Assembly: GCF_021012795.1 (NCBI RefSeq) | Contig: NZ_VFYU01000022.1 | Span: 62,001 to 126,000, forward strand | Origin: Psychrobacter sp. I-STPA10 | Lineage (GTDB): Bacteria; Pseudomonadota; Gammaproteobacteria; Pseudomonadales; Moraxellaceae | Direction: 5' to 3' | DNA: 64,000 nucleotides | Notes under the pieces: generated by a model | What the model was told of the DNA's origin: nothing | The model's input: the letters and a program-made list of their open reading frames with translations, nothing else | Databases searched by the model: none | Part shown: positions 1 to 64,000 of the stretch, piece by piece | How the letters are laid out: each line of letters starts with the position of its first letter | How positions within the stretch are numbered: position 1 is the first letter of the stretch | Program-made: the position numbers and the translations under genes

Positions 1-696
1 CTCATCACTCAGATGTTTGAGACGGCTGTCGATTATGGCAAATACATCATACCTTTATCTAACCCATTTGGTCGCGAAGACAGTGATTTTTATCATGGCT
101 GGACCGTCTTTTATTGGGCATGGTGGATTAGCTGGTCACCTTTTGTTGGTATGTTTATCGCCCGTATCTCTAAAGGGCGTACCGTACGTGAATTTATCAT
201 CTCTGTAATGCTCGTACCTACCATTGTCACCATCGTTTGGATGACGGTGTTTGGTCAAACAGGACTTAGCCAATATAAAAATCATGTTGGTGAGCTAGCA
301 AATGGTGTCACTGATGCCTCACTATCACTATTTCAAATGCTAGAACATCTACCTTTTAGCCTGATTACCTCATTGATAGCCATTGTTTTGGTACTCGTAT
401 TTTTTGTCACTTCCTCAGATTCTGGCTCATTAGTAATCGATACCATCACCGCTGGTGGCAAACTTGAAGCGCCTGTTTCACAGCGAATATTTTGGGCAGT
501 AGCAGAAGGTTTTATTGCCTTAGCACTACTCTATGGTGGCGGTTCAGAAGCACTAAAGACCATTCAAGCAGGTGCAGTAAGTACAGGTCTACCCTTTACC
601 ATCGTGCTATTAGTGATGTGTGTCAGCTTATGGCTAGGACTACGACGTATTTATAAAGCTCGGGAACAGTTATTATCTGATCTAGAAAAATACTAA
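1..696 (+). CDS. BCCT family betaine/carnitine/choline transporter, C-terminal part
   Basis: The frame is open from the first base, so the 5' part lies outside the window; about 231 residues are visible. The protein should be an inner-membrane carrier for quaternary-ammonium osmolytes. The Trp-rich family signature WTVFYWAWWISWSPFVGMF is followed by a RISKGRTVREF cytoplasmic loop. The later SSDSGSLVIDTITAGG stretch is also typical of BCCT carriers. Several hydrophobic segments follow, then a short charged tail ending LLSDLEKY. There is no long C-terminal osmosensory domain like that of E. coli BetT. Substrate cannot be assigned from this fragment. An intrinsic terminator follows 33 bp after the stop. 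Confidence 0.93.
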   Translation, partial: LITQMFETAVDYGKYIIPLSNPFGREDSDFYHGWTVFYWAWWISWSPFVGMFIARISKGRTVREFIISVMLVPTIVTIVWMTVFGQTGLSQYKNHVGELANGVTDASLSLFQMLEHLPFSLITSLIAIVLVLVFFVTSSDSGSLVIDTITAGGKLEAPVSQRIFWAVAEGFIALALLYGGGSEALKTIQAGAVSTGLPFTIVLLVMCVSLWLGLRRIYKAREQLLSDLEKY

Positions 697-729
697 ACCA
701 CACCACATTAAAAGCTTAGAAAAACAAAA

Positions 730-759
730 CCCCAATTGATTGATTCAATTGGGGTTTTT
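730..759. terminator. Bidirectional intrinsic terminator between the BCCT gene and rraA
   Basis: A perfect 10-bp stem (730-739 with 745-754) has a 5-nt loop. It is flanked by an A-rich tract on the left and five T on the right, so it can serve the transporter gene on + and rraA on -. Confidence 0.9.
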
Positions 760-819
760 CTAAGTTAATATAAATTGACCATAGTAAATATTATAATTTT
801 TTATAAAAGAGCCATAGTC

Positions 820-1356
820 TTATAGCAAGGCAGTATCACTAACAATCATGCCATTATTATCTGCATAAATATATTGTCCAGAATTTACCACCATATCAGC
901 AAAACGAATCTCAAGGTCTGTTTGACCTTCACCACGGCGAGTAGATTTACGGGGAGTACAACCAAGTGCCATCACCCCTATATCCATCTGCGCCATGTCA
1001 TCAACATCACGCACACAGCCATATACCACAACACCAGCCCAACCATTATCAATGGCAGATTGGGCAATCATATCGCCAAGTAGCGCGCAACGCATTGAGC
1101 CACCACCATCGACGACCAATACTTTACCTTCACCTTGACTGTCTTTGCCATCACTATTTAATAGCTCTTTGACTCGGCTATTGTCTTCAAAGCATTTTAC
1201 CGTCACTACCTCACCACAAAACCTATCCTTACCACCAAAACTATAAAACGTTTTGCCTTCAATATTGGCAGCACACACCTGTGCATTGGGATTGGCATCT
1301 AATAAATCACAAGTAACAAAATTATCCTTATTCATCGTCTCATTGTTTGTTGTCAT
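820..1356 (-). CDS. rraA: Regulator of RNase E activity A (RraA-like)
   Basis: RraA-type proteins bind RNase E and inhibit mRNA decay; relatives in the fold are aldolases. The RraA fold is clear: a CDLLDANP opening, the GGGSMRCALLGDMIAQ core, then GVVVYGCVRDVDDMAQMDIGV and the KSTRRGEGQ loop. I chose the ATG at 1356 because a CAAGGAGT ribosome-binding site lies 7 nt upstream. That gives 178 residues, close to the usual 160-165. The reading frame stays open upstream to 1410, but those extra residues look non-native. It converges with the transporter gene across a shared terminator. RNase E binding itself is inferred from the family. Confidence 0.9.
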   Translation of the reverse strand: MTTNNETMNKDNFVTCDLLDANPNAQVCAANIEGKTFYSFGGKDRFCGEVVTVKCFEDNSRVKELLNSDGKDSQGEGKVLVVDGGGSMRCALLGDMIAQSAIDNGWAGVVVYGCVRDVDDMAQMDIGVMALGCTPRKSTRRGEGQTDLEIRFADMVVNSGQYIYADNNGMIVSDTALL

Positions 1357-1501
1357 TACCATACTCCTTGTTTTATAACCAGTTTTATAAATACAATCTT
1401 TTATAAACATGGATTATTTATTGTTAAAGTTGTTACATCACCTAATACACCCAATTTTATCCCTTTAAAGTTAAACTAACTGTGTATAGGCAGTTAATAG
1501 T

Positions 1502-2203
1502 TTAAGACTTTATTCGTGTCATTGCCAACATTTGCTTGTTTTCTACTATTTTAACTTTTGCTGAAATTACATTTTGCTGAAATTTTTGTCTCTCATAAAG
1601 CTCATGAGCACTCATAGCCATTGCAGCAGCTACCCGCTTAGCAGAGATCGGATGCATTGATATAGACTCAGATATTAACGGTGAAACCAGCTTAAATAAA
1701 CCCTGTGACGCACTCTCTAAAGGTCTTCCTTTTCGTTTTGCTAAAATTAATGACGGTCGAAAAATAACTAACTTATCAAAACCTAGTTTTGCTAAGGCTG
1801 CTTCGGTGTCTCCTTTGACCCGATTATAAAAAAAACGGCTGTTACTATCTGCACCCATCGCAGATAAAAAGAAAAATTGTGACACATTTTTATCACGACA
1901 TAACTGAGCAAAATTGACATTCATATCATAGTCTACTTGGCGAAATGCCTCCATACTGCCCGCCTGCTTTTTGGTCGTGCCAAGACAACTAAAAGCATCT
2001 GTATCCTCACCAATATTCAAGCCATTGATAATATCTGGTAAATTTGCAAAGTCATTTACTTGATAAAACTGCATGTGTTCATTCATCGTTTGTGGTGAAC
2101 GTCTGGCAATCACTATCACACACTGGTATAAAGTCGCCAGTTGTTTGACCAGCTTCTCTCCTACCTTACCCGTTGCACCTATTATAATTGCTTTTCTTTG
2201 CAT
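1502..2203 (-). CDS. NAD(P)-binding oxidoreductase, HTATIP2/TIP30-like
   Basis: This is a Rossmann-fold protein of the atypical short-chain dehydrogenase type. The dinucleotide-binding GATGKVG motif sits at residues 9-15, and a YNRVKGDTE segment carries the YxxxK pair. The CLGTTKKQAGS and FRPSLILAKRKGRPLE stretches resemble the TIP30/HTATIP2 group. The ATG at 2203 follows GGAACG; a TTG 15 bp further upstream would add MNGTV and is less likely. Length is 233 residues. Substrate is unknown and nothing in the neighbourhood suggests a pathway. Confidence 0.8.
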   Translation of the reverse strand: MQRKAIIIGATGKVGEKLVKQLATLYQCVIVIARRSPQTMNEHMQFYQVNDFANLPDIINGLNIGEDTDAFSCLGTTKKQAGSMEAFRQVDYDMNVNFAQLCRDKNVSQFFFLSAMGADSNSRFFYNRVKGDTEAALAKLGFDKLVIFRPSLILAKRKGRPLESASQGLFKLVSPLISESISMHPISAKRVAAAMAMSAHELYERQKFQQNVISAKVKIVENKQMLAMTRIKS

Positions 2204-2404
2204 AACCGTTCCATTCAAATCAATAAAACAGATGTATGATAATAAGGTATCACATTCATCTTGCCCGCTTCTATTTATCCCATATTGTACTCAAAGTTTA
2301 TTTTTTCGCATCATATAAACTGTAAGTATTACTTTCAAAATAATATATAACCCCATATTTTACATCGCCATATAATAAAACCCAGTTAAGTTCGGTAAAA
2401 TAAA

Positions 2405-2433
2405 TTGTGTGTAAATTAAGTATTTGTTATACT
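2405..2433 (+). promoter_or_regulatory. Candidate sigma70 promoter for rpsT
   Basis: TTGTGT (2405-2410) and TATACT (2428-2433) are separated by exactly 17 bp. Transcription would start near 2440 and give a leader of about 350 nt before rpsT. Confidence 0.5.
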
Positions 2434-2439
2434 ATGCCG

Positions 2440-2780
2440 CTTTAGCATCAGTTATGTTTATTATTCCAACAACTGATGGCTGTGGAACTTAAGCAGATTT
2501 ATAGTAATGGTTTATAAATAATGATGTACCAATATTGACCTATAACGTCTCTACGGCATATCAAGCATTACTTAAATTCAATAAATACGAGACGGCTGCT
2601 CGGCAAGCATAAGTCACCACAGGTTATAGAAGATGAATTTACCTCTATCGTGGATTATTACCTCTTTGTTGTAAATATAAATTATGGTATTTTTAATATA
2701 AATTAACAATACTTAATTATATAAACCTCAAATGAAGTAGTAGAACATTATTGCATTTATAATTTTGCTCATTTTGACCA
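2440..2780 (+). other. Long untranslated leader, or an unrecognised small RNA, upstream of rpsT
   Basis: No convincing ORF is present in the roughly 590-bp gap before rpsT. Downstream of the candidate promoter there are pairable segments: ATCAGTT near 2448 with AACTGAT near 2471, and CGTCTC (2546-2551) with GAGACG (2589-2594). E. coli S20 is autoregulated at translation, but I could not match this leader to any known motif. It may be leader RNA or an independent RNA gene. Confidence 0.3.
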
Positions 2781-2791
2781 AGGAGATACCC

Positions 2792-3058
2792 GTGGCAAAT
2801 ACTGCACAAGCTCGCAAACGCGCTCGTCAGAACACCAAACGTCGTCAACATACCGCTTCACAGCGCTCTATGATCCGTACTTACATCAAACGTATTGATG
2901 CTGCTGTTGCAGATAAAGACTATGATGCAGCAACAGAAGCTTACAAAAAAGCCGTTCCTGTTATTGATCGTATGGCTGACAAAGGCATTATTCACAAAAA
3001 TAAAGCTGCTCGTCATAAAAGCCGCTTAAACAAAGCAGTAAAAGCACTACAAGCGTAA
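2792..3058 (+). CDS. rpsT: 30S ribosomal protein S20
   Basis: This small basic protein binds 16S rRNA during early 30S assembly. It has 88 residues, matching the usual 87-88. The N-terminus ANTAQARKRARQNTKRRQH and the C-terminal HKNKAARHKSRLNKAVKAL are diagnostic. The start is GTG at 2792, with an AAGGAGA ribosome-binding site at 2780-2786. The GTG matters because the longer in-frame ORF from 2765 would add residues foreign to S20. E. coli rpsT uses UUG, so a non-AUG start fits the known weak-initiation, autoregulated pattern. Confidence 0.97.
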   Translation: MANTAQARKRARQNTKRRQHTASQRSMIRTYIKRIDAAVADKDYDAATEAYKKAVPVIDRMADKGIIHKNKAARHKSRLNKAVKALQA

Positions 3059-3085
3059 TCTTGCTGCTAAGTTTAAGTTCGACAC

Positions 3086-3116
3086 AAAAAAGCCTAGGTC
3101 TCGCCTAGGCTTTTTT
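3086..3116. terminator. Bidirectional intrinsic terminator after rpsT
   Basis: The GCCTAGG/CCTAGGC stem (3092-3098 with 3104-3110) has a 5-nt loop and is flanked by six A and six T. It serves rpsT on + and the histidine phosphatase gene on -. Confidence 0.92.
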
Positions 3117-3127
3117 ACGCTTATATA

Positions 3128-3904
3128 TTAAATATCACCTGTATTTTGCCCCTTTGCCATCAAATCCATAACAGGACGAGAATAAGTTTGACCACGCCAT
3201 ATAAAATGCGCATAAGCTTCAACCAGTGGCGCATCATCAAACCACAAAAACACCCCTTCCATCATTTTTGGCCAGTCATTCCAACCAATCTCTTCTACTT
3301 GCATCATCACCGCCAAAAAAGCAGACAACAAAGTATCATGGCTAACAGCCAAACATAAGTGACCATGCTCAGGTTGATGCTGATAAAATAAAGACAGAAT
3401 ATCCAAACCACCTTGATGCGCACTTTTTGTGCCCTCAAGATCACCAATCAAAAACCGATTAATAAAATTAAGCGCACCAATTTCCTTAAAAATATGGCTG
3501 GCTTTTGTGGAATCAGTTACCAAACTACCAGGCTCTACCAATAAAGACTGATGTGAAATATCTCGATTTATCCCTGCGCCTTCCTGCATCAGCCTTGCTG
3601 TATCAATACATCGCTGAATGGGACTAGAAATACTATCCACATCCATACAATAAGGTAGATTATCAGCAAGCCACCTACCCCATGCTCTGGCTAATACGCG
3701 TCCTTTTGGCGTCAAAGGCAATTGATAACTGGCAAAACCATTGCCATCTGATCGCTCTCTTAACGAATGACGAGTAAATAAAATTAAGCGTTCATTTTTG
3801 GGTAATAGCTTTACAGATGCCATCATACTTTCAGGTAAATGAGCAGGTGCAGGCGCAGTAGATAATGTCATAGGAACAACAGTATTAGAGTTGGTATTAG
3901 TCAT
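3128..3904 (-). CDS. Histidine phosphatase superfamily protein (SixA/phosphoglycerate-mutase-like)
   Basis: The catalytic RHG-type motif appears as LFTRHSLRERSDG (Arg45, His46), the usual phospho-accepting histidine. The SSPIQRCIDTA segment carries the second conserved arginine, and SHDTLLSAFL the second histidine. Length is 258 residues, with a Pro/Ala-rich N-terminal extension of about 35 residues before the domain. No signal peptide is evident. It lies 69 bp downstream of a metallophosphoesterase gene on the same strand, so the two phosphatases may be co-transcribed. The physiological substrate is unknown. Confidence 0.82.
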   Translation of the reverse strand: MTNTNSNTVVPMTLSTAPAPAHLPESMMASVKLLPKNERLILFTRHSLRERSDGNGFASYQLPLTPKGRVLARAWGRWLADNLPYCMDVDSISSPIQRCIDTARLMQEGAGINRDISHQSLLVEPGSLVTDSTKASHIFKEIGALNFINRFLIGDLEGTKSAHQGGLDILSLFYQHQPEHGHLCLAVSHDTLLSAFLAVMMQVEEIGWNDWPKMMEGVFLWFDDAPLVEAYAHFIWRGQTYSRPVMDLMAKGQNTGDI

Positions 3905-3973
3905 AGCAAATAGAGTAACAAATTTTGACTACCCTGTGCATTTTTCTTTTGATGTTAGTAGTCCGCACCGCAA

Positions 3974-4780
3974 TCAAACACTTACCACCTTCGCCCAATC
4001 AAAGTATACACCAGTACTGCTTATCTCACCTGGATATGCCCTTGGGTTAACCACCACTCGTGTATTACCCAACTGATAGTCAAATGCTTCATGAGTATGA
4101 CCATGTACCCATAGTTTCGGTGCCCAATCTGCATACATCCATGCAGATAAATCACTGACAAAAGCAGCATTACTTGGTAACTGAGCATATTTTTGAGAAA
4201 CAGACAACGGGCTAACACTATGATGCGTCACTACCACACACTCTCGACCCTGCGTGTGTGCCTGCTGTAAAGATTGTAATAGCCATTGCCGATGCTTAGC
4301 ATGAATCTGAGTTGAAATAGCAGGCGAAAACATCTCATTTCCTGCGCTGATTTGCTTATAATCACGCATAAAATGTAGGGCTGAGGGTATGGTATCTTCT
4401 GTTGCTTGATACTGATAATCTGTCCATAATGTACAACCAAGTATGCGTATATCTGCAATATCCACGCTACTACATTGCAGTAATTTTACTCCTCGCATAT
4501 CTTCACATTGCGGTGTATCAACAAAATTATCCCACTGCTGCAAAGTTTCATCAAAATCTAAAATGTCTTGATCAAAATATTCATGATTACCTGCCACCGT
4601 AAATATTGGTTTTTGTAGTCGCTGTGCTTGCTGATGCAACCAAGACATACCACATTCACCATTGGCAGTATCACCTGCCACAATAATAATATCCGCCTCC
4701 GTAGCAGGTATCTCACCTATTGGCTGATTTCGACGCACATAACTATCTATATGTAAATCACTTAAAATTTGTATCTTCAT
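3974..4780 (-). CDS. Calcineurin-like metallophosphoesterase
   Basis: This is a cytoplasmic di-metal phosphoesterase of 268 residues. All metal-binding blocks are visible: SDLH (Asp8, His10), GDT (Asp37), GNHEYFD (Asn65, His66), VVTHHSVSP and HGHTHEAFD near the C-terminus. Residues between the blocks do not identify a substrate class; phosphodiesters or nucleotides are possible. The pyrF terminator separates it from pyrF upstream, so it probably has its own promoter. It is followed by the histidine phosphatase gene. Confidence 0.88.
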   Translation of the reverse strand: MKIQILSDLHIDSYVRRNQPIGEIPATEADIIIVAGDTANGECGMSWLHQQAQRLQKPIFTVAGNHEYFDQDILDFDETLQQWDNFVDTPQCEDMRGVKLLQCSSVDIADIRILGCTLWTDYQYQATEDTIPSALHFMRDYKQISAGNEMFSPAISTQIHAKHRQWLLQSLQQAHTQGRECVVVTHHSVSPLSVSQKYAQLPSNAAFVSDLSAWMYADWAPKLWVHGHTHEAFDYQLGNTRVVVNPRAYPGEISSTGVYFDWAKVVSV

Positions 4781-4836
4781 AAGCTAAAATTCAAGAAATG
4801 ATTAAGAAAATTGTAAAATTATAAGGCATCATAAGC

Positions 4837-4875
4837 AAAAAAAGTTATCAGTATAATATCTGATAACTTTTTCAT
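4837..4875 (-). terminator. Intrinsic terminator of pyrF
   Basis: An AAGTTATCA/TGATAACTT stem (4842-4850 with 4861-4869) plus one extra closing pair is followed, on the minus strand, by seven T. Confidence 0.85.
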
Positions 4876-4961
4876 CTGACTGTATTGATTAGCAGCAAAC
4901 AAAATCTTAACCAGCCATAACTCATCACCCAAATAAATGAATAGCTTAAAAATAACGATCA

Positions 4962-5663
4962 CTAAACAATAGAATCAAGTATAAGCTGTAACTTTTGGTT
5001 AGGATTTTGTGCCTGCGTAATAGAGCGACCAATAACCAGATAATCTGCACCATTTGCCAAAGCTTGCATTGGCGTACAAATACGATGCTGATCATCAGGA
5101 TTATCTGACTCTAAACGAATACCAGGTGTGACTAATTTAAAATTCTCACCATATAAGCTTTTGAGCATCTTGGCTTCTTGTGCTGAGCAAACCACACCAT
5201 CAAGACCTGCTTGCTGTGTTAAGGCTGCCAAATGCTGCACCTGAGTTTGGGTATCTGCTGATATGCCTATCTGCTCCAGTGCTTGCACAGACATTGAAGT
5301 TAACACAGTCACAGCAATAAGTAACGTCTCATAGCCCCCTTGTTGCAAATAGCTTTTGGCAAGCTGCATCGCATCAATGCCTGCACTGGCATGCACATTT
5401 ACCATCCACACACCCATATCCGCAGCCGCAAGTACTGCTTCAGCGGTAGTATTTGGGATATCGTGGAACTTTAAATCCAAAAAAACATCAAAACCACGCT
5501 GATGTAGCTCAGAAACCACAGCTGGCCCATAACGTGTAAATAACTGCTTACCAACTTTTACACGGCATTTTTTTGGATCTAAACTGTCTGCTAAAGACTT
5601 CACTTCATCTAAAGAGGATTTATCTATTGCAACAATGATAGGGAATAAAGAAGAAACTAACAT
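4962..5663 (-). CDS. pyrF: Orotidine 5'-phosphate decarboxylase
   Basis: Catalyses the last step of UMP synthesis, OMP to UMP plus CO2, in the cytoplasm. The catalytic [10 protein letters not shown] block is at 63-72, with the Asp63/Lys65/Asp68 network. [23 protein letters not shown] and [10 protein letters not shown] follow in the usual TIM-barrel order. At 233 residues it is a normal length. The ribosome-binding site is weak (GG about 7 nt upstream). It follows lapA on the same strand, 145 bp apart; in E. coli lapB lies between these two genes, and here it is absent. Confidence 0.96.
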
Positions 5664-5808
5664 TTGATAACCATATAATTTATAAAGTGTTAATTAGTAT
5701 GAGATTTGACACTTCTGCATAAGTTCAATACATCAATATATAAAAATAAAGTTAATAACTGACAACAACATCTGAATGCAAAAATGGCTCTAAAATGAAT
5801 CACCTTAT

Positions 5809-6198
5809 CTAAAGCTTAGGTGACTTAGGTGATTTGTTTAATGGGGTAGTTTTTACCTGAACTGGATCTTTAACTGTAGCAGCTTGATCTATCGTGGGGG
5901 CATTGGCTTGGCGATCAATGGCAATATTTGCTTGACGCAGCTCCTCTTTAAGGTGTTTATTTTCTTTATTTAAACGACCAATTTCCCACTTGTTTTGCAA
6001 TACTTTAAATAACAATAATGCCAATAATAGACCAATCAATACACCTAAGCCGATACATATAATTAATAATAGACCCAAGTTCATACTTGGTGATTGAGTA
6101 AATAGTAAATTAACAGCAACCTCTCTGCTATTTACTAACACTAAGCCCAAAGAATAACCAAATATTAAAAATAAAATCACCATCAAAACAACACGCAT
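5809..6198 (-). CDS. lapA: Lipopolysaccharide assembly protein A domain protein (DUF1049)
   Basis: A small inner-membrane protein of 129 residues. Two hydrophobic segments (about 1-20 and 38-65) are separated by the NSREVAVNLLF motif of the LapA family. A charged coiled-coil-like stretch follows (KWEIGRLNKENKHLKEELRQ), then a Pro/Lys-rich tail. The ATG at 6198 has a GGAGG site 6-7 nt upstream; the in-frame ATG 15 bp earlier has none. In E. coli LapA acts with LapB to control LpxC turnover. No lapB is seen here, so the function in this organism is inferred. Confidence 0.85.
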   Translation of the reverse strand: MRVVLMVILFLIFGYSLGLVLVNSREVAVNLLFTQSPSMNLGLLLIICIGLGVLIGLLLALLLFKVLQNKWEIGRLNKENKHLKEELRQANIAIDRQANAPTIDQAATVKDPVQVKTTPLNKSPKSPKL

Positions 6199-6656
6199 CA
6201 CAACCTCCATCAACTCTATATCATATCAATTATTATCATTTGCTAATTATAATGATCATAGCAATTCAAAGCGATTATATAGCAAACTTTCAGATAAAAT
6301 AACGAAAATTTGTATCCAAACCCATTCTTTCCCATTAATAATCAATTAATTACCTAAACTTAGCAGTGCAAATAATAGCTTGCACTCAATAATAAAATAC
6401 AGCTATTACAAATCATTGATTTAATAAGAATCAATAACAGCACAAGACAACATAAATGATTCATTAAACTCATTTTAGGCACTTATGACAACATAAAAAG
6501 CAACTGGCACAAAAACAGCCAGTACATTATGACAACATGACAACGCTTATTTCGCCACTTCTCTTTTAAATTATCTTCTTAGACTATCATTCTCTGGGAT
6601 TACAACAACGCGCAAACAAAGCATGATTACTTTGCTAACTTATCAATAAAACGTCA
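6199..6656. other. Intergenic region between lapA and ihfB
   Basis: No gene is recognised. An ACTGGC/GCCAGT hairpin (6503-6508 with 6518-6523) is followed, on the minus strand, by TGCTTTTTA, and may be a weak terminator for ihfB. The rest is AT-rich without a supported signal. Confidence 0.4.
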
Positions 6657-6953
6657 TTATTGCCAATCGTTGACGGCTTCACGCAGCGCTTTACCAGGTT
6701 TGAAATGCGGTATGGCTTTTGCTGGTATGGTAATATTTTCACCCGTCTTTGGATTACGTCCAATACGTGCTTCACGATGGTGTAAACAAAAGCTACCAAA
6801 ACCTCGAACTTCAATTCTTCCATCATCTATCAAAGTTTGTACCATCAGCTCAATGACCTCACGCACAGACTTATCAATGATATCATCTGTTATAAAGTCA
6901 CATTTAGCGGATACATTACTAATAATCCCTGATTTATTTATGACATTTTGCAT
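6657..6953 (-). CDS. ihfB: Integration host factor subunit beta
   Basis: IHF beta pairs with IHF alpha to bend DNA sharply at promoters, origins and recombination sites. At 98 residues it has the usual length. Diagnostic features are the GRIEVRGFGSF turn (46-54), the beta-arm RIGRNPKTGE with the intercalating Pro68, and IPHFKPGKALRE at the C-terminus. GAGGT lies 4 nt before the ATG. It is downstream of rpsA on the same strand, the standard rpsA-ihfB order, but with an rpsA terminator between them. Confidence 0.95.
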   Translation of the reverse strand: MQNVINKSGIISNVSAKCDFITDDIIDKSVREVIELMVQTLIDDGRIEVRGFGSFCLHHREARIGRNPKTGENITIPAKAIPHFKPGKALREAVNDWQ

Positions 6954-7358
6954 ACTGACCTCAACATTTTACTGTAAAAAACTATAATTTAATCAACCCA
7001 TTATCAATTTTTTCTAATCAAAAAGAAATGAGCAGTTCATCCTTTGATAATAAAAATTAAATATATTATTATCATTGCTACTAAAAATAGCACTCTATAA
7101 ATAACACAACTCAAATGACACAATTGATTTTATGCTATATATACTGGCATATAGATAAATATACTGGCATATAGATAATAAATACTTATATGATAAAGTA
7201 AAAATAACATAAAAACACAATTAAATTTTAATATAAAAAATCGCACCGTATATTATAACAGCAATCTTTTAAGCAATTCTAAACAGAAATACAGCAAAAT
7301 AATAGCGTATAAATCCAAAGGATGAAACCTAAATTTTTTTCACTACTAAATTTTAGGC
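6954..7358. other. Intergenic region between rpsA and ihfB with a 20-bp tandem duplication
   Basis: No gene is recognised. A perfect 20-bp unit is present twice in tandem (7139-7158 and 7159-7178) and contains CTGGCATATAG. It lies about 190 bp upstream of the ihfB start. The remainder is very AT-rich and presumably carries the ihfB promoter. Confidence 0.5.
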
Positions 7359-7390
7359 AAAAAAAAGAGCAACTCTCGTTGCTCTTTTTT
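7359..7390 (-). terminator. Intrinsic terminator of rpsA
   Basis: GAGCAAC/GTTGCTC stem (7367-7373 with 7378-7384), loop TCTC, between A and T tracts. On the minus strand it is followed by eight T. Confidence 0.9.
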
Positions 7391-7430
7391 CTATTTTTCT
7401 AAGTAATATGAAGCAATTAGGTCCTGACCA

Positions 7431-9116
7431 TTATTGCATTTGTTCTTTGATCAAATCACCAATAGTCTTCGGTTGCGCTTCAGCATCTGTTGCTGCATTG
7501 GTTCCACTGCTAAGCTCTTTAATCGCTTGACGCTCTTCAGCTTCATCCTTAGCTTTGATAGACAAACTGATAGCACGAGACTTACGATCAACACTAACAA
7601 TTTTTGCTTCAACGCTATCGCCTTCGTTTAGATGCTTAGTAGCATCTTCAACACGGTCACGCTGAATTTCTGAAGCACGTAAGTAACCTTCGACATCGTC
7701 AGCAAGGGTAATTACTGCACCTTTGGCATCAACTTCTTTAACCGTACCCGTCACGATGGCACCACGGTCATTCGCAACCAAATACTCGTTAAATGGATCA
7801 GAGTTTAGTTGTTTGATACCTAGGCTAATACGATTGGCTTCTGCGTCAACAGACAATACCATCGCTTCTACCGTATCACCTTTATTATAGTTGCGAATGG
7901 CATCTTCACCGCTTTCATTCCAAGAGATATCAGACAAATGTACCAAGCCATCAATGTTACCATCTAAGCCGATAAAGATACCAAAGTCAGTGATTGACTT
8001 GATTGTACCAGTGATTTTGTCACCACGGTCATATTTCTTATCAAACTCTTCCCAAGGATTTGGTAAGGTTTGCTTGATACCCAAGCTGATACGACGACGC
8101 TCTTCATCAATGTCCAAAATCATCACATCAACTTCATCGCCAATCTGTACTACTTTTGAAGGATGAATATTTTTGTTGGTATGATCCATTTCAGATACGT
8201 GAACCAAACCTTCTACACCTTCAGCGATTTCAGCAAAACAACCATAATCAGTCAAGTTAGTAACACGCGCTTTAACAATGCTACCTACTGGGTAAGTACC
8301 ACCAACATTATCCCAAGGATCTGTACCCAATTGTTTTAGACCAAGGCTAACACGGTTACGCTCACGATCAAATTTCAATACTTTAACTTTTAGATCTTGA
8401 CCGACTTCTACAACTTCAGAAGGATGCTTGATACGACGCCATGCCATGTCAGTGATATGTAATAGACCATCAATACCACCCAAATCTACGAATGCACCGT
8501 AGTCAGTTAGGTTTTTGACGATACCATCAACTTCCATACCTTCTTCAAGCTTGTTTAATAGCTCTTCACGCTCAGCAGAGTTTTCTGCTTCCATCACTGC
8601 ACGACGGCTGACCACAACATTGTTACGTTTTTGATCCAGCTTGATAACTTTAAATTCTAGCTCTTTGCCTTCAAGGTGCGTAGTATCACGGATTGGACGT
8701 ACATCTACCAATGAACCTGGTAGGAAAGCACGTACCGAACCGATATCAACGGTAAAACCACCTTTCACTTTGCTTGAAATCGTACCTTTAACGATTTCAT
8801 CATTTTCAAATAGCTTCTCAAGCGCATTCCAAGTTTCGACACGTTTTGCTTTTTCACGTGACAACAAGGTTTGACCCATACCGTTGTCAACTGCTTCTAC
8901 AACTACGTCAACACTATCGCCAACTTCTACTTCAAGCTCGCCGTCATCACTTAAAAACTCTTCACGGGCAACAACGCCTTCAGACTTAAGACCAGTGTCT
9001 ACTGTAATCCAATCGCTATCAATCGCAACCACAGTACCATTGATAACTGAGCCACGCTCAATATCAAGACCCTGACCTTCTAGACTCGCTTCAAATAGTT
9101 CAGCAAATGATTCCAT
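7431..9116 (-). CDS. rpsA: 30S ribosomal protein S1
   Basis: S1 unwinds and docks mRNA on the 30S subunit. At 561 residues it matches E. coli (557). Six S1/OB repeats are visible at roughly 21-87, 105-171, 192-260, 277-347, 364-434 and 451-520. Repeats 3 to 5 carry the [31 protein letters not shown] and [16 protein letters not shown] signatures. The acidic N-terminal start [12 protein letters not shown] is typical of the ribosome-binding part. AAAGG is the ribosome-binding site. It lies about 200 bp downstream of cmk, the conserved cmk-rpsA order. Confidence 0.98.
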
Positions 9117-9314
9117 TATTCATACCTTTATATAGCCGTATCCTGTCCAGCACAGTACGGTTCAAATGAATGACAAATTAAGATAGATACTGGTTTTTGA
9201 TCTTAACATGTCATGTAAAAAAACGATTATATTTGAGTTTATAATTAATCAACTTAACTTATAGCTAGACAAATTATCAAATCAAACGAAAAAATTTATT
9301 TCAAACTCTATGCT

Positions 9315-10052
9315 CTAAAAACATATACCCTGTTGTTCACAGTACTGCTTAATTTTTGTATACACAGTTTCAACATCAAGTTTTGAGCTGTCTAATACCA
9401 AAGCATCAGCAGCAGGTTTTGAAGGTGAAGCCTCTCGGTTCTCATCACGTTCATCACGGGCAACAATACTGGCTAATATTTGCTCATAATCTGCACTCTG
9501 ATTGGCATTTTTTAGCTGTTCTACTCGCCTTTTGGCACGTGCATCTGCTGATGCTGTCAAAAATACTTTGACATCTGCATTAGGAAATACAACCGTACCC
9601 ATATCACGCCCGTCTGCCACCAGTCCTGACTGAGTTGCCATGCGCTGCTGCAATGCTAATAATGCTTTGCGTACCGCAGGCAATACCGCAATTTGTGAGG
9701 CATAACCACCCACAGTTTCATTACGGATAAGCTTATCAACACGATGACCATTTACCACAATATGAACGTTACTATCACCCTTATTATTATCATTACTGGG
9801 TACAAACTCAATATTTAAAGATTGGGTCAACTCGACTAGCTTACTCTCATCAAGCTGTGACAATACAACACCTTCAGCATTGGTTAATAGCCCTGCTTGA
9901 TAAGCATGTAGTCCAACAATACGATACAATGCACCAGAATCTAATAACTGATAACCCAAAGCTTTTGCAAGTTTTAGGCACACAGTCCCTTTACCTGCAC
10001 CACTTGGACCATCAATTGTAATCACTGGAAATCTGTGTGTATCAGCAGTCAT
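9315..10052 (-). CDS. cmk: Cytidylate kinase
   Basis: Phosphorylates CMP and dCMP with ATP in the cytoplasm. The P-loop is GPSGAGKGT (15-23). LLDSGALYRIVGLHA, GRDMGTVVFPNADVKVFL and ARDERDENREASP are the substrate and lid motifs of the family. Length is 245 residues, slightly longer than the E. coli enzyme (227) because of a short low-complexity insertion near residue 95 (SNDNNKGDSN). It is followed by rpsA in the common gene order. Confidence 0.96.
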   Translation of the reverse strand: MTADTHRFPVITIDGPSGAGKGTVCLKLAKALGYQLLDSGALYRIVGLHAYQAGLLTNAEGVVLSQLDESKLVELTQSLNIEFVPSNDNNKGDSNVHIVVNGHRVDKLIRNETVGGYASQIAVLPAVRKALLALQQRMATQSGLVADGRDMGTVVFPNADVKVFLTASADARAKRRVEQLKNANQSADYEQILASIVARDERDENREASPSKPAADALVLDSSKLDVETVYTKIKQYCEQQGICF

Positions 10053-10299
10053 AATTTACCATTCATCATTTATTTATTGCTTTTTATGATGCAATAAAAT
10101 ATAAAATATACTTAGATAACAATGTGCTACCGCGCTATCATCAGTTATATAATTAAACCAGCACGTTTATTTTATATAATATCTATTTATATTATAAAGT
10201 GATGATTTATAAATTTATAATGAGTATGCAAAATAGGGCAATATTGTAGCAGAAAGCTGAAGTTATCACTAGGATTTTCTCGTTAACCCTCAAAATCAG

Positions 10300-10779
10300 C
10301 TATCTTTGTGCTCTGCGCTGCCTAAAAAAGTCTTTAAGTAACCGTTGACTGTGATCAGCCAATAACCCTGAAGATACCTGTATAGTATGATTATAGTAAT
10401 CCGCAGCAGGCAAATTAAGTCGACTACCCACCATACCTGCTCGTGGCTCATGAGTAGCAAAAATAAGTCTGGTTACTCTGGCATGAATCAGTGCACCCAC
10501 ACACATAGTACAAGGCTCAAGCGTCACATATAAAGTAGTATCTGTTGGCAAGCGATAATTTTGTAAATGATTACATGCTCGACGCAATGCCACCACTTCG
10601 GCATGGGCGGTGGGATCAGATGAGCAAATTGGCTGATTAAATCCTGAGCCAATCACTTGATTATCATGCACCAATACTGCCCCTACAGGTACTTCACCTT
10701 GTTGTGCACCTTGTTGTGCTAATACCAAAGCTTGTCGCATGTAGTTAAAGTCTTGTGGTTGCCAATACTGCAAATTCAT
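10300..10779 (-). CDS. tadA: tRNA-specific adenosine deaminase
   Basis: Converts adenosine-34 to inosine in tRNA-Arg(ACG). The zinc and catalytic motifs are complete: HAE (59-61) and PCTMC (89-93). MVGSRLNLP and the C-terminal FFRQRR segment are typical of TadA rather than of free-nucleoside deaminases. It has 159 residues, the normal size. The start is an ATG with a poor ribosome-binding site, 28 bp after ung ends, so expression may be coupled to ung. Confidence 0.94.
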   Translation of the reverse strand: MNLQYWQPQDFNYMRQALVLAQQGAQQGEVPVGAVLVHDNQVIGSGFNQPICSSDPTAHAEVVALRRACNHLQNYRLPTDTTLYVTLEPCTMCVGALIHARVTRLIFATHEPRAGMVGSRLNLPAADYYNHTIQVSSGLLADHSQRLLKDFFRQRRAQR

Positions 10780-10807
10780 CAGTCGGTTATGATTGTTTTA
10801 TGATTAT

Positions 10808-11566
10808 CTATTGAGGTAATTGCCAGTCAATTGCTGTTTTACCATGTTGACGCAAATAATCATTGGTTTTTGAAAAGGGACGGGTGCCAAAAAATCCGCC
10901 TCGATTTGCCCCTAATGGTGAGGGATGGGTGGCAGTTAAAATTAAATGTTTATCCGTATTAATATACTTGCCTTTTTTCTTAGCTTTGCTGCCCCAGAGT
11001 ATAAATACCACATGCTCAAGATGTGTATTTACCACATCAATCACCGCATCGGTAAACTGCTCCCAACCTTGATTTTGATGACTGCCCGCCTGCCCTGCTT
11101 CAACAGACAATGAGGTGTTTAAAAGCAGTACCCCCTGCTGAGCCCAATAGGTCAAATCGCCATGGTGAGAATAGGTTGTACCAATGTCATCTGCCATTTC
11201 TTTTAATACATTATTAAGTGAAGGCGGCTTAGGAATGGTTTTGGGCACAGAAAAAGCCAGTCCCATTGCTTGACCCGCGCCATGATAAGGGTCTTGCCCT
11301 AAAATAACCACTTTAACTTGCGATAATGGCGTCAAGTCAAACGCATTAAACATCAGGCTCGCGGGTGGATAAATGGTCTTTCCTGCCTGATATTGCTGTC
11401 TTAAAAAATCTCGCAAACCATCCATATTTTGACTGGTTAACTCCTCTGCTAATGCTTGTTTCCAGTCATCTGGCATTTTTACTTGTGCCAAAATTGCTTG
11501 CTTTTCTTCAGCCGTTTTTTGCGGTGGGTTATTATTAGTTGTTTGATTATTATCAAATAAATCCAT
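10808..11566 (-). CDS. ung: Uracil-DNA glycosylase
   Basis: Removes uracil from DNA in base excision repair. Family-1 motifs are present: GQDPYHG (90-96, general base Asp), LLLNTSLSVEAGQAGSHQ, and HPSPLGANRGGFFG for the DNA-intercalation loop. The ATG at 11566 is preceded by AGGACG; the longer frame begins with TTG and is not needed. Length is 252 residues including an Asn/Gln-rich N-terminal tail of about 25. The conserved leucine of the minor-groove loop appears as Gly-Ala-Asn, a mild variation. It is the upstream partner of tadA. Confidence 0.95.
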   Translation of the reverse strand: MDLFDNNQTTNNNPPQKTAEEKQAILAQVKMPDDWKQALAEELTSQNMDGLRDFLRQQYQAGKTIYPPASLMFNAFDLTPLSQVKVVILGQDPYHGAGQAMGLAFSVPKTIPKPPSLNNVLKEMADDIGTTYSHHGDLTYWAQQGVLLLNTSLSVEAGQAGSHQNQGWEQFTDAVIDVVNTHLEHVVFILWGSKAKKKGKYINTDKHLILTATHPSPLGANRGGFFGTRPFSKTNDYLRQHGKTAIDWQLPQ

Positions 11567-11725
11567 GATTAATCGTCCTAAAATTGATGTATACAAAAGC
11601 GATAAAATAAAAGACTGGTAACATTTACAATACCAGTCTTTTATTTATATCATTGGTAAAACCACTCGCTTATTTTTTGTCATATTTACTATATAGTTTT
11701 ATAGCTATATGACAAAGGTATATTT

Positions 11726-14248
11726 TTAACCTTCCATCAAATCATCACGATGCTGTGTATGACGCTCAATGACAGTGAGTATGATTTGACTGCCTTCAAC
11801 GGAGGCTCTACCTTGCTCATCAAATGTATGCTCTTGGGCATCACCATCTAACGTCACATGCACCGTACCACCCGATGCAAGTTCACCAAATAGTACCATA
11901 TTTGCCAATGGCTTTTTAATTTCATCTTGAATCAAGCGCTGCATAGGACGCGCACCCATCAAGCGGTCATAGCCTTTTTTGGCTAAATACTCACGCACAG
12001 CATCATCAATTTCCAGCATTACCTGCTTATCATCAAGCTGAGCTTGCAATTCTACCAAGAACTTATCTACCACAGAGATGACCACTGCCTCATCTAATGG
12101 GTTAAATTGTATGATGGCATCAAGACGATTACGAAACTCTGGTGTAAATACTCGATTCATTGCTTCGGTATTATCTCGGCTATGATCTTGCTGAGTAAAG
12201 CCCATTGAGGCTCGGCTAATACTATCTGCACCAACATTAGTGGTCATGATCAGTACCACTTGTTTAAAGCTAGCAATGCGACCATTATTATCAGTTAATG
12301 TACCATGATCCATAACCTGTAATAGCAAATTAAACACATCTGGATGTGCTTTTTCGATTTCATCAAGTAGCAACACACAATGTGGGTGCTGATTGATTTT
12401 TTCAGTCAGCAGTCCACCCTGATCATAACCAACATAACCTGGAGGTGCACCTATCAAGCGTGAGGCGGTATGTGCTTCCATATACTCAGACATATCAAAA
12501 CGGATAAGCTCTACACCCATCAGCTTCGCTAGCTGGCGAGAGACTTCAGTTTTACCCACACCTGTTGGGCCTGCAAACATAAATGAGCCAATAGGCTTAT
12601 CCGCTTCTTTTAGACCTGCTCGAGATAACTTAATGGCATCTGCCAAGGTTTTAATAGCTTCATCTTGACCAAATACCAAACGTTTTAGATCACGCTCTAG
12701 ATGCTCTAATAATGATTTGTCATCCGTAGATACAGATTTAGGTGGTATACGAGCCAGCTTTGAGACAATGGCTTCAATATCTGCCACATCAATGACGATA
12801 GATTGCTGACTGTCTTTTTTAACCTCTATTTTGCTGGATGTCTTGCCAGAATTGAAGTCATCATCACTACTACTGTCATCTAACTCCAAACTTTTATCAA
12901 GTACAATAGATTCACTGGGCGCATTTTCTGCATCTTCAGCCAACTCACCAATATTGTTAAGCTCCTCAAGTAAAACTTCTTCTGCTGATACTTGATTTTC
13001 ATCAGCAACAATACCCAAACGTTTATAAGCACCTGCCTCATCAATCACATCAATGGCTTTATCAGGTAAAAAACGCTCATGAATGTGCTTTGTTGATAAA
13101 TGTACTGCACTTACTAATGCATCGTCTGTATAACTGACATCATGAAATTCTTCATAACGTGGCTTTAATCCACGCAATATCTCAATGCTGTCTTCAATAC
13201 TTGGCTCTTTAATATCAATTTTTTGGAAACGACGTGATAAGGCATGATCCTTTTCAAATACCTGACGATATTCGCTAAACGTCGTTGAACCAATACAGCG
13301 CAGTTCCCCATTTGCCAAAGCAGGTTTGATCAAATTAGACACATCCATATTGCTACTCATGGAAGAACCTGCACCAATAATCATATGGATTTCATCAATA
13401 AATAAAATCGCATTTGGCTGTTTTTTTAATGCATCTAATAGCCCTTTCATGCGCTTTTCAAAGTCACCACGATATTTAGTACCCGCTATCAGTGAGCCAA
13501 TATCAAGGCTATAAATAACACAACCTTGCAGTGGTTTGGGGGCTTTATCATTAATAATCAGCCACGCCAATCCCTCAGCAATGGAGGTTTTACCAACACC
13601 TGGCTCTCCCACCAATAAAGGATTATTCTTGCGACGACGGCATAATACCTGTGCTGTACGTTCAATCTCTTCTGCACGTCCAATTAAAGGATCTGTTTTC
13701 CCCTCAGCGGCTCGCTTATTTAGGTTATTGGCATATTCTACTAATGGATCTTTACTGGTTTTTTCAGACTTACTACCCAGTCTTGTCTCTTCTTCTTGAG
13801 CTTCGCTACTTTCAGCTTTTTCTTGTCCATGTGATAAATACTGCGTTAGCTCTAATCTGCTAACCCCTTGTTTTTTGAGCAAATACACAGCATAGGTATC
13901 ATGCTCTGAAAACATGGATACCAAAATATCTGAACCCTGAACCAAACGTCCTGCTCCGATAGATTGCACATGAAAAATAGCACGCTGCAAAATACGATCA
14001 AAACTTTGGGTGGGCTGTGGTGACTGCTCGACATCCGCATCAAGCATCGGCGTGTGTTTATCAATATAAGTTTCAAGCTCTTGACGTAAAGTGGCTGTAT
14101 CTGCACCACACGCCTTTAGTGTGGTCGCAGCATGATTATTTTCTAGCAATGCCAGCAGCAAATGTTCTACTGTTAGATATTCATGAGATTTTTGTCTTGC
14201 AAGTGTCATTGCTAAACGTAAAGAAACTTCGAGATGACGACTTAACAT
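11726..14248 (-). CDS. clpA: ATP-dependent Clp protease ATP-binding subunit ClpA
   Basis: A hexameric AAA+ unfoldase that feeds substrates to ClpP. The N-domain is at about 1-145, including SRHLEVSLRLAM. The first AAA+ module carries Walker A GEPGVGKTS, the second GPTGVGKTE. At 840 residues it exceeds E. coli ClpA (758). The excess is an acidic Ser/Asp/Glu-rich linker between the two AAA+ modules (about residues 430-480). The ClpP-docking loop reads MGF where E. coli has IGL, still within the expected hydrophobic-Gly-hydrophobic pattern. AGGA lies 7 nt before the ATG. It is downstream of clpS. Confidence 0.95.
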   Translation of the reverse strand: MLSRHLEVSLRLAMTLARQKSHEYLTVEHLLLALLENNHAATTLKACGADTATLRQELETYIDKHTPMLDADVEQSPQPTQSFDRILQRAIFHVQSIGAGRLVQGSDILVSMFSEHDTYAVYLLKKQGVSRLELTQYLSHGQEKAESSEAQEEETRLGSKSEKTSKDPLVEYANNLNKRAAEGKTDPLIGRAEEIERTAQVLCRRRKNNPLLVGEPGVGKTSIAEGLAWLIINDKAPKPLQGCVIYSLDIGSLIAGTKYRGDFEKRMKGLLDALKKQPNAILFIDEIHMIIGAGSSMSSNMDVSNLIKPALANGELRCIGSTTFSEYRQVFEKDHALSRRFQKIDIKEPSIEDSIEILRGLKPRYEEFHDVSYTDDALVSAVHLSTKHIHERFLPDKAIDVIDEAGAYKRLGIVADENQVSAEEVLLEELNNIGELAEDAENAPSESIVLDKSLELDDSSSDDDFNSGKTSSKIEVKKDSQQSIVIDVADIEAIVSKLARIPPKSVSTDDKSLLEHLERDLKRLVFGQDEAIKTLADAIKLSRAGLKEADKPIGSFMFAGPTGVGKTEVSRQLAKLMGVELIRFDMSEYMEAHTASRLIGAPPGYVGYDQGGLLTEKINQHPHCVLLLDEIEKAHPDVFNLLLQVMDHGTLTDNNGRIASFKQVVLIMTTNVGADSISRASMGFTQQDHSRDNTEAMNRVFTPEFRNRLDAIIQFNPLDEAVVISVVDKFLVELQAQLDDKQVMLEIDDAVREYLAKKGYDRLMGARPMQRLIQDEIKKPLANMVLFGELASGGTVHVTLDGDAQEHTFDEQGRASVEGSQIILTVIERHTQHRDDLMEG

Positions 14249-14351
14249 AGTCTATTCCTACTTATTATGGGCACAGCATTTTGAGCATTAGTGTACCTAA
14301 CAATAAGGCTAAAAGATGATAAATTCAAGTGATTGGTCAATTTTTAGTGAC

Positions 14352-14374
14352 AAAAAAAGCAGCATTAGCTGCTT
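14352..14374 (-). terminator. Intrinsic terminator overlapping the clpS stop codon
   Basis: An AGCAGC/GCTGCT stem (14358-14363 with 14368-14373), whose loop contains the clpS stop codon, is followed by seven T on the minus strand. It would attenuate readthrough from clpS into clpA. Confidence 0.75.
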
Positions 14375-14760
14375 AAATGAGGCTCAATCTGGGTTAATAA
14401 CGGATAGCCTTCTTTTTGTGCAGTATTATTCACTTTTTTTGCTTTTGTTTCTGCAATATCTTTGGGATATATTCCAGCAATACCTTTACCACTATGGTGA
14501 ATATTAAGCATGATTTCGACAGCTTGTTCAAGAGTATGCCGAAACTCTACTTGTAATATCTCTACCACAAATTCCATTGGTGTATAATTGTCATTATACA
14601 TAACCACCGCATACATAGGTGGTTTCGCCAACTCAGGATCTGCCAATAAAACATCTGACTCTATCTCAGGATCACCTTCTTTATGATCATGAAAACGAAT
14701 TGGTGCAGATGGATAATGCCAATCGGCAGCAGCAATATGACTGATAGGTTGAGAGTCCAT
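14365..14760 (-). CDS. clpS: ATP-dependent Clp protease adapter ClpS
   Basis: ClpS delivers N-end-rule substrates to ClpA. The core runs from PPMYAVVMYNDNYTPMEFVV through HHSGKGIAGIYPKDIAETK, carrying the Asn/Asp pair and the Met/Thr pocket residues of the family. The start is uncertain: the frame is open up to 14871 (168 residues), but the first 37 residues look non-native. I chose the ATG opening MDSQPISHIAA, giving 131 residues. No candidate ATG has a good ribosome-binding site. It lies upstream of clpA, the standard order. Confidence 0.88.
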   Translation of the reverse strand: MDSQPISHIAAADWHYPSAPIRFHDHKEGDPEIESDVLLADPELAKPPMYAVVMYNDNYTPMEFVVEILQVEFRHTLEQAVEIMLNIHHSGKGIAGIYPKDIAETKAKKVNNTAQKEGYPLLTQIEPHLSS

Positions 14761-14912
14761 GCTACAATAGCATCTTATGCCCATATTAGTAACCATTTTA
14801 TTGGTGGTTTTAACATCCACTGCCAACATATTGATTGTCATAATCTTTTGTACAACTCTTTTTTGGGTCATTATTAATTAATAAAATATAACACTCATAA
14901 CAGTGTTTTTGA

Positions 14913-15704
14913 CTAGTTATTACCATTCACAGGACGTTGGTCTGGCTCTGGAATTTCTGCTAATGATAGTGGCATGTTCTCAACTGGAGTTGATAAACGC
15001 CAATTATATAGCTGCTCGATATTCTGCCCCGCTGCGGAAAGATTTAATTTAACTTGTTTGGGCTCAAAACCTTCGGGCATAACAAAACGACCACGAATGT
15101 GACTCACACCTGCAATATCATACACACTAGGATTTAATGGCACTTCTACCAAGTTTGTTTCGTCCAGCAAAGTCAAGGTTGGCTTGAGTTTTTTTGCTTT
15201 GCCATCAGACGCTAACATAGCAATATCAAAGCGATATTCAAAAGCATGCTCTGGTAATGGCTCAATCATTGCACCAACGATTTGTAATGGTAATCCATCT
15301 TTTTCAATCAAAGCTTTAGCATAAACTTCATTTAACTGCTCTAATTGTAAATTTTGGACTTCAAGCCGTTGCTGTATTTTGCGCTGCTCAGCAAAATTTC
15401 TTAAACTAATATCCCGCTCTTGTTCTGCTGTATCCCGCTCTTTTTGCATAATCTGAGCTTCAAGTTTTAATGACTTAACATCGGCTGCTGTCATACCAAC
15501 ATCGCGCTCTTTTACTTTTTCGTGCTGAATAGATGCTTGATAGCCCCGATAATAGCCAAATCTATGTGCAAATACCATTGTAATAATCGCAGTCAGCACA
15601 ATGGCGACACCAAAAAGTAGTAAAATATTAACACCATATCCGTGCTGATGATGGGGTGGTGTGGGCAAACGGGAAACGACTTTTTGCATTGACAGTAGTC
15701 TCAT
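14913..15704 (-). CDS. Single-pass membrane protein with coiled coil (DUF6776-like)
   Basis: A 263-residue protein of unknown function. One transmembrane segment lies at about 25-47 (VNILLLFGVAIVLTAIITMV), followed by a charged heptad-rich coiled coil (about 70-140) and a C-terminal beta-rich globular part. Topology suggests a short cytoplasmic N-terminus with the rest in the periplasm. The arrangement resembles the DUF6776 family seen in pseudomonads, an assignment from memory that I could not test. It sits upstream of clpS, 41 bp apart; the start has no clear ribosome-binding site. Confidence 0.6.
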   Translation of the reverse strand: MRLLSMQKVVSRLPTPPHHQHGYGVNILLLFGVAIVLTAIITMVFAHRFGYYRGYQASIQHEKVKERDVGMTAADVKSLKLEAQIMQKERDTAEQERDISLRNFAEQRKIQQRLEVQNLQLEQLNEVYAKALIEKDGLPLQIVGAMIEPLPEHAFEYRFDIAMLASDGKAKKLKPTLTLLDETNLVEVPLNPSVYDIAGVSHIRGRFVMPEGFEPKQVKLNLSAAGQNIEQLYNWRLSTPVENMPLSLAEIPEPDQRPVNGNN

Positions 15705-15919
15705 AAATATAAAGGCATGCCATTATACTGAAAATCTACCTTCAGCACACCCAACGATGGTATTCAAACTTACCACTGGTAACATTAGGTGATGACTGGC
15801 CATTAACACTGGCTGAATACATATCAGATCATAAGTGTACTAGCTAGTAAAAATGAAGTAGTTAAATAGTTTTAAAGCATGTCAAAACAGAAGCGTGTTA
15901 GAAAATGAACCATTAAAGA

Positions 15920-16978
15920 TTAAGGAATGATGGGGATATGCAACAACCCCATACTTTCATCCAAACCAAACATGACGTTCATATTTTGCACAGCTTGACC
16001 TGCTGCACCTTTCACAAGATTATCTTGCACAACCAAAATGGTCGCCAGTGTTTGCTGATTATCTTGATGCACGGCGATACGCAAACGATTGCTGGCTCGT
16101 ACGCTACGTGTCTCTGGCAATACACCTTTTGGTAAGACATCGATAAATGTTTCATTTGCATAGCAATCTGTAAATACAGTTTGCAAATCAAGCTGGCAGC
16201 CCGCTTTGGTTAAATCAAGGTGAATGGTGGTAAACATACCACGTATCATAGGTATGAGATGGGGTACAAAACGGATGCGCTGCGAAAACTGGCTTGCCAA
16301 TAATCGCTCAACCCCTTGCTCAATCTCAGGTAAATGACGATGACCTGCCACCCCATAAGCATTGAAGTTGTCGCTGGTTTCAGCATAGTTAAGTGATAGC
16401 TTGGCTTGTCGCCCTGCACCAGAAACCCCTGATTTTGCATCAATGACAATACGCTCATCAATAAGACGCTGACCTGCTTGGTTTTGTGCTTCAATAATGG
16501 GTTTTAACCCTAATATAGCTGTGGTTGGATAGCAGCCAGGGTTCCCAATGATATTGGCGGTTTTAATCTGCTCTCGATTCACTTCTGGCAACCCATAAAT
16601 GGCAGTTTTTAATAAATCAGGACAAGCATGAGTATGTTGGTACCATGTTTCAAAATCTTCTACAGACTGTAAGCGAAAGTCTGCTGCTAAATCAATGACC
16701 TTAACACCAGATGCTGTCAGTGCAGCCGCTTGTTGCATGGCAACACCATGAGGAGTAGCAAAAAATACCACATCACACTCAGCCAATGCAGAGTGGTTGA
16801 CATCACTAAACACCAAATCAGTCACACCACGCAAACTAGGAAATATCTCATCTGCTCGTGTGCCAGCCTCACTTCTTGAGGTCAAAAGAACAATGTCAAC
16901 TTCTGGATGTGCTGTTAATAGCCGTATTAACTCAACACCTGTATAGCCTGTACCACCAACAATTGCTGCTTTTATCAT
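15920..16978 (-). CDS. argC: N-acetyl-gamma-glutamyl-phosphate reductase
   Basis: Third step of arginine synthesis: NADPH-dependent reduction of N-acetylglutamyl phosphate. The Rossmann motif [10 protein letters not shown] is at 8-17, and the catalytic cysteine lies in [14 protein letters not shown] (about residue 148). [11 protein letters not shown] and [10 protein letters not shown] are family blocks, as is the [12 protein letters not shown] segment. The 352-residue length is normal. AGGT lies about 10 nt upstream of the ATG. No other arginine gene is adjacent. Confidence 0.96.
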
Positions 16979-17093
16979 GTCTTTTTTTACCTCAGCTTTT
17001 ATCTTAATCTAGATAACAAATAACTTTAGCCATTTATATTACTTATCATATTTTATATACATTCACACATTTTAATATACTCATATTAAATAA

Positions 17094-18233
17094 CTAAATA
17101 TTATATGCATGTACCGCATCAACAAATACTTTGGCATGGTCAGGATTTACCCACTGAGTAATACCATGACCTAAATTGGCGATATACCCTGTTTTATCAC
17201 CATTAGCATAAGCCTCATCCAACATCATTTTGACTGCTTGTTTAATAGATTCAGGATTGGCATATAAAGTAGCAGGGTCTAAATTACCTTGAATGGCTTT
17301 ACTTGGTTGCAGTTTTTTATGTTTTTTAGTCAAGTTACACTGAGCTTCTGATAAAACTTGTCTTGCTTTGCGCAAAGACATCGTCCAATCAAGCCCCAAA
17401 GCATCGGCTTGGCTATCAGCTTGCACATCCAACCAAAGCCCTCCACCTTTGGTAAATAACACCACAGGAACGGTTGGATGGCGTAGTTTAAGCTCTGCAA
17501 CAATACGCTTATTATAAGCATGTGAAAACTCAATAAACTGATGATGACCAAGCGCACCACCCCAACTATCAAAAATCTGCACAACTTGTGCCCCTGCCTT
17601 GATTTGTGCATCCAAATAATCTGTGACCGCTGTGGCAACTTTATCTAATAACTGATGCAAAAACTCAGGCTGAGCATAAAGCATCTGTTTGGTAAAGCGG
17701 TAATCTTTGGAGCTACCACCCTCTACCATATAAGTGGCTAAAGTCCATGGGCTACCAGAAAATCCAAATAAGGGGACTTGACCATTTAGCTCACGGCGGA
17801 TACTACTCACTGCACGCATCACATAATCTAATGAATCATTGACATCCAAGACAGGCAACCGATCTAAATCGGACTGTTCACGAACGGTCTGTTTAAACTT
17901 AGGCCCTTCACCCGCCTCAAAATACAAACCCAAACCCATTGCATCTGGAATGGTCAAAATATCACTGAACAAAATAGCAGCATCCAAATCAAATCGACGC
18001 AAAGGTTGCAGTGTCACCTCAGTAGCTCTGGCTGTATCTTTACATAAACTTAAAAAATCACCTGCTTCTGCACGGGTCTGTTTATACTCAGGTAAATAAC
18101 GTCCCGCTTGACGCATCATCCACACTGGTGTCACATCAACAGGTTCGCACCGTAGTGCCTTTAATAGACGATCGTTTTTAAGCGGTGCAAATCTTTGTAT
18201 ATCATTAGATGAAGCTGTAGATTGCTTGGACAT
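17094..18233 (-). CDS. hemE: Uroporphyrinogen decarboxylase
   Basis: Converts uroporphyrinogen III to coproporphyrinogen III in heme synthesis. Signature blocks are [15 protein letters not shown] (36-50) with the conserved arginines, [12 protein letters not shown] with the catalytic Asp, and [17 protein letters not shown]. The C-terminal [14 protein letters not shown] is also typical. It has 379 residues against 354 in E. coli. The extra residues are a 20-residue N-terminal tail and a short Lys-rich insertion ([13 protein letters not shown]). AGGGA gives a good ribosome-binding site. Confidence 0.97.
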
Positions 18234-18466
18234 ATTATTCCCTTAAACCTTATAATAAAATCAAAAAATAAAACTGCTCAACCCAATATCAAATTATATT
18301 GCAGCACAACCACGCAATGCTAAAAGAGACAAGCTTACCCATTATTTTTGCTAATATAACATTTTTTGATCAAACACATATCTTTTATATCACCTAGTAT
18401 GGCTCATCATTATAATTATCTAAGCTTACTAATCAATATAATCAAACAAATTAAATAAAAAATATC

Positions 18467-19651
18467 TTAAATAGAAAGTATCGCCATATCATCACGGTGT
18501 ACCATCACTACCCGCTCTTCAGACTCACCTAAAATTTTATCAAATGATTCAGTACGCGCACGTGCCACTTGATTGGCTTCGGTTGCTGCAAAGTTTACTT
18601 GCCCAACTGCCACCCGTTCACCGGTTTGCTCATCAATGATCGCAACCACATCACCTTTATCAAAATCACCTTGAATCTCTACCACACCAACTGGTAATAA
18701 ACTCTTATTACCATTGACAATGGCATTCACTGCCCCTTTGTCAATAAATAGTGAGCCTGCCATACGCATATGTGCTGCCAACCACTGTTTTCGAGCAATC
18801 AGTTTATCTGCCTGATTGGTGGTTAGCACAGTTCCCAATACTTCACCTGCCACTACTCGGGTAATCACATTATCAAGGCTACCATTGGCAATCACCGTTG
18901 CACAGCCACCCATTGCTGCCAATCTTGCCGCTCGCACTTTGGTCTGCATGCCGCCTCGCCCTAATTTGCCACTACCACCAGCAATATCAAATAAATAATC
19001 TGCCATGGCACGTTCTTGGTAAATGAGTTTGGCATCTGGATTATCACGTGGATTATCCGTAAATATGCCTTCTTGATCGGTCAAAATGACATACAAATCT
19101 GCTTTGACCATCGCAGCAACCATTGCGCCAAGCGTGTCATTATCCCCAAACTTAATAGAATCAACAGAAATGGTATCGTTTTCATTGACCACAGGTAAAA
19201 CCCGCCAATTCACCAGTTGAGTTAATGTATCTGATGTATTGAGATAACGCTGACGATTGGATAAGTCTTCATGTGTAAGCAAAATTTGTGAACTTTGTAC
19301 TCCATATTGAATCAAAGCTGACCACCAAGTCTCAATCAATCCCATTTGTCCAATAGCAGCACATGCTTGCATCTCCTGTGCTTTTTTAGGACGCTCTTCT
19401 AGTCCCATGCGCACCACACCTTCTGCCACCGCACCTGATGATACTAATAATACCTCCATACCTTGATTGTGTAAGGTAGCGATTTGTTTTGCCCACTCAT
19501 ATATGGCAGTTCTATCTAATCCTTTGCCATTGTTGGTTAACAACGACGAGCCAATTTTGATAATAATGCGTTTTAACTTAAAGTTACGAGGTAGTTTTTT
19601 AAAGCGATTGTCATCTTCTGTTTGCGGCAATGCAATCTTATTGTCAGTCAT
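18467..19651 (-). CDS. proB: Glutamate 5-kinase
   Basis: First step of proline synthesis: ATP-dependent phosphorylation of glutamate. An amino-acid-kinase domain ([54 protein letters not shown]) is followed by a C-terminal PUA domain from about residue 300. The ATG at 19651 has GAGG 6 nt upstream; the ORF extends 26 codons further up, but that segment is hydrophobic and non-native. This gives 394 residues. A diverged copy of a repeat element lies just upstream (19738-19855). Confidence 0.96.
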
Positions 19652-19737
19652 CATAATCCTCAAAATGCCAGTTAATGTGTTAAAGAAAAAATAAGAAAAA
19701 ATAAACCATAAGCAAAAATAAGTTCTCAATGCTAAGA

Positions 19738-19855
19738 TACAGTCAATCTAATATAATTTCATCACAAGACTAGCAAGCGCAGATATTCCAGTAGTACCAC
19801 AAGCACAGCTAACCTAACACCATGGTAGATTTATAGTAGACAAACTATAACATAT
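19738..19855. repeat. Diverged copy of the 107-bp interspersed palindromic repeat
   Basis: The core of this segment aligns by eye with 56418-56524. Shared landmarks are AGTCA near the left end, CAAG-C, GCAGATA, a GTAC step, CAAGC and a perfect CTAACACC; many differences are transitions. The terminal inverted repeats are decayed here. It lies between proB and obgE. Confidence 0.5.
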
Positions 19856-19867
19856 CTACATTACAGC

Positions 19868-21085
<1,218 letters not shown>

Positions 21086-21166
21086 CTATACTTACTCCAA
21101 CAATCATAAATTTTTGCAAAGACAATAAGATGGCAATGATACACAAAAGTGTACTGCTTATAAAAC

Positions 21167-21199
21167 AATGCCCAATAATCTTTGCGATTACTGGGCATT
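21167..21199 (-). terminator. Intrinsic terminator of the GAPDH-like gene
   Basis: A 14-bp stem with one non-Watson-Crick position (21167-21180 with 21186-21199) has a 5-nt loop. On the minus strand it is followed by TGTTTTAT. The rest of the 350-bp gap between obgE and this gene shows nothing else I can support. Confidence 0.7.
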
Positions 21200-21438
21200 A
21201 TAACAACAATTAGCTACAACGTATTATAAACTTAATAGCACAAACCTAATTGCCAATAGTATTTGTATATAATTTAAAAAAATTAACCTATTAGATAGAT
21301 GCTAAGCCACTTTAATAAGATTAAAAATAATACCAAAATAACGCTAAATGACCTACCATGATAATCTTTATCTAGATAACTCTATTATATAGATACCTTA
21401 TGTTATATAGAGATGGTTATTTAAATCATTAGATTTGT

Positions 21439-22881
21439 TTAGGCGGGAATTTGACGATAGCAAATACCTGCCATTTGTGCAGCCACACGCAATACTTGAG
21501 TGCTATATCCTACTTCATTATCATACCAAATATAAACAGTGGCATGATTATCAGTAACAATCGTTGCCTGTGCATCAATGATGCCTACCTGCTTAGTACC
21601 GACAAAATCTGTTGAAACTGCTTCTGTAGAATCTGTATAAGCGATTTGTGATTGCCATTGTTGACTATTAGCAACCTGTTGTAAAAACTGATTAAGCTCA
21701 GTAGCATCTGCAGGTGCTGTTTTTAGGTTTAAGTTCAAGATAGCCAAACTGACATTGGGTGTTGGTACACGGATGGCATTACCTGTTAACTTGCCATTTA
21801 ATTCTGGCAGCGCTTTACCCACTGCTTTTGCCGCACCCGTACTGGTAATGACCATATTTAGCACAGCACTACGACCACGACGATCTGACTTATGATAATT
21901 ATCAATCAAATTTTGATCATTGGTAAATGAGTGAATGGTCTCAACATGCCCCGTCTCAACACCATATTTATCATTAATAACCTTAAGTGTTGGTGTAATC
22001 GCATTGGTGGTACAGCTTGCTGCACTAACAATTTTATCATCAGCAATGGTATCATTATTAACACCATATACCACATTTTTGATATCACCTTTTGCAGGCG
22101 CAGTGAGTAGAACTTTTTGGCTACCAGTAGCTTGCAGGTGCTTCGATAATCCCTCTGTATCTTTCCATTTACCTGTATTATCAATGATTAAAGCATGGTC
22201 AATGCCATAGGCAGTATAATCAATTTCACTTGGATCATTGGCATAAATAAACTGCACAAAACGACCATTAACAATGATACCGTTATTTTGCTCATCAATA
22301 TCAATCGCACCACCAAATGAGCCATGAATAGAATCACGCTCTAGCAATGACGCACGTTTGTATAAATCATTATCAGCTCCAGGGCGCACCACAACTGCTT
22401 TTAATTGTAGACCTTTATCTGATGCCATTTGATCTAATAACAAACGCGTCAATATACGACCTATACGACCAAAGCCATATAACACCACATCAACTGCATC
22501 ACTTTGATAAGTCTGCTGCTCATCTGTGTTTGTTGCTGCTAATTGCTCGCTAATATCTGCACCATTCACCAATAGCTGTCCAATATCAACACGAGCATGG
22601 CTTAACTGTTTATGTGCTGCTAATGTCTGTACTGCCTGTAATACTTGAGTAACTGAAATTGATTGATTAGACGGACGAGTTTTGGTCGCATTTTGAATCA
22701 TTGCAAGCTGCGTGCTGGTTGGGATATTGGTTAGCAACTCACCAAACAAAGTGACTTGTATGTCCTGCTCTTCATCCAACTGATTAAGTAAACCAGTCAA
22801 TTCATGTGCCTGTTTTTGTTGATTCTTATAATTATTTAGCTGCTCTTGATGATGTTGACGTAATACCGTAGCGTTACTCAC
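21439..22881 (-). CDS. Glyceraldehyde-3-phosphate dehydrogenase-like protein with N-terminal extension
   Basis: An NAD(P)-dependent GAPDH fold of 480 residues, against about 335 for classical GAPDH. The N-terminal extension of about 130 residues is helical and Gln-rich (HHQEQLNNYKNQQKQAHEL). The Rossmann motif LYGFGRIGRI and the catalytic ASCTTN (Cys near residue 290) are present. HSFTNDQN and DRRGRSA, the phosphate-site blocks, are intact, as is YDNEVGYS. The GTG at 22881 has AGGA 8 nt upstream; an in-frame ATG at 22977 would add 32 non-native residues. A gluconeogenic role is plausible but unproven. Confidence 0.9.
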   Translation of the reverse strand: MSNATVLRQHHQEQLNNYKNQQKQAHELTGLLNQLDEEQDIQVTLFGELLTNIPTSTQLAMIQNATKTRPSNQSISVTQVLQAVQTLAAHKQLSHARVDIGQLLVNGADISEQLAATNTDEQQTYQSDAVDVVLYGFGRIGRILTRLLLDQMASDKGLQLKAVVVRPGADNDLYKRASLLERDSIHGSFGGAIDIDEQNNGIIVNGRFVQFIYANDPSEIDYTAYGIDHALIIDNTGKWKDTEGLSKHLQATGSQKVLLTAPAKGDIKNVVYGVNNDTIADDKIVSAASCTTNAITPTLKVINDKYGVETGHVETIHSFTNDQNLIDNYHKSDRRGRSAVLNMVITSTGAAKAVGKALPELNGKLTGNAIRVPTPNVSLAILNLNLKTAPADATELNQFLQQVANSQQWQSQIAYTDSTEAVSTDFVGTKQVGIIDAQATIVTDNHATVYIWYDNEVGYSTQVLRVAAQMAGICYRQIPA

Positions 22882-23248
22882 AATACGTGTCCTTATATAT
22901 GAAAAGTTTATATGAAAAAAAATAACTCTAAAAGATGAGCAAATATCATTACCATTACAATCATATTTATGGCTCATATTTAGATGTGTTTAAAATTGAC
23001 AGCAATACTAATAATTGATGCTAATAAATGTCTTTAATATAACATAAACATAGATCGCCTAAACATAATTAGCAAACTAATTTTATAGCATTATTTTCAA
23101 TGTTTCTAGTCTAGTTACTAGTCTAGATTTTCAGCGTTACAAACCTGTATTACTATTATAACTATCACTAGCAGCGTATGGTGAGACCAAAATAAATCAA
23201 ATGACTTATAGTCTATCTATTTTTTGAATTTGATAAATGTTTGGATGT
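22882..23248. other. Intergenic region upstream of the GAPDH-like gene
   Basis: No gene is recognised. A 9-bp direct repeat CTAGTCTAG occurs at 23106-23114 and 23118-23126 (period 12 bp), which could be an operator. The rest is AT-rich with no supported signal. Confidence 0.35.
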
Positions 23249-23815
23249 TTAATTACGCACATTGATCGGTGTATCACCTTGAGTATTTTTCGGTTTACTA
23301 GAATATAACTGGTCAGCAGCTAAAGTATGATTAGGTATCATTATCTGGTCATCATAAGCAGGGACACCTAAAGTATGCATATATTGTGTGTCTTTATTTA
23401 CATCATTAATATCCGCATTACTTTGAACATCCATGCGGTGTTGCGAATGCACCTCATCATTATCAATGGTCGCTAATGGTAAAAATGGATTGGTCGCAGC
23501 AGTGGCATTAGAAGCAGCATTAAGAGTTGAAGAGGTAGCGAAGGCACTGTATGCTGCTAAAGGAATAATAATGGCAAGGGCAATGGCAGTGTGCTTGAGT
23601 AATGTATCCATAAACAACCGCTGTGGAACAGTAGATGGTTGAGTATTGTGATTGCGCTGATGTTGATGATAATGTTTGTAATCTACACTGCTATCTTTTT
23701 TATTATGATGTTTTTGATCCGCAGCTTTTGTGTTATGGGCAACACGTGAGCTACCCCTTAGACAATTATCATTAATGTGATGTTTATTAGAGTGATGGCT
23801 TTGTTTCATATTCAT
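23249..23815 (-). CDS. Hypothetical membrane-anchored protein with His/Asn-rich N-terminus
   Basis: 188 residues with no recognised family. Residues 1-62 hold 11 histidines and many Asn, Gln and Lys, giving a polar, possibly metal-binding cytoplasmic tail. One hydrophobic segment at about 73-92 (LLKHTAIALAIIIPLAAYSA) is followed by a polar C-terminal part, presumably periplasmic. An alternative start at Met69 would turn the hydrophobic stretch into a signal peptide ending near FATSS. Neither start has a clear ribosome-binding site. Coding status rests on frame length and the plausible architecture. Confidence 0.5.
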   Translation of the reverse strand: MNMKQSHHSNKHHINDNCLRGSSRVAHNTKAADQKHHNKKDSSVDYKHYHQHQRNHNTQPSTVPQRLFMDTLLKHTAIALAIIIPLAAYSAFATSSTLNAASNATAATNPFLPLATIDNDEVHSQHRMDVQSNADINDVNKDTQYMHTLGVPAYDDQIMIPNHTLAADQLYSSKPKNTQGDTPINVRN

Positions 23816-24228
23816 AATATAAAATATAATCAGTCAGTATTTGGATGTTGAAAATATCAGCCTTATTTATTTCATATTTTTATCTATATTTTTTTTAATT
23901 TTTATTGGGTCGTATATTATTTAGTAAATAAACCAATTAAAATTAACTGTCAATTAACTAAAAATAACTAATATAAAGAATCAAATAATTTGAAAACTAA
24001 TATATCTTTAAATAAACATATTAATTCAATAGATGTAAATAAGAATAACGACTTGATATAATCATAGGATACTACTACCAAACTCACTATATTAACTATG
24101 TATATAAACGCAACGGTTTGTAAACTATCAATCCATAGTTTCCATTCATCATTCATATCATCGTTTCTTAGCAAGACTTTAACAAAATTTAACGATGAAG
24201 TTAAGTATTATTTTCCACTGATACAAAA
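23816..24228. other. Intergenic region upstream of the unknown membrane protein gene
   Basis: Very AT-rich. A 68-codon minus-strand frame (23968-24174) contains hydrophobic residues, but it has no ribosome-binding site or family resemblance, so I do not call it. No other signal was seen. Confidence 0.3.
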
Positions 24229-25488
24229 TTAAACCAAATTTTTAATAAAACTGCGAATACCCGCCACTTTATCTGCACCATACTGCCGAGCCATTGACAA
24301 ATCTTGTGGTGTCACTCCTCCCAATGCCACCACGGGCATTTGTGCTTGTGCAGCTAATAGTGAGAACTTAAACCAACCAAGTGTTAAGGCATTAGGATGT
24401 GTTTTGGTCGTACTGACTGGTGATAAAAATGCAGCAGCAATACTGGCATGTTGCTGATGAATTCGCTGTGCTGCTAACTGGTTAGCGTATTGCAAACTTT
24501 GTATATCGTGGCAGCTAACCGTTATTGCTAAATTATCAAATAGTGACAAGTGGTGGGAAGCATCTTGTTTATGTGACTGCTTCTGAGTTTGCATGACTTC
24601 TATCAGTTGCTGTTGATTAAGATGTTGTGCAACCAATTGCTGCTCAATAGTCTGATAAACATCGTACTGAGCTAATATATGTAGATCAGCAACTGATAAA
24701 ATTAACTTGATGTCTGTTCGAGTACGAACCAGTCCTTGTAATAATGCCACCAAACAGGCAGATTTTTCTAAATTTAGACTGTCCTCATCTATAAGAGAAA
24801 TAGAGTTTTTGGATAAATGATCACGTGCCTTAGTAAGCAACTCATCATTTTTACATAATGAGATATCCTCTAACTTATGACGCACATAAACACAAGCGTC
24901 TGGTGGCAAATGATGAATATGAAAATCTAGCCAGTGTTGTATACTTTCAAAGTCGGCTACTGGATAAGTAATAACCAGATGATCAGGCAACCGCAGCCAA
25001 TCGAGAATGACTTTATTCGCATCTGGCAATGGGCATTGTCCTGATAATAACTCACCATGACTTACCCAACACAAAGGCTGCCCCTCTTCCCCTAGTTGTT
25101 TATTTCTCAAGCTCTCATATTGGGCTTTTACTAATCCAACCCGATAAACATGCAAGCGAACTACTTTGTCACCTTGATTTTTATTTTTATAGCAATGACT
25201 GATGATTCCCATTTGATTAATAAGGGCTTGTCCCTCTATTTTTTGTGTTTGTGTTTGTGGTTGCAATTTATACTTTATATCAAAGTTAGCACACTGTAAC
25301 TGCAAACCTACCTCTTCATGTACCTCACGAATCAATGCTTGCAATGGATGCTCAAACAATTCAATTTTGCCACCAACAAACTCATAACGATTACCCTGAT
25401 GCTGCTTGCTACTACGAAATCCTAATAAGTATCTATCTTGATAATGCATCACAGCCACTGCCACATCTATTTGTTCTTTCGCACGCAT
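24229..25488 (-). CDS. Nudix hydrolase (MutT-like) fused to a thiamine-phosphate-synthase-like domain
   Basis: A two-domain protein of 419 residues. Residues 1-160 form a Nudix domain with a complete box: Gly40, Glu46 and REVHEEVGL at 54-62. The MutT role is cleaning 8-oxo-dGTP from the nucleotide pool. Residues from about 170 form a ThiE/TenI-like TIM barrel ending in VALGGVTPQDLSMARQYGADKVAGI. The ThiE half carries a Gln/His-rich low-complexity insertion (about 300-330) and I could not find its full catalytic set. Such fusions are known in gammaproteobacteria. AAGG lies 9 nt before the ATG. Confidence 0.88.
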   Translation of the reverse strand: MRAKEQIDVAVAVMHYQDRYLLGFRSSKQHQGNRYEFVGGKIELFEHPLQALIREVHEEVGLQLQCANFDIKYKLQPQTQTQKIEGQALINQMGIISHCYKNKNQGDKVVRLHVYRVGLVKAQYESLRNKQLGEEGQPLCWVSHGELLSGQCPLPDANKVILDWLRLPDHLVITYPVADFESIQHWLDFHIHHLPPDACVYVRHKLEDISLCKNDELLTKARDHLSKNSISLIDEDSLNLEKSACLVALLQGLVRTRTDIKLILSVADLHILAQYDVYQTIEQQLVAQHLNQQQLIEVMQTQKQSHKQDASHHLSLFDNLAITVSCHDIQSLQYANQLAAQRIHQQHASIAAAFLSPVSTTKTHPNALTLGWFKFSLLAAQAQMPVVALGGVTPQDLSMARQYGADKVAGIRSFIKNLV

Positions 25489-25519
25489 CGCTATTGACCT
25501 TTTTTATGATGGACTCTTC

Positions 25520-25736
25520 TAGGGTCTGTTAAACATTCATCTTCATAGGAAAAATTGAGAAAAATTTTCCTTAGTCAAGGCAATGAACACAGGTAGCTTT
25601 TGTTAATAACAGCGGGATATTAACCAGTTCATTAACGAAGAATAAGGTAAATTTAGCCAATTTTTACATGCAAGTAAAAAATAGCTGTATCCCTTATGGA
25701 TATTAGACTAACAGGGTGAAAGTTCAACAGCCCCTA
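25520..25736. mobile_element. Candidate non-autonomous element (MITE-like) bounded by 15-bp imperfect inverted repeats
   Basis: TAGGGTCTGTTAAAC (25520-25534) pairs with GTTCAACAGCCCCTA (25722-25736) at 13 of 15 positions. The 217-bp interior has no ORF but contains an internal palindrome around AGGAAAAATT and AATTTTCCT. No target-site duplication is obvious. Its ends look like IS termini, but I cannot name the family. It sits between the Nudix-ThiE gene and hemP. Confidence 0.5.
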
Positions 25737-25891
25737 TTAATACAGTTTTTATTAGGGTCTTTTGTGTCAGCTTTGAGGTAGATATGACCAACTTAGCCAC
25801 AAAATCAACCATATTATGAACTCTTAACTTCCTTATTATGCTACTAATTTTGATAATCAGCGAAAAAAATAAAAAAAATTTTAAAAAGTAC

Positions 25892-25920
25892 TTGCAATCG
25901 CAAGTGATATGTTTGATAAT
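25892..25920 (+). promoter_or_regulatory. Sigma70 promoter of hemP
   Basis: TTGCAA (25892-25897) and GATAAT (25915-25920) are separated by exactly 17 bp. The start site would fall near 25927, next to the Fur box. Confidence 0.65.
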
Positions 25921-25929
25921 TAACTCAAA

Positions 25930-25944
25930 TGATAATCATTATCA
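25930..25944 (+). promoter_or_regulatory. Fur box
   Basis: TGATAATCATTATCA is a perfect 7-1-7 palindrome. It matches 14 consecutive positions of the classical 19-bp GATAAT-based Fur consensus. It overlaps the predicted transcription start, so iron-loaded Fur would block initiation. Confidence 0.85.
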
Positions 25945-26112
25945 AATAAACCAATTAACTTACTTATTCAAAGCTCAACTTAAGGGTTACTTTTACTAAG
26001 TATACTAACATTGGTGAGTAAATGATAAAGATTTTCATTTTAACAAGCAATTTTTCATTTGCCAAACTTATCACTCTATTTGAACTAGAGTGTCACAAAA
26101 AAGGAACTAGCC

Positions 26113-26277
26113 ATGAATAATGTTATCTCACGCTCTTTACACTTACGTGATAATCAACTACCAATGTTGCAATCACAACACTTGTTTGCACTAACTAAAG
26201 AAGTACGTATTCAACATGAAGGTGAAGAGTATCGCTTACGTTTAACTCGTAATAATCGCCTAATTTTGACTAAATAA
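26113..26277 (+). CDS. hemP: Hemin uptake protein HemP
   Basis: A 54-residue small protein. The C-terminal half VRIQHEGEEYRLRLTRNNRLILTK matches the HemP family pattern: I-x-H-x-G-x-x-Y-x-L-R-x-T-R followed by L-I-L-T-K. A good AAGGA site lies 7 nt before the ATG. HemP is usually the first gene of Fur-controlled hemin uptake clusters and in some bacteria activates the heme receptor gene. Here no TonB receptor or ABC genes follow, so it stands alone under its own Fur box. Confidence 0.88.
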   Translation: MNNVISRSLHLRDNQLPMLQSQHLFALTKEVRIQHEGEEYRLRLTRNNRLILTK

Positions 26278-26995
26278 TGGAACATAAATGAGATTAAAAG
26301 GTATGGTGAAATAAGCAACAATAATAGATAAAATACATTGATAGACTCTTATCTGTTGTGCTTTAACCTATTGATAAGTTGTTTATTTCACTATCCGCCT
26401 CTTTACTTTTCCAACTCTATTTTTATACTCATTCATTAAAGTTTTGTTATAAATTTTAGATATTATGTATGACTAATAATCAAATAGAAATAGTAAGCCA
26501 CTTACTATTTCTTAAAATAAAAAATAATTAGGTTTGTAATAATTGTGTCATTTGTAATTGTAGTAAAGACTAATAAGAGAAGTTGTTTTTCTCTTATTAG
26601 CAACTTTAAAATAATATAACGACAAACAATAAAATAAATCAAAAGTAAAAGGATATAAAAATAAAATAATGGCTATTGGAGAGGTATCAAACAACCACTT
26701 AACAAAAATAATAAAGATAAATAATTAAAACTAAGACAATAAAAATAATAAAACAGATAATAATAACTATAAAATAATAATAATAAGCAACTTAAGTGCA
26801 GCTAGATTGATTGGAACTCATCTCCCCCTATCAACCTAGCTGCTTTACTTTATCTGCTACTTTTACTTTTCTTTTACCTTATAAGCCATCAATGGTGTTG
26901 TTTCCTATCAATCTTCTGATGCTAATATCCTTTTAACTACAGTTGATTACAGACAATGCAACTACCGTTTTGTAGTAATGCAACCTCAAGCAGAT
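26278..26995 (+). other. 700-bp non-coding region downstream of hemP with several strong stem-loops
   Basis: No ORF is supported. Three structures are visible. First, a long-range inverted repeat GTGAAATAAGCAAC (26306-26319) pairs with GTTGTTTATTTCAC (26378-26391) at 13 of 14 positions. Second, a perfect 12-bp hairpin runs 26570-26581 with 26589-26600. Third, a 13-bp hairpin with one mismatch runs 26798-26810 with 26831-26843; its loop contains TCTCCCCC. The region may be a 3' UTR or hold a small RNA. Confidence 0.4.
26798..26856 (+). ncRNA. Candidate small-RNA 3' end or terminator hairpin with C-rich loop
   Basis: The GCAGCTAG/CTAGCTGC hairpin, extended by TTGA/TCAA, is followed on the plus strand by the T-rich TTTACTTTATC. 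This is terminator-like but imperfect. The 20-nt loop includes CATCTCCCCCTA, which is complementary to Shine-Dalgarno-type purine tracts, as in known C-rich-loop regulatory RNAs. There is no homologue I recognise. Confidence 0.3.
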
Positions 26996-29900
26996 TTAAA
27001 ACTTCCAACTATAGACCATATCAACCGTATTTTCTGCAGCAGCAGTGGCTTCAATGTAGATACGTCTGGTTAACTGATAGCGCAATGAAAAACTACTTTC
27101 TGCATTAAATACCCCCACACCATAGCGTATGTATAAATCTGGAGTGATATAACCTGTCACATTGACGTTGGTATCCTGACCTGTACCAGCAGCATCTACT
27201 GTCAGGCTTTGTAAACCAAAGGCTTGACCAATAGAGTTTGTCAGTCCTCGTGTACTGCTTAAGCCAAAACTAAGACCCGCAGCAGCTAAATTATTTGTTA
27301 CCTTTGTACGGAAACCCTCTTTACTAATCTGCGTGCTGCCTGAGCTTGATAGGCTACCTGTCACCAGTGCATTCATCGCCTGTTCTTGAGTCAAACCTGC
27401 ATTATTAAATACGATGATATTTGGTTCAGCTACTTTACCATTAATACGAACACCGACAGTTTTGCCTTCAATCTCTTTGATCGCCTCAATACTAAGAGCA
27501 GGATTTTTGACATCACCATCAAAGCGAATTTGTCCATAATTTAGCTCTAAATTTTGTCCAAACGCATCAATTTTACTTCGCCGTGCAACCTGTATCACAC
27601 CACGAGCCTGCATCACACCTTGACCTTGCTGAGTCACATAAATTGCACCGGCAAGCGGGATAGTGGCACCAAAGCCTCTAAAATTGACCTCCGAACCCAA
27701 ATCAATACCAATATTAGCATTGATAGACCATGGCTTGGATATTGCTAATACTTCATTGATATTACCAATCATACGTCGATCTAGTACCACCACATCCTCT
27801 GATTTGGTAATCACATCTTTACTGGCTTCAGGAGGTCGAATGGTTGCCTCTGGTACAGTAACAGCGCCTTCAATATTGACATAACGCTGCGTCGGACGCA
27901 CAATAATATCCAAATCAGGATTGATTTCAGCATAGAGCAATGGCGGCTGAGAAATGATTAGTTTGTGCCCAGAGATACTTAGTTTTGCTTGTAACTCTTG
28001 CTGCCAGTCTATAGTTCCCTCTAAGACACCATTACCCTCACCACTGTTAAATGTTCCATTCAATGTTGCTGTCTGTCCACGTACACGTGCCTTAGCATTG
28101 ATATTACTCAGATTGACTGGCATATCAAGCATGGCTATCCGACCATTTTTGAGGTTAATATCCCCATAAAATACTGGACTACTTAGCGTACCACCTAAGC
28201 CACCTGCCATGGTGGCATTACCTTCTAATACCCGCATACCTGGGAAGAATGGCTTAAATATCGCTAAATTAAGCTCATTTAAAACCAATGCCCCCGAAAT
28301 GGGCTTACTAGGTGCATACGGATCTAATAAAATATCTGCATATCCTCGACCACCACGACCAGTATTGATATCTGTACGCAGTTTTAAGCCTTTTGCTGTT
28401 GATTTTGCTATCAATGAGACACGCTTATAACTGATGGATACAGGCTGGCTATCACCATCTTGGATCAAACCTACCCGTCCATTATCAGTAAACATGGTTG
28501 CATTGATATTAGGCTGCCCACCTTTCTCCCAGCTCAGCATTGCCTTACCATTAACTTGTGCCTGCCAGTCGATATCACTGGGTAAAAATGGTGAGAATAA
28601 AGAAGTATCTAACTGCTGTACCACAAGATTTATTTGTCCTTGCTGTTGTGAGACAAATAAGTTATCACGCAAGCATAATTTGCCTGTTTGTTTCACTGCC
28701 TGCCAACAATGTGCTGCCAGTTGTACACTTTTATTATTGATATCTGCAACCAATTCAGCAGGTTGTTTTTGTTGTAAAGTGACATATTTCGATGTCACTT
28801 CGCCTTTACCTATGACACCATTCCAACGCATTTGCTGATGATTAAAACCGCCTTTGAGTAAGGCTTTCACTGTGGCTTGTGTGTCTGCAACTTCTAAATT
28901 GACACTATGCTCTGCTTCTGTCCCATCAAAAACTAAGTTGAGTTGACTAAAGTCCCGACCAGCGGCTTTTAACCCTGTGGCAGCAAGCACCATTTGGCTT
29001 GGACTTTTACCCAAATTAACGATTTTACCTTTGGCATGTCCTTGGGTTAGTACAAACTCTGCCATGGCAAGCTGATCAGCGACTAGATCTACATAAATGG
29101 TTGGTAATGCTTGCCCTTTAGGTTGCAGCCAAATGATCCCACCTTTGATTCGACCCGCCAATTGTTCAGAAATTTTATCTAAACTATGAATATTGACCTG
29201 AGCTTGTAGGTTTTGAGCATCACCGTTTGCCACAATCTCATTTTCTGCCCAACGAATTGTTAAATTGTTAGCATCCAACTGTTCAGCAATCGCTTGTACT
29301 TGTGTGACTTGCTGCTGTGCATCTGCTTGCTGAAGCTTTTTGAGATACGATTGCATATCTTGTGGCAAATGTAAGGTCGCCTCAAGACTACCCGTGGCTA
29401 ATAAAGGCTGTCCTTTCAGCGTACCACTGACATCAATTTGCGGTAGGTGTACAATTTGTGTCTGCTTACCCCATTGACCAGTGGTGATAATATCTCCTGA
29501 GAGTGCGCTGGGCATATCTGCGACAAAATAGCCGATATTAAACTGATCCATTGTCGCATTGATGTCCCATTTTATATCTTGGGATACATCAATATCACCT
29601 TGAGCAGTGATGCCACCAGCGTCTCCATTAAAGCTAAATTGATGCAGTTTAATACGCTGTGCATTACCATCGGCATCAACCACCAGTTTGCCTTTTGGTA
29701 AATCAGAAGTATCTAAGCTACCATTAAATTTGACAGCAAACTTAGACAGGTTACCAAACTTGCTGCCATCTTGTTGCCAATGCCCTTGACTGACTAAGTT
29801 ACCAGAGACGATGCCTTTGGTCTGGGGCACAAAAGCACCAATATTGAAGTTATCTGTATCTGCTTTGATATCCCAGCCAATACCCTGACGCAAATCAATA

Positions 29901-32077
29901 CTACCTGACGCCAATAATGAGCCAGCATCACCTTTGTGACGTAATTTCTTAATATTAATTTGTTGCATTGACCCATTGGCATCTAAGCTCAATGTACCTT
30001 TAGGTAAACCTTGCGTCTGCACGCCGCCATCAAACTGGGCATCAAAGTGTGCCAACTCACCTGAGTACAAATCAAACTGCCCTGCACCTGTGCCATTAAT
30101 AGCAACCTTTCGGTACTCTGGCGTTTGTGACTTTGTATTGTTTGCCGTGGCATTTTCAACCGTGCTATCTAGTACCGCTTGCAGATCTGAGGCAAGTATC
30201 TTAATACGATGACGCTGACCTTGAACCACTTGCTTTCTATTGCCACGTGCTTTTTGTTGACTGACTGTTTTTTTGATGTCTTGCATCACACCAGATGCGG
30301 TCACACTACCAACAAGGCGATTGATAGGTAAATCTTTTTGGTAGGCTTTAGGCAACAAACCAGAAGTTTGTGCTTGTATCTTCCACTGCAAAGGCTTGTT
30401 TTTTTGCGCCAGCACTATCTCACCATTGCCTGTAAGATTACCTACCACACCTTTATATAGTAATGAATTGATATGAATGCGATTGCCAACTTTGTTTAAG
30501 CGCACCTGATAATCACCTTTAGGTGCAGCATTCAACTCTTCAATATTGGCATTGGCATCCACACGTAGGCGTTCACCACGAATATCTACATCAGCCTGTC
30601 CGTGTTTGCTATTAATATTACCAATATCTGGTATATCTCGGCGCAATAGGTTTTGCCAACGTGCAGATATGCGCCATAGATCCGGCTTACGTGGGTTATT
30701 AGAAACATCACTTTGAATGATATTTGCCCAGATTTTTTCACCATCTTTTTGTGATAGATAAGTACGAATCTGCATTTTACCATCAGCATTGGCATTATCA
30801 TAAACCACTGCCAACTTACCATTGAGAGCTTTTGGTGCATAATCAACAAATTCTTTAGGAACAATGGCATCTAGCTTATAGCCATCTCCTTTGATCATGG
30901 CTTTTGCAGTAAATTCTTTTGACCAATCTAAAACCCCTTGCGCTGATAACGCTCCTTCAGGACTATCCACAACCAGGCTATCAATCAGCATCTGGCTATC
31001 TACCACTTTGGCCCGACCACGATAATGTCCTGTTGGAATATTTTCAGCACTTAAGTGGCTATTAATGCGTAGCTCAATATCGGATATGACACCAGAGGCG
31101 GTCAGTAGCCCTTGCTGCAAACGGATATCTTGACTTTCAGCATAAGGCAATACCAGTTCATCCCATTGCAACTTAGCTGAAAAAGGAGCACCCTCATCTA
31201 ACCCTTGTGCTGCAAAATCTCCAGAGACTTTATGATCATTGTAGCTACTATACACCTTACCCACAGTACGTTTTAGGCTGCCATTAGCAGTAATTTTTAA
31301 TGGCGCAACATACAGATCTTCCAAACTATTCACCGTTACTGTAGCTTTGGCATTGAGTGGATAATTTCCTTGTAAATCTATCTCACCTTGCAACCCAGCA
31401 ATATTGACAATATCAGCATACTGTAAATTAGCTTGTCCAATATCCAGTGTTGTCCCTATCCAGCTTAAATCCTTAGCTTCAATATCCGTCACTACCACAG
31501 GCTCTTTGGTTACTTTCTCATAGCGAATACTGTCAATATTGGCATGATCAAAGCGCAAATTCACTGGTAAATCTAAAGTTCTATAATCATAAGGTGTGTC
31601 TGTTGGTGGTGCCCGATCAATCACTCGTACTTGCCTAATATCAGCATCACGCAAATGTACTTCTTTGACAAATATGGCTCGCCAGCCTATCTTCACATAA
31701 GCATAATCAATAAAAATATCAATATCGTCATTGGGCTTTAATACCACAGCAGAGACACTTAAACCATCACGTAAATTACCCTCACCATAAGTCAGCGTCA
31801 CACCTGTCTCTTGCGCCAATTTATCCACCAAAAACTTACTGCCACCAGCTGTACCCGCCATCACATAAAGAATAATCAGCACTATGGCAAAAAAACACAG
31901 CAGCCAAAATAATAATTTCAATAAAAATGGCAAGCCATACCAACGACGTAATGTTGCCGCATCACCATCTGTCTCAGATTCAGATAAGGGAGGATTTGAC
32001 TCGGTAGGTAACTGAGACTCTGGATTCTCAGTTTTTTCTTGTTTTTGAGGGTCAGGCTTTTGAGGAGGTTGTGTCAT
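26996..32077 (-). CDS. tamB: Translocation and assembly module inner-membrane component TamB
   Basis: A very large AsmA-like protein (1693 residues; E. coli 1259) that spans the periplasm as a beta-taco and works with TamA in outer-membrane protein insertion or phospholipid transport. A Pro/Glu-rich cytoplasmic tail of about 48 residues precedes one transmembrane segment (about 50-72, LPFLLKLLFWLLCFFAIVLI). A long run of repeated beta-strand units follows. The C-terminal TamB/DUF490 domain (about 1300-1693) ends in FSLRYQLTRRIYIEATA and a terminal Phe typical of the family. The gene follows tamA by about 200 bp on the same strand. No strong ribosome-binding site was seen. Confidence 0.93.
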   Translation of the reverse strand: MTQPPQKPDPQKQEKTENPESQLPTESNPPLSESETDGDAATLRRWYGLPFLLKLLFWLLCFFAIVLIILYVMAGTAGGSKFLVDKLAQETGVTLTYGEGNLRDGLSVSAVVLKPNDDIDIFIDYAYVKIGWRAIFVKEVHLRDADIRQVRVIDRAPPTDTPYDYRTLDLPVNLRFDHANIDSIRYEKVTKEPVVVTDIEAKDLSWIGTTLDIGQANLQYADIVNIAGLQGEIDLQGNYPLNAKATVTVNSLEDLYVAPLKITANGSLKRTVGKVYSSYNDHKVSGDFAAQGLDEGAPFSAKLQWDELVLPYAESQDIRLQQGLLTASGVISDIELRINSHLSAENIPTGHYRGRAKVVDSQMLIDSLVVDSPEGALSAQGVLDWSKEFTAKAMIKGDGYKLDAIVPKEFVDYAPKALNGKLAVVYDNANADGKMQIRTYLSQKDGEKIWANIIQSDVSNNPRKPDLWRISARWQNLLRRDIPDIGNINSKHGQADVDIRGERLRVDANANIEELNAAPKGDYQVRLNKVGNRIHINSLLYKGVVGNLTGNGEIVLAQKNKPLQWKIQAQTSGLLPKAYQKDLPINRLVGSVTASGVMQDIKKTVSQQKARGNRKQVVQGQRHRIKILASDLQAVLDSTVENATANNTKSQTPEYRKVAINGTGAGQFDLYSGELAHFDAQFDGGVQTQGLPKGTLSLDANGSMQQINIKKLRHKGDAGSLLASGSIDLRQGIGWDIKADTDNFNIGAFVPQTKGIVSGNLVSQGHWQQDGSKFGNLSKFAVKFNGSLDTSDLPKGKLVVDADGNAQRIKLHQFSFNGDAGGITAQGDIDVSQDIKWDINATMDQFNIGYFVADMPSALSGDIITTGQWGKQTQIVHLPQIDVSGTLKGQPLLATGSLEATLHLPQDMQSYLKKLQQADAQQQVTQVQAIAEQLDANNLTIRWAENEIVANGDAQNLQAQVNIHSLDKISEQLAGRIKGGIIWLQPKGQALPTIYVDLVADQLAMAEFVLTQGHAKGKIVNLGKSPSQMVLAATGLKAAGRDFSQLNLVFDGTEAEHSVNLEVADTQATVKALLKGGFNHQQMRWNGVIGKGEVTSKYVTLQQKQPAELVADINNKSVQLAAHCWQAVKQTGKLCLRDNLFVSQQQGQINLVVQQLDTSLFSPFLPSDIDWQAQVNGKAMLSWEKGGQPNINATMFTDNGRVGLIQDGDSQPVSISYKRVSLIAKSTAKGLKLRTDINTGRGGRGYADILLDPYAPSKPISGALVLNELNLAIFKPFFPGMRVLEGNATMAGGLGGTLSSPVFYGDINLKNGRIAMLDMPVNLSNINAKARVRGQTATLNGTFNSGEGNGVLEGTIDWQQELQAKLSISGHKLIISQPPLLYAEINPDLDIIVRPTQRYVNIEGAVTVPEATIRPPEASKDVITKSEDVVVLDRRMIGNINEVLAISKPWSINANIGIDLGSEVNFRGFGATIPLAGAIYVTQQGQGVMQARGVIQVARRSKIDAFGQNLELNYGQIRFDGDVKNPALSIEAIKEIEGKTVGVRINGKVAEPNIIVFNNAGLTQEQAMNALVTGSLSSSGSTQISKEGFRTKVTNNLAAAGLSFGLSSTRGLTNSIGQAFGLQSLTVDAAGTGQDTNVNVTGYITPDLYIRYGVGVFNAESSFSLRYQLTRRIYIEATAAAENTVDMVYSWKF

Positions 32078-32275
32078 GATAAAACTTTATATACTCGCAA
32101 AATCAAGTCGAGCCCATTAGTAATTACAATGAAGATCCATTACCAGTTATTGCAAAAATAACCCATGCCTTATTGATAAAAATATGTAGGCGGTGGATAT
32201 ATTGATGCTAGTAATAGGTAAAATATCTGTTATTTATAGCTTGCTATTTATATTAAGCTCAGCAGTTTTCTTAGC

Positions 32276-35200
32276 TTATTGTAAAGGTGAGCCAATAAAG
32301 AAGTATAAGCGCACAGGCACATCATCTTCTAACACACCCGCGGCAACATCTAAGCGAACCAAACCCACGGGAGATGCCCAACGAATACCTGTACCGACGC
32401 CTACTTTTGTATCTGTTTTAAAGTCTTTATCATAAGCATTACCCAAATCAGTAAATACTGCTGCACGAAATCCTGGCTTAAATTCATAGTTATATTCTAC
32501 GCTACCTAATGCCAGTATTTGCCCACCAACAGTATAGCCATTTTGCATGGCAGATAAACTATCATAATCATAACCTCGAAGGCTACGATCACCACCTGCA
32601 AAGAAACGTAGTTTAAAAGGCACTTCGTTAAAGTCATCTGCCCAAATATAGCCTGTATCAATACTACCAATCACCTGATGCTTTTTGCCATCTCCAAAAC
32701 TATAAATAATATTACCACCAGCCCGCAATATTGCCATGTTTGTCTCAGTCACTAATTGTTTTGAACCTGCCTCTATCGAATAATACTGTCGGTGACCTTG
32801 TGTAGGGTTGGTTACATTATCAGCGACAGTTTTATTGAGTGAATAACCTAATAATAAGGCTTGTTGATCAAAACTGGCATTATTACGATTAAATGGTGAG
32901 GGTAGTTTTTCTCGCTCCACCCCTTCAATACCACTTTCAAGTCTATCGAGACGATAACGCAGTGTATAATTGCGATTCCATCCAGACTCTTTAATAATAT
33001 TACGCGCAATGCCTGCTTGCATTGTTTGGGTAGTCAAATCAAAACTACCCTCTCCTTGATTTAACTTTTCTTGCTGAAACTGCAAATTGGCTGCCAACGT
33101 ATCATTTAACGGGTGTTTCCAAGGACGACGAGCATGGAAGCCAACTGTCTGATTTATCTCTGATAGGCTTGTAGAAACACCTGCTTGATAACCATTACGA
33201 TTGATCAAATTATTATCAAAACTGGCAACAGCATGTACACCTGTATCTGTTCCGTACCCAATACCCAACTGCACATCTTTTGGTTTATCTGCCATAACAA
33301 AAACATACAATGGTACAGACTTGGTCTTCTGTACTTCTTCTGGTGTAATACGTCCTGCTAAATTCGGCTGAGTCTCTGGTATATTGTCGATATCACTAAA
33401 TGGATCTTCTTCGTCAGGTAATATCTTTTTTGCCAATGAGCTAATGGCATTACTAATCCTACCCAACACACTTTTCGCTTGTTGAGGAGTTCCATCTAAC
33501 ACCCTATCATCTGGCAACATCAATAAGCGATTTGCTTTATTTTTTATCGCCTGTAATTTATCAGATGTTTCTTCATCCACTGCAAATTCTATGGGTGCTG
33601 TTTCGGTCGCATCTGCTGATGTCGCCGCTTCCACTGCATTGTCGTTATCTATCAAATCTGTCTGTTGTAACTGTTCAAAGATACTTTGCGCTGCTGCATC
33701 TGTCGACTCATTTCCTGAATCTCCATTGGTATTAGCTTGAGACTCACTCGTATCTTTAGTATCTCGTTGAGCTGCATCATCGTCACTACTACTGGTCGCA
33801 TGACTGTTATTGTCAAAAGTTAATACTGCATTTGAACTGCCATCGGGTGGTGTCACCACATCAACATTAATGGTATTAAAATATTGAGTGGCTGCCAAAT
33901 CATTAGTAAACTTTGCAATAAATGGCTGGTAATAGCTATCGCCTTTACGAAACACGTACAACTGTTTTAATAAATCCAGACGAACAGGTAGTTTGTCAGG
34001 ATCTTGGGTTAATTCGCCCGTTTCTTTATCTAAGGTAAAAAAGATAACATCACCAAAATCATAACCATCACGTGTATTATAAATAAGACTAATATCGGCA
34101 GTGTTGTCAGGTAAAATAACATCAACTGATTTATTCAACCATTCTGCATCAAAATAACCATGACGACTACTGGCTGATTCAATCGCAAATTTGGTATTTT
34201 TGTATGCTCCTTGATTAAATACATCCCCTTCTAATGGCAAAGAATTTTTCTGAATTTCTTTAAACTCAGGAAGCTCAGCACCTTCTCCTCTGATATCAAC
34301 CACACGTGTGGCAACTGTTACTGGCTCACCCAATCGCTCAATAATGACATCAATATCTTCTTCACTGCGTTTAATAAACCGTAAACTAATATCATAGTAG
34401 CCCACTGCTTGTGCTGCATCAATCGCTTCTTCACGCAGCCTTGGCAATACAGCGGTAAAATCTGATATGGACTGTGCTGTCAAATCTTCTAAGGCTGCTT
34501 GGATATTATTCGCAGGTTGAATGTCAGTATCTGCCTTAACCAATATCGGTGGCTGATTACTATCAGGATTGTCTTGCTGCAAATAGATATTTGCATTAAT
34601 CTTTGGCAAACTCTCCCCACCACCATTAAAGATACGGTTATATATTTTTTTAAATATATTGCCACCACTACGAGCCAGAGGGCGGTTATTTTGTTGCGTA
34701 GTCATGCTATTTTGGGTGGCTTGTGCTTGCTGAGCTGCACTATTATCGACGGTATATTCTGGTAGATAGTCATCAGGATCAATGACAGCGTTGGTATTGT
34801 TGTTTTGTGCCTGATCAATACGTTCACCGGTAATGTCATTGGCACTAAGTTTAGCATCATCACTAGATGGCGTTGCTGCTAACTGATCTAACTGCTGCGG
34901 ATCTTTGGTCAAATCCTTCTCTGTAGATACATATCCTGCATCAACAGAGTCACTAACTTCAATGGGTCGCTGCGCTGCTGTTTGCTGAGTAGCTGTTGTG
35001 GTATTGTTAGTATTATTGATATCAACGTTATCACTGGCATCTTCTAATCCAAGCGTTTGCCGATTTGAAGGCACGGGTAAAGTAGCGGTGTCCAACGCTG
35101 CATCATAACCAATGGGAGGCGTTTTATCAGCAAGCGTTGCCACTGGCTCATCAAAGCTAATGGCTTGTTGCTGCTGAGTAACTGCTGCTAAAGATTGCTC

Positions 35201-35836
35201 TATTTGTGCTGCAGTCGGCATATCAAAAGCAGCACTGGACTCATTATCAATCACTGACGTAACGGTATCTTGCCAAGCAGAGGAATGATTAACCTGAGAA
35301 TTAGTAACACCAGATGACGTATTATTGCTATTACTAGTATTAGCAATCACCTCATTATTTTGATTAGAGTTGTTAATATGGACATCATCTAGATTTGATG
35401 AGCTATTCTTTGCTGACATCACAGGCTTAGCAAAACTACCAGATACTGAGGGTAACTGGCTGAGAGTCTGTTTTTGATATTCTTCTAATACACTTGGATC
35501 TATATCACCTCTTTCTACAGCTTGTTTTAACCTCAGTGCGACTAAAGCAATGTCTAACTGGTTATCTGCATCTGTTTTTGTTTTAGTGACAGGCTCATTT
35601 TTTTGTTGCTTAGCATGAGCTTGGCTATTTTGACTGACTTGTGTAGTCTGACTACGATGACTATTTTGTGCTATATTTGGTGTATCTGGCTGATTATTCA
35701 GCGTATCTTGCGCATATCCAGACACACTAAAAGCGGAAGCTGACAGTATACATGCAATGCTGGTTGTCAAGGGAGACAACCGAAATAGAATTATTGGGGC
35801 TTTTTTCAATTTCATTACCTTTGCTTTATTAACCAC
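32276..35836 (-). CDS. tamA: Outer-membrane Omp85-family TamA with long low-complexity extensions
   Basis: 1186 residues against about 577 in E. coli TamA. A signal peptide (cleavage near SGYA-QD) is followed by about 360 residues of Asn/Gln/Ser/Thr/Asp-rich low complexity. The POTRA-containing region runs from about 405 to 680, then a second low-complexity insertion (about 682-830). The C-terminal 16-strand barrel has FFAGGDRSLRGYDYDSLS (near 1085) and ends in YFFIGSPLQ. I kept the GTG start because AGGGTGG lies upstream; an in-frame ATG at 35815 is the alternative. It is paired with tamB downstream. Confidence 0.9.
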   Translation of the reverse strand: MVNKAKVMKLKKAPIILFRLSPLTTSIACILSASAFSVSGYAQDTLNNQPDTPNIAQNSHRSQTTQVSQNSQAHAKQQKNEPVTKTKTDADNQLDIALVALRLKQAVERGDIDPSVLEEYQKQTLSQLPSVSGSFAKPVMSAKNSSSNLDDVHINNSNQNNEVIANTSNSNNTSSGVTNSQVNHSSAWQDTVTSVIDNESSAAFDMPTAAQIEQSLAAVTQQQQAISFDEPVATLADKTPPIGYDAALDTATLPVPSNRQTLGLEDASDNVDINNTNNTTTATQQTAAQRPIEVSDSVDAGYVSTEKDLTKDPQQLDQLAATPSSDDAKLSANDITGERIDQAQNNNTNAVIDPDDYLPEYTVDNSAAQQAQATQNSMTTQQNNRPLARSGGNIFKKIYNRIFNGGGESLPKINANIYLQQDNPDSNQPPILVKADTDIQPANNIQAALEDLTAQSISDFTAVLPRLREEAIDAAQAVGYYDISLRFIKRSEEDIDVIIERLGEPVTVATRVVDIRGEGAELPEFKEIQKNSLPLEGDVFNQGAYKNTKFAIESASSRHGYFDAEWLNKSVDVILPDNTADISLIYNTRDGYDFGDVIFFTLDKETGELTQDPDKLPVRLDLLKQLYVFRKGDSYYQPFIAKFTNDLAATQYFNTINVDVVTPPDGSSNAVLTFDNNSHATSSSDDDAAQRDTKDTSESQANTNGDSGNESTDAAAQSIFEQLQQTDLIDNDNAVEAATSADATETAPIEFAVDEETSDKLQAIKNKANRLLMLPDDRVLDGTPQQAKSVLGRISNAISSLAKKILPDEEDPFSDIDNIPETQPNLAGRITPEEVQKTKSVPLYVFVMADKPKDVQLGIGYGTDTGVHAVASFDNNLINRNGYQAGVSTSLSEINQTVGFHARRPWKHPLNDTLAANLQFQQEKLNQGEGSFDLTTQTMQAGIARNIIKESGWNRNYTLRYRLDRLESGIEGVEREKLPSPFNRNNASFDQQALLLGYSLNKTVADNVTNPTQGHRQYYSIEAGSKQLVTETNMAILRAGGNIIYSFGDGKKHQVIGSIDTGYIWADDFNEVPFKLRFFAGGDRSLRGYDYDSLSAMQNGYTVGGQILALGSVEYNYEFKPGFRAAVFTDLGNAYDKDFKTDTKVGVGTGIRWASPVGLVRLDVAAGVLEDDVPVRLYFFIGSPLQ

Positions 35837-35949
35837 TCATATCCACCCTGATTTTAGCCCTTGCTATCATACCTTGAGACGCTAAAAAAACCTAGCATCA
35901 TTTGCTTCTGAGATTTGTTATGATATCAATTCTTACTCATTTATAATAA

Positions 35950-36094
35950 TAGGACTTACGCAGTTTCATAGATTATTAGCGGCTGAGAATCATTATTTTT
36001 TATCAAGTGGGCTAGCTGTACGTAGTTTCAGAGGCTTCGTAAAAATTGCTCGCCGCTTTATTAAGACAAATATTGTACTGTTGCGTAAGTCCTA
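35950..36094. mobile_element. MITE with 13-bp perfect terminal inverted repeats and 5-bp target duplication
   Basis: TAGGACTTACGCA (35950-35962) and TGCGTAAGTCCTA (36082-36094) are exact reverse complements. AATAA flanks the element on both sides (35945-35949 and 36095-36099). The 145-bp interior has no ORF and contains internal GC-rich complementary segments (GCGGCTGAG and GCTCGCCGC). It lies in the divergent promoter region between tamA and the LplT-like gene. The duplication is AT-rich and could be chance, but the inverted repeats are firm. Confidence 0.75.
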
Positions 36095-36191
36095 AATAAA
36101 ACAACTACAACCTAACATTATTATGCAACTTATCTTGTATCACAAATTCTGATAAGTTGATAGACATTCAAGTGCATATAGAGGATGCCAC

Positions 36192-37520
36192 ATGGCAACA
36201 CAATTTAGTCTGTTTCGTCACCGCCGATTCACTGCCATGTTTTGTACTCAGTTTTTAGGAGCGTTTAATGACAATGTATTCAAACAAGCGCTCATATTGG
36301 TATTGACCTACACCGCTGCCAGCAAACTTGATATCGCGGTCAGTATTTTAAATAATATGGCAGCCATGTTGTTTATTTTACCGTACTTTTTGTTTTCTGC
36401 GGTGGCAGGGCAACTTGCTGATAAATATGAAAAGTCATGGCTCACACGCAATGTCAAGATTCTGGAAGTGATCATCATGAGTATTGCAGCCATCGGCTTT
36501 ATTTTTGAAATTTACTGGTTGTTATTTGTCTCTTTATTTTTGATGGGCACACACTCCACCTTTTTTGGCCCTATTAAATATGCTTATTTGCCCCAAGCCA
36601 TGCAGCGTGATGAATTAGTCGGTGCAAATGGACTTTTCCAAATGGGCACGTCACTGGCAATATTATTAGGAATGATTCTAGCAGGTGTATTGTCACAAAT
36701 GGCAAACTCTTTGTACTGGATCAGTGCGGTAGTAGTACTCATTGCTGTGCTGGGTGTGGCTAGTGCATCTGCCATTCCTAATACCCCTGCTGTACAACCG
36801 AAACTGAAAGTGAATTGGAATATATTGACTACCAGCATTGATGTAGTCAAGTATGTTTATTCTTTGCCATTATTATTTTTTATCATTCTTGGCAATAGCT
36901 GGTTTTGGTTTTATGGGGCAACCTTTTTGACTCAAACGCCTGAGCTTAGTAAAATCATCCTTCATGGTGATGAATCAGTGGTTATATTTTTACTAACTTT
37001 GTTTTCAGTGGGGGTTTCTATTGGCTCGCTACTATGCAAAAGCTTAACCAAAAATCAAGTCAGTCTACGTCTATTGCCATTTGGCATTTTAGGACTGAGT
37101 CTGTTTGCCATTGATTTATATTTTTCGTTATCAAGTCTGGCAGTTGGTGAAATTAGTGGGCATTTATTGTCTATCCAACAGGTTTGGGGAGTGAGTAGCT
37201 ATTGGCGAGTCTTCGCTGACTTGTTTTTGTTGGGCTTTAGCGGTGGTATATACATTGTGCCACTTTATGCCTCTATGCAAGCTTATGCCCCCATTAGCCA
37301 CCGTGCACGTATCATTGGTGCTAATAATATTTTTAATGCCATACTAATGGTATTTTCTGCTCTCTTCTCTATTATGCTGCTTAACTTATTGGCATTATCA
37401 TTACCTCAGCTATTTTTGGTCACTGGTATTTTAAATATTTTAGTGGGTATATTTTTATATATAAAGCTAAAAAAATATCGTGATAGTATGCCAATAGAGG
37501 AAGACAATGTCATAATATAA
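36192..37520 (+). CDS. MFS transporter, lysophospholipid transporter LplT-like
   Basis: 442 residues with about 11-12 transmembrane segments. The opening FRHRRFTAMFCTQFLGAFNDNVFKQ is the hallmark of the LplT/Aas-associated major facilitator group, which flips lysophospholipids inward for re-acylation. HSTFFGPIKYAYLPQAM and the loop LADKYEKSWLTRNVKI also match the group. There is no fused acyltransferase or acyl-CoA ligase domain and none adjacent. AGAGG lies 7 nt upstream. A MITE sits 98 bp before the start and may carry or disrupt promoter sequence. Confidence 0.85.
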   Translation: MATQFSLFRHRRFTAMFCTQFLGAFNDNVFKQALILVLTYTAASKLDIAVSILNNMAAMLFILPYFLFSAVAGQLADKYEKSWLTRNVKILEVIIMSIAAIGFIFEIYWLLFVSLFLMGTHSTFFGPIKYAYLPQAMQRDELVGANGLFQMGTSLAILLGMILAGVLSQMANSLYWISAVVVLIAVLGVASASAIPNTPAVQPKLKVNWNILTTSIDVVKYVYSLPLLFFIILGNSWFWFYGATFLTQTPELSKIILHGDESVVIFLLTLFSVGVSIGSLLCKSLTKNQVSLRLLPFGILGLSLFAIDLYFSLSSLAVGEISGHLLSIQQVWGVSSYWRVFADLFLLGFSGGIYIVPLYASMQAYAPISHRARIIGANNIFNAILMVFSALFSIMLLNLLALSLPQLFLVTGILNILVGIFLYIKLKKYRDSMPIEEDNVII

Positions 37521-37647
37521 CCCTTAAGAAAAATAGCAGTTATCTATACAATATAACATATATGGTTATTCACTGAGTGTTGACAGTATATAAACAAATA
37601 AAAAGTTATAAAATAGTTAACATAGCAAATGATAATAAAGAGGTAAT

Positions 37648-38292
37648 ATGCGACCACAATCCCTATCTGTATTAGACCGTGCTATTGTTGGTTTTGATAA
37701 AGCATTGCGTGCAGTTATTCCAAACTCAAACCCCAGTACCCGCCCTCTTCCTGTCGATAGTGACGCCTTGCCTGAGTTATCTATCAATGAAGCCCGTCAT
37801 GTTGCAGGGCTTATGCGTATCAACCATACGGGAGAGGTTTGCGCTCAAGGTCTATATCATGGACAAGCGTTAACCGCCAAAAATGATACGGTCAGAGAAG
37901 CCATGCATCATTCTGCCGAAGAAGAAATTGACCATCTGGTATGGTGTGAAACCCGTCTGAATGAACTTAGCAGCCATCCGAGTGTATTTACACCAATATG
38001 GTATGGTTTGTCATTTGGTATGGGTGCAGCAGCAGGACTGATTTCTAATGAGTTTAGCTTAGGCTTTGTTGCCGAAACAGAAGCACAAGTGAGTGAGCAT
38101 CTGCAAGATCATATCAGCCAACTACCCAAACAAGATCAACGCACAGCACAGATATTACAACAAATGGATATTGAAGAGCTGCAACACCGCAGTGCTGCCA
38201 TAGATCATGGTGGCACACCACTTGCGCCGCCAGTACGTATTACCATGCGCTGGCTTGCCAACCAAATGAAAGCTGTGGCTTATCATTTATAA
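37648..38292 (+). CDS. coq7: 3-demethoxyubiquinol 3-hydroxylase (Coq7)
   Basis: A di-iron hydroxylase of ubiquinone synthesis, membrane-associated. Iron ligands are visible: the Glu in RINHTGEVCAQGLYHGQAL, EEEIDHLVWCETR (ExxH), ETEAQVSEHLQDH and EELQHRSAAIDHGG. At 214 residues it has the normal length. GAGGT precedes the ATG. Coq7 replaces UbiF in many gammaproteobacteria, including Pseudomonas and Acinetobacter, which fits the proposed taxonomy. The gene appears to stand alone. Confidence 0.95.
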   Translation: MRPQSLSVLDRAIVGFDKALRAVIPNSNPSTRPLPVDSDALPELSINEARHVAGLMRINHTGEVCAQGLYHGQALTAKNDTVREAMHHSAEEEIDHLVWCETRLNELSSHPSVFTPIWYGLSFGMGAAAGLISNEFSLGFVAETEAQVSEHLQDHISQLPKQDQRTAQILQQMDIEELQHRSAAIDHGGTPLAPPVRITMRWLANQMKAVAYHL

Positions 38293-38579
38293 TTTTGGGC
38301 CGCAATTTATTTGATATAGTTTATTTTAGTAGATAATACAGTCTCGATAGTTAACCGTAACGGATGTAACAATCAAACAATTGTATTTGTGCAAGCCGTT
38401 TTGTTAGGGTATGACACAAATTGCAAAATGCAATAACTGTGCTAAGACTGTGCTTTTATTTGTTGCTGAATGAACATTTTAAATGTTTTCATATTTATTA
38501 TTGCTAACATATTGTCCACCTTCCATAGACTTCATCACCTTTATATATCACCATCTACAATAAGCAAGGTAACCTTTTT

Positions 38580-39647
38580 ATGTCTGTCTCCAATATTTCT
38601 ACTAAAACAACAACTTCTCGCCTGTTTATCTCTGGTCTTTTTATGAGCACACTAGGTATGATGACAGCCGCTCAAGCTGATGAGACACAATCACCTTATA
38701 TACAGCTATATCAAAACAGTGTTAATAACCCTGTTAATAATATTAATAATAATACTGCTACTGCCACAGCTACGAATACCAATCCTCCAAAAGCACCTGC
38801 AGCACGTATTACCAGTACCCGTACCATCAGACCTGCCGCAAATACGTCAGCTCAAACAACAAATACGACTAATATCACCCCAACCATTGCTACCAATACA
38901 GAGCTACAGCAAGCTGAACCCATCGTACGAGTTAGCAACTCAATCCGTTATAGAGAAAATACAGAAACAAATAGTATTGATTTACTCAGTAATAATTTGC
39001 CACAAATACCCACACCACAGCTTTCTGTGAGTGATATTAGTTATGTACCAACCATATTAATTCCACAAACGCAAAATAGTAATGCTGCATTGTTAGATGT
39101 CAGCTTACTAGATGATTTTATTAATGAAATCAACCCACATGCTCGCCACTATCCACCAAACTTTGATAACATATCACAGCGTTACAACAGCAAAATAAAA
39201 CTTAAAGAGCTTGAGGCATGGCTACGTCCTTATGCCGATGCTCCTAATGCTTCTTATGAAGTGCTACTACGTGCCACCAAACTCAATAGTATTGGCAGAA
39301 ATCTTGACTTAGGTTCTGATTTTGTGGTTCGTGCCAGTACGTATGTCACTAAAGCAATTGAGCGTCAACCAAACAGTGCCGAAGCCAACTTTTTATATGG
39401 CATGATGCTAAGTGAAGGTGGTGGTTTTAAAGCAGGTAGAAAATATCTTGATAAGGCAGCAGCTCAAGGTTATCTAGAAGCTGAGCAAAGCTTAGCGCAA
39501 ACGGATCTATTAACAGACCAACGCTCTCAAGCGTTAGAACGTCTACGTCGATTGAGTATACAAAACCCCAATAACCGTCAATTACAACAACAAATCAATA
39601 TCATAGAAAATGGTGATTATTACATTTGGAATTTGCCAACCAATTAA
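38580..39647 (+). CDS. Exported Sel1/TPR-like repeat protein
   Basis: 355 residues of unknown function. A signal peptide (about 1-34, ending MMTAAQA-DE) leads into a Thr/Asn/Ala-rich low-complexity stretch to about residue 120. The C-terminal half is helical; from about 235 it resembles Sel1/TPR units (KAIERQPNSAEANFLYGMML, GRKYLDKAAAQGYLEAEQSL). This suggests a periplasmic scaffold. AAGG lies upstream. A near-palindromic terminator follows. Confidence 0.6.
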   Translation: MSVSNISTKTTTSRLFISGLFMSTLGMMTAAQADETQSPYIQLYQNSVNNPVNNINNNTATATATNTNPPKAPAARITSTRTIRPAANTSAQTTNTTNITPTIATNTELQQAEPIVRVSNSIRYRENTETNSIDLLSNNLPQIPTPQLSVSDISYVPTILIPQTQNSNAALLDVSLLDDFINEINPHARHYPPNFDNISQRYNSKIKLKELEAWLRPYADAPNASYEVLLRATKLNSIGRNLDLGSDFVVRASTYVTKAIERQPNSAEANFLYGMMLSEGGGFKAGRKYLDKAAAQGYLEAEQSLAQTDLLTDQRSQALERLRRLSIQNPNNRQLQQQINIIENGDYYIWNLPTN

Positions 39648-39686
39648 TATCTATTCATATTGACTCAAGCCGTAATCATAATAAGC

Positions 39687-39720
39687 AAAACTGAATATTT
39701 TTTAAAAATTATTCAGTTTT
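39687..39720. terminator. Terminator-like palindrome after the Sel1-like gene
   Basis: AAAACTGAAT/ATTCAGTTTT (39687-39696 with 39711-39720) flank an AT-rich, nearly self-complementary centre. A second hairpin, GCCACA/TGTGGC (39741-39746 with 39753-39758), follows. Confidence 0.6.
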
Positions 39721-39861
39721 AAAAATGATAATCCTTAAAAGCCACATACATTTGTGGCTCTTCTGTTGTGAATCCAAGTATAATTAATACTCAGTTCTCA
39801 AGGTTTTATCTGTATAAAGTATGTGTTAGATTAATGCCATGTCATTATATTAAGTCATACC

Positions 39862-42552
39862 ATGAATCCATTATCTAACTCTTTGTGCTATCTTCGTTCT
39901 TCATGCTATGAGCATCCATTATCGAGCTGGCAGAAAACTGACAAACAGCCCACTCATCAAACACTCAAGACAACAACCACATTTTTATTGCTAATAAGTA
40001 GTATCAGCTTACTTATTGGCTGTAGCACTGTGAGTGTGTCGCAAAAAACAGTCAGCCAAACCATTGATAAACAACGCGCCAATATTGTTACTAATAATCA
40101 CTTAAGTGCCCAAACCAACACCACGCTGCTGTCCTTAGGTATAGATCAAGAGGCTTGTTTGGCATATCTACCCAGCTGTATACAGAAAATTCAACACAAT
40201 CCTTTATTGACCAATACTCGTGATACATTGGCACTGCTGGCTGAATTATATTATGCAAAATCTAATCTATATGCCGCTTTGGAAGCCTGTGATATTGCAT
40301 TACAACGTCCACCTATAGATCCTTATTATGCCAACGCCCCACTCTCTGCTAAAGAGGAACAGCGTAAATATCAACAAAGTAAAGACTGTATCAATGCGCG
40401 TGCTCAGCATCTGCTTTATGCTCTACGCTATAGCTATGCGTTTTTATTTTATCCAGCACTACAAGCTGATAACCAGACAGACAACTCTCAACAAACTACA
40501 CCACTCACCACAGATAGCATAAACAAACAGCTTAAATATCTCTCTAGTGATTTGGATATTCAAACCAGAGATATTTATAATGCCGCCAGTAATGAGCTTA
40601 TCAAGCAATTATTTAACGTCACCTTACACACAGCAACACAAGAGGGCGCTGCCTATTTAGACAGCCATTATAACTCTACAAAAAACACAAAAAATAGCAC
40701 GCCAGCTCAGATTTTTGATACGCAGCCAAATCAAACAGATAATAAACAAGTTAATAGCAAGCACACAAATACAAATAATACCGCCAATCTTAGTGAGCGT
40801 ATTACTTTTGATATTGCTGACCCCACACACTCTACGACCACATCAGTACAGATCAATTTACCCACAAATTTTAATGCACTTGCTGCCTCGCCTACTCGTT
40901 CATCACATACTAAAGCATTGCCGTCTAGCAATAGTCATCAGCAGACAGACAACTTGTTAAAGATGGATGCTAAGCTATTACCTGAATTACGCTCAAGCTA
41001 TGAGCTGAGTTTTTCAGGATTAAATTCGGTGAGTAAACGCGATGGGCTTGGGGTTAGTTTTGTTACTCAGCAACAAAACCGCTATAAGACCTCTTTACTT
41101 GGTATGCTGGCAAATAAAAAAGAGCATACAGAGGATAGCTCACCCAATAGCCGCATTTATCATAATGGCAATATATTACTTACAGGGGTAGTATTAGTTA
41201 GTGGAAAAACCATCGATGAGGTAATAAATAGTCAACAAATTAATATCAACTTATATGATCCACTGCATACGCACTCTATCGACATACTTGGCGAGCAATA
41301 TGCCTTAGCAGCTAACTTTTCATCAGGCTATGGATTATGGCTATCAGAAAATCAGCTCAGTGGAGTGGGTTATATGAATCTGCTGGCTCGTCAGCAGCAG
41401 CTTGTGCTACCACAACTATTTATGCTTGAGCCGTATGACCCTAATAAACGTACCATTATTATGTTACATGGGCTGGCATCGAGTCCTGCCACATGGGTAA
41501 GTACCACCAACGATATTTTTAATGATCCCACATTAAGAGAAAACTATCAGGTGTGGCAAATATTTTATCCTACCAATCTGCCCATGTTAGAAAACCGTTA
41601 TCAAATTCAAAAATTGATCCATGCGGCATTTTTACAAAATGATCCTGAAGGCAAAGATGCTGCCAGTCATCATGGGGTGCTGATCGGACACAGTATGGGT
41701 GCGGTGATTGGTCGTATGATGGTATCAAATGATGACCTGCTACCACACCTCAATGATATTTCTGGTACAGCCAAAGACTATGAGCTCAATAAACTTATCC
41801 GTCAAAGTTTTACTGAGCAAGAATTACAATCAAGATTTACCCTCTCGCAGCTACCACAAATAGATGAAGCAGTATTCATCTCTGCCCCATTTCGAGGTAC
41901 AAATTATGCTGACCGTTGGTTTACACGTACGTTACGGCGAGTCATTCAATTACCGTTAGGATTTATTCAAACACTGACTGGTAACTTTACCAGCATTGCT
42001 ACCCAAGGTGAGCTGTCTAATAACCCCTTAGGGGCACTGTACCTACAAAATGGTGCCAGTCAACTCAGTGATAAATCCTCATTTATGCGTCTTACTAAGG
42101 ATTTAAAAATAGCAGATAATGTGACCTATCATTCATTAATTGCCAGTGAAGATACTGATATTGTAAAAGGCTTGGCTGCCATGAGCGCAGATACTTCTAA
42201 CCTAGATTTATCTCAAAACCCAAACCACCTTTCTACCCCTACCGCTATTACACATCCTGCTGATACTCTGCTGGATCCACAAGAAATCACGGATAACCCT
42301 ATAACTACCCCTGCGATAACGACCATAAATGTCGGTGATATCAGCAGTAAAGTAAATCAAGACATATCCGATGGTATTGTGCCTTATAAAAGTGCTCATC
42401 TAGACGGTGCTGCATCAGAAACTTTAATTGGTGGTGGACACAGTATCCAAGAAAGCCCGCAAGCGGTATTGACGCTACGCAAGATATTACACCAACACCT
42501 ACATGATACAGCAAGCAACAATGCGAAAAAAAAATACGAAACAAGACACTAA
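39862..42552 (+). CDS. Large lipoprotein with alpha/beta-hydrolase (lipase-like) domain
   Basis: 896 residues. A lipobox (LLIGC, Cys54) follows a hydrophobic segment at about 40-53, so the mature protein should be lipid-anchored; the 39 residues before the hydrophobic stretch are unusually long for a signal peptide. The N-terminal part has TPR-like helices (ALLAELYYAKSNLYAALEAC). The hydrolase domain has TIIMLHGLASSPATW (oxyanion region), the nucleophile elbow IGHSMGAVIG (Ser near 612) and a likely catalytic His in GGGHSIQES (near 858). Substrate is unknown, plausibly lipids. The start lacks a ribosome-binding site. Confidence 0.75.
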   Translation: MNPLSNSLCYLRSSCYEHPLSSWQKTDKQPTHQTLKTTTTFLLLISSISLLIGCSTVSVSQKTVSQTIDKQRANIVTNNHLSAQTNTTLLSLGIDQEACLAYLPSCIQKIQHNPLLTNTRDTLALLAELYYAKSNLYAALEACDIALQRPPIDPYYANAPLSAKEEQRKYQQSKDCINARAQHLLYALRYSYAFLFYPALQADNQTDNSQQTTPLTTDSINKQLKYLSSDLDIQTRDIYNAASNELIKQLFNVTLHTATQEGAAYLDSHYNSTKNTKNSTPAQIFDTQPNQTDNKQVNSKHTNTNNTANLSERITFDIADPTHSTTTSVQINLPTNFNALAASPTRSSHTKALPSSNSHQQTDNLLKMDAKLLPELRSSYELSFSGLNSVSKRDGLGVSFVTQQQNRYKTSLLGMLANKKEHTEDSSPNSRIYHNGNILLTGVVLVSGKTIDEVINSQQININLYDPLHTHSIDILGEQYALAANFSSGYGLWLSENQLSGVGYMNLLARQQQLVLPQLFMLEPYDPNKRTIIMLHGLASSPATWVSTTNDIFNDPTLRENYQVWQIFYPTNLPMLENRYQIQKLIHAAFLQNDPEGKDAASHHGVLIGHSMGAVIGRMMVSNDDLLPHLNDISGTAKDYELNKLIRQSFTEQELQSRFTLSQLPQIDEAVFISAPFRGTNYADRWFTRTLRRVIQLPLGFIQTLTGNFTSIATQGELSNNPLGALYLQNGASQLSDKSSFMRLTKDLKIADNVTYHSLIASEDTDIVKGLAAMSADTSNLDLSQNPNHLSTPTAITHPADTLLDPQEITDNPITTPAITTINVGDISSKVNQDISDGIVPYKSAHLDGAASETLIGGGHSIQESPQAVLTLRKILHQHLHDTASNNAKKKYETRH

Positions 42553-42954
42553 ATAATGCGAGCAACCAAAAATGTAAATTTGCGTCCATTATATATACAC
42601 AGTAGCAACATACTTTGGACGCAACAAAAACATTTTAGCCGTTAGCATCACTTAAGTTTAAGCGTATAATATTCAACAACAACTAACTAATTCCATCATA
42701 TCATTTAAAAATTACATCATTTAAAATAGGTTACTTTTAATCCGATTGAAATCAAAACTTATCGTAATCAGAGATTTTTATTTATTTTTATCACACACAA
42801 CCTCACTCAATTTTCAGATATTTTATTTTTAAGTTATTGATTGTACGATAGTAATTAATATCACCACTGACAACGTTCTATTTAAAATAAATATCTTGAT
42901 AAATAATATTTGACACCCTAATTCGGCATATCACAACACCTAAGGGCATCTCTC
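42553..42954. other. Intergenic region upstream of cioA
   Basis: A perfect 9-bp stem TTGCGTCCA (42580-42588) with TGGACGCAA (42616-42624) spans a 27-nt loop and may end the lipoprotein transcript. No FNR/ANR box or other recognisable operator was seen before cioA. Confidence 0.35.
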
Positions 42955-44457
42955 ATGATAGACCAACTTGACCCCATTTTACTTGCTCGTATTCAGTTTG
43001 CCTTTGTAGTCTCTTTTCACATTGTATTCCCAGCATTTAGTATTGGTTTGGCATCATGGCTGACTGTCTTAGAGTGGCGTTGGCTGCGTACAGGCAAATC
43101 CATTTATGCAGAAGTGTATAAACATTGGTCAAAGATTTTTGCCGTGGTCTTTGGTATGGGCGTCGTCTCTGGTGTGGTTATGTCCTACCAGTTTGGTACT
43201 AACTGGGCCATCTTTTCTGACCGTGTGGGTAATGTTTTAGGACCACTACTTGCCTATGAAGTTCTCACTGCCTTTTTCCTTGAAGCCTCTTTCTTAGGTA
43301 TCATGCTTTTTGGTTGGGGACGGGTGAGTAAAAAAATGCACTTTACTGCCACTGCTGTGGTTGCTATTGGTACCCTAATCTCTGGTTTTTGGATTTTATC
43401 TGCCAACAGCTTTATGCAAACGCCACAAGGATTTTTTATTGGTAACGATGGGCTACTGTACCCAAAAGATTGGCTAGAAATTATTTTTAGCCCCTCTTTT
43501 CACCATCGTTATGCACATATGATTACTGCGGCATTTTTGACCACTGCCTTTGCCGTTGGTGGTATTGGGGCTTATTATCTGCAATCCAAAAAACACCAAA
43601 AACATCGCGAACATGGCAAAGTGATGTTAGGAATGGCAATGCTGATGGCAATATTTATAGCACCTTTGCAAGCATTCATTGGTGATTCCCATGGTTTAAA
43701 TACGTTAGAACACCAACCTGCCAAAGTCGCTGCAATGGAAGGTATTTGGGAAGATGAACGTGGTGCTGCGCTTAGGCTATTTGCCATTCCTGATCAACAA
43801 GCACAAACCAATCATTACTCAATAGAAATCCCCTATTTATCGGGACTGATTTTAACCCATTCATTTGATAAAGAAGTCAAAGGACTAAAAAACTGGCCAG
43901 AAGAGGATCAACCCCCCGTTATCATCGTCTTTTGGGCATTTCGTATTATGGTGGGAATTGCCTTACTCATGATTATAACTGGCATATATAGTGCCTATTG
44001 TTATTACAAAAAAAATCACTTTGCGCTAGATAATAAAAATTTTCATCGTCTATGGATGTTGATGACACCGCTTGGTTTTATTGCCCTGTTGGCAGGCTGG
44101 TTTGTCACTGAGGTTGGACGACAACCATGGACAGTATATGGAATCATACGTACATCTGAGAGTGCTTCACCTCATATTTCTTCTCAGGTAGCCACCACCT
44201 TAGCAGGCTTTATTATTGTTTATACCTTTATTTTTGGGGCAGCCACTATTTATATTTTAAGACTCATTGCTAAAGGCCCACAGCCATTTGATGACGATCT
44301 TGAAGATGATAACTTCTTTGAACATTCTGTCACTGAAGGACAAGGGCGTACCCTTAGTGGTGATCAAAAACCTGCTGAAAATACACGTGAAGATACAAAA
44401 TCAGATAACAATACAAGTTTAGAAAAAAATGATGACCTAGATGGAGGGCTACGCTAA
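42955..44457 (+). CDS. cioA: Cyanide-insensitive-type bd quinol oxidase subunit I
   Basis: The heme-bearing subunit of a bd-type terminal oxidase in the inner membrane. ARIQFAFVVSFHIVFPAFSIG carries the axial His22. The quinol loop is short, with GLNTLEHQPAKVAAMEG and a WPEEDQPPV segment, as in CioA of pseudomonads rather than long-loop CydA. GWFVTEVGRQPWTVYG holds the heme region near the C-terminal end. At 500 residues it is slightly long because of a polar Asp/Glu/Asn tail of about 50. Its stop overlaps the cioB ATG by one base. Confidence 0.93.
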   Translation: MIDQLDPILLARIQFAFVVSFHIVFPAFSIGLASWLTVLEWRWLRTGKSIYAEVYKHWSKIFAVVFGMGVVSGVVMSYQFGTNWAIFSDRVGNVLGPLLAYEVLTAFFLEASFLGIMLFGWGRVSKKMHFTATAVVAIGTLISGFWILSANSFMQTPQGFFIGNDGLLYPKDWLEIIFSPSFHHRYAHMITAAFLTTAFAVGGIGAYYLQSKKHQKHREHGKVMLGMAMLMAIFIAPLQAFIGDSHGLNTLEHQPAKVAAMEGIWEDERGAALRLFAIPDQQAQTNHYSIEIPYLSGLILTHSFDKEVKGLKNWPEEDQPPVIIVFWAFRIMVGIALLMIITGIYSAYCYYKKNHFALDNKNFHRLWMLMTPLGFIALLAGWFVTEVGRQPWTVYGIIRTSESASPHISSQVATTLAGFIIVYTFIFGAATIYILRLIAKGPQPFDDDLEDDNFFEHSVTEGQGRTLSGDQKPAENTREDTKSDNNTSLEKNDDLDGGLR

Positions 44458-45473
44458 TGTTTAACTTTGGTGAAGTATTAGATTTGCCACTCATCTGGGG
44501 TGGATTGATTGCTTTGTCGGTATTTATTTATGTGCTGCTTGATGGCTTTGATTTGGGCTGTGGTATTTTATTTCCCTTTGCAGGCTCTGATAAAAATCGC
44601 AGCCGTATCATGAACTCCATTGCTCCTTTTTGGGATGGCAATGAAACATGGCTGGTATTGGGTGGTGGCGGTTTATTTGCTGCTTTCCCTGCTGCTTACG
44701 GCATCATCATGACAGGTTTATATTTACCTGTTACTTTTATGTTATTTGGACTGATTTTGCGTGGGGTCGCCTTTGAATTTCGCTTTAAGTCCCATAATAG
44801 ACGCTTTATTTGGGATTACTGCTTTCATATTGGCTCAATAATCGCTGCCTTTATGCAAGGCGTAATGCTAGGTGCATTGGTGCAAGGTCTTGACGTCCAA
44901 GACCGCTTATATGCTGGTGGCCCTTTTGACTGGTTCACCCCCTTCGCCTTACTGTGTGGCGTGGCAATCATTATCGGTTATGGACTTTTGGGTGCAACAT
45001 GGCTGATTATCAAATCAGAAGACAAACTACAAGGCTGGGCACGCAAAACTGCCACGCGGTTATTATTGGCATTCATTGCCTCTATGATTGCTGTTTCAGT
45101 CGCTATGTTATTCTTAAATGTCGATGCCACCTCCGAGTGGCTAACGTTCCCAACGCTACTTTATTTGGCACCAATGCCATTGATTGTTGCGGCACTGGCG
45201 TATGTGATGCATCGTGACCTTGGTGGTAAGCGTGAATACCGCCCATTTTTATTAACGGTTGGTATGTTTTTTATGGGTTATGTCGGACTATGCTCGGCAT
45301 TCTATCCATATATCGTTCCTTATGCGATGACAATGCATGAAGCTGCTGCTGCTGATACTTCACTGTCCTTTATGCTCATCGGTGCAGGTCTTATGTTGCC
45401 AGTGATACTTAGCTATACTGGCTATGCCTATTATGTGTTTAAAGGTAAAGCTACCCATGAGCATTTATATTAA
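44457..45473 (+). CDS. cioB: Cyanide-insensitive-type bd quinol oxidase subunit II
   Basis: Partner of CioA, about eight transmembrane helices in 338 residues. DGFDLGCGILFPF, MNSIAPFWDGNETWLVLGGGGLFAAFP and RGVAFEFRFK are the CydB-family blocks. The ATG overlaps the cioA stop (TAATG), so translation is probably coupled. A small DUF2474-like gene follows 55 bp downstream. Confidence 0.95.
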   Translation: MFNFGEVLDLPLIWGGLIALSVFIYVLLDGFDLGCGILFPFAGSDKNRSRIMNSIAPFWDGNETWLVLGGGGLFAAFPAAYGIIMTGLYLPVTFMLFGLILRGVAFEFRFKSHNRRFIWDYCFHIGSIIAAFMQGVMLGALVQGLDVQDRLYAGGPFDWFTPFALLCGVAIIIGYGLLGATWLIIKSEDKLQGWARKTATRLLLAFIASMIAVSVAMLFLNVDATSEWLTFPTLLYLAPMPLIVAALAYVMHRDLGGKREYRPFLLTVGMFFMGYVGLCSAFYPYIVPYAMTMHEAAAADTSLSFMLIGAGLMLPVILSYTGYAYYVFKGKATHEHLY

Positions 45474-45528
45474 TTAAATGGTGCAATTGTTGGGCTAATT
45501 CATGATTGGGAATATTTGAGTAATTACC

Positions 45529-45642
45529 ATGAAACTTTCAAAAAAGCAATCACAGTGGGCATGGTTTATAGGGCTATATTTGGCAGGATTTGTTGTGGTA
45601 GCCAGTATTGCTCAGCTCATTAAATGGGTAATGGGGATTTAA
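45529..45642 (+). CDS. Small bd-oxidase-associated membrane protein (DUF2474-like)
   Basis: A 37-residue protein: a basic N-terminus (MKLSKKQSQ), then one helix WAWFIGLYLAGFVVVASIAQ and IKWVMGI. Size, Trp-rich start of the helix and position right after cioB match the DUF2474 family, the counterpart of CydX in cioAB operons. GAG lies 8 nt upstream. Its stop is only 8 bp from the stop of convergent rnhB, with no terminator between. Confidence 0.75.
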   Translation: MKLSKKQSQWAWFIGLYLAGFVVVASIAQLIKWVMGI

Positions 45643-45650
45643 TACCATGT

Positions 45651-46586
45651 CTATTGGCTTTCTTTTTCTATCTCTAGTGCCGCTTTAATGGGTGCAAAGC
45701 TACGTCTATGTTGAGGCAATACACCATGCTCAGCAATGGCTGCTAGATGTACTTTGGTTGGATAGCCCTTATGCTTATCTAGCTGATATTCAGGATAATG
45801 GCGGGCATCGGCTACCACTTGCCTATCTCGGGTAACTTTTGCCAACACACTGGCTGCTGCCATACTACTGTGTCTTGCATCGCCCTTTATCCATGCTGCA
45901 CTGGTAATTGCCACATTGGTTGCAATGCCTTGTTCATATAGCTGTGACCATGCAAATTGTGGCAGTTTATTACCATCAACCAATATCCAGCAATGGGCTT
46001 GCCTCTTAGCATCAACTGCTTTTATATTTTGACTTAAAGCAGTTACTAATACCTCAGCACTCAAGCGCATTGCTGTCATGGTTGCTTGAAAAATATTGAG
46101 TAAATCTATTACCGATGCGGGTATTTCTACAGTGACATAACCAATGGCATGTTGTTTAATCACAGGAAATAACCTTTCTCTTTTTTTCTCAGTGAGCTTT
46201 TTTGAGTCTGTCAATACTGCCAAAGGAGTATCTGCTAGTGAGGCTGTTTCAATATCTATCGAGTACGCTTGTGGCAAGATAGCCGCTGCTATCACCACAC
46301 TACCATATAAAGGACCTCGCCCAACTTCATCAATGCCGATGCTAAAGTGGACCTCATTTTTAGCTTGCTCAACGTGGCTTTGATTGCTTTGAGTTTGATT
46401 GTCTTGAATTTGGTTACTTTGCAATTGCATATCTTGCTGCAATCGCTGAACAAACAATTCACCTGCTATGATGATAGTCTCTGGTAATGCTATTTGTTGC
46501 CAGCCTGTTTGTTTATCATAAAAAGCAATAGTCGTTAAAGTCTGATTTAAAGATTGACTTGTAGAGGAATCGGTTGGTTCTACCAT
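45651..46586 (-). CDS. rnhB: Ribonuclease HII with N-terminal extension
   Basis: Cleaves RNA in RNA-DNA hybrids and single ribonucleotides. The catalytic domain begins at about residue 80 with IGIDEVGRGPLYGSV (the GRG motif and first acidic residues). LTDSKKLTEKKRE, the DGN motif in LVDGNKLPQ, and AASVLAKVTRDR follow. It has 311 residues against about 200 in E. coli; the surplus is mainly an 80-residue Gln/Ser/Asn-rich N-terminal segment. Its ATG overlaps the 3' end of lpxB by 7 bp, the conserved lpxB-rnhB order. Confidence 0.95.
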   Translation of the reverse strand: MVEPTDSSTSQSLNQTLTTIAFYDKQTGWQQIALPETIIIAGELFVQRLQQDMQLQSNQIQDNQTQSNQSHVEQAKNEVHFSIGIDEVGRGPLYGSVVIAAAILPQAYSIDIETASLADTPLAVLTDSKKLTEKKRERLFPVIKQHAIGYVTVEIPASVIDLLNIFQATMTAMRLSAEVLVTALSQNIKAVDAKRQAHCWILVDGNKLPQFAWSQLYEQGIATNVAITSAAWIKGDARHSSMAAASVLAKVTRDRQVVADARHYPEYQLDKHKGYPTKVHLAAIAEHGVLPQHRRSFAPIKAALEIEKESQ

Positions 46587-47887
46587 AAGTTGCTATCCAT
46601 CCATACATCAATCACCGCATGCACAGGTGATTGGTTACTCTGCTCACGCAGGCGAGCACTGACCGCATCTAGTTTGTCTTGCTGTTCTTGACAGCCTCTG
46701 GCTTGTAATAACTGTGTGGCGGTGCGACAAATACTCTCACCTGTTGCCTCATCTTGTATCAGCTCAGGAACAATGCGCTCATTTGCCAAAATATTAGGCA
46801 ATGCCACATAAGGCACTGTTACCAAACGCTTAGCAATCTGATAAGTCAATTTATTGAGTTGATACACCACCACCATCGGGCGACGCAATAGCATGGCTTC
46901 TAAGGTAGCTGTACCCGAAGCGAGTATCACCAAATCAGAGGCTGCCATCACATACTGGCTAAAATGGGCGTGATTTTTATTATCATCGAAAACCACCATC
47001 ACCGCTTCGCGTAGCTGCTCATTACGACCATCAATCAAATCTTGCACAATAAATTGATGGTTTTTATCAATGGTGGGAATAATAAAACACAACTGGCTAT
47101 CAACCAATAATAGCTTTTGCATGGCATCTAACATCAACGGTAAAATCGCATTGATTTCACTGCGACGAGAGCCTGGCATGAGACAAACCAGCTGACTTAA
47201 ATCTCGATGCAGCTCATTAAAAAATTGTTTTAATTCAGGATTACTCCATACCAACCCTCTACGCAAGTCATGCAATGATGTCGTTAACAAAGCAGGATCT
47301 ATGGTATACAGTAATGGGTGTCCCACACAAATTGCTGGATGGTTATGTTTTTGATATACCGGTAGCTCAAATGGAAACAAACAAAGCACTAAATGCGTTG
47401 CCTGCTTAATATCATGTATACGTGATTCTCGCCAAGCCCAAATAGAAGGGCTGACATATTGCACACAAAATATACCTTTTGGTTTGAGTTTTTTGGCAAC
47501 TCGTAAATTAAAATCAGGGGCATCAATGCCAATAAACCAATCAATCTTAGCTTTGGTAAATGCCTGTATCAATTGCCGACGAGCTTTGAGCAAATCTGGC
47601 AGGTGTCCCACTACTTCGACCAACCCCATAACTGATAGCCGTGACATTGCAAACAATGGCTGCAATCCTTGAGCCTGCATCAACTCACCACCCACACCCA
47701 CCCAAACAATATCATCACATAACGCATTCATTTGGCGCATAAAATCTGCCCCTAAGCTATCACCCGAAGCTTCACCAGCAACAATACCAATCACCAGTGG
47801 CTGCAACTGTACAGGTTGATTTTCCGTAATTGCTACTTGTGTAGACGGGTCGGCAGTGAGCGGAGGCTCAGGCTGAGATTTGTTCAT
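46580..47887 (-). CDS. lpxB: Lipid-A-disaccharide synthase
   Basis: Forms the tetra-acyl disaccharide in lipid A synthesis at the inner membrane. IGIVAGEASGDSLGADFM is the family N-terminal block, followed by MGLVEVVGHLP, IDAPDFNLRVAKKLK, YVSPSIWAWRESR, LMPGSRRSEI and ILASGTATLEAML. The ATG at 47887 has GGAG 5 nt upstream (an adjacent TTG is not needed), giving 435 residues with an N-terminal extension of about 30. lpxA/lpxD/fabZ are not in the window. Confidence 0.96.
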   Translation of the reverse strand: MNKSQPEPPLTADPSTQVAITENQPVQLQPLVIGIVAGEASGDSLGADFMRQMNALCDDIVWVGVGGELMQAQGLQPLFAMSRLSVMGLVEVVGHLPDLLKARRQLIQAFTKAKIDWFIGIDAPDFNLRVAKKLKPKGIFCVQYVSPSIWAWRESRIHDIKQATHLVLCLFPFELPVYQKHNHPAICVGHPLLYTIDPALLTTSLHDLRRGLVWSNPELKQFFNELHRDLSQLVCLMPGSRRSEINAILPLMLDAMQKLLLVDSQLCFIIPTIDKNHQFIVQDLIDGRNEQLREAVMVVFDDNKNHAHFSQYVMAASDLVILASGTATLEAMLLRRPMVVVYQLNKLTYQIAKRLVTVPYVALPNILANERIVPELIQDEATGESICRTATQLLQARGCQEQQDKLDAVSARLREQSNQSPVHAVIDVWMDSNLW

Positions 47888-48374
47888 CAATACTCCTTAT
47901 CAAATGATCAAAAGCATCACCATCAATGAGCGCAATATTTCTGTCATGACCATCATTAGTTCTATATTATATGGTTTTTATCTGTGATTGATATATGGCT
48001 GATATCGTGCCCACTCAATTTAATTGCTCACTATACATAAGTCTGCTTCAGCCAAAAAACTGGTATGATTGCTATGTTATTATTTTATTTCACCTAATTT
48101 CTATGGCAGTATAACAAAAATTTGTTTTATATATGCCATATATCAGGCAAACTTCAAAGGATTAGACTTGTCAACAGCAACGTTTGTCCTCATAATAAAA
48201 CAAACCATTGATAGATTCTTATTGTGTGATTAGATTCTGTTAAATTGAATCAATATGAATCTTTATGTTTTAATCATTGTATTGATTACCTATTAATAGT
48301 ATTTTATTTAGCCAATTCATAATTAGCTTAACTTTAACGCTCATTTTCTAGCCAAAATAACAGGCCTATTTCTT
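47888..48374. other. Divergent intergenic region between lpxB and aroG
   Basis: Must hold promoters for both genes, but no clear pair of boxes was identified. An extended stem-loop occurs at 48102-48140 (TATGGCA/TGCCATA with additional AT pairs inside). Its function is unknown; it is not followed by a T run. Confidence 0.3.
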
Positions 48375-49460
48375 ATGACCACCCAACCCATTACTCATAA
48401 TGCAGACATAGACGACGTGAATATTGAAAAATTCATACCCTTAATGACACCAGCACAGCTAAAAACTGAGCTTCCCTTAACCGAAAAAGCCCACAAAACT
48501 GTGCTCGAAGGACGGCAGACTATTCAAAATATTCTAGATGGTAAGGATAATCGATTGCTGATTGTGGTAGGTCCTTGCTCCATTCATGACATCAAAGCTG
48601 CCCATGAATATGCTGATAAACTCAAAGTGCTTGCCGATGAATTACAAGACAGTATTTTTGTGGTGATGCGGGTTTATTTTGAAAAACCACGCACGACCAC
48701 TGGCTGGAAAGGGTTGATTAATGATCCTGATATGAATGACAGCTTTGATATCGAAAAAGGGCTGCGATTGGCGCGTAATCTGTTACTTGATCTCAACGAA
48801 AAAGGGCTACCCTGTGCCACTGAAGCACTTGATCCCAATACACCACAGTATATTCAAGATTTAATCAGTTGGTCTGCCATTGGTGCTAGAACCACCGAAA
48901 GCCAGACACATCGTGAGATGAGTTCAGGCTTATCTTGCCCTGTGGGTTTTAAAAATGGAACTGACGGCAGCATGACAGTTGCAGTCAATGCAATGAATGC
49001 AGTCAAATCTGGACACAGCTTTTTGGGATTATCTGCTGATGGTCAAGTGTGTATCATCAAATCTAAAGGCAACCAGTACGCTCATGTGGTATTAAGGGGT
49101 GGTAATGGTAAACCTAACTATGATGAGACTGCGGTTGCACAAGCAGAAAATGAGCTAGAAAAAGGCAAAGCCAATGTCAAAATCATGATTGACTCCAGCC
49201 ATGCCAACTCAGGAAAAGACCCTTATTTGCAGCCGATGGTCATTCAAAATGTGGGTGAACAAATTCAAAACGGTAATAAGTCTATCATGGGAATGATGAT
49301 TGAAAGTCATCTAAAAGGCGGACGTCAAAATCTTCCTGAAGATTTAAGCACATTAGAATATGGCAAATCCATCACCGATGGTTGCCTTGACTGGGACAGT
49401 ACTGTTGCCTCTTTACGCAATTTGCGTAATATGATTAAAGAGTCTTTGGCAAAGCGTTAA
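48375..49460 (+). CDS. 3-deoxy-7-phosphoheptulonate (DAHP) synthase, class I
   Basis: First step of the shikimate pathway: PEP plus erythrose-4-phosphate. VVGPCSIHD, MRVYFEKPRTTTGWKGLIND, IGARTTESQTHRE and CPVGFKNGTDGS are the active-site and metal-site blocks of the AroF/G/H family; DSSHANSGKD is near the C-terminus. At 361 residues the length is normal. Which aromatic amino acid inhibits it cannot be read with certainty. A strong terminator shared with pepN follows. Confidence 0.94.
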   Translation: MTTQPITHNADIDDVNIEKFIPLMTPAQLKTELPLTEKAHKTVLEGRQTIQNILDGKDNRLLIVVGPCSIHDIKAAHEYADKLKVLADELQDSIFVVMRVYFEKPRTTTGWKGLINDPDMNDSFDIEKGLRLARNLLLDLNEKGLPCATEALDPNTPQYIQDLISWSAIGARTTESQTHREMSSGLSCPVGFKNGTDGSMTVAVNAMNAVKSGHSFLGLSADGQVCIIKSKGNQYAHVVLRGGNGKPNYDETAVAQAENELEKGKANVKIMIDSSHANSGKDPYLQPMVIQNVGEQIQNGNKSIMGMMIESHLKGGRQNLPEDLSTLEYGKSITDGCLDWDSTVASLRNLRNMIKESLAKR

Positions 49461-49530
49461 GATGTGCTGATTGATATAAGTCAGTGTCACTGCGCAAAAT
49501 CCAGTAGCAATTATTAACCATAATAAAATA

Positions 49531-49560
49531 AAAAAACGCCTATTTATTAGGCGTTTTTTT
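49531..49560. terminator. Bidirectional intrinsic terminator between the DAHP synthase gene and pepN
   Basis: CGCCTA/TAGGCG stem (49537-49542 with 49548-49553), 5-nt loop, six A before and seven T after. Confidence 0.9.
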
Positions 49561-49581
49561 ATGAGTAGGATTTAACTTATT

Positions 49582-52248
49582 TTATTGTGCTGTCAAAATA
49601 TGTTGTAAGCTCTCTAACGTATTTTTGGAGCTGACTTTGGGACGTAATTGCGTCAAGTAGCGTTTGGCAGTGGCTTGTAACGTTGGCTCTAGGGTGTACC
49701 AACGTGCCAACACTTGCAATAAGCGTGATGCCAATACAGGGTTGCTTTGATCCAATTTTGCCACCACTTTTGTATATAAGTCTAACCCTTGCTCACTCCA
49801 TAATAGTGTGGGCTGTGCTGCCAAACTACTCACCACGGCACGCACTCGGTTGGGCGTACCCCAATCAAATTTATCATGTGCCATCAGCTTTTCAATACTT
49901 GCCACATCAGTATTAGGGTCGGATGCCTGCACACTAAACCATAAATCAATCACTAAGGCTTCGTTTTCAAATCGTTGGTAGAAATCTTGTAGATAATTAT
50001 CTTTTTGTGGCAAATCATAAAATACAATCGCTTGTAGCGCTCCCAAACGCTCAGTCATACAATTGGCATTATCATATTGGGTATATGCCCATGTCTTAGC
50101 TTCATCAATACCCGCTGTTAATGCCATATCAAGCACCACATTACGCAACGCACGTCGTCCATTCGCCTCTGGTGTATCCGCATAATCCTCAATGGGTAAT
50201 TGCTGATAAAGCTGAGTAAGCTGTGGCTTTAAGTGCTCTGCCAATGCCTTTTTTAGCACTTGATGTTGTTGTTTCACTGCTTGTGGCTGATAGTCTGTAC
50301 TAAAGGCTGTCGCCAATTCTCGCTCCGAGGGTATGTCAAACAATCTGGCACTGAGCATGGCATCGGTATTATGTAAACGCTCAACTGCTTTACCAATAGC
50401 AGACAAATAATGAGTGTGCTCATGCTTTTGTAATAACGCACGATTCACCAATGTCTGTGCATGTTGCCACTGATTAAAACCATTGGTTTCATGCGCCACC
50501 AAAAATGCCAATGCGTCATCGCTATAATCATACTCTAGCTGCACGGGTGCGCTAAAATTACGCAATACCGAAACTATCGGTGCTGTATGATCGCTGCTAC
50601 CAATATTAGTAAATCTAAATGTCTGCTGCTGCTCGGTTAATAACAATACTTGCTCAGTCAGCAAGTCACCTGTCTTAGCATCAAATAATGCCACAGCAAT
50701 TGGAATGGGTAATAACTTAGGTGCGTCATAACCTGCCACATGGCGGGTCTGTTGAGAAAAGCTCAGCGTCAATGTTTGACTATCTGTATCATACTCGTGC
50801 GTACCAGAGACTTTTGGCGTACCAGGCTGAGTATACCAAGTCAAAAAGTCCTCAGCGGTACTGTCTGCCACACTCAGTGCCGATAAAAAGTCTTCAACCG
50901 TCACTGCTTGCCCATCATAACGGGCAAAATACTCATCCGTACCACGACGAAAGCCTTCTTTACCCAATGTATTGGCAATCATGCGTACCACTTCCGCCCC
51001 TTTTTCATAGACCGTGGTGGTATAAAAATTATTAATCTCCACAAAATTATCAGGACGTGGTGGGTGTGCTAATGGTCCTGCATCTTCACTAAACTGATGT
51101 GCACGTAGGGTTGCCACATCATCAATACGCTGTACCGCAGGCGACTGCTGATCTGCCGAAAATGATTGATCCCGATAAACAGTAAAACCTTCTTTTAGGC
51201 ACAATTGAAACCAGTCACGGCAAGTAATGCGATTGCCCGTCCAATTATGAAAATATTCATGAGCTACCACCGCTTTGACATTAAAGCTACGATTGTCGGT
51301 GGTGGTTTCAGGGCTAGATAACACACACGCGGTATTAAAGATATTTAAGCCCTTATTCTCCATTGCTCCCATATTAAATTGACTGACTGCCACAATCATA
51401 TAGCGGTCTAAATCATAGGCTCGACCATAATTTTTTTCGTCCCACGCCATCGCATCTTTCAACGCTTGCATCGCCACATGACACTTATCAATATCATAAG
51501 ACTTCGCATACAGCTCAAGCAATACCTCACGACCTTCACTGGTGGTATAACTATCTTGTAATACGTCCAAATCAGCAAACACACAAGCAAATAAATAACT
51601 TGGCTTACGTGTTGGATCTTCCCAAATGGCATAATGCCTGTTATCGTCCACCTCACCTGACTCTGTTAAATTACCATTTGCCAATAAGGTTGGAAATTTT
51701 TTATCTGCCTCTAAGCGAGTAGTAAAGGTGGCTAACACATCAGGGCGGTCAGGATAATAGGTAATCTTACGAAAACCTTCAGGCTCACACTGAGTCACAT
51801 ACATTTGCTCAGCATCACTGCTACTGGCATCCTGATCCCCTGCCAAATACAAACCCTCAAGCGCCGTATTTTTCTGAGGTACAATACGTACTTGGATAGC
51901 TAATGTCAGCGCATTAGGCGCATGATGGATACGCAAACCATGTTCATCTACCTCATAGGCATCTGGAGATAATGTCTTATCATTCATTGCAATACTAACA
52001 AGCTCTAACCCCTCTCCTGCCAGCCATAATACTCCCTCATGTTCACGTTGCATGACAAGCTTACTATCCACCAACGCATGATCATCAAACAAACGAATGT
52101 CCAAATCGATGTGCTCAACTGCAAATACAGGTGGTTTATAATCTTTAAGATAGACTTTATTTGGGGCAGGTTGCGGTTCATGTGCTGGTGCATCTGGCAC
52201 CTCAGTATCAATGATTTGTTGCTCAGCGGTCATATTGGTCGTCGTCAT
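49582..52248 (-). CDS. pepN: Aminopeptidase N (M1 family)
   Basis: A zinc metallopeptidase that trims N-terminal residues in the cytoplasm. The substrate motif GAMENKGLNIF is near residue 296; the zinc site HEYFHNWTGNR with the distal Glu in CLKEG is near 331-354. The domain order and 888-residue length match the E. coli PepN type (870). Its N-terminal tail is Pro/Ala-rich. The ATG has only a weak ribosome-binding site. It converges with the DAHP synthase gene. Confidence 0.96.
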   Translation of the reverse strand: MTTTNMTAEQQIIDTEVPDAPAHEPQPAPNKVYLKDYKPPVFAVEHIDLDIRLFDDHALVDSKLVMQREHEGVLWLAGEGLELVSIAMNDKTLSPDAYEVDEHGLRIHHAPNALTLAIQVRIVPQKNTALEGLYLAGDQDASSSDAEQMYVTQCEPEGFRKITYYPDRPDVLATFTTRLEADKKFPTLLANGNLTESGEVDDNRHYAIWEDPTRKPSYLFACVFADLDVLQDSYTTSEGREVLLELYAKSYDIDKCHVAMQALKDAMAWDEKNYGRAYDLDRYMIVAVSQFNMGAMENKGLNIFNTACVLSSPETTTDNRSFNVKAVVAHEYFHNWTGNRITCRDWFQLCLKEGFTVYRDQSFSADQQSPAVQRIDDVATLRAHQFSEDAGPLAHPPRPDNFVEINNFYTTTVYEKGAEVVRMIANTLGKEGFRRGTDEYFARYDGQAVTVEDFLSALSVADSTAEDFLTWYTQPGTPKVSGTHEYDTDSQTLTLSFSQQTRHVAGYDAPKLLPIPIAVALFDAKTGDLLTEQVLLLTEQQQTFRFTNIGSSDHTAPIVSVLRNFSAPVQLEYDYSDDALAFLVAHETNGFNQWQHAQTLVNRALLQKHEHTHYLSAIGKAVERLHNTDAMLSARLFDIPSERELATAFSTDYQPQAVKQQHQVLKKALAEHLKPQLTQLYQQLPIEDYADTPEANGRRALRNVVLDMALTAGIDEAKTWAYTQYDNANCMTERLGALQAIVFYDLPQKDNYLQDFYQRFENEALVIDLWFSVQASDPNTDVASIEKLMAHDKFDWGTPNRVRAVVSSLAAQPTLLWSEQGLDLYTKVVAKLDQSNPVLASRLLQVLARWYTLEPTLQATAKRYLTQLRPKVSSKNTLESLQHILTAQ

Positions 52249-52470
52249 AACTCTACTCGATTAATTATCAATTATGGTTAAATGGTTAAATGGTTAAATA
52301 CATTAAAATAATTGCTCTACCGCACTTATTTTTAGTTAATTTTTTATCTTTATAGAATACCGTTTATAATGGGTGTCAATCTTGACTAATACAACCCCTT
52401 ATTTATGCGCTACTATTAGTAATGATAACTACCCATCACCCTGATTTAAGCCAGCCAATATGGAGATAGT

Positions 52471-53367
52471 ATGGCAAATATGCCAGATACCAATTTTAAG
52501 CAGCCATCTTTAGCTACCAAAATCACTGATGTGACTAAAGAGATTGACTCTCACTCTCATCATCTGACTTTGATTTGGCAATCCATCGCCCAGATTATCA
52601 GCGATGTATTATCACATACTCTCACCATGCCACAACAAACAGAGGAAATAGACAACCAAGTAGCAATTCAAACAGAGAAACAAACGGAAAATCAATCTGC
52701 ACAACCGATACCTAAAATACCCAAAACCACCAATATTGCACCTTCTTGTCTTATCATCTGTCATCAAGATTATATTGACATAGCAACGCATCATCTAACA
52801 GCTACCATCACGCAGCAAATACAATCACAACATCAGCTAACCCCAAAGCTGCTATTTTTAGACAATACCGAATTTTTAGCCAGTACCTATCATCAACAAT
52901 ATCAGCTTGGCTGCTATATCGACACGTGCTTACTACAAGAGTTAATGACAAATAAGCAATCTAATCAGACGGATACAGACAATACAGATGCTAAAAACAC
53001 CACAGCAACATCTTTAACTGCTCATATCAGCACTCGTTTACGCGATATTTTTGCACAGCACAGTTTGATCTTAACCGATAGTCATAGCAACTTATTAGCG
53101 TTTGGTTTTGTCAAAATGGCATTACCATCTTTACCAAGTAAGGACAGTAAGCCAATAAATCATACCCAAACTGATGATAAACGTGATAAAAAAAACAAAG
53201 CGGTTGATAGTCAACTTGATATCAACAGTCATGATGAGATGATGGATACGATTAAAAACAAACTCAAAATATGGCAATTTAATTTATATGATTATAAACC
53301 ACAACCTGACTGGCTCAATGCTAAATATTGGGCAAACCCCGAAAACTTTGATAAATATCGCTGGTAG
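52471..53367 (+). CDS. Conserved hypothetical protein with C-terminal YDYKPQPDWLN motif
   Basis: 298 residues; no catalytic motif recognised. The middle part looks like an alpha/beta domain (SCLIICHQDYIDIA, LLFLDNTEF, QHSLILTDSHSNLLAFGFVKM). Gln/Asn/Thr-rich and Lys/Asp-rich low-complexity insertions interrupt it (about 50-85, 165-180, 225-260). The C-terminus is strikingly aromatic: WQFNLYDYKPQPDWLN then KYWANPENFDKYRW. This tail reminds me of DUF6231 proteins of pseudomonads, unverified. GGAG lies 5 nt before the ATG. Confidence 0.65.
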   Translation: MANMPDTNFKQPSLATKITDVTKEIDSHSHHLTLIWQSIAQIISDVLSHTLTMPQQTEEIDNQVAIQTEKQTENQSAQPIPKIPKTTNIAPSCLIICHQDYIDIATHHLTATITQQIQSQHQLTPKLLFLDNTEFLASTYHQQYQLGCYIDTCLLQELMTNKQSNQTDTDNTDAKNTTATSLTAHISTRLRDIFAQHSLILTDSHSNLLAFGFVKMALPSLPSKDSKPINHTQTDDKRDKKNKAVDSQLDINSHDEMMDTIKNKLKIWQFNLYDYKPQPDWLNAKYWANPENFDKYRW

Positions 53368-53771
53368 CATACTTCTTAACACACTACCGCCATTTTTATA
53401 AAACTGCAAAAATTGTATCCATTCACATCATGCAGCCAAGCCAAATTATGGGCAAGCTTTTGTCTTATTGATGCTTTTTTGCCTTATTACTACTTAAATA
53501 GCCATATTGAGTACAAATATTTGTTATTTTATCCTAAATATTTTCGATAAACACAGACAAACTCTTGTATAAACTTTGAAACTTTGCCATTATTCACCTT
53601 AGTAATTTACAGTAAGACTACTTACAAAAATTAACATCGAGTCTAATATAGTGACAAGTTTGGGTATACTAAATAAATGTAGAAGTACCATCCAACTTTT
53701 GTCATACTTTATTGAAAACAAAAGCGGGTAAATAATTAGTTACCATTTTAAAAGCAAGCTGAGGAATATAT
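53368..53771. other. Intergenic region upstream of pal
   Basis: No gene is recognised. A TATACT box at 53665-53670 could be the pal -10 element, but no convincing -35 lies at the right distance. Nothing else is supported. Confidence 0.3.
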
Positions 53772-54290
53772 ATGCAAATCATGACCAAATTTACCATCCT
53801 ATCTGTATTATCTGCTGCCCTAGCAATCACATCTGGTTGTGCTACTAAGCGGGCAAATACATCAGAAGTTGTCGTTGCGCCCATGGGAATTCCAGGTGCT
53901 GCTGTTTATGGTAGTGGTGGTTCATTAGTACAAAATACGCAGCAAGTGGTCATTGCATCAGAGCAAGTCCGCAGTACTGTATATTTTGCCTTTGATAGCA
54001 GCGCATTAGATGCTCAAGCTCGTGCAATTTTAGATGAGCAAGTTAACTTTTTAGCTAGCATACCAACTGCCAGAGTATTGATAGCTGGTCATACAGATAA
54101 ACGTGGTAGCCGTGAATATAACATCGCACTTGGCGAACGTCGTGCCCAAGCTGTCAAAGATTATTTGGCAGGTAAAGGTGTTACAACTGATAGAATAGAG
54201 ACCATCAGCTATGGTGAAGAAGATCCTGATCCTGTAGGTGATACTGAGCAAGACTATGCACTAAACCGCCGTGCTGTCTTATCCTACTAA
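53772..54290 (+). CDS. pal: Peptidoglycan-associated lipoprotein (OmpA-family)
   Basis: An outer-membrane lipoprotein that binds peptidoglycan and joins the Tol system. A lipoprotein signal (lipobox ITSGC) is followed by a short linker and an OmpA-like domain: VYFAFDSSALD, IAGHTDKRGSREYNIALGERRAQAV and the C-terminal NRRAVLSY. Asp and Arg residues for diaminopimelate binding are in place. It has 172 residues, the normal size. GAGGA lies upstream. The usual tolB neighbour is not here; pal is isolated between two unrelated genes. Confidence 0.94.
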   Translation: MQIMTKFTILSVLSAALAITSGCATKRANTSEVVVAPMGIPGAAVYGSGGSLVQNTQQVVIASEQVRSTVYFAFDSSALDAQARAILDEQVNFLASIPTARVLIAGHTDKRGSREYNIALGERRAQAVKDYLAGKGVTTDRIETISYGEEDPDPVGDTEQDYALNRRAVLSY

Positions 54291-54372
54291 GTTTACTTTA
54301 AGATTATCAATCAGTGATCGTATAGACTTATTAAGATGATAAATAACCCTAACTGTATTTGATCGAGAGGTA

Positions 54373-54401
54373 AAAAAACCCAGCAGCCTGCTGGGTTTTT
54401 T
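54373..54401 (+). terminator. Intrinsic terminator of pal
   Basis: CCCAGC/GCTGGG stem (54379-54384 with 54390-54395), preceded by seven A and followed by six T. It ends only 8 bp before the next start codon. Confidence 0.92.
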
Positions 54402-54409
54402 ATTTAACC

Positions 54410-55180
54410 ATGCAATTTATTACTTCGCAGCTATTTAGCTTTTCTGCTACAGGTCAATTGACTAACAGTAACGATCATAATGCCAGTATATGGCTTGCGG
54501 TGGCAGAGTTTAGCAACCCAAACTGGCAAGCAACTTCCAAATTAACTGCTAACCAACCACTGCACCATATCTACTCTACCCCAACCAAACTGGCTAAAAA
54601 GCAACAACACCATTATCAACAAGCCATGGTACGTAGTTTGCTTAACGATATGCTATGTAAACTTAATATCACTGATCAGCTAGACAGCCAGCACTATCCT
54701 TACCGTCTACAACACTCACGATTTTATGTTTGTTTTAGTCATTCTCAAACATGGGTCGCCTGTGCCATTAGCAAAAATCACGCTATTGGCATTGATATAG
54801 AAAAAAACCCCATCGAGGATCGTATTGCCAAACGCTTTTTTCATCCTCATATCCTCTCTCAGCTTGCAACACGACAGCCTAATGAACAAAATATCTATAA
54901 ACAACTGTGTTGGATGCTGGCAGAATCTTTACTTAAAAAAAATAATGGCAAGCAGCTTGGTGTATTTTTGCAGCAAGATTATAGCTCGATAATATCGCAA
55001 TTATTATCCATTATCAGACAGCCAATGCCCTGTCATAATCACGACCATAATTTGGCAAATAATCACAACAATCAAGATGTCTACTTAATACAGCTTAGTC
55101 ACTATCAGTTACCCTCTGTGATAACTCACTGCTCAGGTATTATCTATCTAAAAAATCTATCTGTAATAGCCACTTATTAA
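54410..55180 (+). CDS. 4'-phosphopantetheinyl transferase superfamily protein
   Basis: Transfers phosphopantetheine from CoA to carrier proteins. The core has FSHSQTWVACAISKNHAIGIDIE (magnesium-binding Asp/Glu) and WMLAESLLKK, the second conserved acidic motif with its Lys. RRFF-type sequence appears as KRFFHP. It has 256 residues, the Sfp/EntD-like size class. No biosynthetic cluster is adjacent, so its carrier protein is unknown. The ATG falls 8 bp after the pal terminator with no ribosome-binding site, which leaves the start or the mode of expression unclear. Confidence 0.82.
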   Translation: MQFITSQLFSFSATGQLTNSNDHNASIWLAVAEFSNPNWQATSKLTANQPLHHIYSTPTKLAKKQQHHYQQAMVRSLLNDMLCKLNITDQLDSQHYPYRLQHSRFYVCFSHSQTWVACAISKNHAIGIDIEKNPIEDRIAKRFFHPHILSQLATRQPNEQNIYKQLCWMLAESLLKKNNGKQLGVFLQQDYSSIISQLLSIIRQPMPCHNHDHNLANNHNNQDVYLIQLSHYQLPSVITHCSGIIYLKNLSVIATY

Positions 55181-55236
55181 CATTAAAATAAAATTAAAGG
55201 CATATCAAAGATAAAAAGAACAAAAAGATAAGAGGC

Positions 55237-55262
55237 AAAAAACGACCCGAAGGTCGTTTTTT
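55237..55262. terminator. Bidirectional intrinsic terminator between the transferase and outer-membrane protein genes
   Basis: CGACC/GGTCG stem (55243-55247 with 55252-55256) with a CGAA tetraloop, flanked by six A and six T. Confidence 0.92.
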
Positions 55263-55305
55263 GTGCCGCAGCAATATTTATTTCATTTTTGAATTGGCAA
55301 TGCAA

Positions 55306-56133
55306 TTAGAAACGGTAAGTCACACCAAGCTTCGCAATGGGTAACCATTCCATTAAATCTTCTGATTCAATTTCTCTCTCAATTTTTTGCTCAGCCAATG
55401 CACCATTTGCACCTGTTGCTTTTACTGTAGCATTCACCTTACCAAGGTAAGCACCACCAACCTCACCAAATACCCCCCAGTTACTGTTAATATTTGGACG
55501 GAAACCAATGGTAGCATAAGGAGCTAGCTTGTTACGATGCTTAATATCAGCCGTCACAGAACCGACATTGGTTAAATCGCCTGCTTCTAATGCTTTAGTT
55601 GGTGTGCCAACATAATAATGCTTACCATCAACTGGATAGTAGGCATTATCACCAGCCTCTTTTGCATTTGCTTTTGCAGTAAATTTATTATCAGGAACAA
55701 TGATTCCAGTGCTAACGGTAAACCAGTTACCAGCAGGACGTAAATTTACGCCCAAATACGGGTTGCTAAAGTCAGTCTCTAAGTCATAGTTAACATTATT
55801 GGCATCAAAGTCACCTCCAATAAGACTGGCTGCATCCCCACCAGCCCAACCTGCTTGTAATTCGGTGGTCTCATTTAGTCCCCAAGCAACATTTGCACCA
55901 TAACCCAATGTACCCGCCTCAGCACTGATTGCGGCTGGATGGATGGCCGTATCAAATAAAGTACGTGTGGTACCTACTACCGCACCTGTGGTATTGCGAA
56001 TAATACCTGCTTCTGGGTTATATTGATATTGAGGTGTCTCTACAGTAGAAGTTGTCGCTGCTGGTTGCGCCGCCATTGCCGCAGTTGTGCCCAATACTGC
56101 TACTGAAAGTACAGATAGTTTCATAAATCTCAT
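55306..56133 (-). CDS. Outer-membrane beta-barrel protein, paralogue 1
   Basis: 275 residues. A signal peptide (cleavage after AMA-AQPA) is followed by a barrel-like sequence ending in the outer-membrane signature LGVTYRF. GIIRNTTGAVVGTTRTLFDTAIHPAAISAEAGTLGYG and APYATIGFRPNINSNWGVFGEVG are shared nearly word for word with the protein encoded at 56785-57633. The ATG at 56133 has AGGAG 8 nt upstream. I do not recognise a named family with certainty; the overall look is OmpW-like. Function (pore or surface protein) is inferred. Confidence 0.75.
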   Translation of the reverse strand: MRFMKLSVLSVAVLGTTAAMAAQPAATTSTVETPQYQYNPEAGIIRNTTGAVVGTTRTLFDTAIHPAAISAEAGTLGYGANVAWGLNETTELQAGWAGGDAASLIGGDFDANNVNYDLETDFSNPYLGVNLRPAGNWFTVSTGIIVPDNKFTAKANAKEAGDNAYYPVDGKHYYVGTPTKALEAGDLTNVGSVTADIKHRNKLAPYATIGFRPNINSNWGVFGEVGGAYLGKVNATVKATGANGALAEQKIEREIESEDLMEWLPIAKLGVTYRF

Positions 56134-56417
56134 CACATCATCTCCTCAAAATAATAAATTAAACATAGTGTCGTGCCTTTACCTATATATAGCTCTGAAT
56201 ATAACTATATAATTGCTATCTAAGATATATTATTAAACCTTGTTTGCCATATAAAATCATCCCCTTCTTATAAGTTTTTATTTGAAGTTCTGTAAATTTT
56301 ACAGTGGTCTTGTAAGCAGTTATTACTCAAATGCACCATTAAAAATAGTAATGATAATAATAACTTACAGACAATTGATAATTCATCCTAATAACAAAAA
56401 ATCCATGAATATAATGC
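56134..56417. other. Promoter region of outer-membrane protein paralogue 1
   Basis: AT-rich, about 280 bp. A partial Fur-like ATGATAAT occurs near 56350, but the match to the full site is weak. No other signal was identified. Confidence 0.3.
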
Positions 56418-56524
56418 TATAGTCAGCGAAGTTATAAACTGGTACAAGGCAGGCGAGTGCAGATAGTACGGTTGTACAGCAAGCGAGCCTAACACCGTAA
56501 CAGTTATCAAGTTCGTTGACTATA
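56418..56524. repeat. 107-bp interspersed palindromic repeat
   Basis: TATAGTCAGCGAA (56418-56430) pairs with TTCGTTGACTATA (56512-56524) over 13 positions with one G-T. Further pairing extends inward. There is no ORF. A diverged copy lies at 19738-19855. It sits between the two outer-membrane protein genes and is probably a MITE or REP-type element of this lineage. Confidence 0.65.
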
Positions 56525-56640
56525 TCTTTTATAGTCTACTGATATCTTTCAATAAGACATTGTTATACTTTCACTGATCCTCCTTTATAGATTTTGATAT
56601 GATAGTAAATCACAATGACCTGATCTTTTTTATGCAATAA

Positions 56641-56670
56641 AAAAAGACGGCTAGTTTAGCCGTCTTTTTT
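56641..56670 (-). terminator. Intrinsic terminator of outer-membrane protein paralogue 2
   Basis: GACGGCT/AGCCGTC stem (56646-56652 with 56658-56664), 5-nt loop, A tract and T tract on either side. It lies about 115 bp past the stop codon. Confidence 0.85.
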
Positions 56671-56784
56671 CTAATATTTCATTTAGTATCTTTAACAACA
56701 ATTTTAAAAATAAGCAGTAATCATCTTATATAACTTAAGAGTCTAAGCCATAGACTCAGTTGATATAAAATCATCCATACCTAA

Positions 56785-57633
56785 TTAGAAGCGGTAAGTC
56801 ACACCAAGCTTCGCAATTGGATACCATTTTAAATCGCTATCATTGATTTCTCTTTCTGCTTTTTCAATAAATTCATTAGGATTAGCGACAACATAAATAG
56901 GATTTTGTTCCGTTCCTTTATTTATTTCAATAGTACCATCAACATTAACATTTGACTTATAATCACCCATATAAGCAGCACCTACCTCAGCAAACATACC
57001 CCAACGATTGTTAATATTTGGGCGGAAACCAAGAGTCGCATAAGGAGCTAAAGCATTTTTGTTTTCTGCATGCACATGCACAGAAGTTTTATTAGTGACT
57101 TGATATTCATCACCATTAAGACTAATTTTTGCTTTGTTACCATCAGTTGGTGTTAATGTAACATCGATTTTATCGCGAGGTACGATAACACCAGCACCAA
57201 CTGTTAACCAGTTTTTAAAAGGACGTAACTGTGCACCTAAATAAGGGTTACTTGCCTTCACTTTATAATCTAAAGTACCTTTAAAGTCCTTGTATTCATC
57301 ACCCAGTACTTCACCCCAGTTGAGTCCAGAATCTTTGGCATTCAGTTCAATGTCACCATCGACATCCATACCAGACCAACCTGCTTGCAATTCAGTTGAT
57401 TCGTTTAGACCCCATGCTAAATTTGCACCATAACCTAGAGTACCAATCTCAGCACTAATGGCTGCTGGATGGATAGCGGTGTCAACCAAGGTTTTTGTTG
57501 TATCTACTACCGCACCAGTAGTATTGCGGATGATACCTTGCTCTGGGTTATATTCATAAGCAGGCTGTGCTGCCATTGCCGCAGTTGTACCCAATATAGC
57601 CATTGTTACAACAGATAGTTTGATAGCTTTCAT
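56785..57633 (-). CDS. Outer-membrane beta-barrel protein, paralogue 2
   Basis: 282 residues from the ATG at 57633, which has GAGG 6 nt upstream; the longer in-frame start is TTG. A signal peptide ends at AMA-AQPA. It shares the N-terminal IIRNTTGAVV and DTAIHPAAISAE blocks, the WGLNESTELQAGW strand and the C-terminal LGVTYRF with paralogue 1. The central loops differ strongly (an extra GEVLGDEYKDFKGTLDYKVK segment), as expected for surface-exposed loops. Three 28-bp tandem repeats begin 20 bp upstream. Confidence 0.75.
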   Translation of the reverse strand: MKAIKLSVVTMAILGTTAAMAAQPAYEYNPEQGIIRNTTGAVVDTTKTLVDTAIHPAAISAEIGTLGYGANLAWGLNESTELQAGWSGMDVDGDIELNAKDSGLNWGEVLGDEYKDFKGTLDYKVKASNPYLGAQLRPFKNWLTVGAGVIVPRDKIDVTLTPTDGNKAKISLNGDEYQVTNKTSVHVHAENKNALAPYATLGFRPNINNRWGMFAEVGAAYMGDYKSNVNVDGTIEINKGTEQNPIYVVANPNEFIEKAEREINDSDLKWYPIAKLGVTYRF

Positions 57634-57652
57634 ACATTTCCTCATAAGATAG

Positions 57653-57736
57653 TTAAAGTACAAATAAATCGATTAATTATTTAAAGTACAAATAAATCGA
57701 TTAATTATTTAAAGTACAAATAAATCGATTAATTAT
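57653..57736. repeat. Three perfect 28-bp tandem repeats upstream of an outer-membrane protein gene
   Basis: Identical units lie at 57653-57680, 57681-57708 and 57709-57736, each containing TTAAAGTACAAATAAATCGA. They are contiguous, without spacers. The first unit ends 20 bp from the ATG, so the array lies in the leader or core promoter. Confidence 0.95.
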
Positions 57737-57904
57737 AACGTACTTGAGCGCATTGTATCAGAATATTTCCTATTTTAACTGTAATAGTTTGTATTTTTAA
57801 TATTCTTAAACAAAATAATGGCTCAACGCAACTATTTATTAACATGTTATTAACATGGTGACACTGTAGCGCAAGTTTACTGCAAAGTCTATTTTGATGA
57901 TAAC

Positions 57905-57933
57905 GTGACTTCACCCGTGTCATCTATTACAAT
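57905..57933 (+). promoter_or_regulatory. Sigma70 promoter of ahcY-metF
   Basis: GTGACT (57905-57910) and TACAAT (57928-57933) are separated by 17 bp. Predicted initiation near 57939-57941 coincides with the first paired base of the structured leader. Confidence 0.6.
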
Positions 57934-57938
57934 AGCAT

Positions 57939-58083
57939 GGCTGAGAGGTGTTGCACCATTAATGGTTTATTGATATTAATCAAATAAACTTTTATGTCAG
58001 GCTCAGCATTCTATGCTAACTCATAAGATAATATCAACCTTTTGTTTATTATCGTTATTATAGGAAAAGATTAACGACACCTG
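57939..58083 (+). promoter_or_regulatory. Candidate diverged SAH riboswitch in the ahcY leader
   Basis: Stem P1 is GCTGAG (57940-57945) with CTCAGC (58002-58007). A perfect 6-bp pseudoknot is formed by AGGTGT (57946-57951) with ACACCT (58077-58082), the latter directly preceded by AACG. TTGCA follows the first pseudoknot strand, and CAGGCTC overlaps the P1 3' strand. Order and landmarks match the SAH riboswitch core (CGAG-GAGCGC-UGCA, CAGGCUCG, AACG-GCGCUC). Differences are covariation-like changes in the pseudoknot and a 65-nt insertion before its 3' strand. SAH is the substrate of AhcY, which supports the reading. Confidence 0.65.
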
Positions 58084-58134
58084 CGTTACCAATCTTTATT
58101 CGCTTATAGTTAATTTATTTAATAGGAGTCTATG

Positions 58135-59550
58135 ATGAACGCAGTGTCATCTTCGAACAATACCACCGCCGATTTTAATGATTACAAAGTAGCAGACATT
58201 TCTTTAGCAGATTATGGTCGCCGTGAAATTTCACTGGCAGAAGCGGAAATGCCTGCTCTAATGGGCCTACGTCGCCGTTATCAGTCTGAGCAGCCTTTGG
58301 CAGGTGCAAAGATTTTAGGCTGCATCCACATGACCATCCAGACCGCTGTACTTATAGAAACCTTAGTGGCATTAGGTGCTGAGGTACGCTGGACATCTTG
58401 TAATATCTTCTCCACTCAAGATCACGCTGCCGCCGCTATTGCTGCTGCAGGTATTCCTGTGTTTGCATGGAAAGGTGAAACAGAAGAAGAGTACGAATGG
58501 TGCTTACGTCAACAAGTACATGCTGGTGGTGAGTCCTCTGGTGAGCTTTGGGATGCCAATTTAATTTTGGATGATGGGGGTGATTTGACCGCCCTAGTGC
58601 ATGATCAATACCCTGAACTTCTTGCCAATATTCATGGTATCTCAGAAGAAACGACCACAGGGGTACACCGTCTGATTGATATGCTCAATAAAGGCACACT
58701 AAAAGTACCTGCGATTAATGTCAATGATGCGGTCACTAAGTCAAAAAATGATAATAAATATGGCTGCCGTCATAGCTTAAATGATGCCATCAAACGTGCA
58801 ACAGATATGTTACTTGCAGGTCGTCGTGCATTGGTTATTGGTTATGGCGATGTGGGTAAAGGCTCGGCACAAAGCTTACGCCAAGAAGGTATGATTGTTC
58901 GTGTCTCTGAGATTGATCCCATCTGTGCGATGCAGGCGTGTATGGATGGCTATGAATTGGTGTCACCTTATATCAATGGTAAAAATACCAATGAAGCAAG
59001 TGGTGTTAATAAACAATTGCTACAAGATACCGACCTGATTGTAACTACCACAGGTAACTATCATGTTTGTGATCGTCACATGCTGGCAGCACTAAAATCC
59101 GGTGCGGTGGTGTGTAACATTGGTCACTTTGATACTGAGATTGATACCCAGTTTATGCGTGATAACTGGCGTTGGGAAGAAGTCAAACCACAAGTACATC
59201 AAGTATTTCGCTCGGATGCCAAAGACGACTATATCTTGCTATTGGCAGAGGGTCGTCTTGTCAATCTGGGTAATGCCACAGGACACCCTTCTCGTGTCAT
59301 GGATGGCTCTTTTGCCAATCAAGTATTGGCACAAATGTATCTGTATGAACAAAAATTTGCGCAGCTTGATGAAGACAGTCGTTTTGATAATCTATATGTC
59401 AAAGTGCTACCCAAAAAACTTGATGAAGAAGTGGCAGCCGCAATGGTTGCTGGGTTTAATGGTGTGATGACACAGTTAACTACTGAGCAAGCTGAATATC
59501 TTGGCGTCCCTGTCGAAGGTCCTTTCAAAGCCGATGAATATAAGTACTAA
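58135..59550 (+). CDS. ahcY: S-adenosylhomocysteine hydrolase
   Basis: Splits SAH into adenosine and homocysteine, relieving methyltransferase inhibition. Blocks seen: [31 protein letters not shown], the NAD site [26 protein letters not shown] and the C-terminal [10 protein letters not shown]. At 471 residues it is the long bacterial form with the 40-residue insertion ([15 protein letters not shown] region). AGGAG is 6 nt from the ATG at 58135; the ATG at 58132 is a close alternative. metF follows 17 bp downstream, and a candidate SAH riboswitch precedes it. Confidence 0.97.
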
Positions 59551-59567
59551 GGTGGGAGAAAAAAACC

Positions 59568-60416
59568 ATGACGACCAAGCCTGATTTTTCTTTTGAATTT
59601 TATCCACCAAAGACGGATGCAGGACGAGAGAGCTTATTAACAACTTTTGATGAGCTTAATGCCCTTGCTCCCAAGTATTTTTCTGTGACTTATGGTGCAG
59701 GTGGTTCTACTCGTGAGCGTACCCTTGATATCATCAATCTACTCAATGGACGTAGTCAGACGCAAATAGCCCCACACATCTCTTGTATTGGTGATGATAA
59801 AGTACAAATTGCTGAGCTGTTATCTGACTATAAGGCATTAGGAATAAAGCGTTTGGTTGCCCTACGGGGTGATCTGCCTTCTGGACAAGTTGGTATGGGT
59901 GAGCTGCCCTTTGCGCGCGATTTAGTCGCATTTATCCGTGAGCAATCAGGTGATCACTTTTATATCGAAGTGGCTGCTTATCCTGAGATGCACCCACAAG
60001 CACGTAGCTTTAAAGAGGATGTGCAAAATTTAGTGAATAAATACAAGGCGGGTGCTGATGCGGCAATCACACAGTTTTTCTTTAATGCTGACAGCTATTT
60101 ATACTTGCGTGATGAGCTAGAAAAACAAGGTATTGATACACAAAAGCAGCCACTGATTGCAGGTATCATGCCCATCATTCATGCTACCAGTCTGATGCGT
60201 TTTGCTGATAGCTGTGGGGCAGATATTCCAAGATATGTGCGCAAGCAGCTTGCAGACTATGGTGATGATCGTAAGTCTATTCATCAATTTGGGTTTGATG
60301 TGGTGTATAAGCTGTGTGAACGCTTAATGGCAGAATCTGTTCCTGCGCTGCATTTTTATAGCATGAACAAAACTGAGCCCAATCGTGAGTTGGTAAAAGC
60401 TCTAGACTTAGCTTGA
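59568..60416 (+). CDS. metF: 5,10-methylenetetrahydrofolate reductase
   Basis: Makes 5-methyl-THF for methionine regeneration, FAD-dependent TIM barrel. FSFEFYPPKTDAG, SVTYGAGGSTRERT, RLVALRGDLP and QFFFNADSYLYLRDE are family blocks, and the C-terminal LHFYSMN is typical. It has 282 residues. GGGAG lies before the ATG, 17 bp after ahcY, so the two form an operon of the activated methyl cycle. A terminator hairpin follows. Confidence 0.97.
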   Translation: MTTKPDFSFEFYPPKTDAGRESLLTTFDELNALAPKYFSVTYGAGGSTRERTLDIINLLNGRSQTQIAPHISCIGDDKVQIAELLSDYKALGIKRLVALRGDLPSGQVGMGELPFARDLVAFIREQSGDHFYIEVAAYPEMHPQARSFKEDVQNLVNKYKAGADAAITQFFFNADSYLYLRDELEKQGIDTQKQPLIAGIMPIIHATSLMRFADSCGADIPRYVRKQLADYGDDRKSIHQFGFDVVYKLCERLMAESVPALHFYSMNKTEPNRELVKALDLA

Positions 60417-60494
60417 TTAAGTGATATAAAGTTTACTATTAAGCAAGTTGAAATTGCGTTAACGATAAACTTAGTTTAAACAAGCTATATTATC

Positions 60495-60540
60495 CAACAG
60501 CTTAGGATTATGCTTTATCTTAAGCTGTTGTTTATTCCTT
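60495..60540 (+). terminator. Intrinsic terminator of ahcY-metF
   Basis: A 10-bp perfect stem CAACAGCTTA/TAAGCTGTTG (60495-60504 with 60521-60530), 16-nt loop, followed by TTTATTCCTT. Confidence 0.7.
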
Positions 60541-60607
60541 AAACAATAACTAATAATATTTTTTCATTAACCCTTATCCAAATCCTTTTATAAAGGTAAT
60601 ATTGTCT

Positions 60608-61618
60608 ATGCGACGCTTTTTTTACCTCCCTAGTTATTCTAATTCCTCTACAAACGCCTCTACTTCTCACCTGCAACACGCCTTCAATAATGATGCCTTA
60701 ATTACCTTAACCGAAGATATTTTTCATCATTGGTGTCGAGTGTTACGTGCCAAAGAGGGTGATAAAGCGATTTTTTTTGATGGTCATGGCGGTGAATATA
60801 CGGTGCAACTGCAACAGATTGAAAAAAAATCTGCCACTGCCAAAATCATTGATTGTAAGCATATTGACCATACCAATCCTTATTATACTCATATCGCCTT
60901 GGTCATGAGTCGAGGTGATCGTATGGATTATGCCTTACAAAAGGCAACAGAGATGGGCGTTAGTAGTATCCAACTGTTGACCAGTCAACATGGTGAGGTA
61001 TTTTTAAAACCCAATCAGGTGGATAAAAAGATGGCGCACTGGCAGCAAGTGATGCTATCTGCTTGTGAGCAATGTGGTCTTAATCGTCCACCTTTATTAC
61101 TCAAACCTGTGGCTCTTAATGATTGGCTAGCAGGTGAGGTTGGTGAAATAAGCGATACCTTACTGCCACTAGCAAATATTGACTATTATCAAAAATTACA
61201 AGCATCCCATAAAGCAATGTCTTTATGGGATGAATCTCACTCTAACGATATTGAGACATCTAAACCTTTACGTTTAGTATTAGCTGTACCTAACGAACCT
61301 ACTTCTAGTACAACTGATTCTGATGCATCTACTACTCATGCAAATGCACACACAAAATTACCTGCCAGCCAGTTAAGGACAACAGTAAACACAACAGAGA
61401 AAATCAAGCATTATATTCAAAACAGCCCTAATTGTGCTTTTTTTACCCTGCTAATTGGTGCTGAAGGCGGATTAAGTGATGCTGAGCTATCACAAGCCAT
61501 AGCTAAACAATTTATTCCTTGGCAAATTGGTAATCGTATTTTACGCACAGAGACCGCACCAGTTGTTGCCTTGGCAACCCTACAAGTACTAGCCAGTATG
61601 GCAAAAACAGATATGTAA
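60608..61618 (+). CDS. rsmE: 16S rRNA (uracil-1498-N3)-methyltransferase
   Basis: A SPOUT-class methyltransferase that modifies U1498. MRRFFYLP is the usual N-terminus; HHWCRVLRAKEGD and FFDGHGGEY belong to the PUA-like part. VMSRGDRMDYALQKATEMGVSSIQLL, and near the C-terminus LLIGAEGGLSDAEL and GNRILRTETAPVVALATLQ, form the knot. It has 336 residues against 243 in E. coli. The surplus is a Ser/Thr/Asn-rich insertion (about 180-260) before the knot. The ATG at 60608 has AAGG 11 nt upstream; a TTG 6 bp earlier has better spacing and may be used. Confidence 0.93.
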   Translation: MRRFFYLPSYSNSSTNASTSHLQHAFNNDALITLTEDIFHHWCRVLRAKEGDKAIFFDGHGGEYTVQLQQIEKKSATAKIIDCKHIDHTNPYYTHIALVMSRGDRMDYALQKATEMGVSSIQLLTSQHGEVFLKPNQVDKKMAHWQQVMLSACEQCGLNRPPLLLKPVALNDWLAGEVGEISDTLLPLANIDYYQKLQASHKAMSLWDESHSNDIETSKPLRLVLAVPNEPTSSTTDSDASTTHANAHTKLPASQLRTTVNTTEKIKHYIQNSPNCAFFTLLIGAEGGLSDAELSQAIAKQFIPWQIGNRILRTETAPVVALATLQVLASMAKTDM

Positions 61619-61695
61619 TTAACGATTAATTTTTTTAAACTGGCTTTATATAATAATATAACATAGCGCAATGCTAAGTCATCTTGGAGATTTTT

Positions 61696-63387
61696 ATGCT
61701 ATTTAATGCTGAGATTGAGTCCTACCTACTCTCTAAGCTTTGTTTTTATTCTGAAGAAGGTATTTTTATCCTTGATGATAAACTTAATTACTTATGGGTC
61801 AATCACAGCTTTGAAGAAACAATCGGTTTTCCAGCAGATTATTTAATGGGCAAACCTTTAAGTTTTTTTCCAATAGAAAAATTAATACAAAATAAAAAAT
61901 CTTTGACCTATCGCATCTTGCAGAGTTTACAAAATACAGGGTATTTTCAAGAAGATATTAACTGCTTAAATCCTCATGGTATTGCGTTATATACCAATCT
62001 GACCATTTGGCAAATACCTTACCAACAACACATCTATTTTGTTGGGTTATTGCGAAATCGTGATGCAAATGCCACCAACATCCCACAGTATCATTTGCCG
62101 CAGCTTAGTTATTACAATCAATTTACAGGGCTACCTAACCGCAGTGTTTTTATCAGCTTATTAAGTGAGTATCTCTTAGACACTTACAAACAGCTTGTGG
62201 TGGTAAGATTTAGTATTGACCATTTTGATACCATCTCCAACGCATTACCAGATGAAGATGTCACCAGCTTGCTAAAACAACTTACCCAGCGCATCCAAAA
62301 TTTGACACTCAATGATTTAAAAATGTTTGCACATTTTAATTTGAGTGACTTTGCCATGTTTTTTGAAGTCAGTGACATTCATCTTATTCGCAATGAGCTA
62401 GAGCAAATCATTAATTCATGTGAGTTACCCTTCACTTTGGGCAAAGATAGATTTTATTTGCATCTGTCGATGGGAGTGAGTCATCACAACTCGCATGGGG
62501 AACAAGCGGACATATTATTGCGTGCAGCAGAACATGCCTTAGCCTATCAAGAGCGTCATGGCGGTGATGGCATACACTGGTATACCCATCAGCTCAATCC
62601 AAACCTTCTTGAAGATATGAAGTTTAAAGCACAGCTACGTGATGCAATGAATGAACAGCAGTTTATTCCTTATTATCAGCCCAAATTTGATCTACAAACT
62701 GGGCAATTAGTAGGCTTTGAAGCGTTAGTTCGCTGGCAACATCCAGAGCGTGGTATCTTAGAGCCACAATATTTTTTACAACCTATCATTGAAAGTCAGC
62801 TTTCTTATGATCTATTTTGTCAAATGCTATTAACTGTGATCACTGATCTTAATACATGGCAACAGCTAAATAAAGACATTGGTATCTGCATTAATGCAGA
62901 TGCTTCTGAATTTTGTCAGCCAACATTTGTCTCTTTTGTTAAAAACTTACTCAGTATCAATCCTAAATGCCAAAATCAACTGCATATAGAAGTGACGGAA
63001 TCCTCTTTAATGAGTAAAAATGATCAAACTACTGAAATATTTAATCAATTACAAAAAATTGGGGTATTACTGGCGTTGGATGATTTTGGCACTGGTTATG
63101 CTTCACTGAGTTATTTATCTTATTATAATTTTGACTTTTTAAAAATTGATAAAAGCTTTGTCAAAGATATAGATACCAACGCCACACAATTAAGTATTGT
63201 CAAATCCATTATTACGCTCGCCAAAAGCCTTAATATGCAAGTCATTGCTGAAGGAATAGAGTACCAAAAACAAGCTGAAGTATTAAAGCAGTTAGGCTGT
63301 GAATATGCACAAGGTTACTATTTTGGTCGCCCCATGGATGCTCAAGCAGCCACGGTAATGATACTAGAACATTTACATCAGCAATAA
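61696..63387 (+). CDS. PAS-GGDEF(degenerate)-EAL protein, likely c-di-GMP phosphodiesterase
   Basis: 563 residues from the ATG at 61696 (GGAG 6 nt upstream; an upstream TTG start is not needed). A PAS sensor domain is at about 15-110 (GIFILDDKLNYLWVNHSFEETIGF). The GGDEF domain at about 140-290 lacks its signature: the expected RLGGDEFA position reads HFNLSDFA, so cyclase activity is unlikely. The EAL domain (about 310-555) keeps EALVRW, EVTES, DDFGTGYASLSYL, KIDKSFV, AEGIE and QGYYFGRP, so phosphodiesterase activity is expected. It lies 77 bp after rsmE. Confidence 0.92.
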   Translation: MLFNAEIESYLLSKLCFYSEEGIFILDDKLNYLWVNHSFEETIGFPADYLMGKPLSFFPIEKLIQNKKSLTYRILQSLQNTGYFQEDINCLNPHGIALYTNLTIWQIPYQQHIYFVGLLRNRDANATNIPQYHLPQLSYYNQFTGLPNRSVFISLLSEYLLDTYKQLVVVRFSIDHFDTISNALPDEDVTSLLKQLTQRIQNLTLNDLKMFAHFNLSDFAMFFEVSDIHLIRNELEQIINSCELPFTLGKDRFYLHLSMGVSHHNSHGEQADILLRAAEHALAYQERHGGDGIHWYTHQLNPNLLEDMKFKAQLRDAMNEQQFIPYYQPKFDLQTGQLVGFEALVRWQHPERGILEPQYFLQPIIESQLSYDLFCQMLLTVITDLNTWQQLNKDIGICINADASEFCQPTFVSFVKNLLSINPKCQNQLHIEVTESSLMSKNDQTTEIFNQLQKIGVLLALDDFGTGYASLSYLSYYNFDFLKIDKSFVKDIDTNATQLSIVKSIITLAKSLNMQVIAEGIEYQKQAEVLKQLGCEYAQGYYFGRPMDAQAATVMILEHLHQQ

Positions 63388-63747
63388 GCAAAACCAAAAA
63401 CCTCACTGGTCAATCTTAATAAAATCAACTCATAAGCTGCAATGCTTCAAGTGGTTTTATTGAGTTGACCACGCCATCTCTTTAGCAAGCCATCAATGTC
63501 AAAAAAAACGACACGACACTTCACTGAGCTTATTGTAAGCCATCTACTTACCCCCTAACCTGCATCAACTACGTCAGGGTAATTATAATTACCACTAGGC
63601 AATTATAAAATGCAAGTTTTGCTCATGACTTATGAGTGCTAGGCACATCCTTGTATATTATTAGCCAACCGCCTATCTTTTAGCAAAACATCTTTGCGTT
63701 TTTACCCACACTCTTAATCAACCAAAACTTCATAAGGATAAACCCCA
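63388..63747. other. Intergenic region with hairpin and a perfect 16-bp palindrome
   Basis: An imperfect long stem pairs about 63408-63424 with 63453-63470, possibly ending the EAL transcript. GGTAATTATAATTACC (63578-63593) is a perfect palindrome about 155 bp before the acyl-CoA dehydrogenase start and could be a regulator site. No gene is recognised. Confidence 0.4.
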
Positions 63748-64000
63748 ATGCAGTATAAAGCCCCCCTTCGTGATATGAAATTTGTCGCACATGAACTCTT
63801 AAATATGGTAGAACATTACCAATCGTTGTCTGTTTATCAAGAAGTTGAAGAAGATATCATTGACAGTTATATAGAAGCGGCCGCCAATTTTGCCCAAAAA
63901 GAGCTAGCACCACTTAACCGCAGTGGCGATGAAGAAGGCTGTGTGTTTGATAATGGGGTGGTAACTACACCAACTGGGTTTAAAGAAGCCTATAAGCAAT
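63748..64000 (+). CDS. Acyl-CoA dehydrogenase, N-terminal fragment
   Basis: Only the first 84 codons are in the window. The opening MQYKAPLRDMKFVAHELLNM is characteristic of the acyl-CoA dehydrogenases with the extra short N-terminal domain used in fatty-acid beta-oxidation. IEAAANFAQKELAPLNRSGDEEG then begins the helical N-terminal domain. AAGGA lies 9 nt before the ATG. Substrate chain length cannot be judged. Confidence 0.85.
   Translation, partial: MQYKAPLRDMKFVAHELLNMVEHYQSLSVYQEVEEDIIDSYIEAAANFAQKELAPLNRSGDEEGCVFDNGVVTTPTGFKEAYKQ

Follow-up and report, generated by a model that had tools for sequence, protein, structure and literature searches.

The window, by which we mean the whole 64-kb stretch of DNA that was analysed, carries an ahcY gene for SAH hydrolase followed by metF and an rsmE-like gene, with a putative promoter and a structured leader in front of ahcY. 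SAH is a toxic by-product. The features of interest, by position, strand and content, are the following.

57905-57910 and 57928-57933, forward: promoter GTGACT-17 bp-TACAAT, with a predicted transcription start at P1
57940-57945, forward: 5' strand of helix P1, GCTGAG, pairing with 58002-58007; the helix covaries
57946-57951, forward: 5' strand of the pseudoknot, AGGTGT, pairing with 58077-58082
57952-57954, forward: UGC, invariant in the 32-row alignment, where TGC[AG] was a parser landmark
57957-57996, forward: stem-loop P2, 57957-57963 with 57990-57996 plus an inner A+T-rich hairpin
57999-58001, forward: AGG, invariant in the 32-row alignment, where it was a parser landmark
58002-58007, forward: 3' strand of P1, CTCAGC, pairing with 57940-57945
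58008-58072, forward: linker of 65 nt with hairpin P4 predicted at 58009-58065 (-10.2 kcal/mol, z -2.08)
58073-58076, forward: AACG, invariant in the 32-row alignment, where it was a parser landmark
58077-58087, forward: switching strand ACACCTGCGTT, consisting of the pseudoknot 3' strand (58077-58082) and GCGTT, with two alternative partners
58124-58128, forward: Shine-Dalgarno (SD) sequence AGGAG, 6 nt 5' of the ATG at 58135
58135-58147, forward: probable ahcY start ATG (58135) and codons 2-5, partner of the switching strand
58132-59550, forward: ahcY, SAH hydrolase (Pfam AdoHcyase, E=1.9e-122)
59568-60416, forward: metF, methylenetetrahydrofolate reductase, 17 bases 3' of ahcY (Pfam MTHFR, E=3.2e-78)
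60602-61618, forward: rsmE-like 16S rRNA methyltransferase of the COG1385 kind (Pfam Methyltrans_RNA and PUA_4)

The host is a Psychrobacter; among named proteins, the best AhcY match is 86% identical. The rsmE-like gene follows metF after a gap of 185 bases and possibly forms one operon with ahcY and metF. The available text of Leyn et al. (2014; PMC4239095) names COG1385 in the Moraxellaceae SAH regulon, and the gene order in the window is the one given there. A PAS-GGDEF-EAL protein (61684-63387, forward) is encoded 3' of rsmE. On the other side, a divergent gene (56785-57663, reverse) has at its start a 28-bp A+T-rich unit in three perfect tandem copies (57653-57736), which lie between this gene and the candidate riboswitch promoter. 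It and its neighbor (55306-56136, reverse) encode similar-looking proteins with signal-peptide-like starts and common segments (e.g., GIIRNTTGAVV), and neither protein had a Pfam match at E<=0.001.

What kind of leader is this? The first-pass annotation had taken it for an SAH riboswitch controlling ahcY-metF, on the strength of P1, a perfect 6-bp pseudoknot and the landmarks TTGCA, CAGGCTC and AACG in the correct order. The landmarks are all in place (57951-57955, 57998-58004 and 58073-58076), and both helices are present as described and conserved in relatives. The 3' strand of the pseudoknot (ACACCT) forms all six pairs with its partner in the window; P2 is imperfect there, with five of seven pairs forming. 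At the level of sequence comparison, the riboswitch reading itself is supported by conservation, covariation and a leave-one-out search (E=1e-11). The UGC, AGG and AACG elements are present in the window and are matched by the leave-one-out model, while their invariance in the relatives is partly by construction, because the parser used them as landmarks. We take UGC to be the presumed equivalent of contacts G15 and C16, AGG that of A29 and AACG that of C46. In the available text of PMC7057144, G15, C16, A29 and C46 are the bases that contact SAH.

The promoter had likewise been proposed from the window, with a 17-bp spacing and a start exactly at P1. Both details are present, but the score of this single match is at chance level (three promoter-like sites found, 2.4 expected). 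The promoter is nevertheless upheld because it is conserved: TGAC-17 bp-TACAAT lies 6-8 nt 5' of P1 in all 30 distinct Psychrobacter leaders.

Covariation was assessed on the conserved blocks of 32 distinct rows from Psychrobacter, Moraxella, Alkanindiges, Acinetobacter and metagenome-assembled relatives. Loci were parsed by exhaustive enumeration of landmark combinations with maximised pairing, and the percentages of paired cells are inflated because the parser chose among combinations by pairing; with that limit, 96.9% of cells in P1 and the pseudoknot are paired, against 29-39% when the partner is slid, and the pseudoknot taken separately reaches 100%. No fitting to the structure went into the MAFFT alignments A2 and A4, but their rows came from the same pairing-maximising parser. 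Double changes occur in seven of the 12 P1 and pseudoknot pairs (four of six and three of six, respectively) and in six of the seven pairs of P2, in which 82.2% of cells are paired. The pseudoknot occurs as AGGTGT/ACACCT, AGGTGT/GCACCT, AGATGT/ACATCT, AGATGC/GCATCT, GGATGC/GCATCC, GGGTGC/GCATCC and GGATGC/GCATCT, to which wider relatives add GGGCGC/GCGCCC, GAGCGC/GCGCTC and GAGCGT/ACGCTC. In P1, the window itself has a double change, T57942-A58005, where 97 of 98 other parsed genomes have C-G. The impression of covariation gained from the window, where both pseudoknot strands had changed yet still paired, is thus borne out. A lack of conservation or covariation in related ahcY leaders had been put forward as one way to refute the reading; in the alignment both P1 and the pseudoknot covary, and the element is found in 99 of 100 Psychrobacter genomes, so that the reading withstands this check.

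Why would standard models overlook such an element? The first-pass annotation had suspected that they might, and had advised a low-threshold search with the Rfam SAH riboswitch model. That search gave no match to RF01057 (Rfam 15) at E<=10 in 601 nt around the leader; the five matches of any kind at this threshold are at chance level and include no riboswitch family, RF01727 (SAM/SAH) being absent as well. At gathering level no Rfam family was found in the whole 64-kb window, and in the whole genome RF01057 has a single chance-level match, elsewhere (13.8 bits, E=9). Among 100 Psychrobacter genomes, none has a match over the RF01057 gathering cut-off (which is a detection threshold and not a property of the RNA) and eight have one at E<=0.1. 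The likely reason is that the Rfam model pairs P1 and P2 and reads the pseudoknot as plain sequence, so that recoding of the pseudoknot costs score. A DNA similarity search within the genus recovered fragments, mostly the promoter and the 5' part of the core, with the whole element found only in its own genome.

Models built from the relatives behave differently. A covariance model made from 31 aligned relatives, with the window sequence left out and only the P1 and P2 pairs specified (R3), had a single match across the 64-kb window at E<=1, namely 57936-58093 (45.5 bits, E=1e-11). A second model (R2), which includes the window sequence and draws 17 of its 32 training rows from Psychrobacter, matches 100 of 100 sampled Psychrobacter genomes at E<=0.01 and 95 of them at E<=1e-6. 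Four of the five genomes with weaker matches have a complete element with a long linker. In the fifth (G032; assembly 89% complete), no ahcY was found, and its weak match is for that reason probably due to chance. Direct parsing, in a census anchored on the coding arm, placed a complete element in front of ahcY in 99 of the 100 genomes, with six pseudoknot pairs in all 99. Additional weak R2 matches (22-24 bits) stand beside the main one in eight genomes; the two that were inspected (in G075 and G049) do not adjoin an ahcY and are taken as chance.

The relatives also connect the branch to ordinary members of the class. Of 199 genomes sampled from the wider family, RF01057 matches 91 at E<=0.1 and 27 above the cut-off; the scores are continuous, with examples at 34.5 bits (Psychrobacter L140), 39.3 (L134) and 61.2 (L113), which indicates a slope from normal members down to the Psychrobacter branch. 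SAH riboswitches as such are common, as 153 of 369 genomes in a sample of the class exceed the cut-off. Within the literature searched, no paper was found that names both an SAH riboswitch and Psychrobacter. Regulon surveys based on Rfam would misread this genus as having lost the riboswitch, when 99 of 100 sampled genomes carry one, and the case illustrates how a model without pseudoknot pairs drops those members in which the pseudoknot has been recoded.

The linker between P1 and AACG had been described as unusually long, at about 65 nt, in front of the 3' pseudoknot strand. Its length is confirmed and lies above the genus median of 42 nt, but it is far from the extremes: across 99 Psychrobacter genomes, linkers range from 23 to 240 nt, ten of them being at least 60 nt, and in Moraxella caprae the linker reaches 257 nt. 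Nor is it an open spacer. The mean end-to-end distance of 58 linkers of at least 20 nt is 10.4, compared with 16.6 for mononucleotide shuffles, and the mean folding z is -3.3 in 30 Psychrobacter and -2.8 in 31 other linkers. Two of three 14-nt linkers and that of L058 have no convincing fold, and z exceeds -1 for those of L014 and L039. Since the linkers mostly fold as hairpins closing near their ends, the linker is best described as a length-variable hairpin, P4, which would carry the 3' strand of the pseudoknot back to the core. Members recognised by Rfam have inserts at the same place (23 nt in Pseudomonas L104, 24 nt in L124), and the long P4 is therefore an elaboration inside the class and not a new architecture. 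With a natural P4 series of 23-240 nt in one genus and a core that hardly changes, linker tolerance can be tested directly. (The M. caprae linker, in L042:2149-2521, has strong, partly G+C-rich stems and a z of -7.8, which suggests a repeat inserted into P4. L039 is a contig under the title Streptomyces cinereus JCM 3040, with a Moraxella-like ahcY, 82% identical to that of the window, and leader; mislabelling or contamination of this record is probable.)

How might such an aptamer control ahcY? Here the first-pass annotation overlooked what is likely to be the expression platform, in which the 3' strand of the pseudoknot is set against codons 2-5 of ahcY. The switching strand is complementary to AACGCAGTGT (58138-58147) except for one bulged C, and the unconstrained minimum-energy fold of the leader holds the pairing of 58077-58087 with 58138-58147. 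This codon helix excludes the pseudoknot, because both use 58077-58082.

The codons themselves bear the mark of this pairing. In 30 Psychrobacter ahcY genes there are 262 codon columns with an invariant amino acid within the first 380 residues, and only five of these columns use a single codon; codons 3 (GCA) and 4 (GTG), identical in 30 of 30 genes, are among the five. Codon 2 is GAC in 28 genes and AAC in two, and thus always ends in C. In 24 genes of the Acinetobacter group, codon 2 is AAC throughout and 23 genes have GCG as codon 3; the sole exception, GCA in Acinetobacter qingfengensis, is accompanied by a matching change in the leader, where CTGCG replaces CCGCG. Codon 4 is variable in this group (GTT in 18, GTG in four, GTC and GGA in one each). 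The actual duplex equals or exceeds 95% of its synonymous versions in strength at 27 of 30 Psychrobacter, 23 of 24 Acinetobacter-group, two of three Moraxella-type and three of five Alkanindiges-type loci, and at none of 25 loci outside this core group. In the switching helix 99.4% of cells are paired. One column alternates between U-A and C-G (18 to 14); it is the only one that covaries, and most of the 14 rows with C-G have a common ancestry. At the Psychrobacter locus L014, the sequence CTGCT disrupts one pair of this helix.

As a proxy for the bound state, 58 leaders were folded with both pseudoknot strands blocked and P1 forced. Codons 2-5 became free by more than 0.1 in all 30 Psychrobacter and Moraxella-type leaders and in none of 28 Acinetobacter and Alkanindiges-type leaders. 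Masking of the SD sequence is unsupported, as the stretch from SD to AUG is on average not opened in this proxy (0.38 to 0.35), and it follows that any real gate would operate behind the start codon. We regard the codon 2-5 gate as well supported in the Psychrobacter branch; for Acinetobacter, the evidence for a gate consists of the codon constraint and the covarying column.

Beyond these genera, a codon-side platform for the whole SAH class is only partly supported. Thirty loci were taken class-wide, of which three could not be parsed; in the remaining 27 the strand often pairs near the SD or the start, with eight at p<=0.05 against dinucleotide shuffles. Among 32 loci collected earlier, the same shuffle test was passed by seven of 10 Moraxellaceae of this group, four of four of the SUP05 type and one of two from Pseudomonas, and by none of five from genus g2 or the single L133. 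At the other ten, the family loci L112, L120, L122-L124, L126, L127 and L130-L132, the partner of the strand lies 42-97 nt 5' of the assigned start, with p<=0.05 in 10 of 10; this is a different expression platform. In another member of that family (G108, at L186:1620-1797), the leader runs for 223 nt from the pseudoknot strand to the ATG and contains an insert whose ends are 21-nt inverted repeats, AGGGCGTGTT and AACACGCCCT; neither the pseudoknot strand nor the ATGAACGCAG start has been lost.

On this evidence we think it probable that the leader belongs to a diverged branch of SAH riboswitches, present throughout Psychrobacter and invisible to Rfam, in which a switch at codons 2-5 turns ahcY on in response to SAH. 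Its homology and conservation, the covariation of P1, P2 and the pseudoknot, the mutually exclusive pairings and the constraint on the codons are computational observations; that SAH is the ligand, that the direction is ON and that control is translational, we infer. Transcription would begin at P1. At low SAH, the 3' strand would pair with codons 2-5, just behind the start codon, and hinder initiation. At high SAH, the ligand would be bound at the invariant bases of UGC, AGG and AACG once the pseudoknot forms, and with the strand locked in the pseudoknot the start would be free, allowing ahcY, metF and perhaps rsmE to be translated; SAH would then be removed by the enzyme that is made. This is the logic of the class, since SAH riboswitches upregulate ahcY, with an affinity of 32 nM for SAH and 1,000-fold weaker binding of SAM, according to the available text of PMC7057144. 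In the folding proxy, leaving the unconstrained fold costs the leader of the window about 9 kcal/mol, which by our estimate the 6-bp pseudoknot and the ligand together could supply. As for the genus as a whole, we lean towards a common design in which a strand held 23-240 nt off on P4 toggles between the aptamer and codons 2-5, codons that would be fixed by the RNA and not by the protein. If true, this would be a precise and testable platform in which coding sequence serves as one arm of the switch.

The main competitor keeps the SAH aptamer and places control in transcription, by premature termination or Rho access, with the pairing to codons 2-5 being incidental. It draws on a pyrimidine-rich, T-rich GCGTTTTTATTCTTTTT found 3' of the pseudoknot strand in many Psychrobacter leaders, and on the fact that a single column of the switching helix covaries. 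However, no terminator-like site was found at 57800-58200, which favours translational control, and the long T run of those leaders is absent in the window; transcriptional control also leaves the frozen synonymous sites of codons 3-4 and the C-ending codon 2 unexplained. We consider it unlikely. It is more improbable still that the same fold serves another or broader ligand, for instance SAM and SAH alike: the pseudoknot strands and P4 are indeed unlike those of typical members, but the presumed equivalents of the SAH contacts G15, C16, A29 and C46 are kept (available text of PMC7057144) and the gene in 99 of 100 genomes is ahcY, whose enzyme removes SAH. That the leader acts in some other way, such as by a protein-binding site, with its SAH-like features a coincidence or a relic, would accord with the negative Rfam result, but is scarcely credible: RF01057 is matched by the gene context, by the order of the landmarks and by three helices that covary, the slope to Rfam-recognised relatives is continuous, and the leave-one-out match has E=1e-11.

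The element is like the RF01057 SAH riboswitch in having P1, P2, the pseudoknot and UGC, AGG and AACG in order, and in its place before ahcY-metF. It is unlike RF01057 in its pseudoknot (AGGUGU/ACACCU in the window, GAGCGC/GCGCUC in the consensus), in its A+T-rich P2 and longer P4, and in failing to reach the Rfam cut-off in any of 100 genomes of the genus. Class membership, as judged from sequence, rests on the common helices, the contact bases and the gene context, the Rfam score being the one tested point on which the element falls short. The available text of PMC4239095 reports SAH riboswitches, detected by Rfam models, in two of four Moraxellaceae genomes. The SAM-II long loops family (RF01726; PMC2864571) is, going by its name and the available text of that source, a long-loop pseudoknot riboswitch with an Rfam model of its own; it differs in aptamer and ligand, and the likeness is one of analogy only. 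The SAH riboswitches of Acinetobacter and Alkanindiges have the same helices and pair their strand with codons 2-4 as CCGCG/CGCGG, differing in the letters of the pseudoknot, in their linkers of 14-50 nt and in codons that are not freed in the folding proxy.
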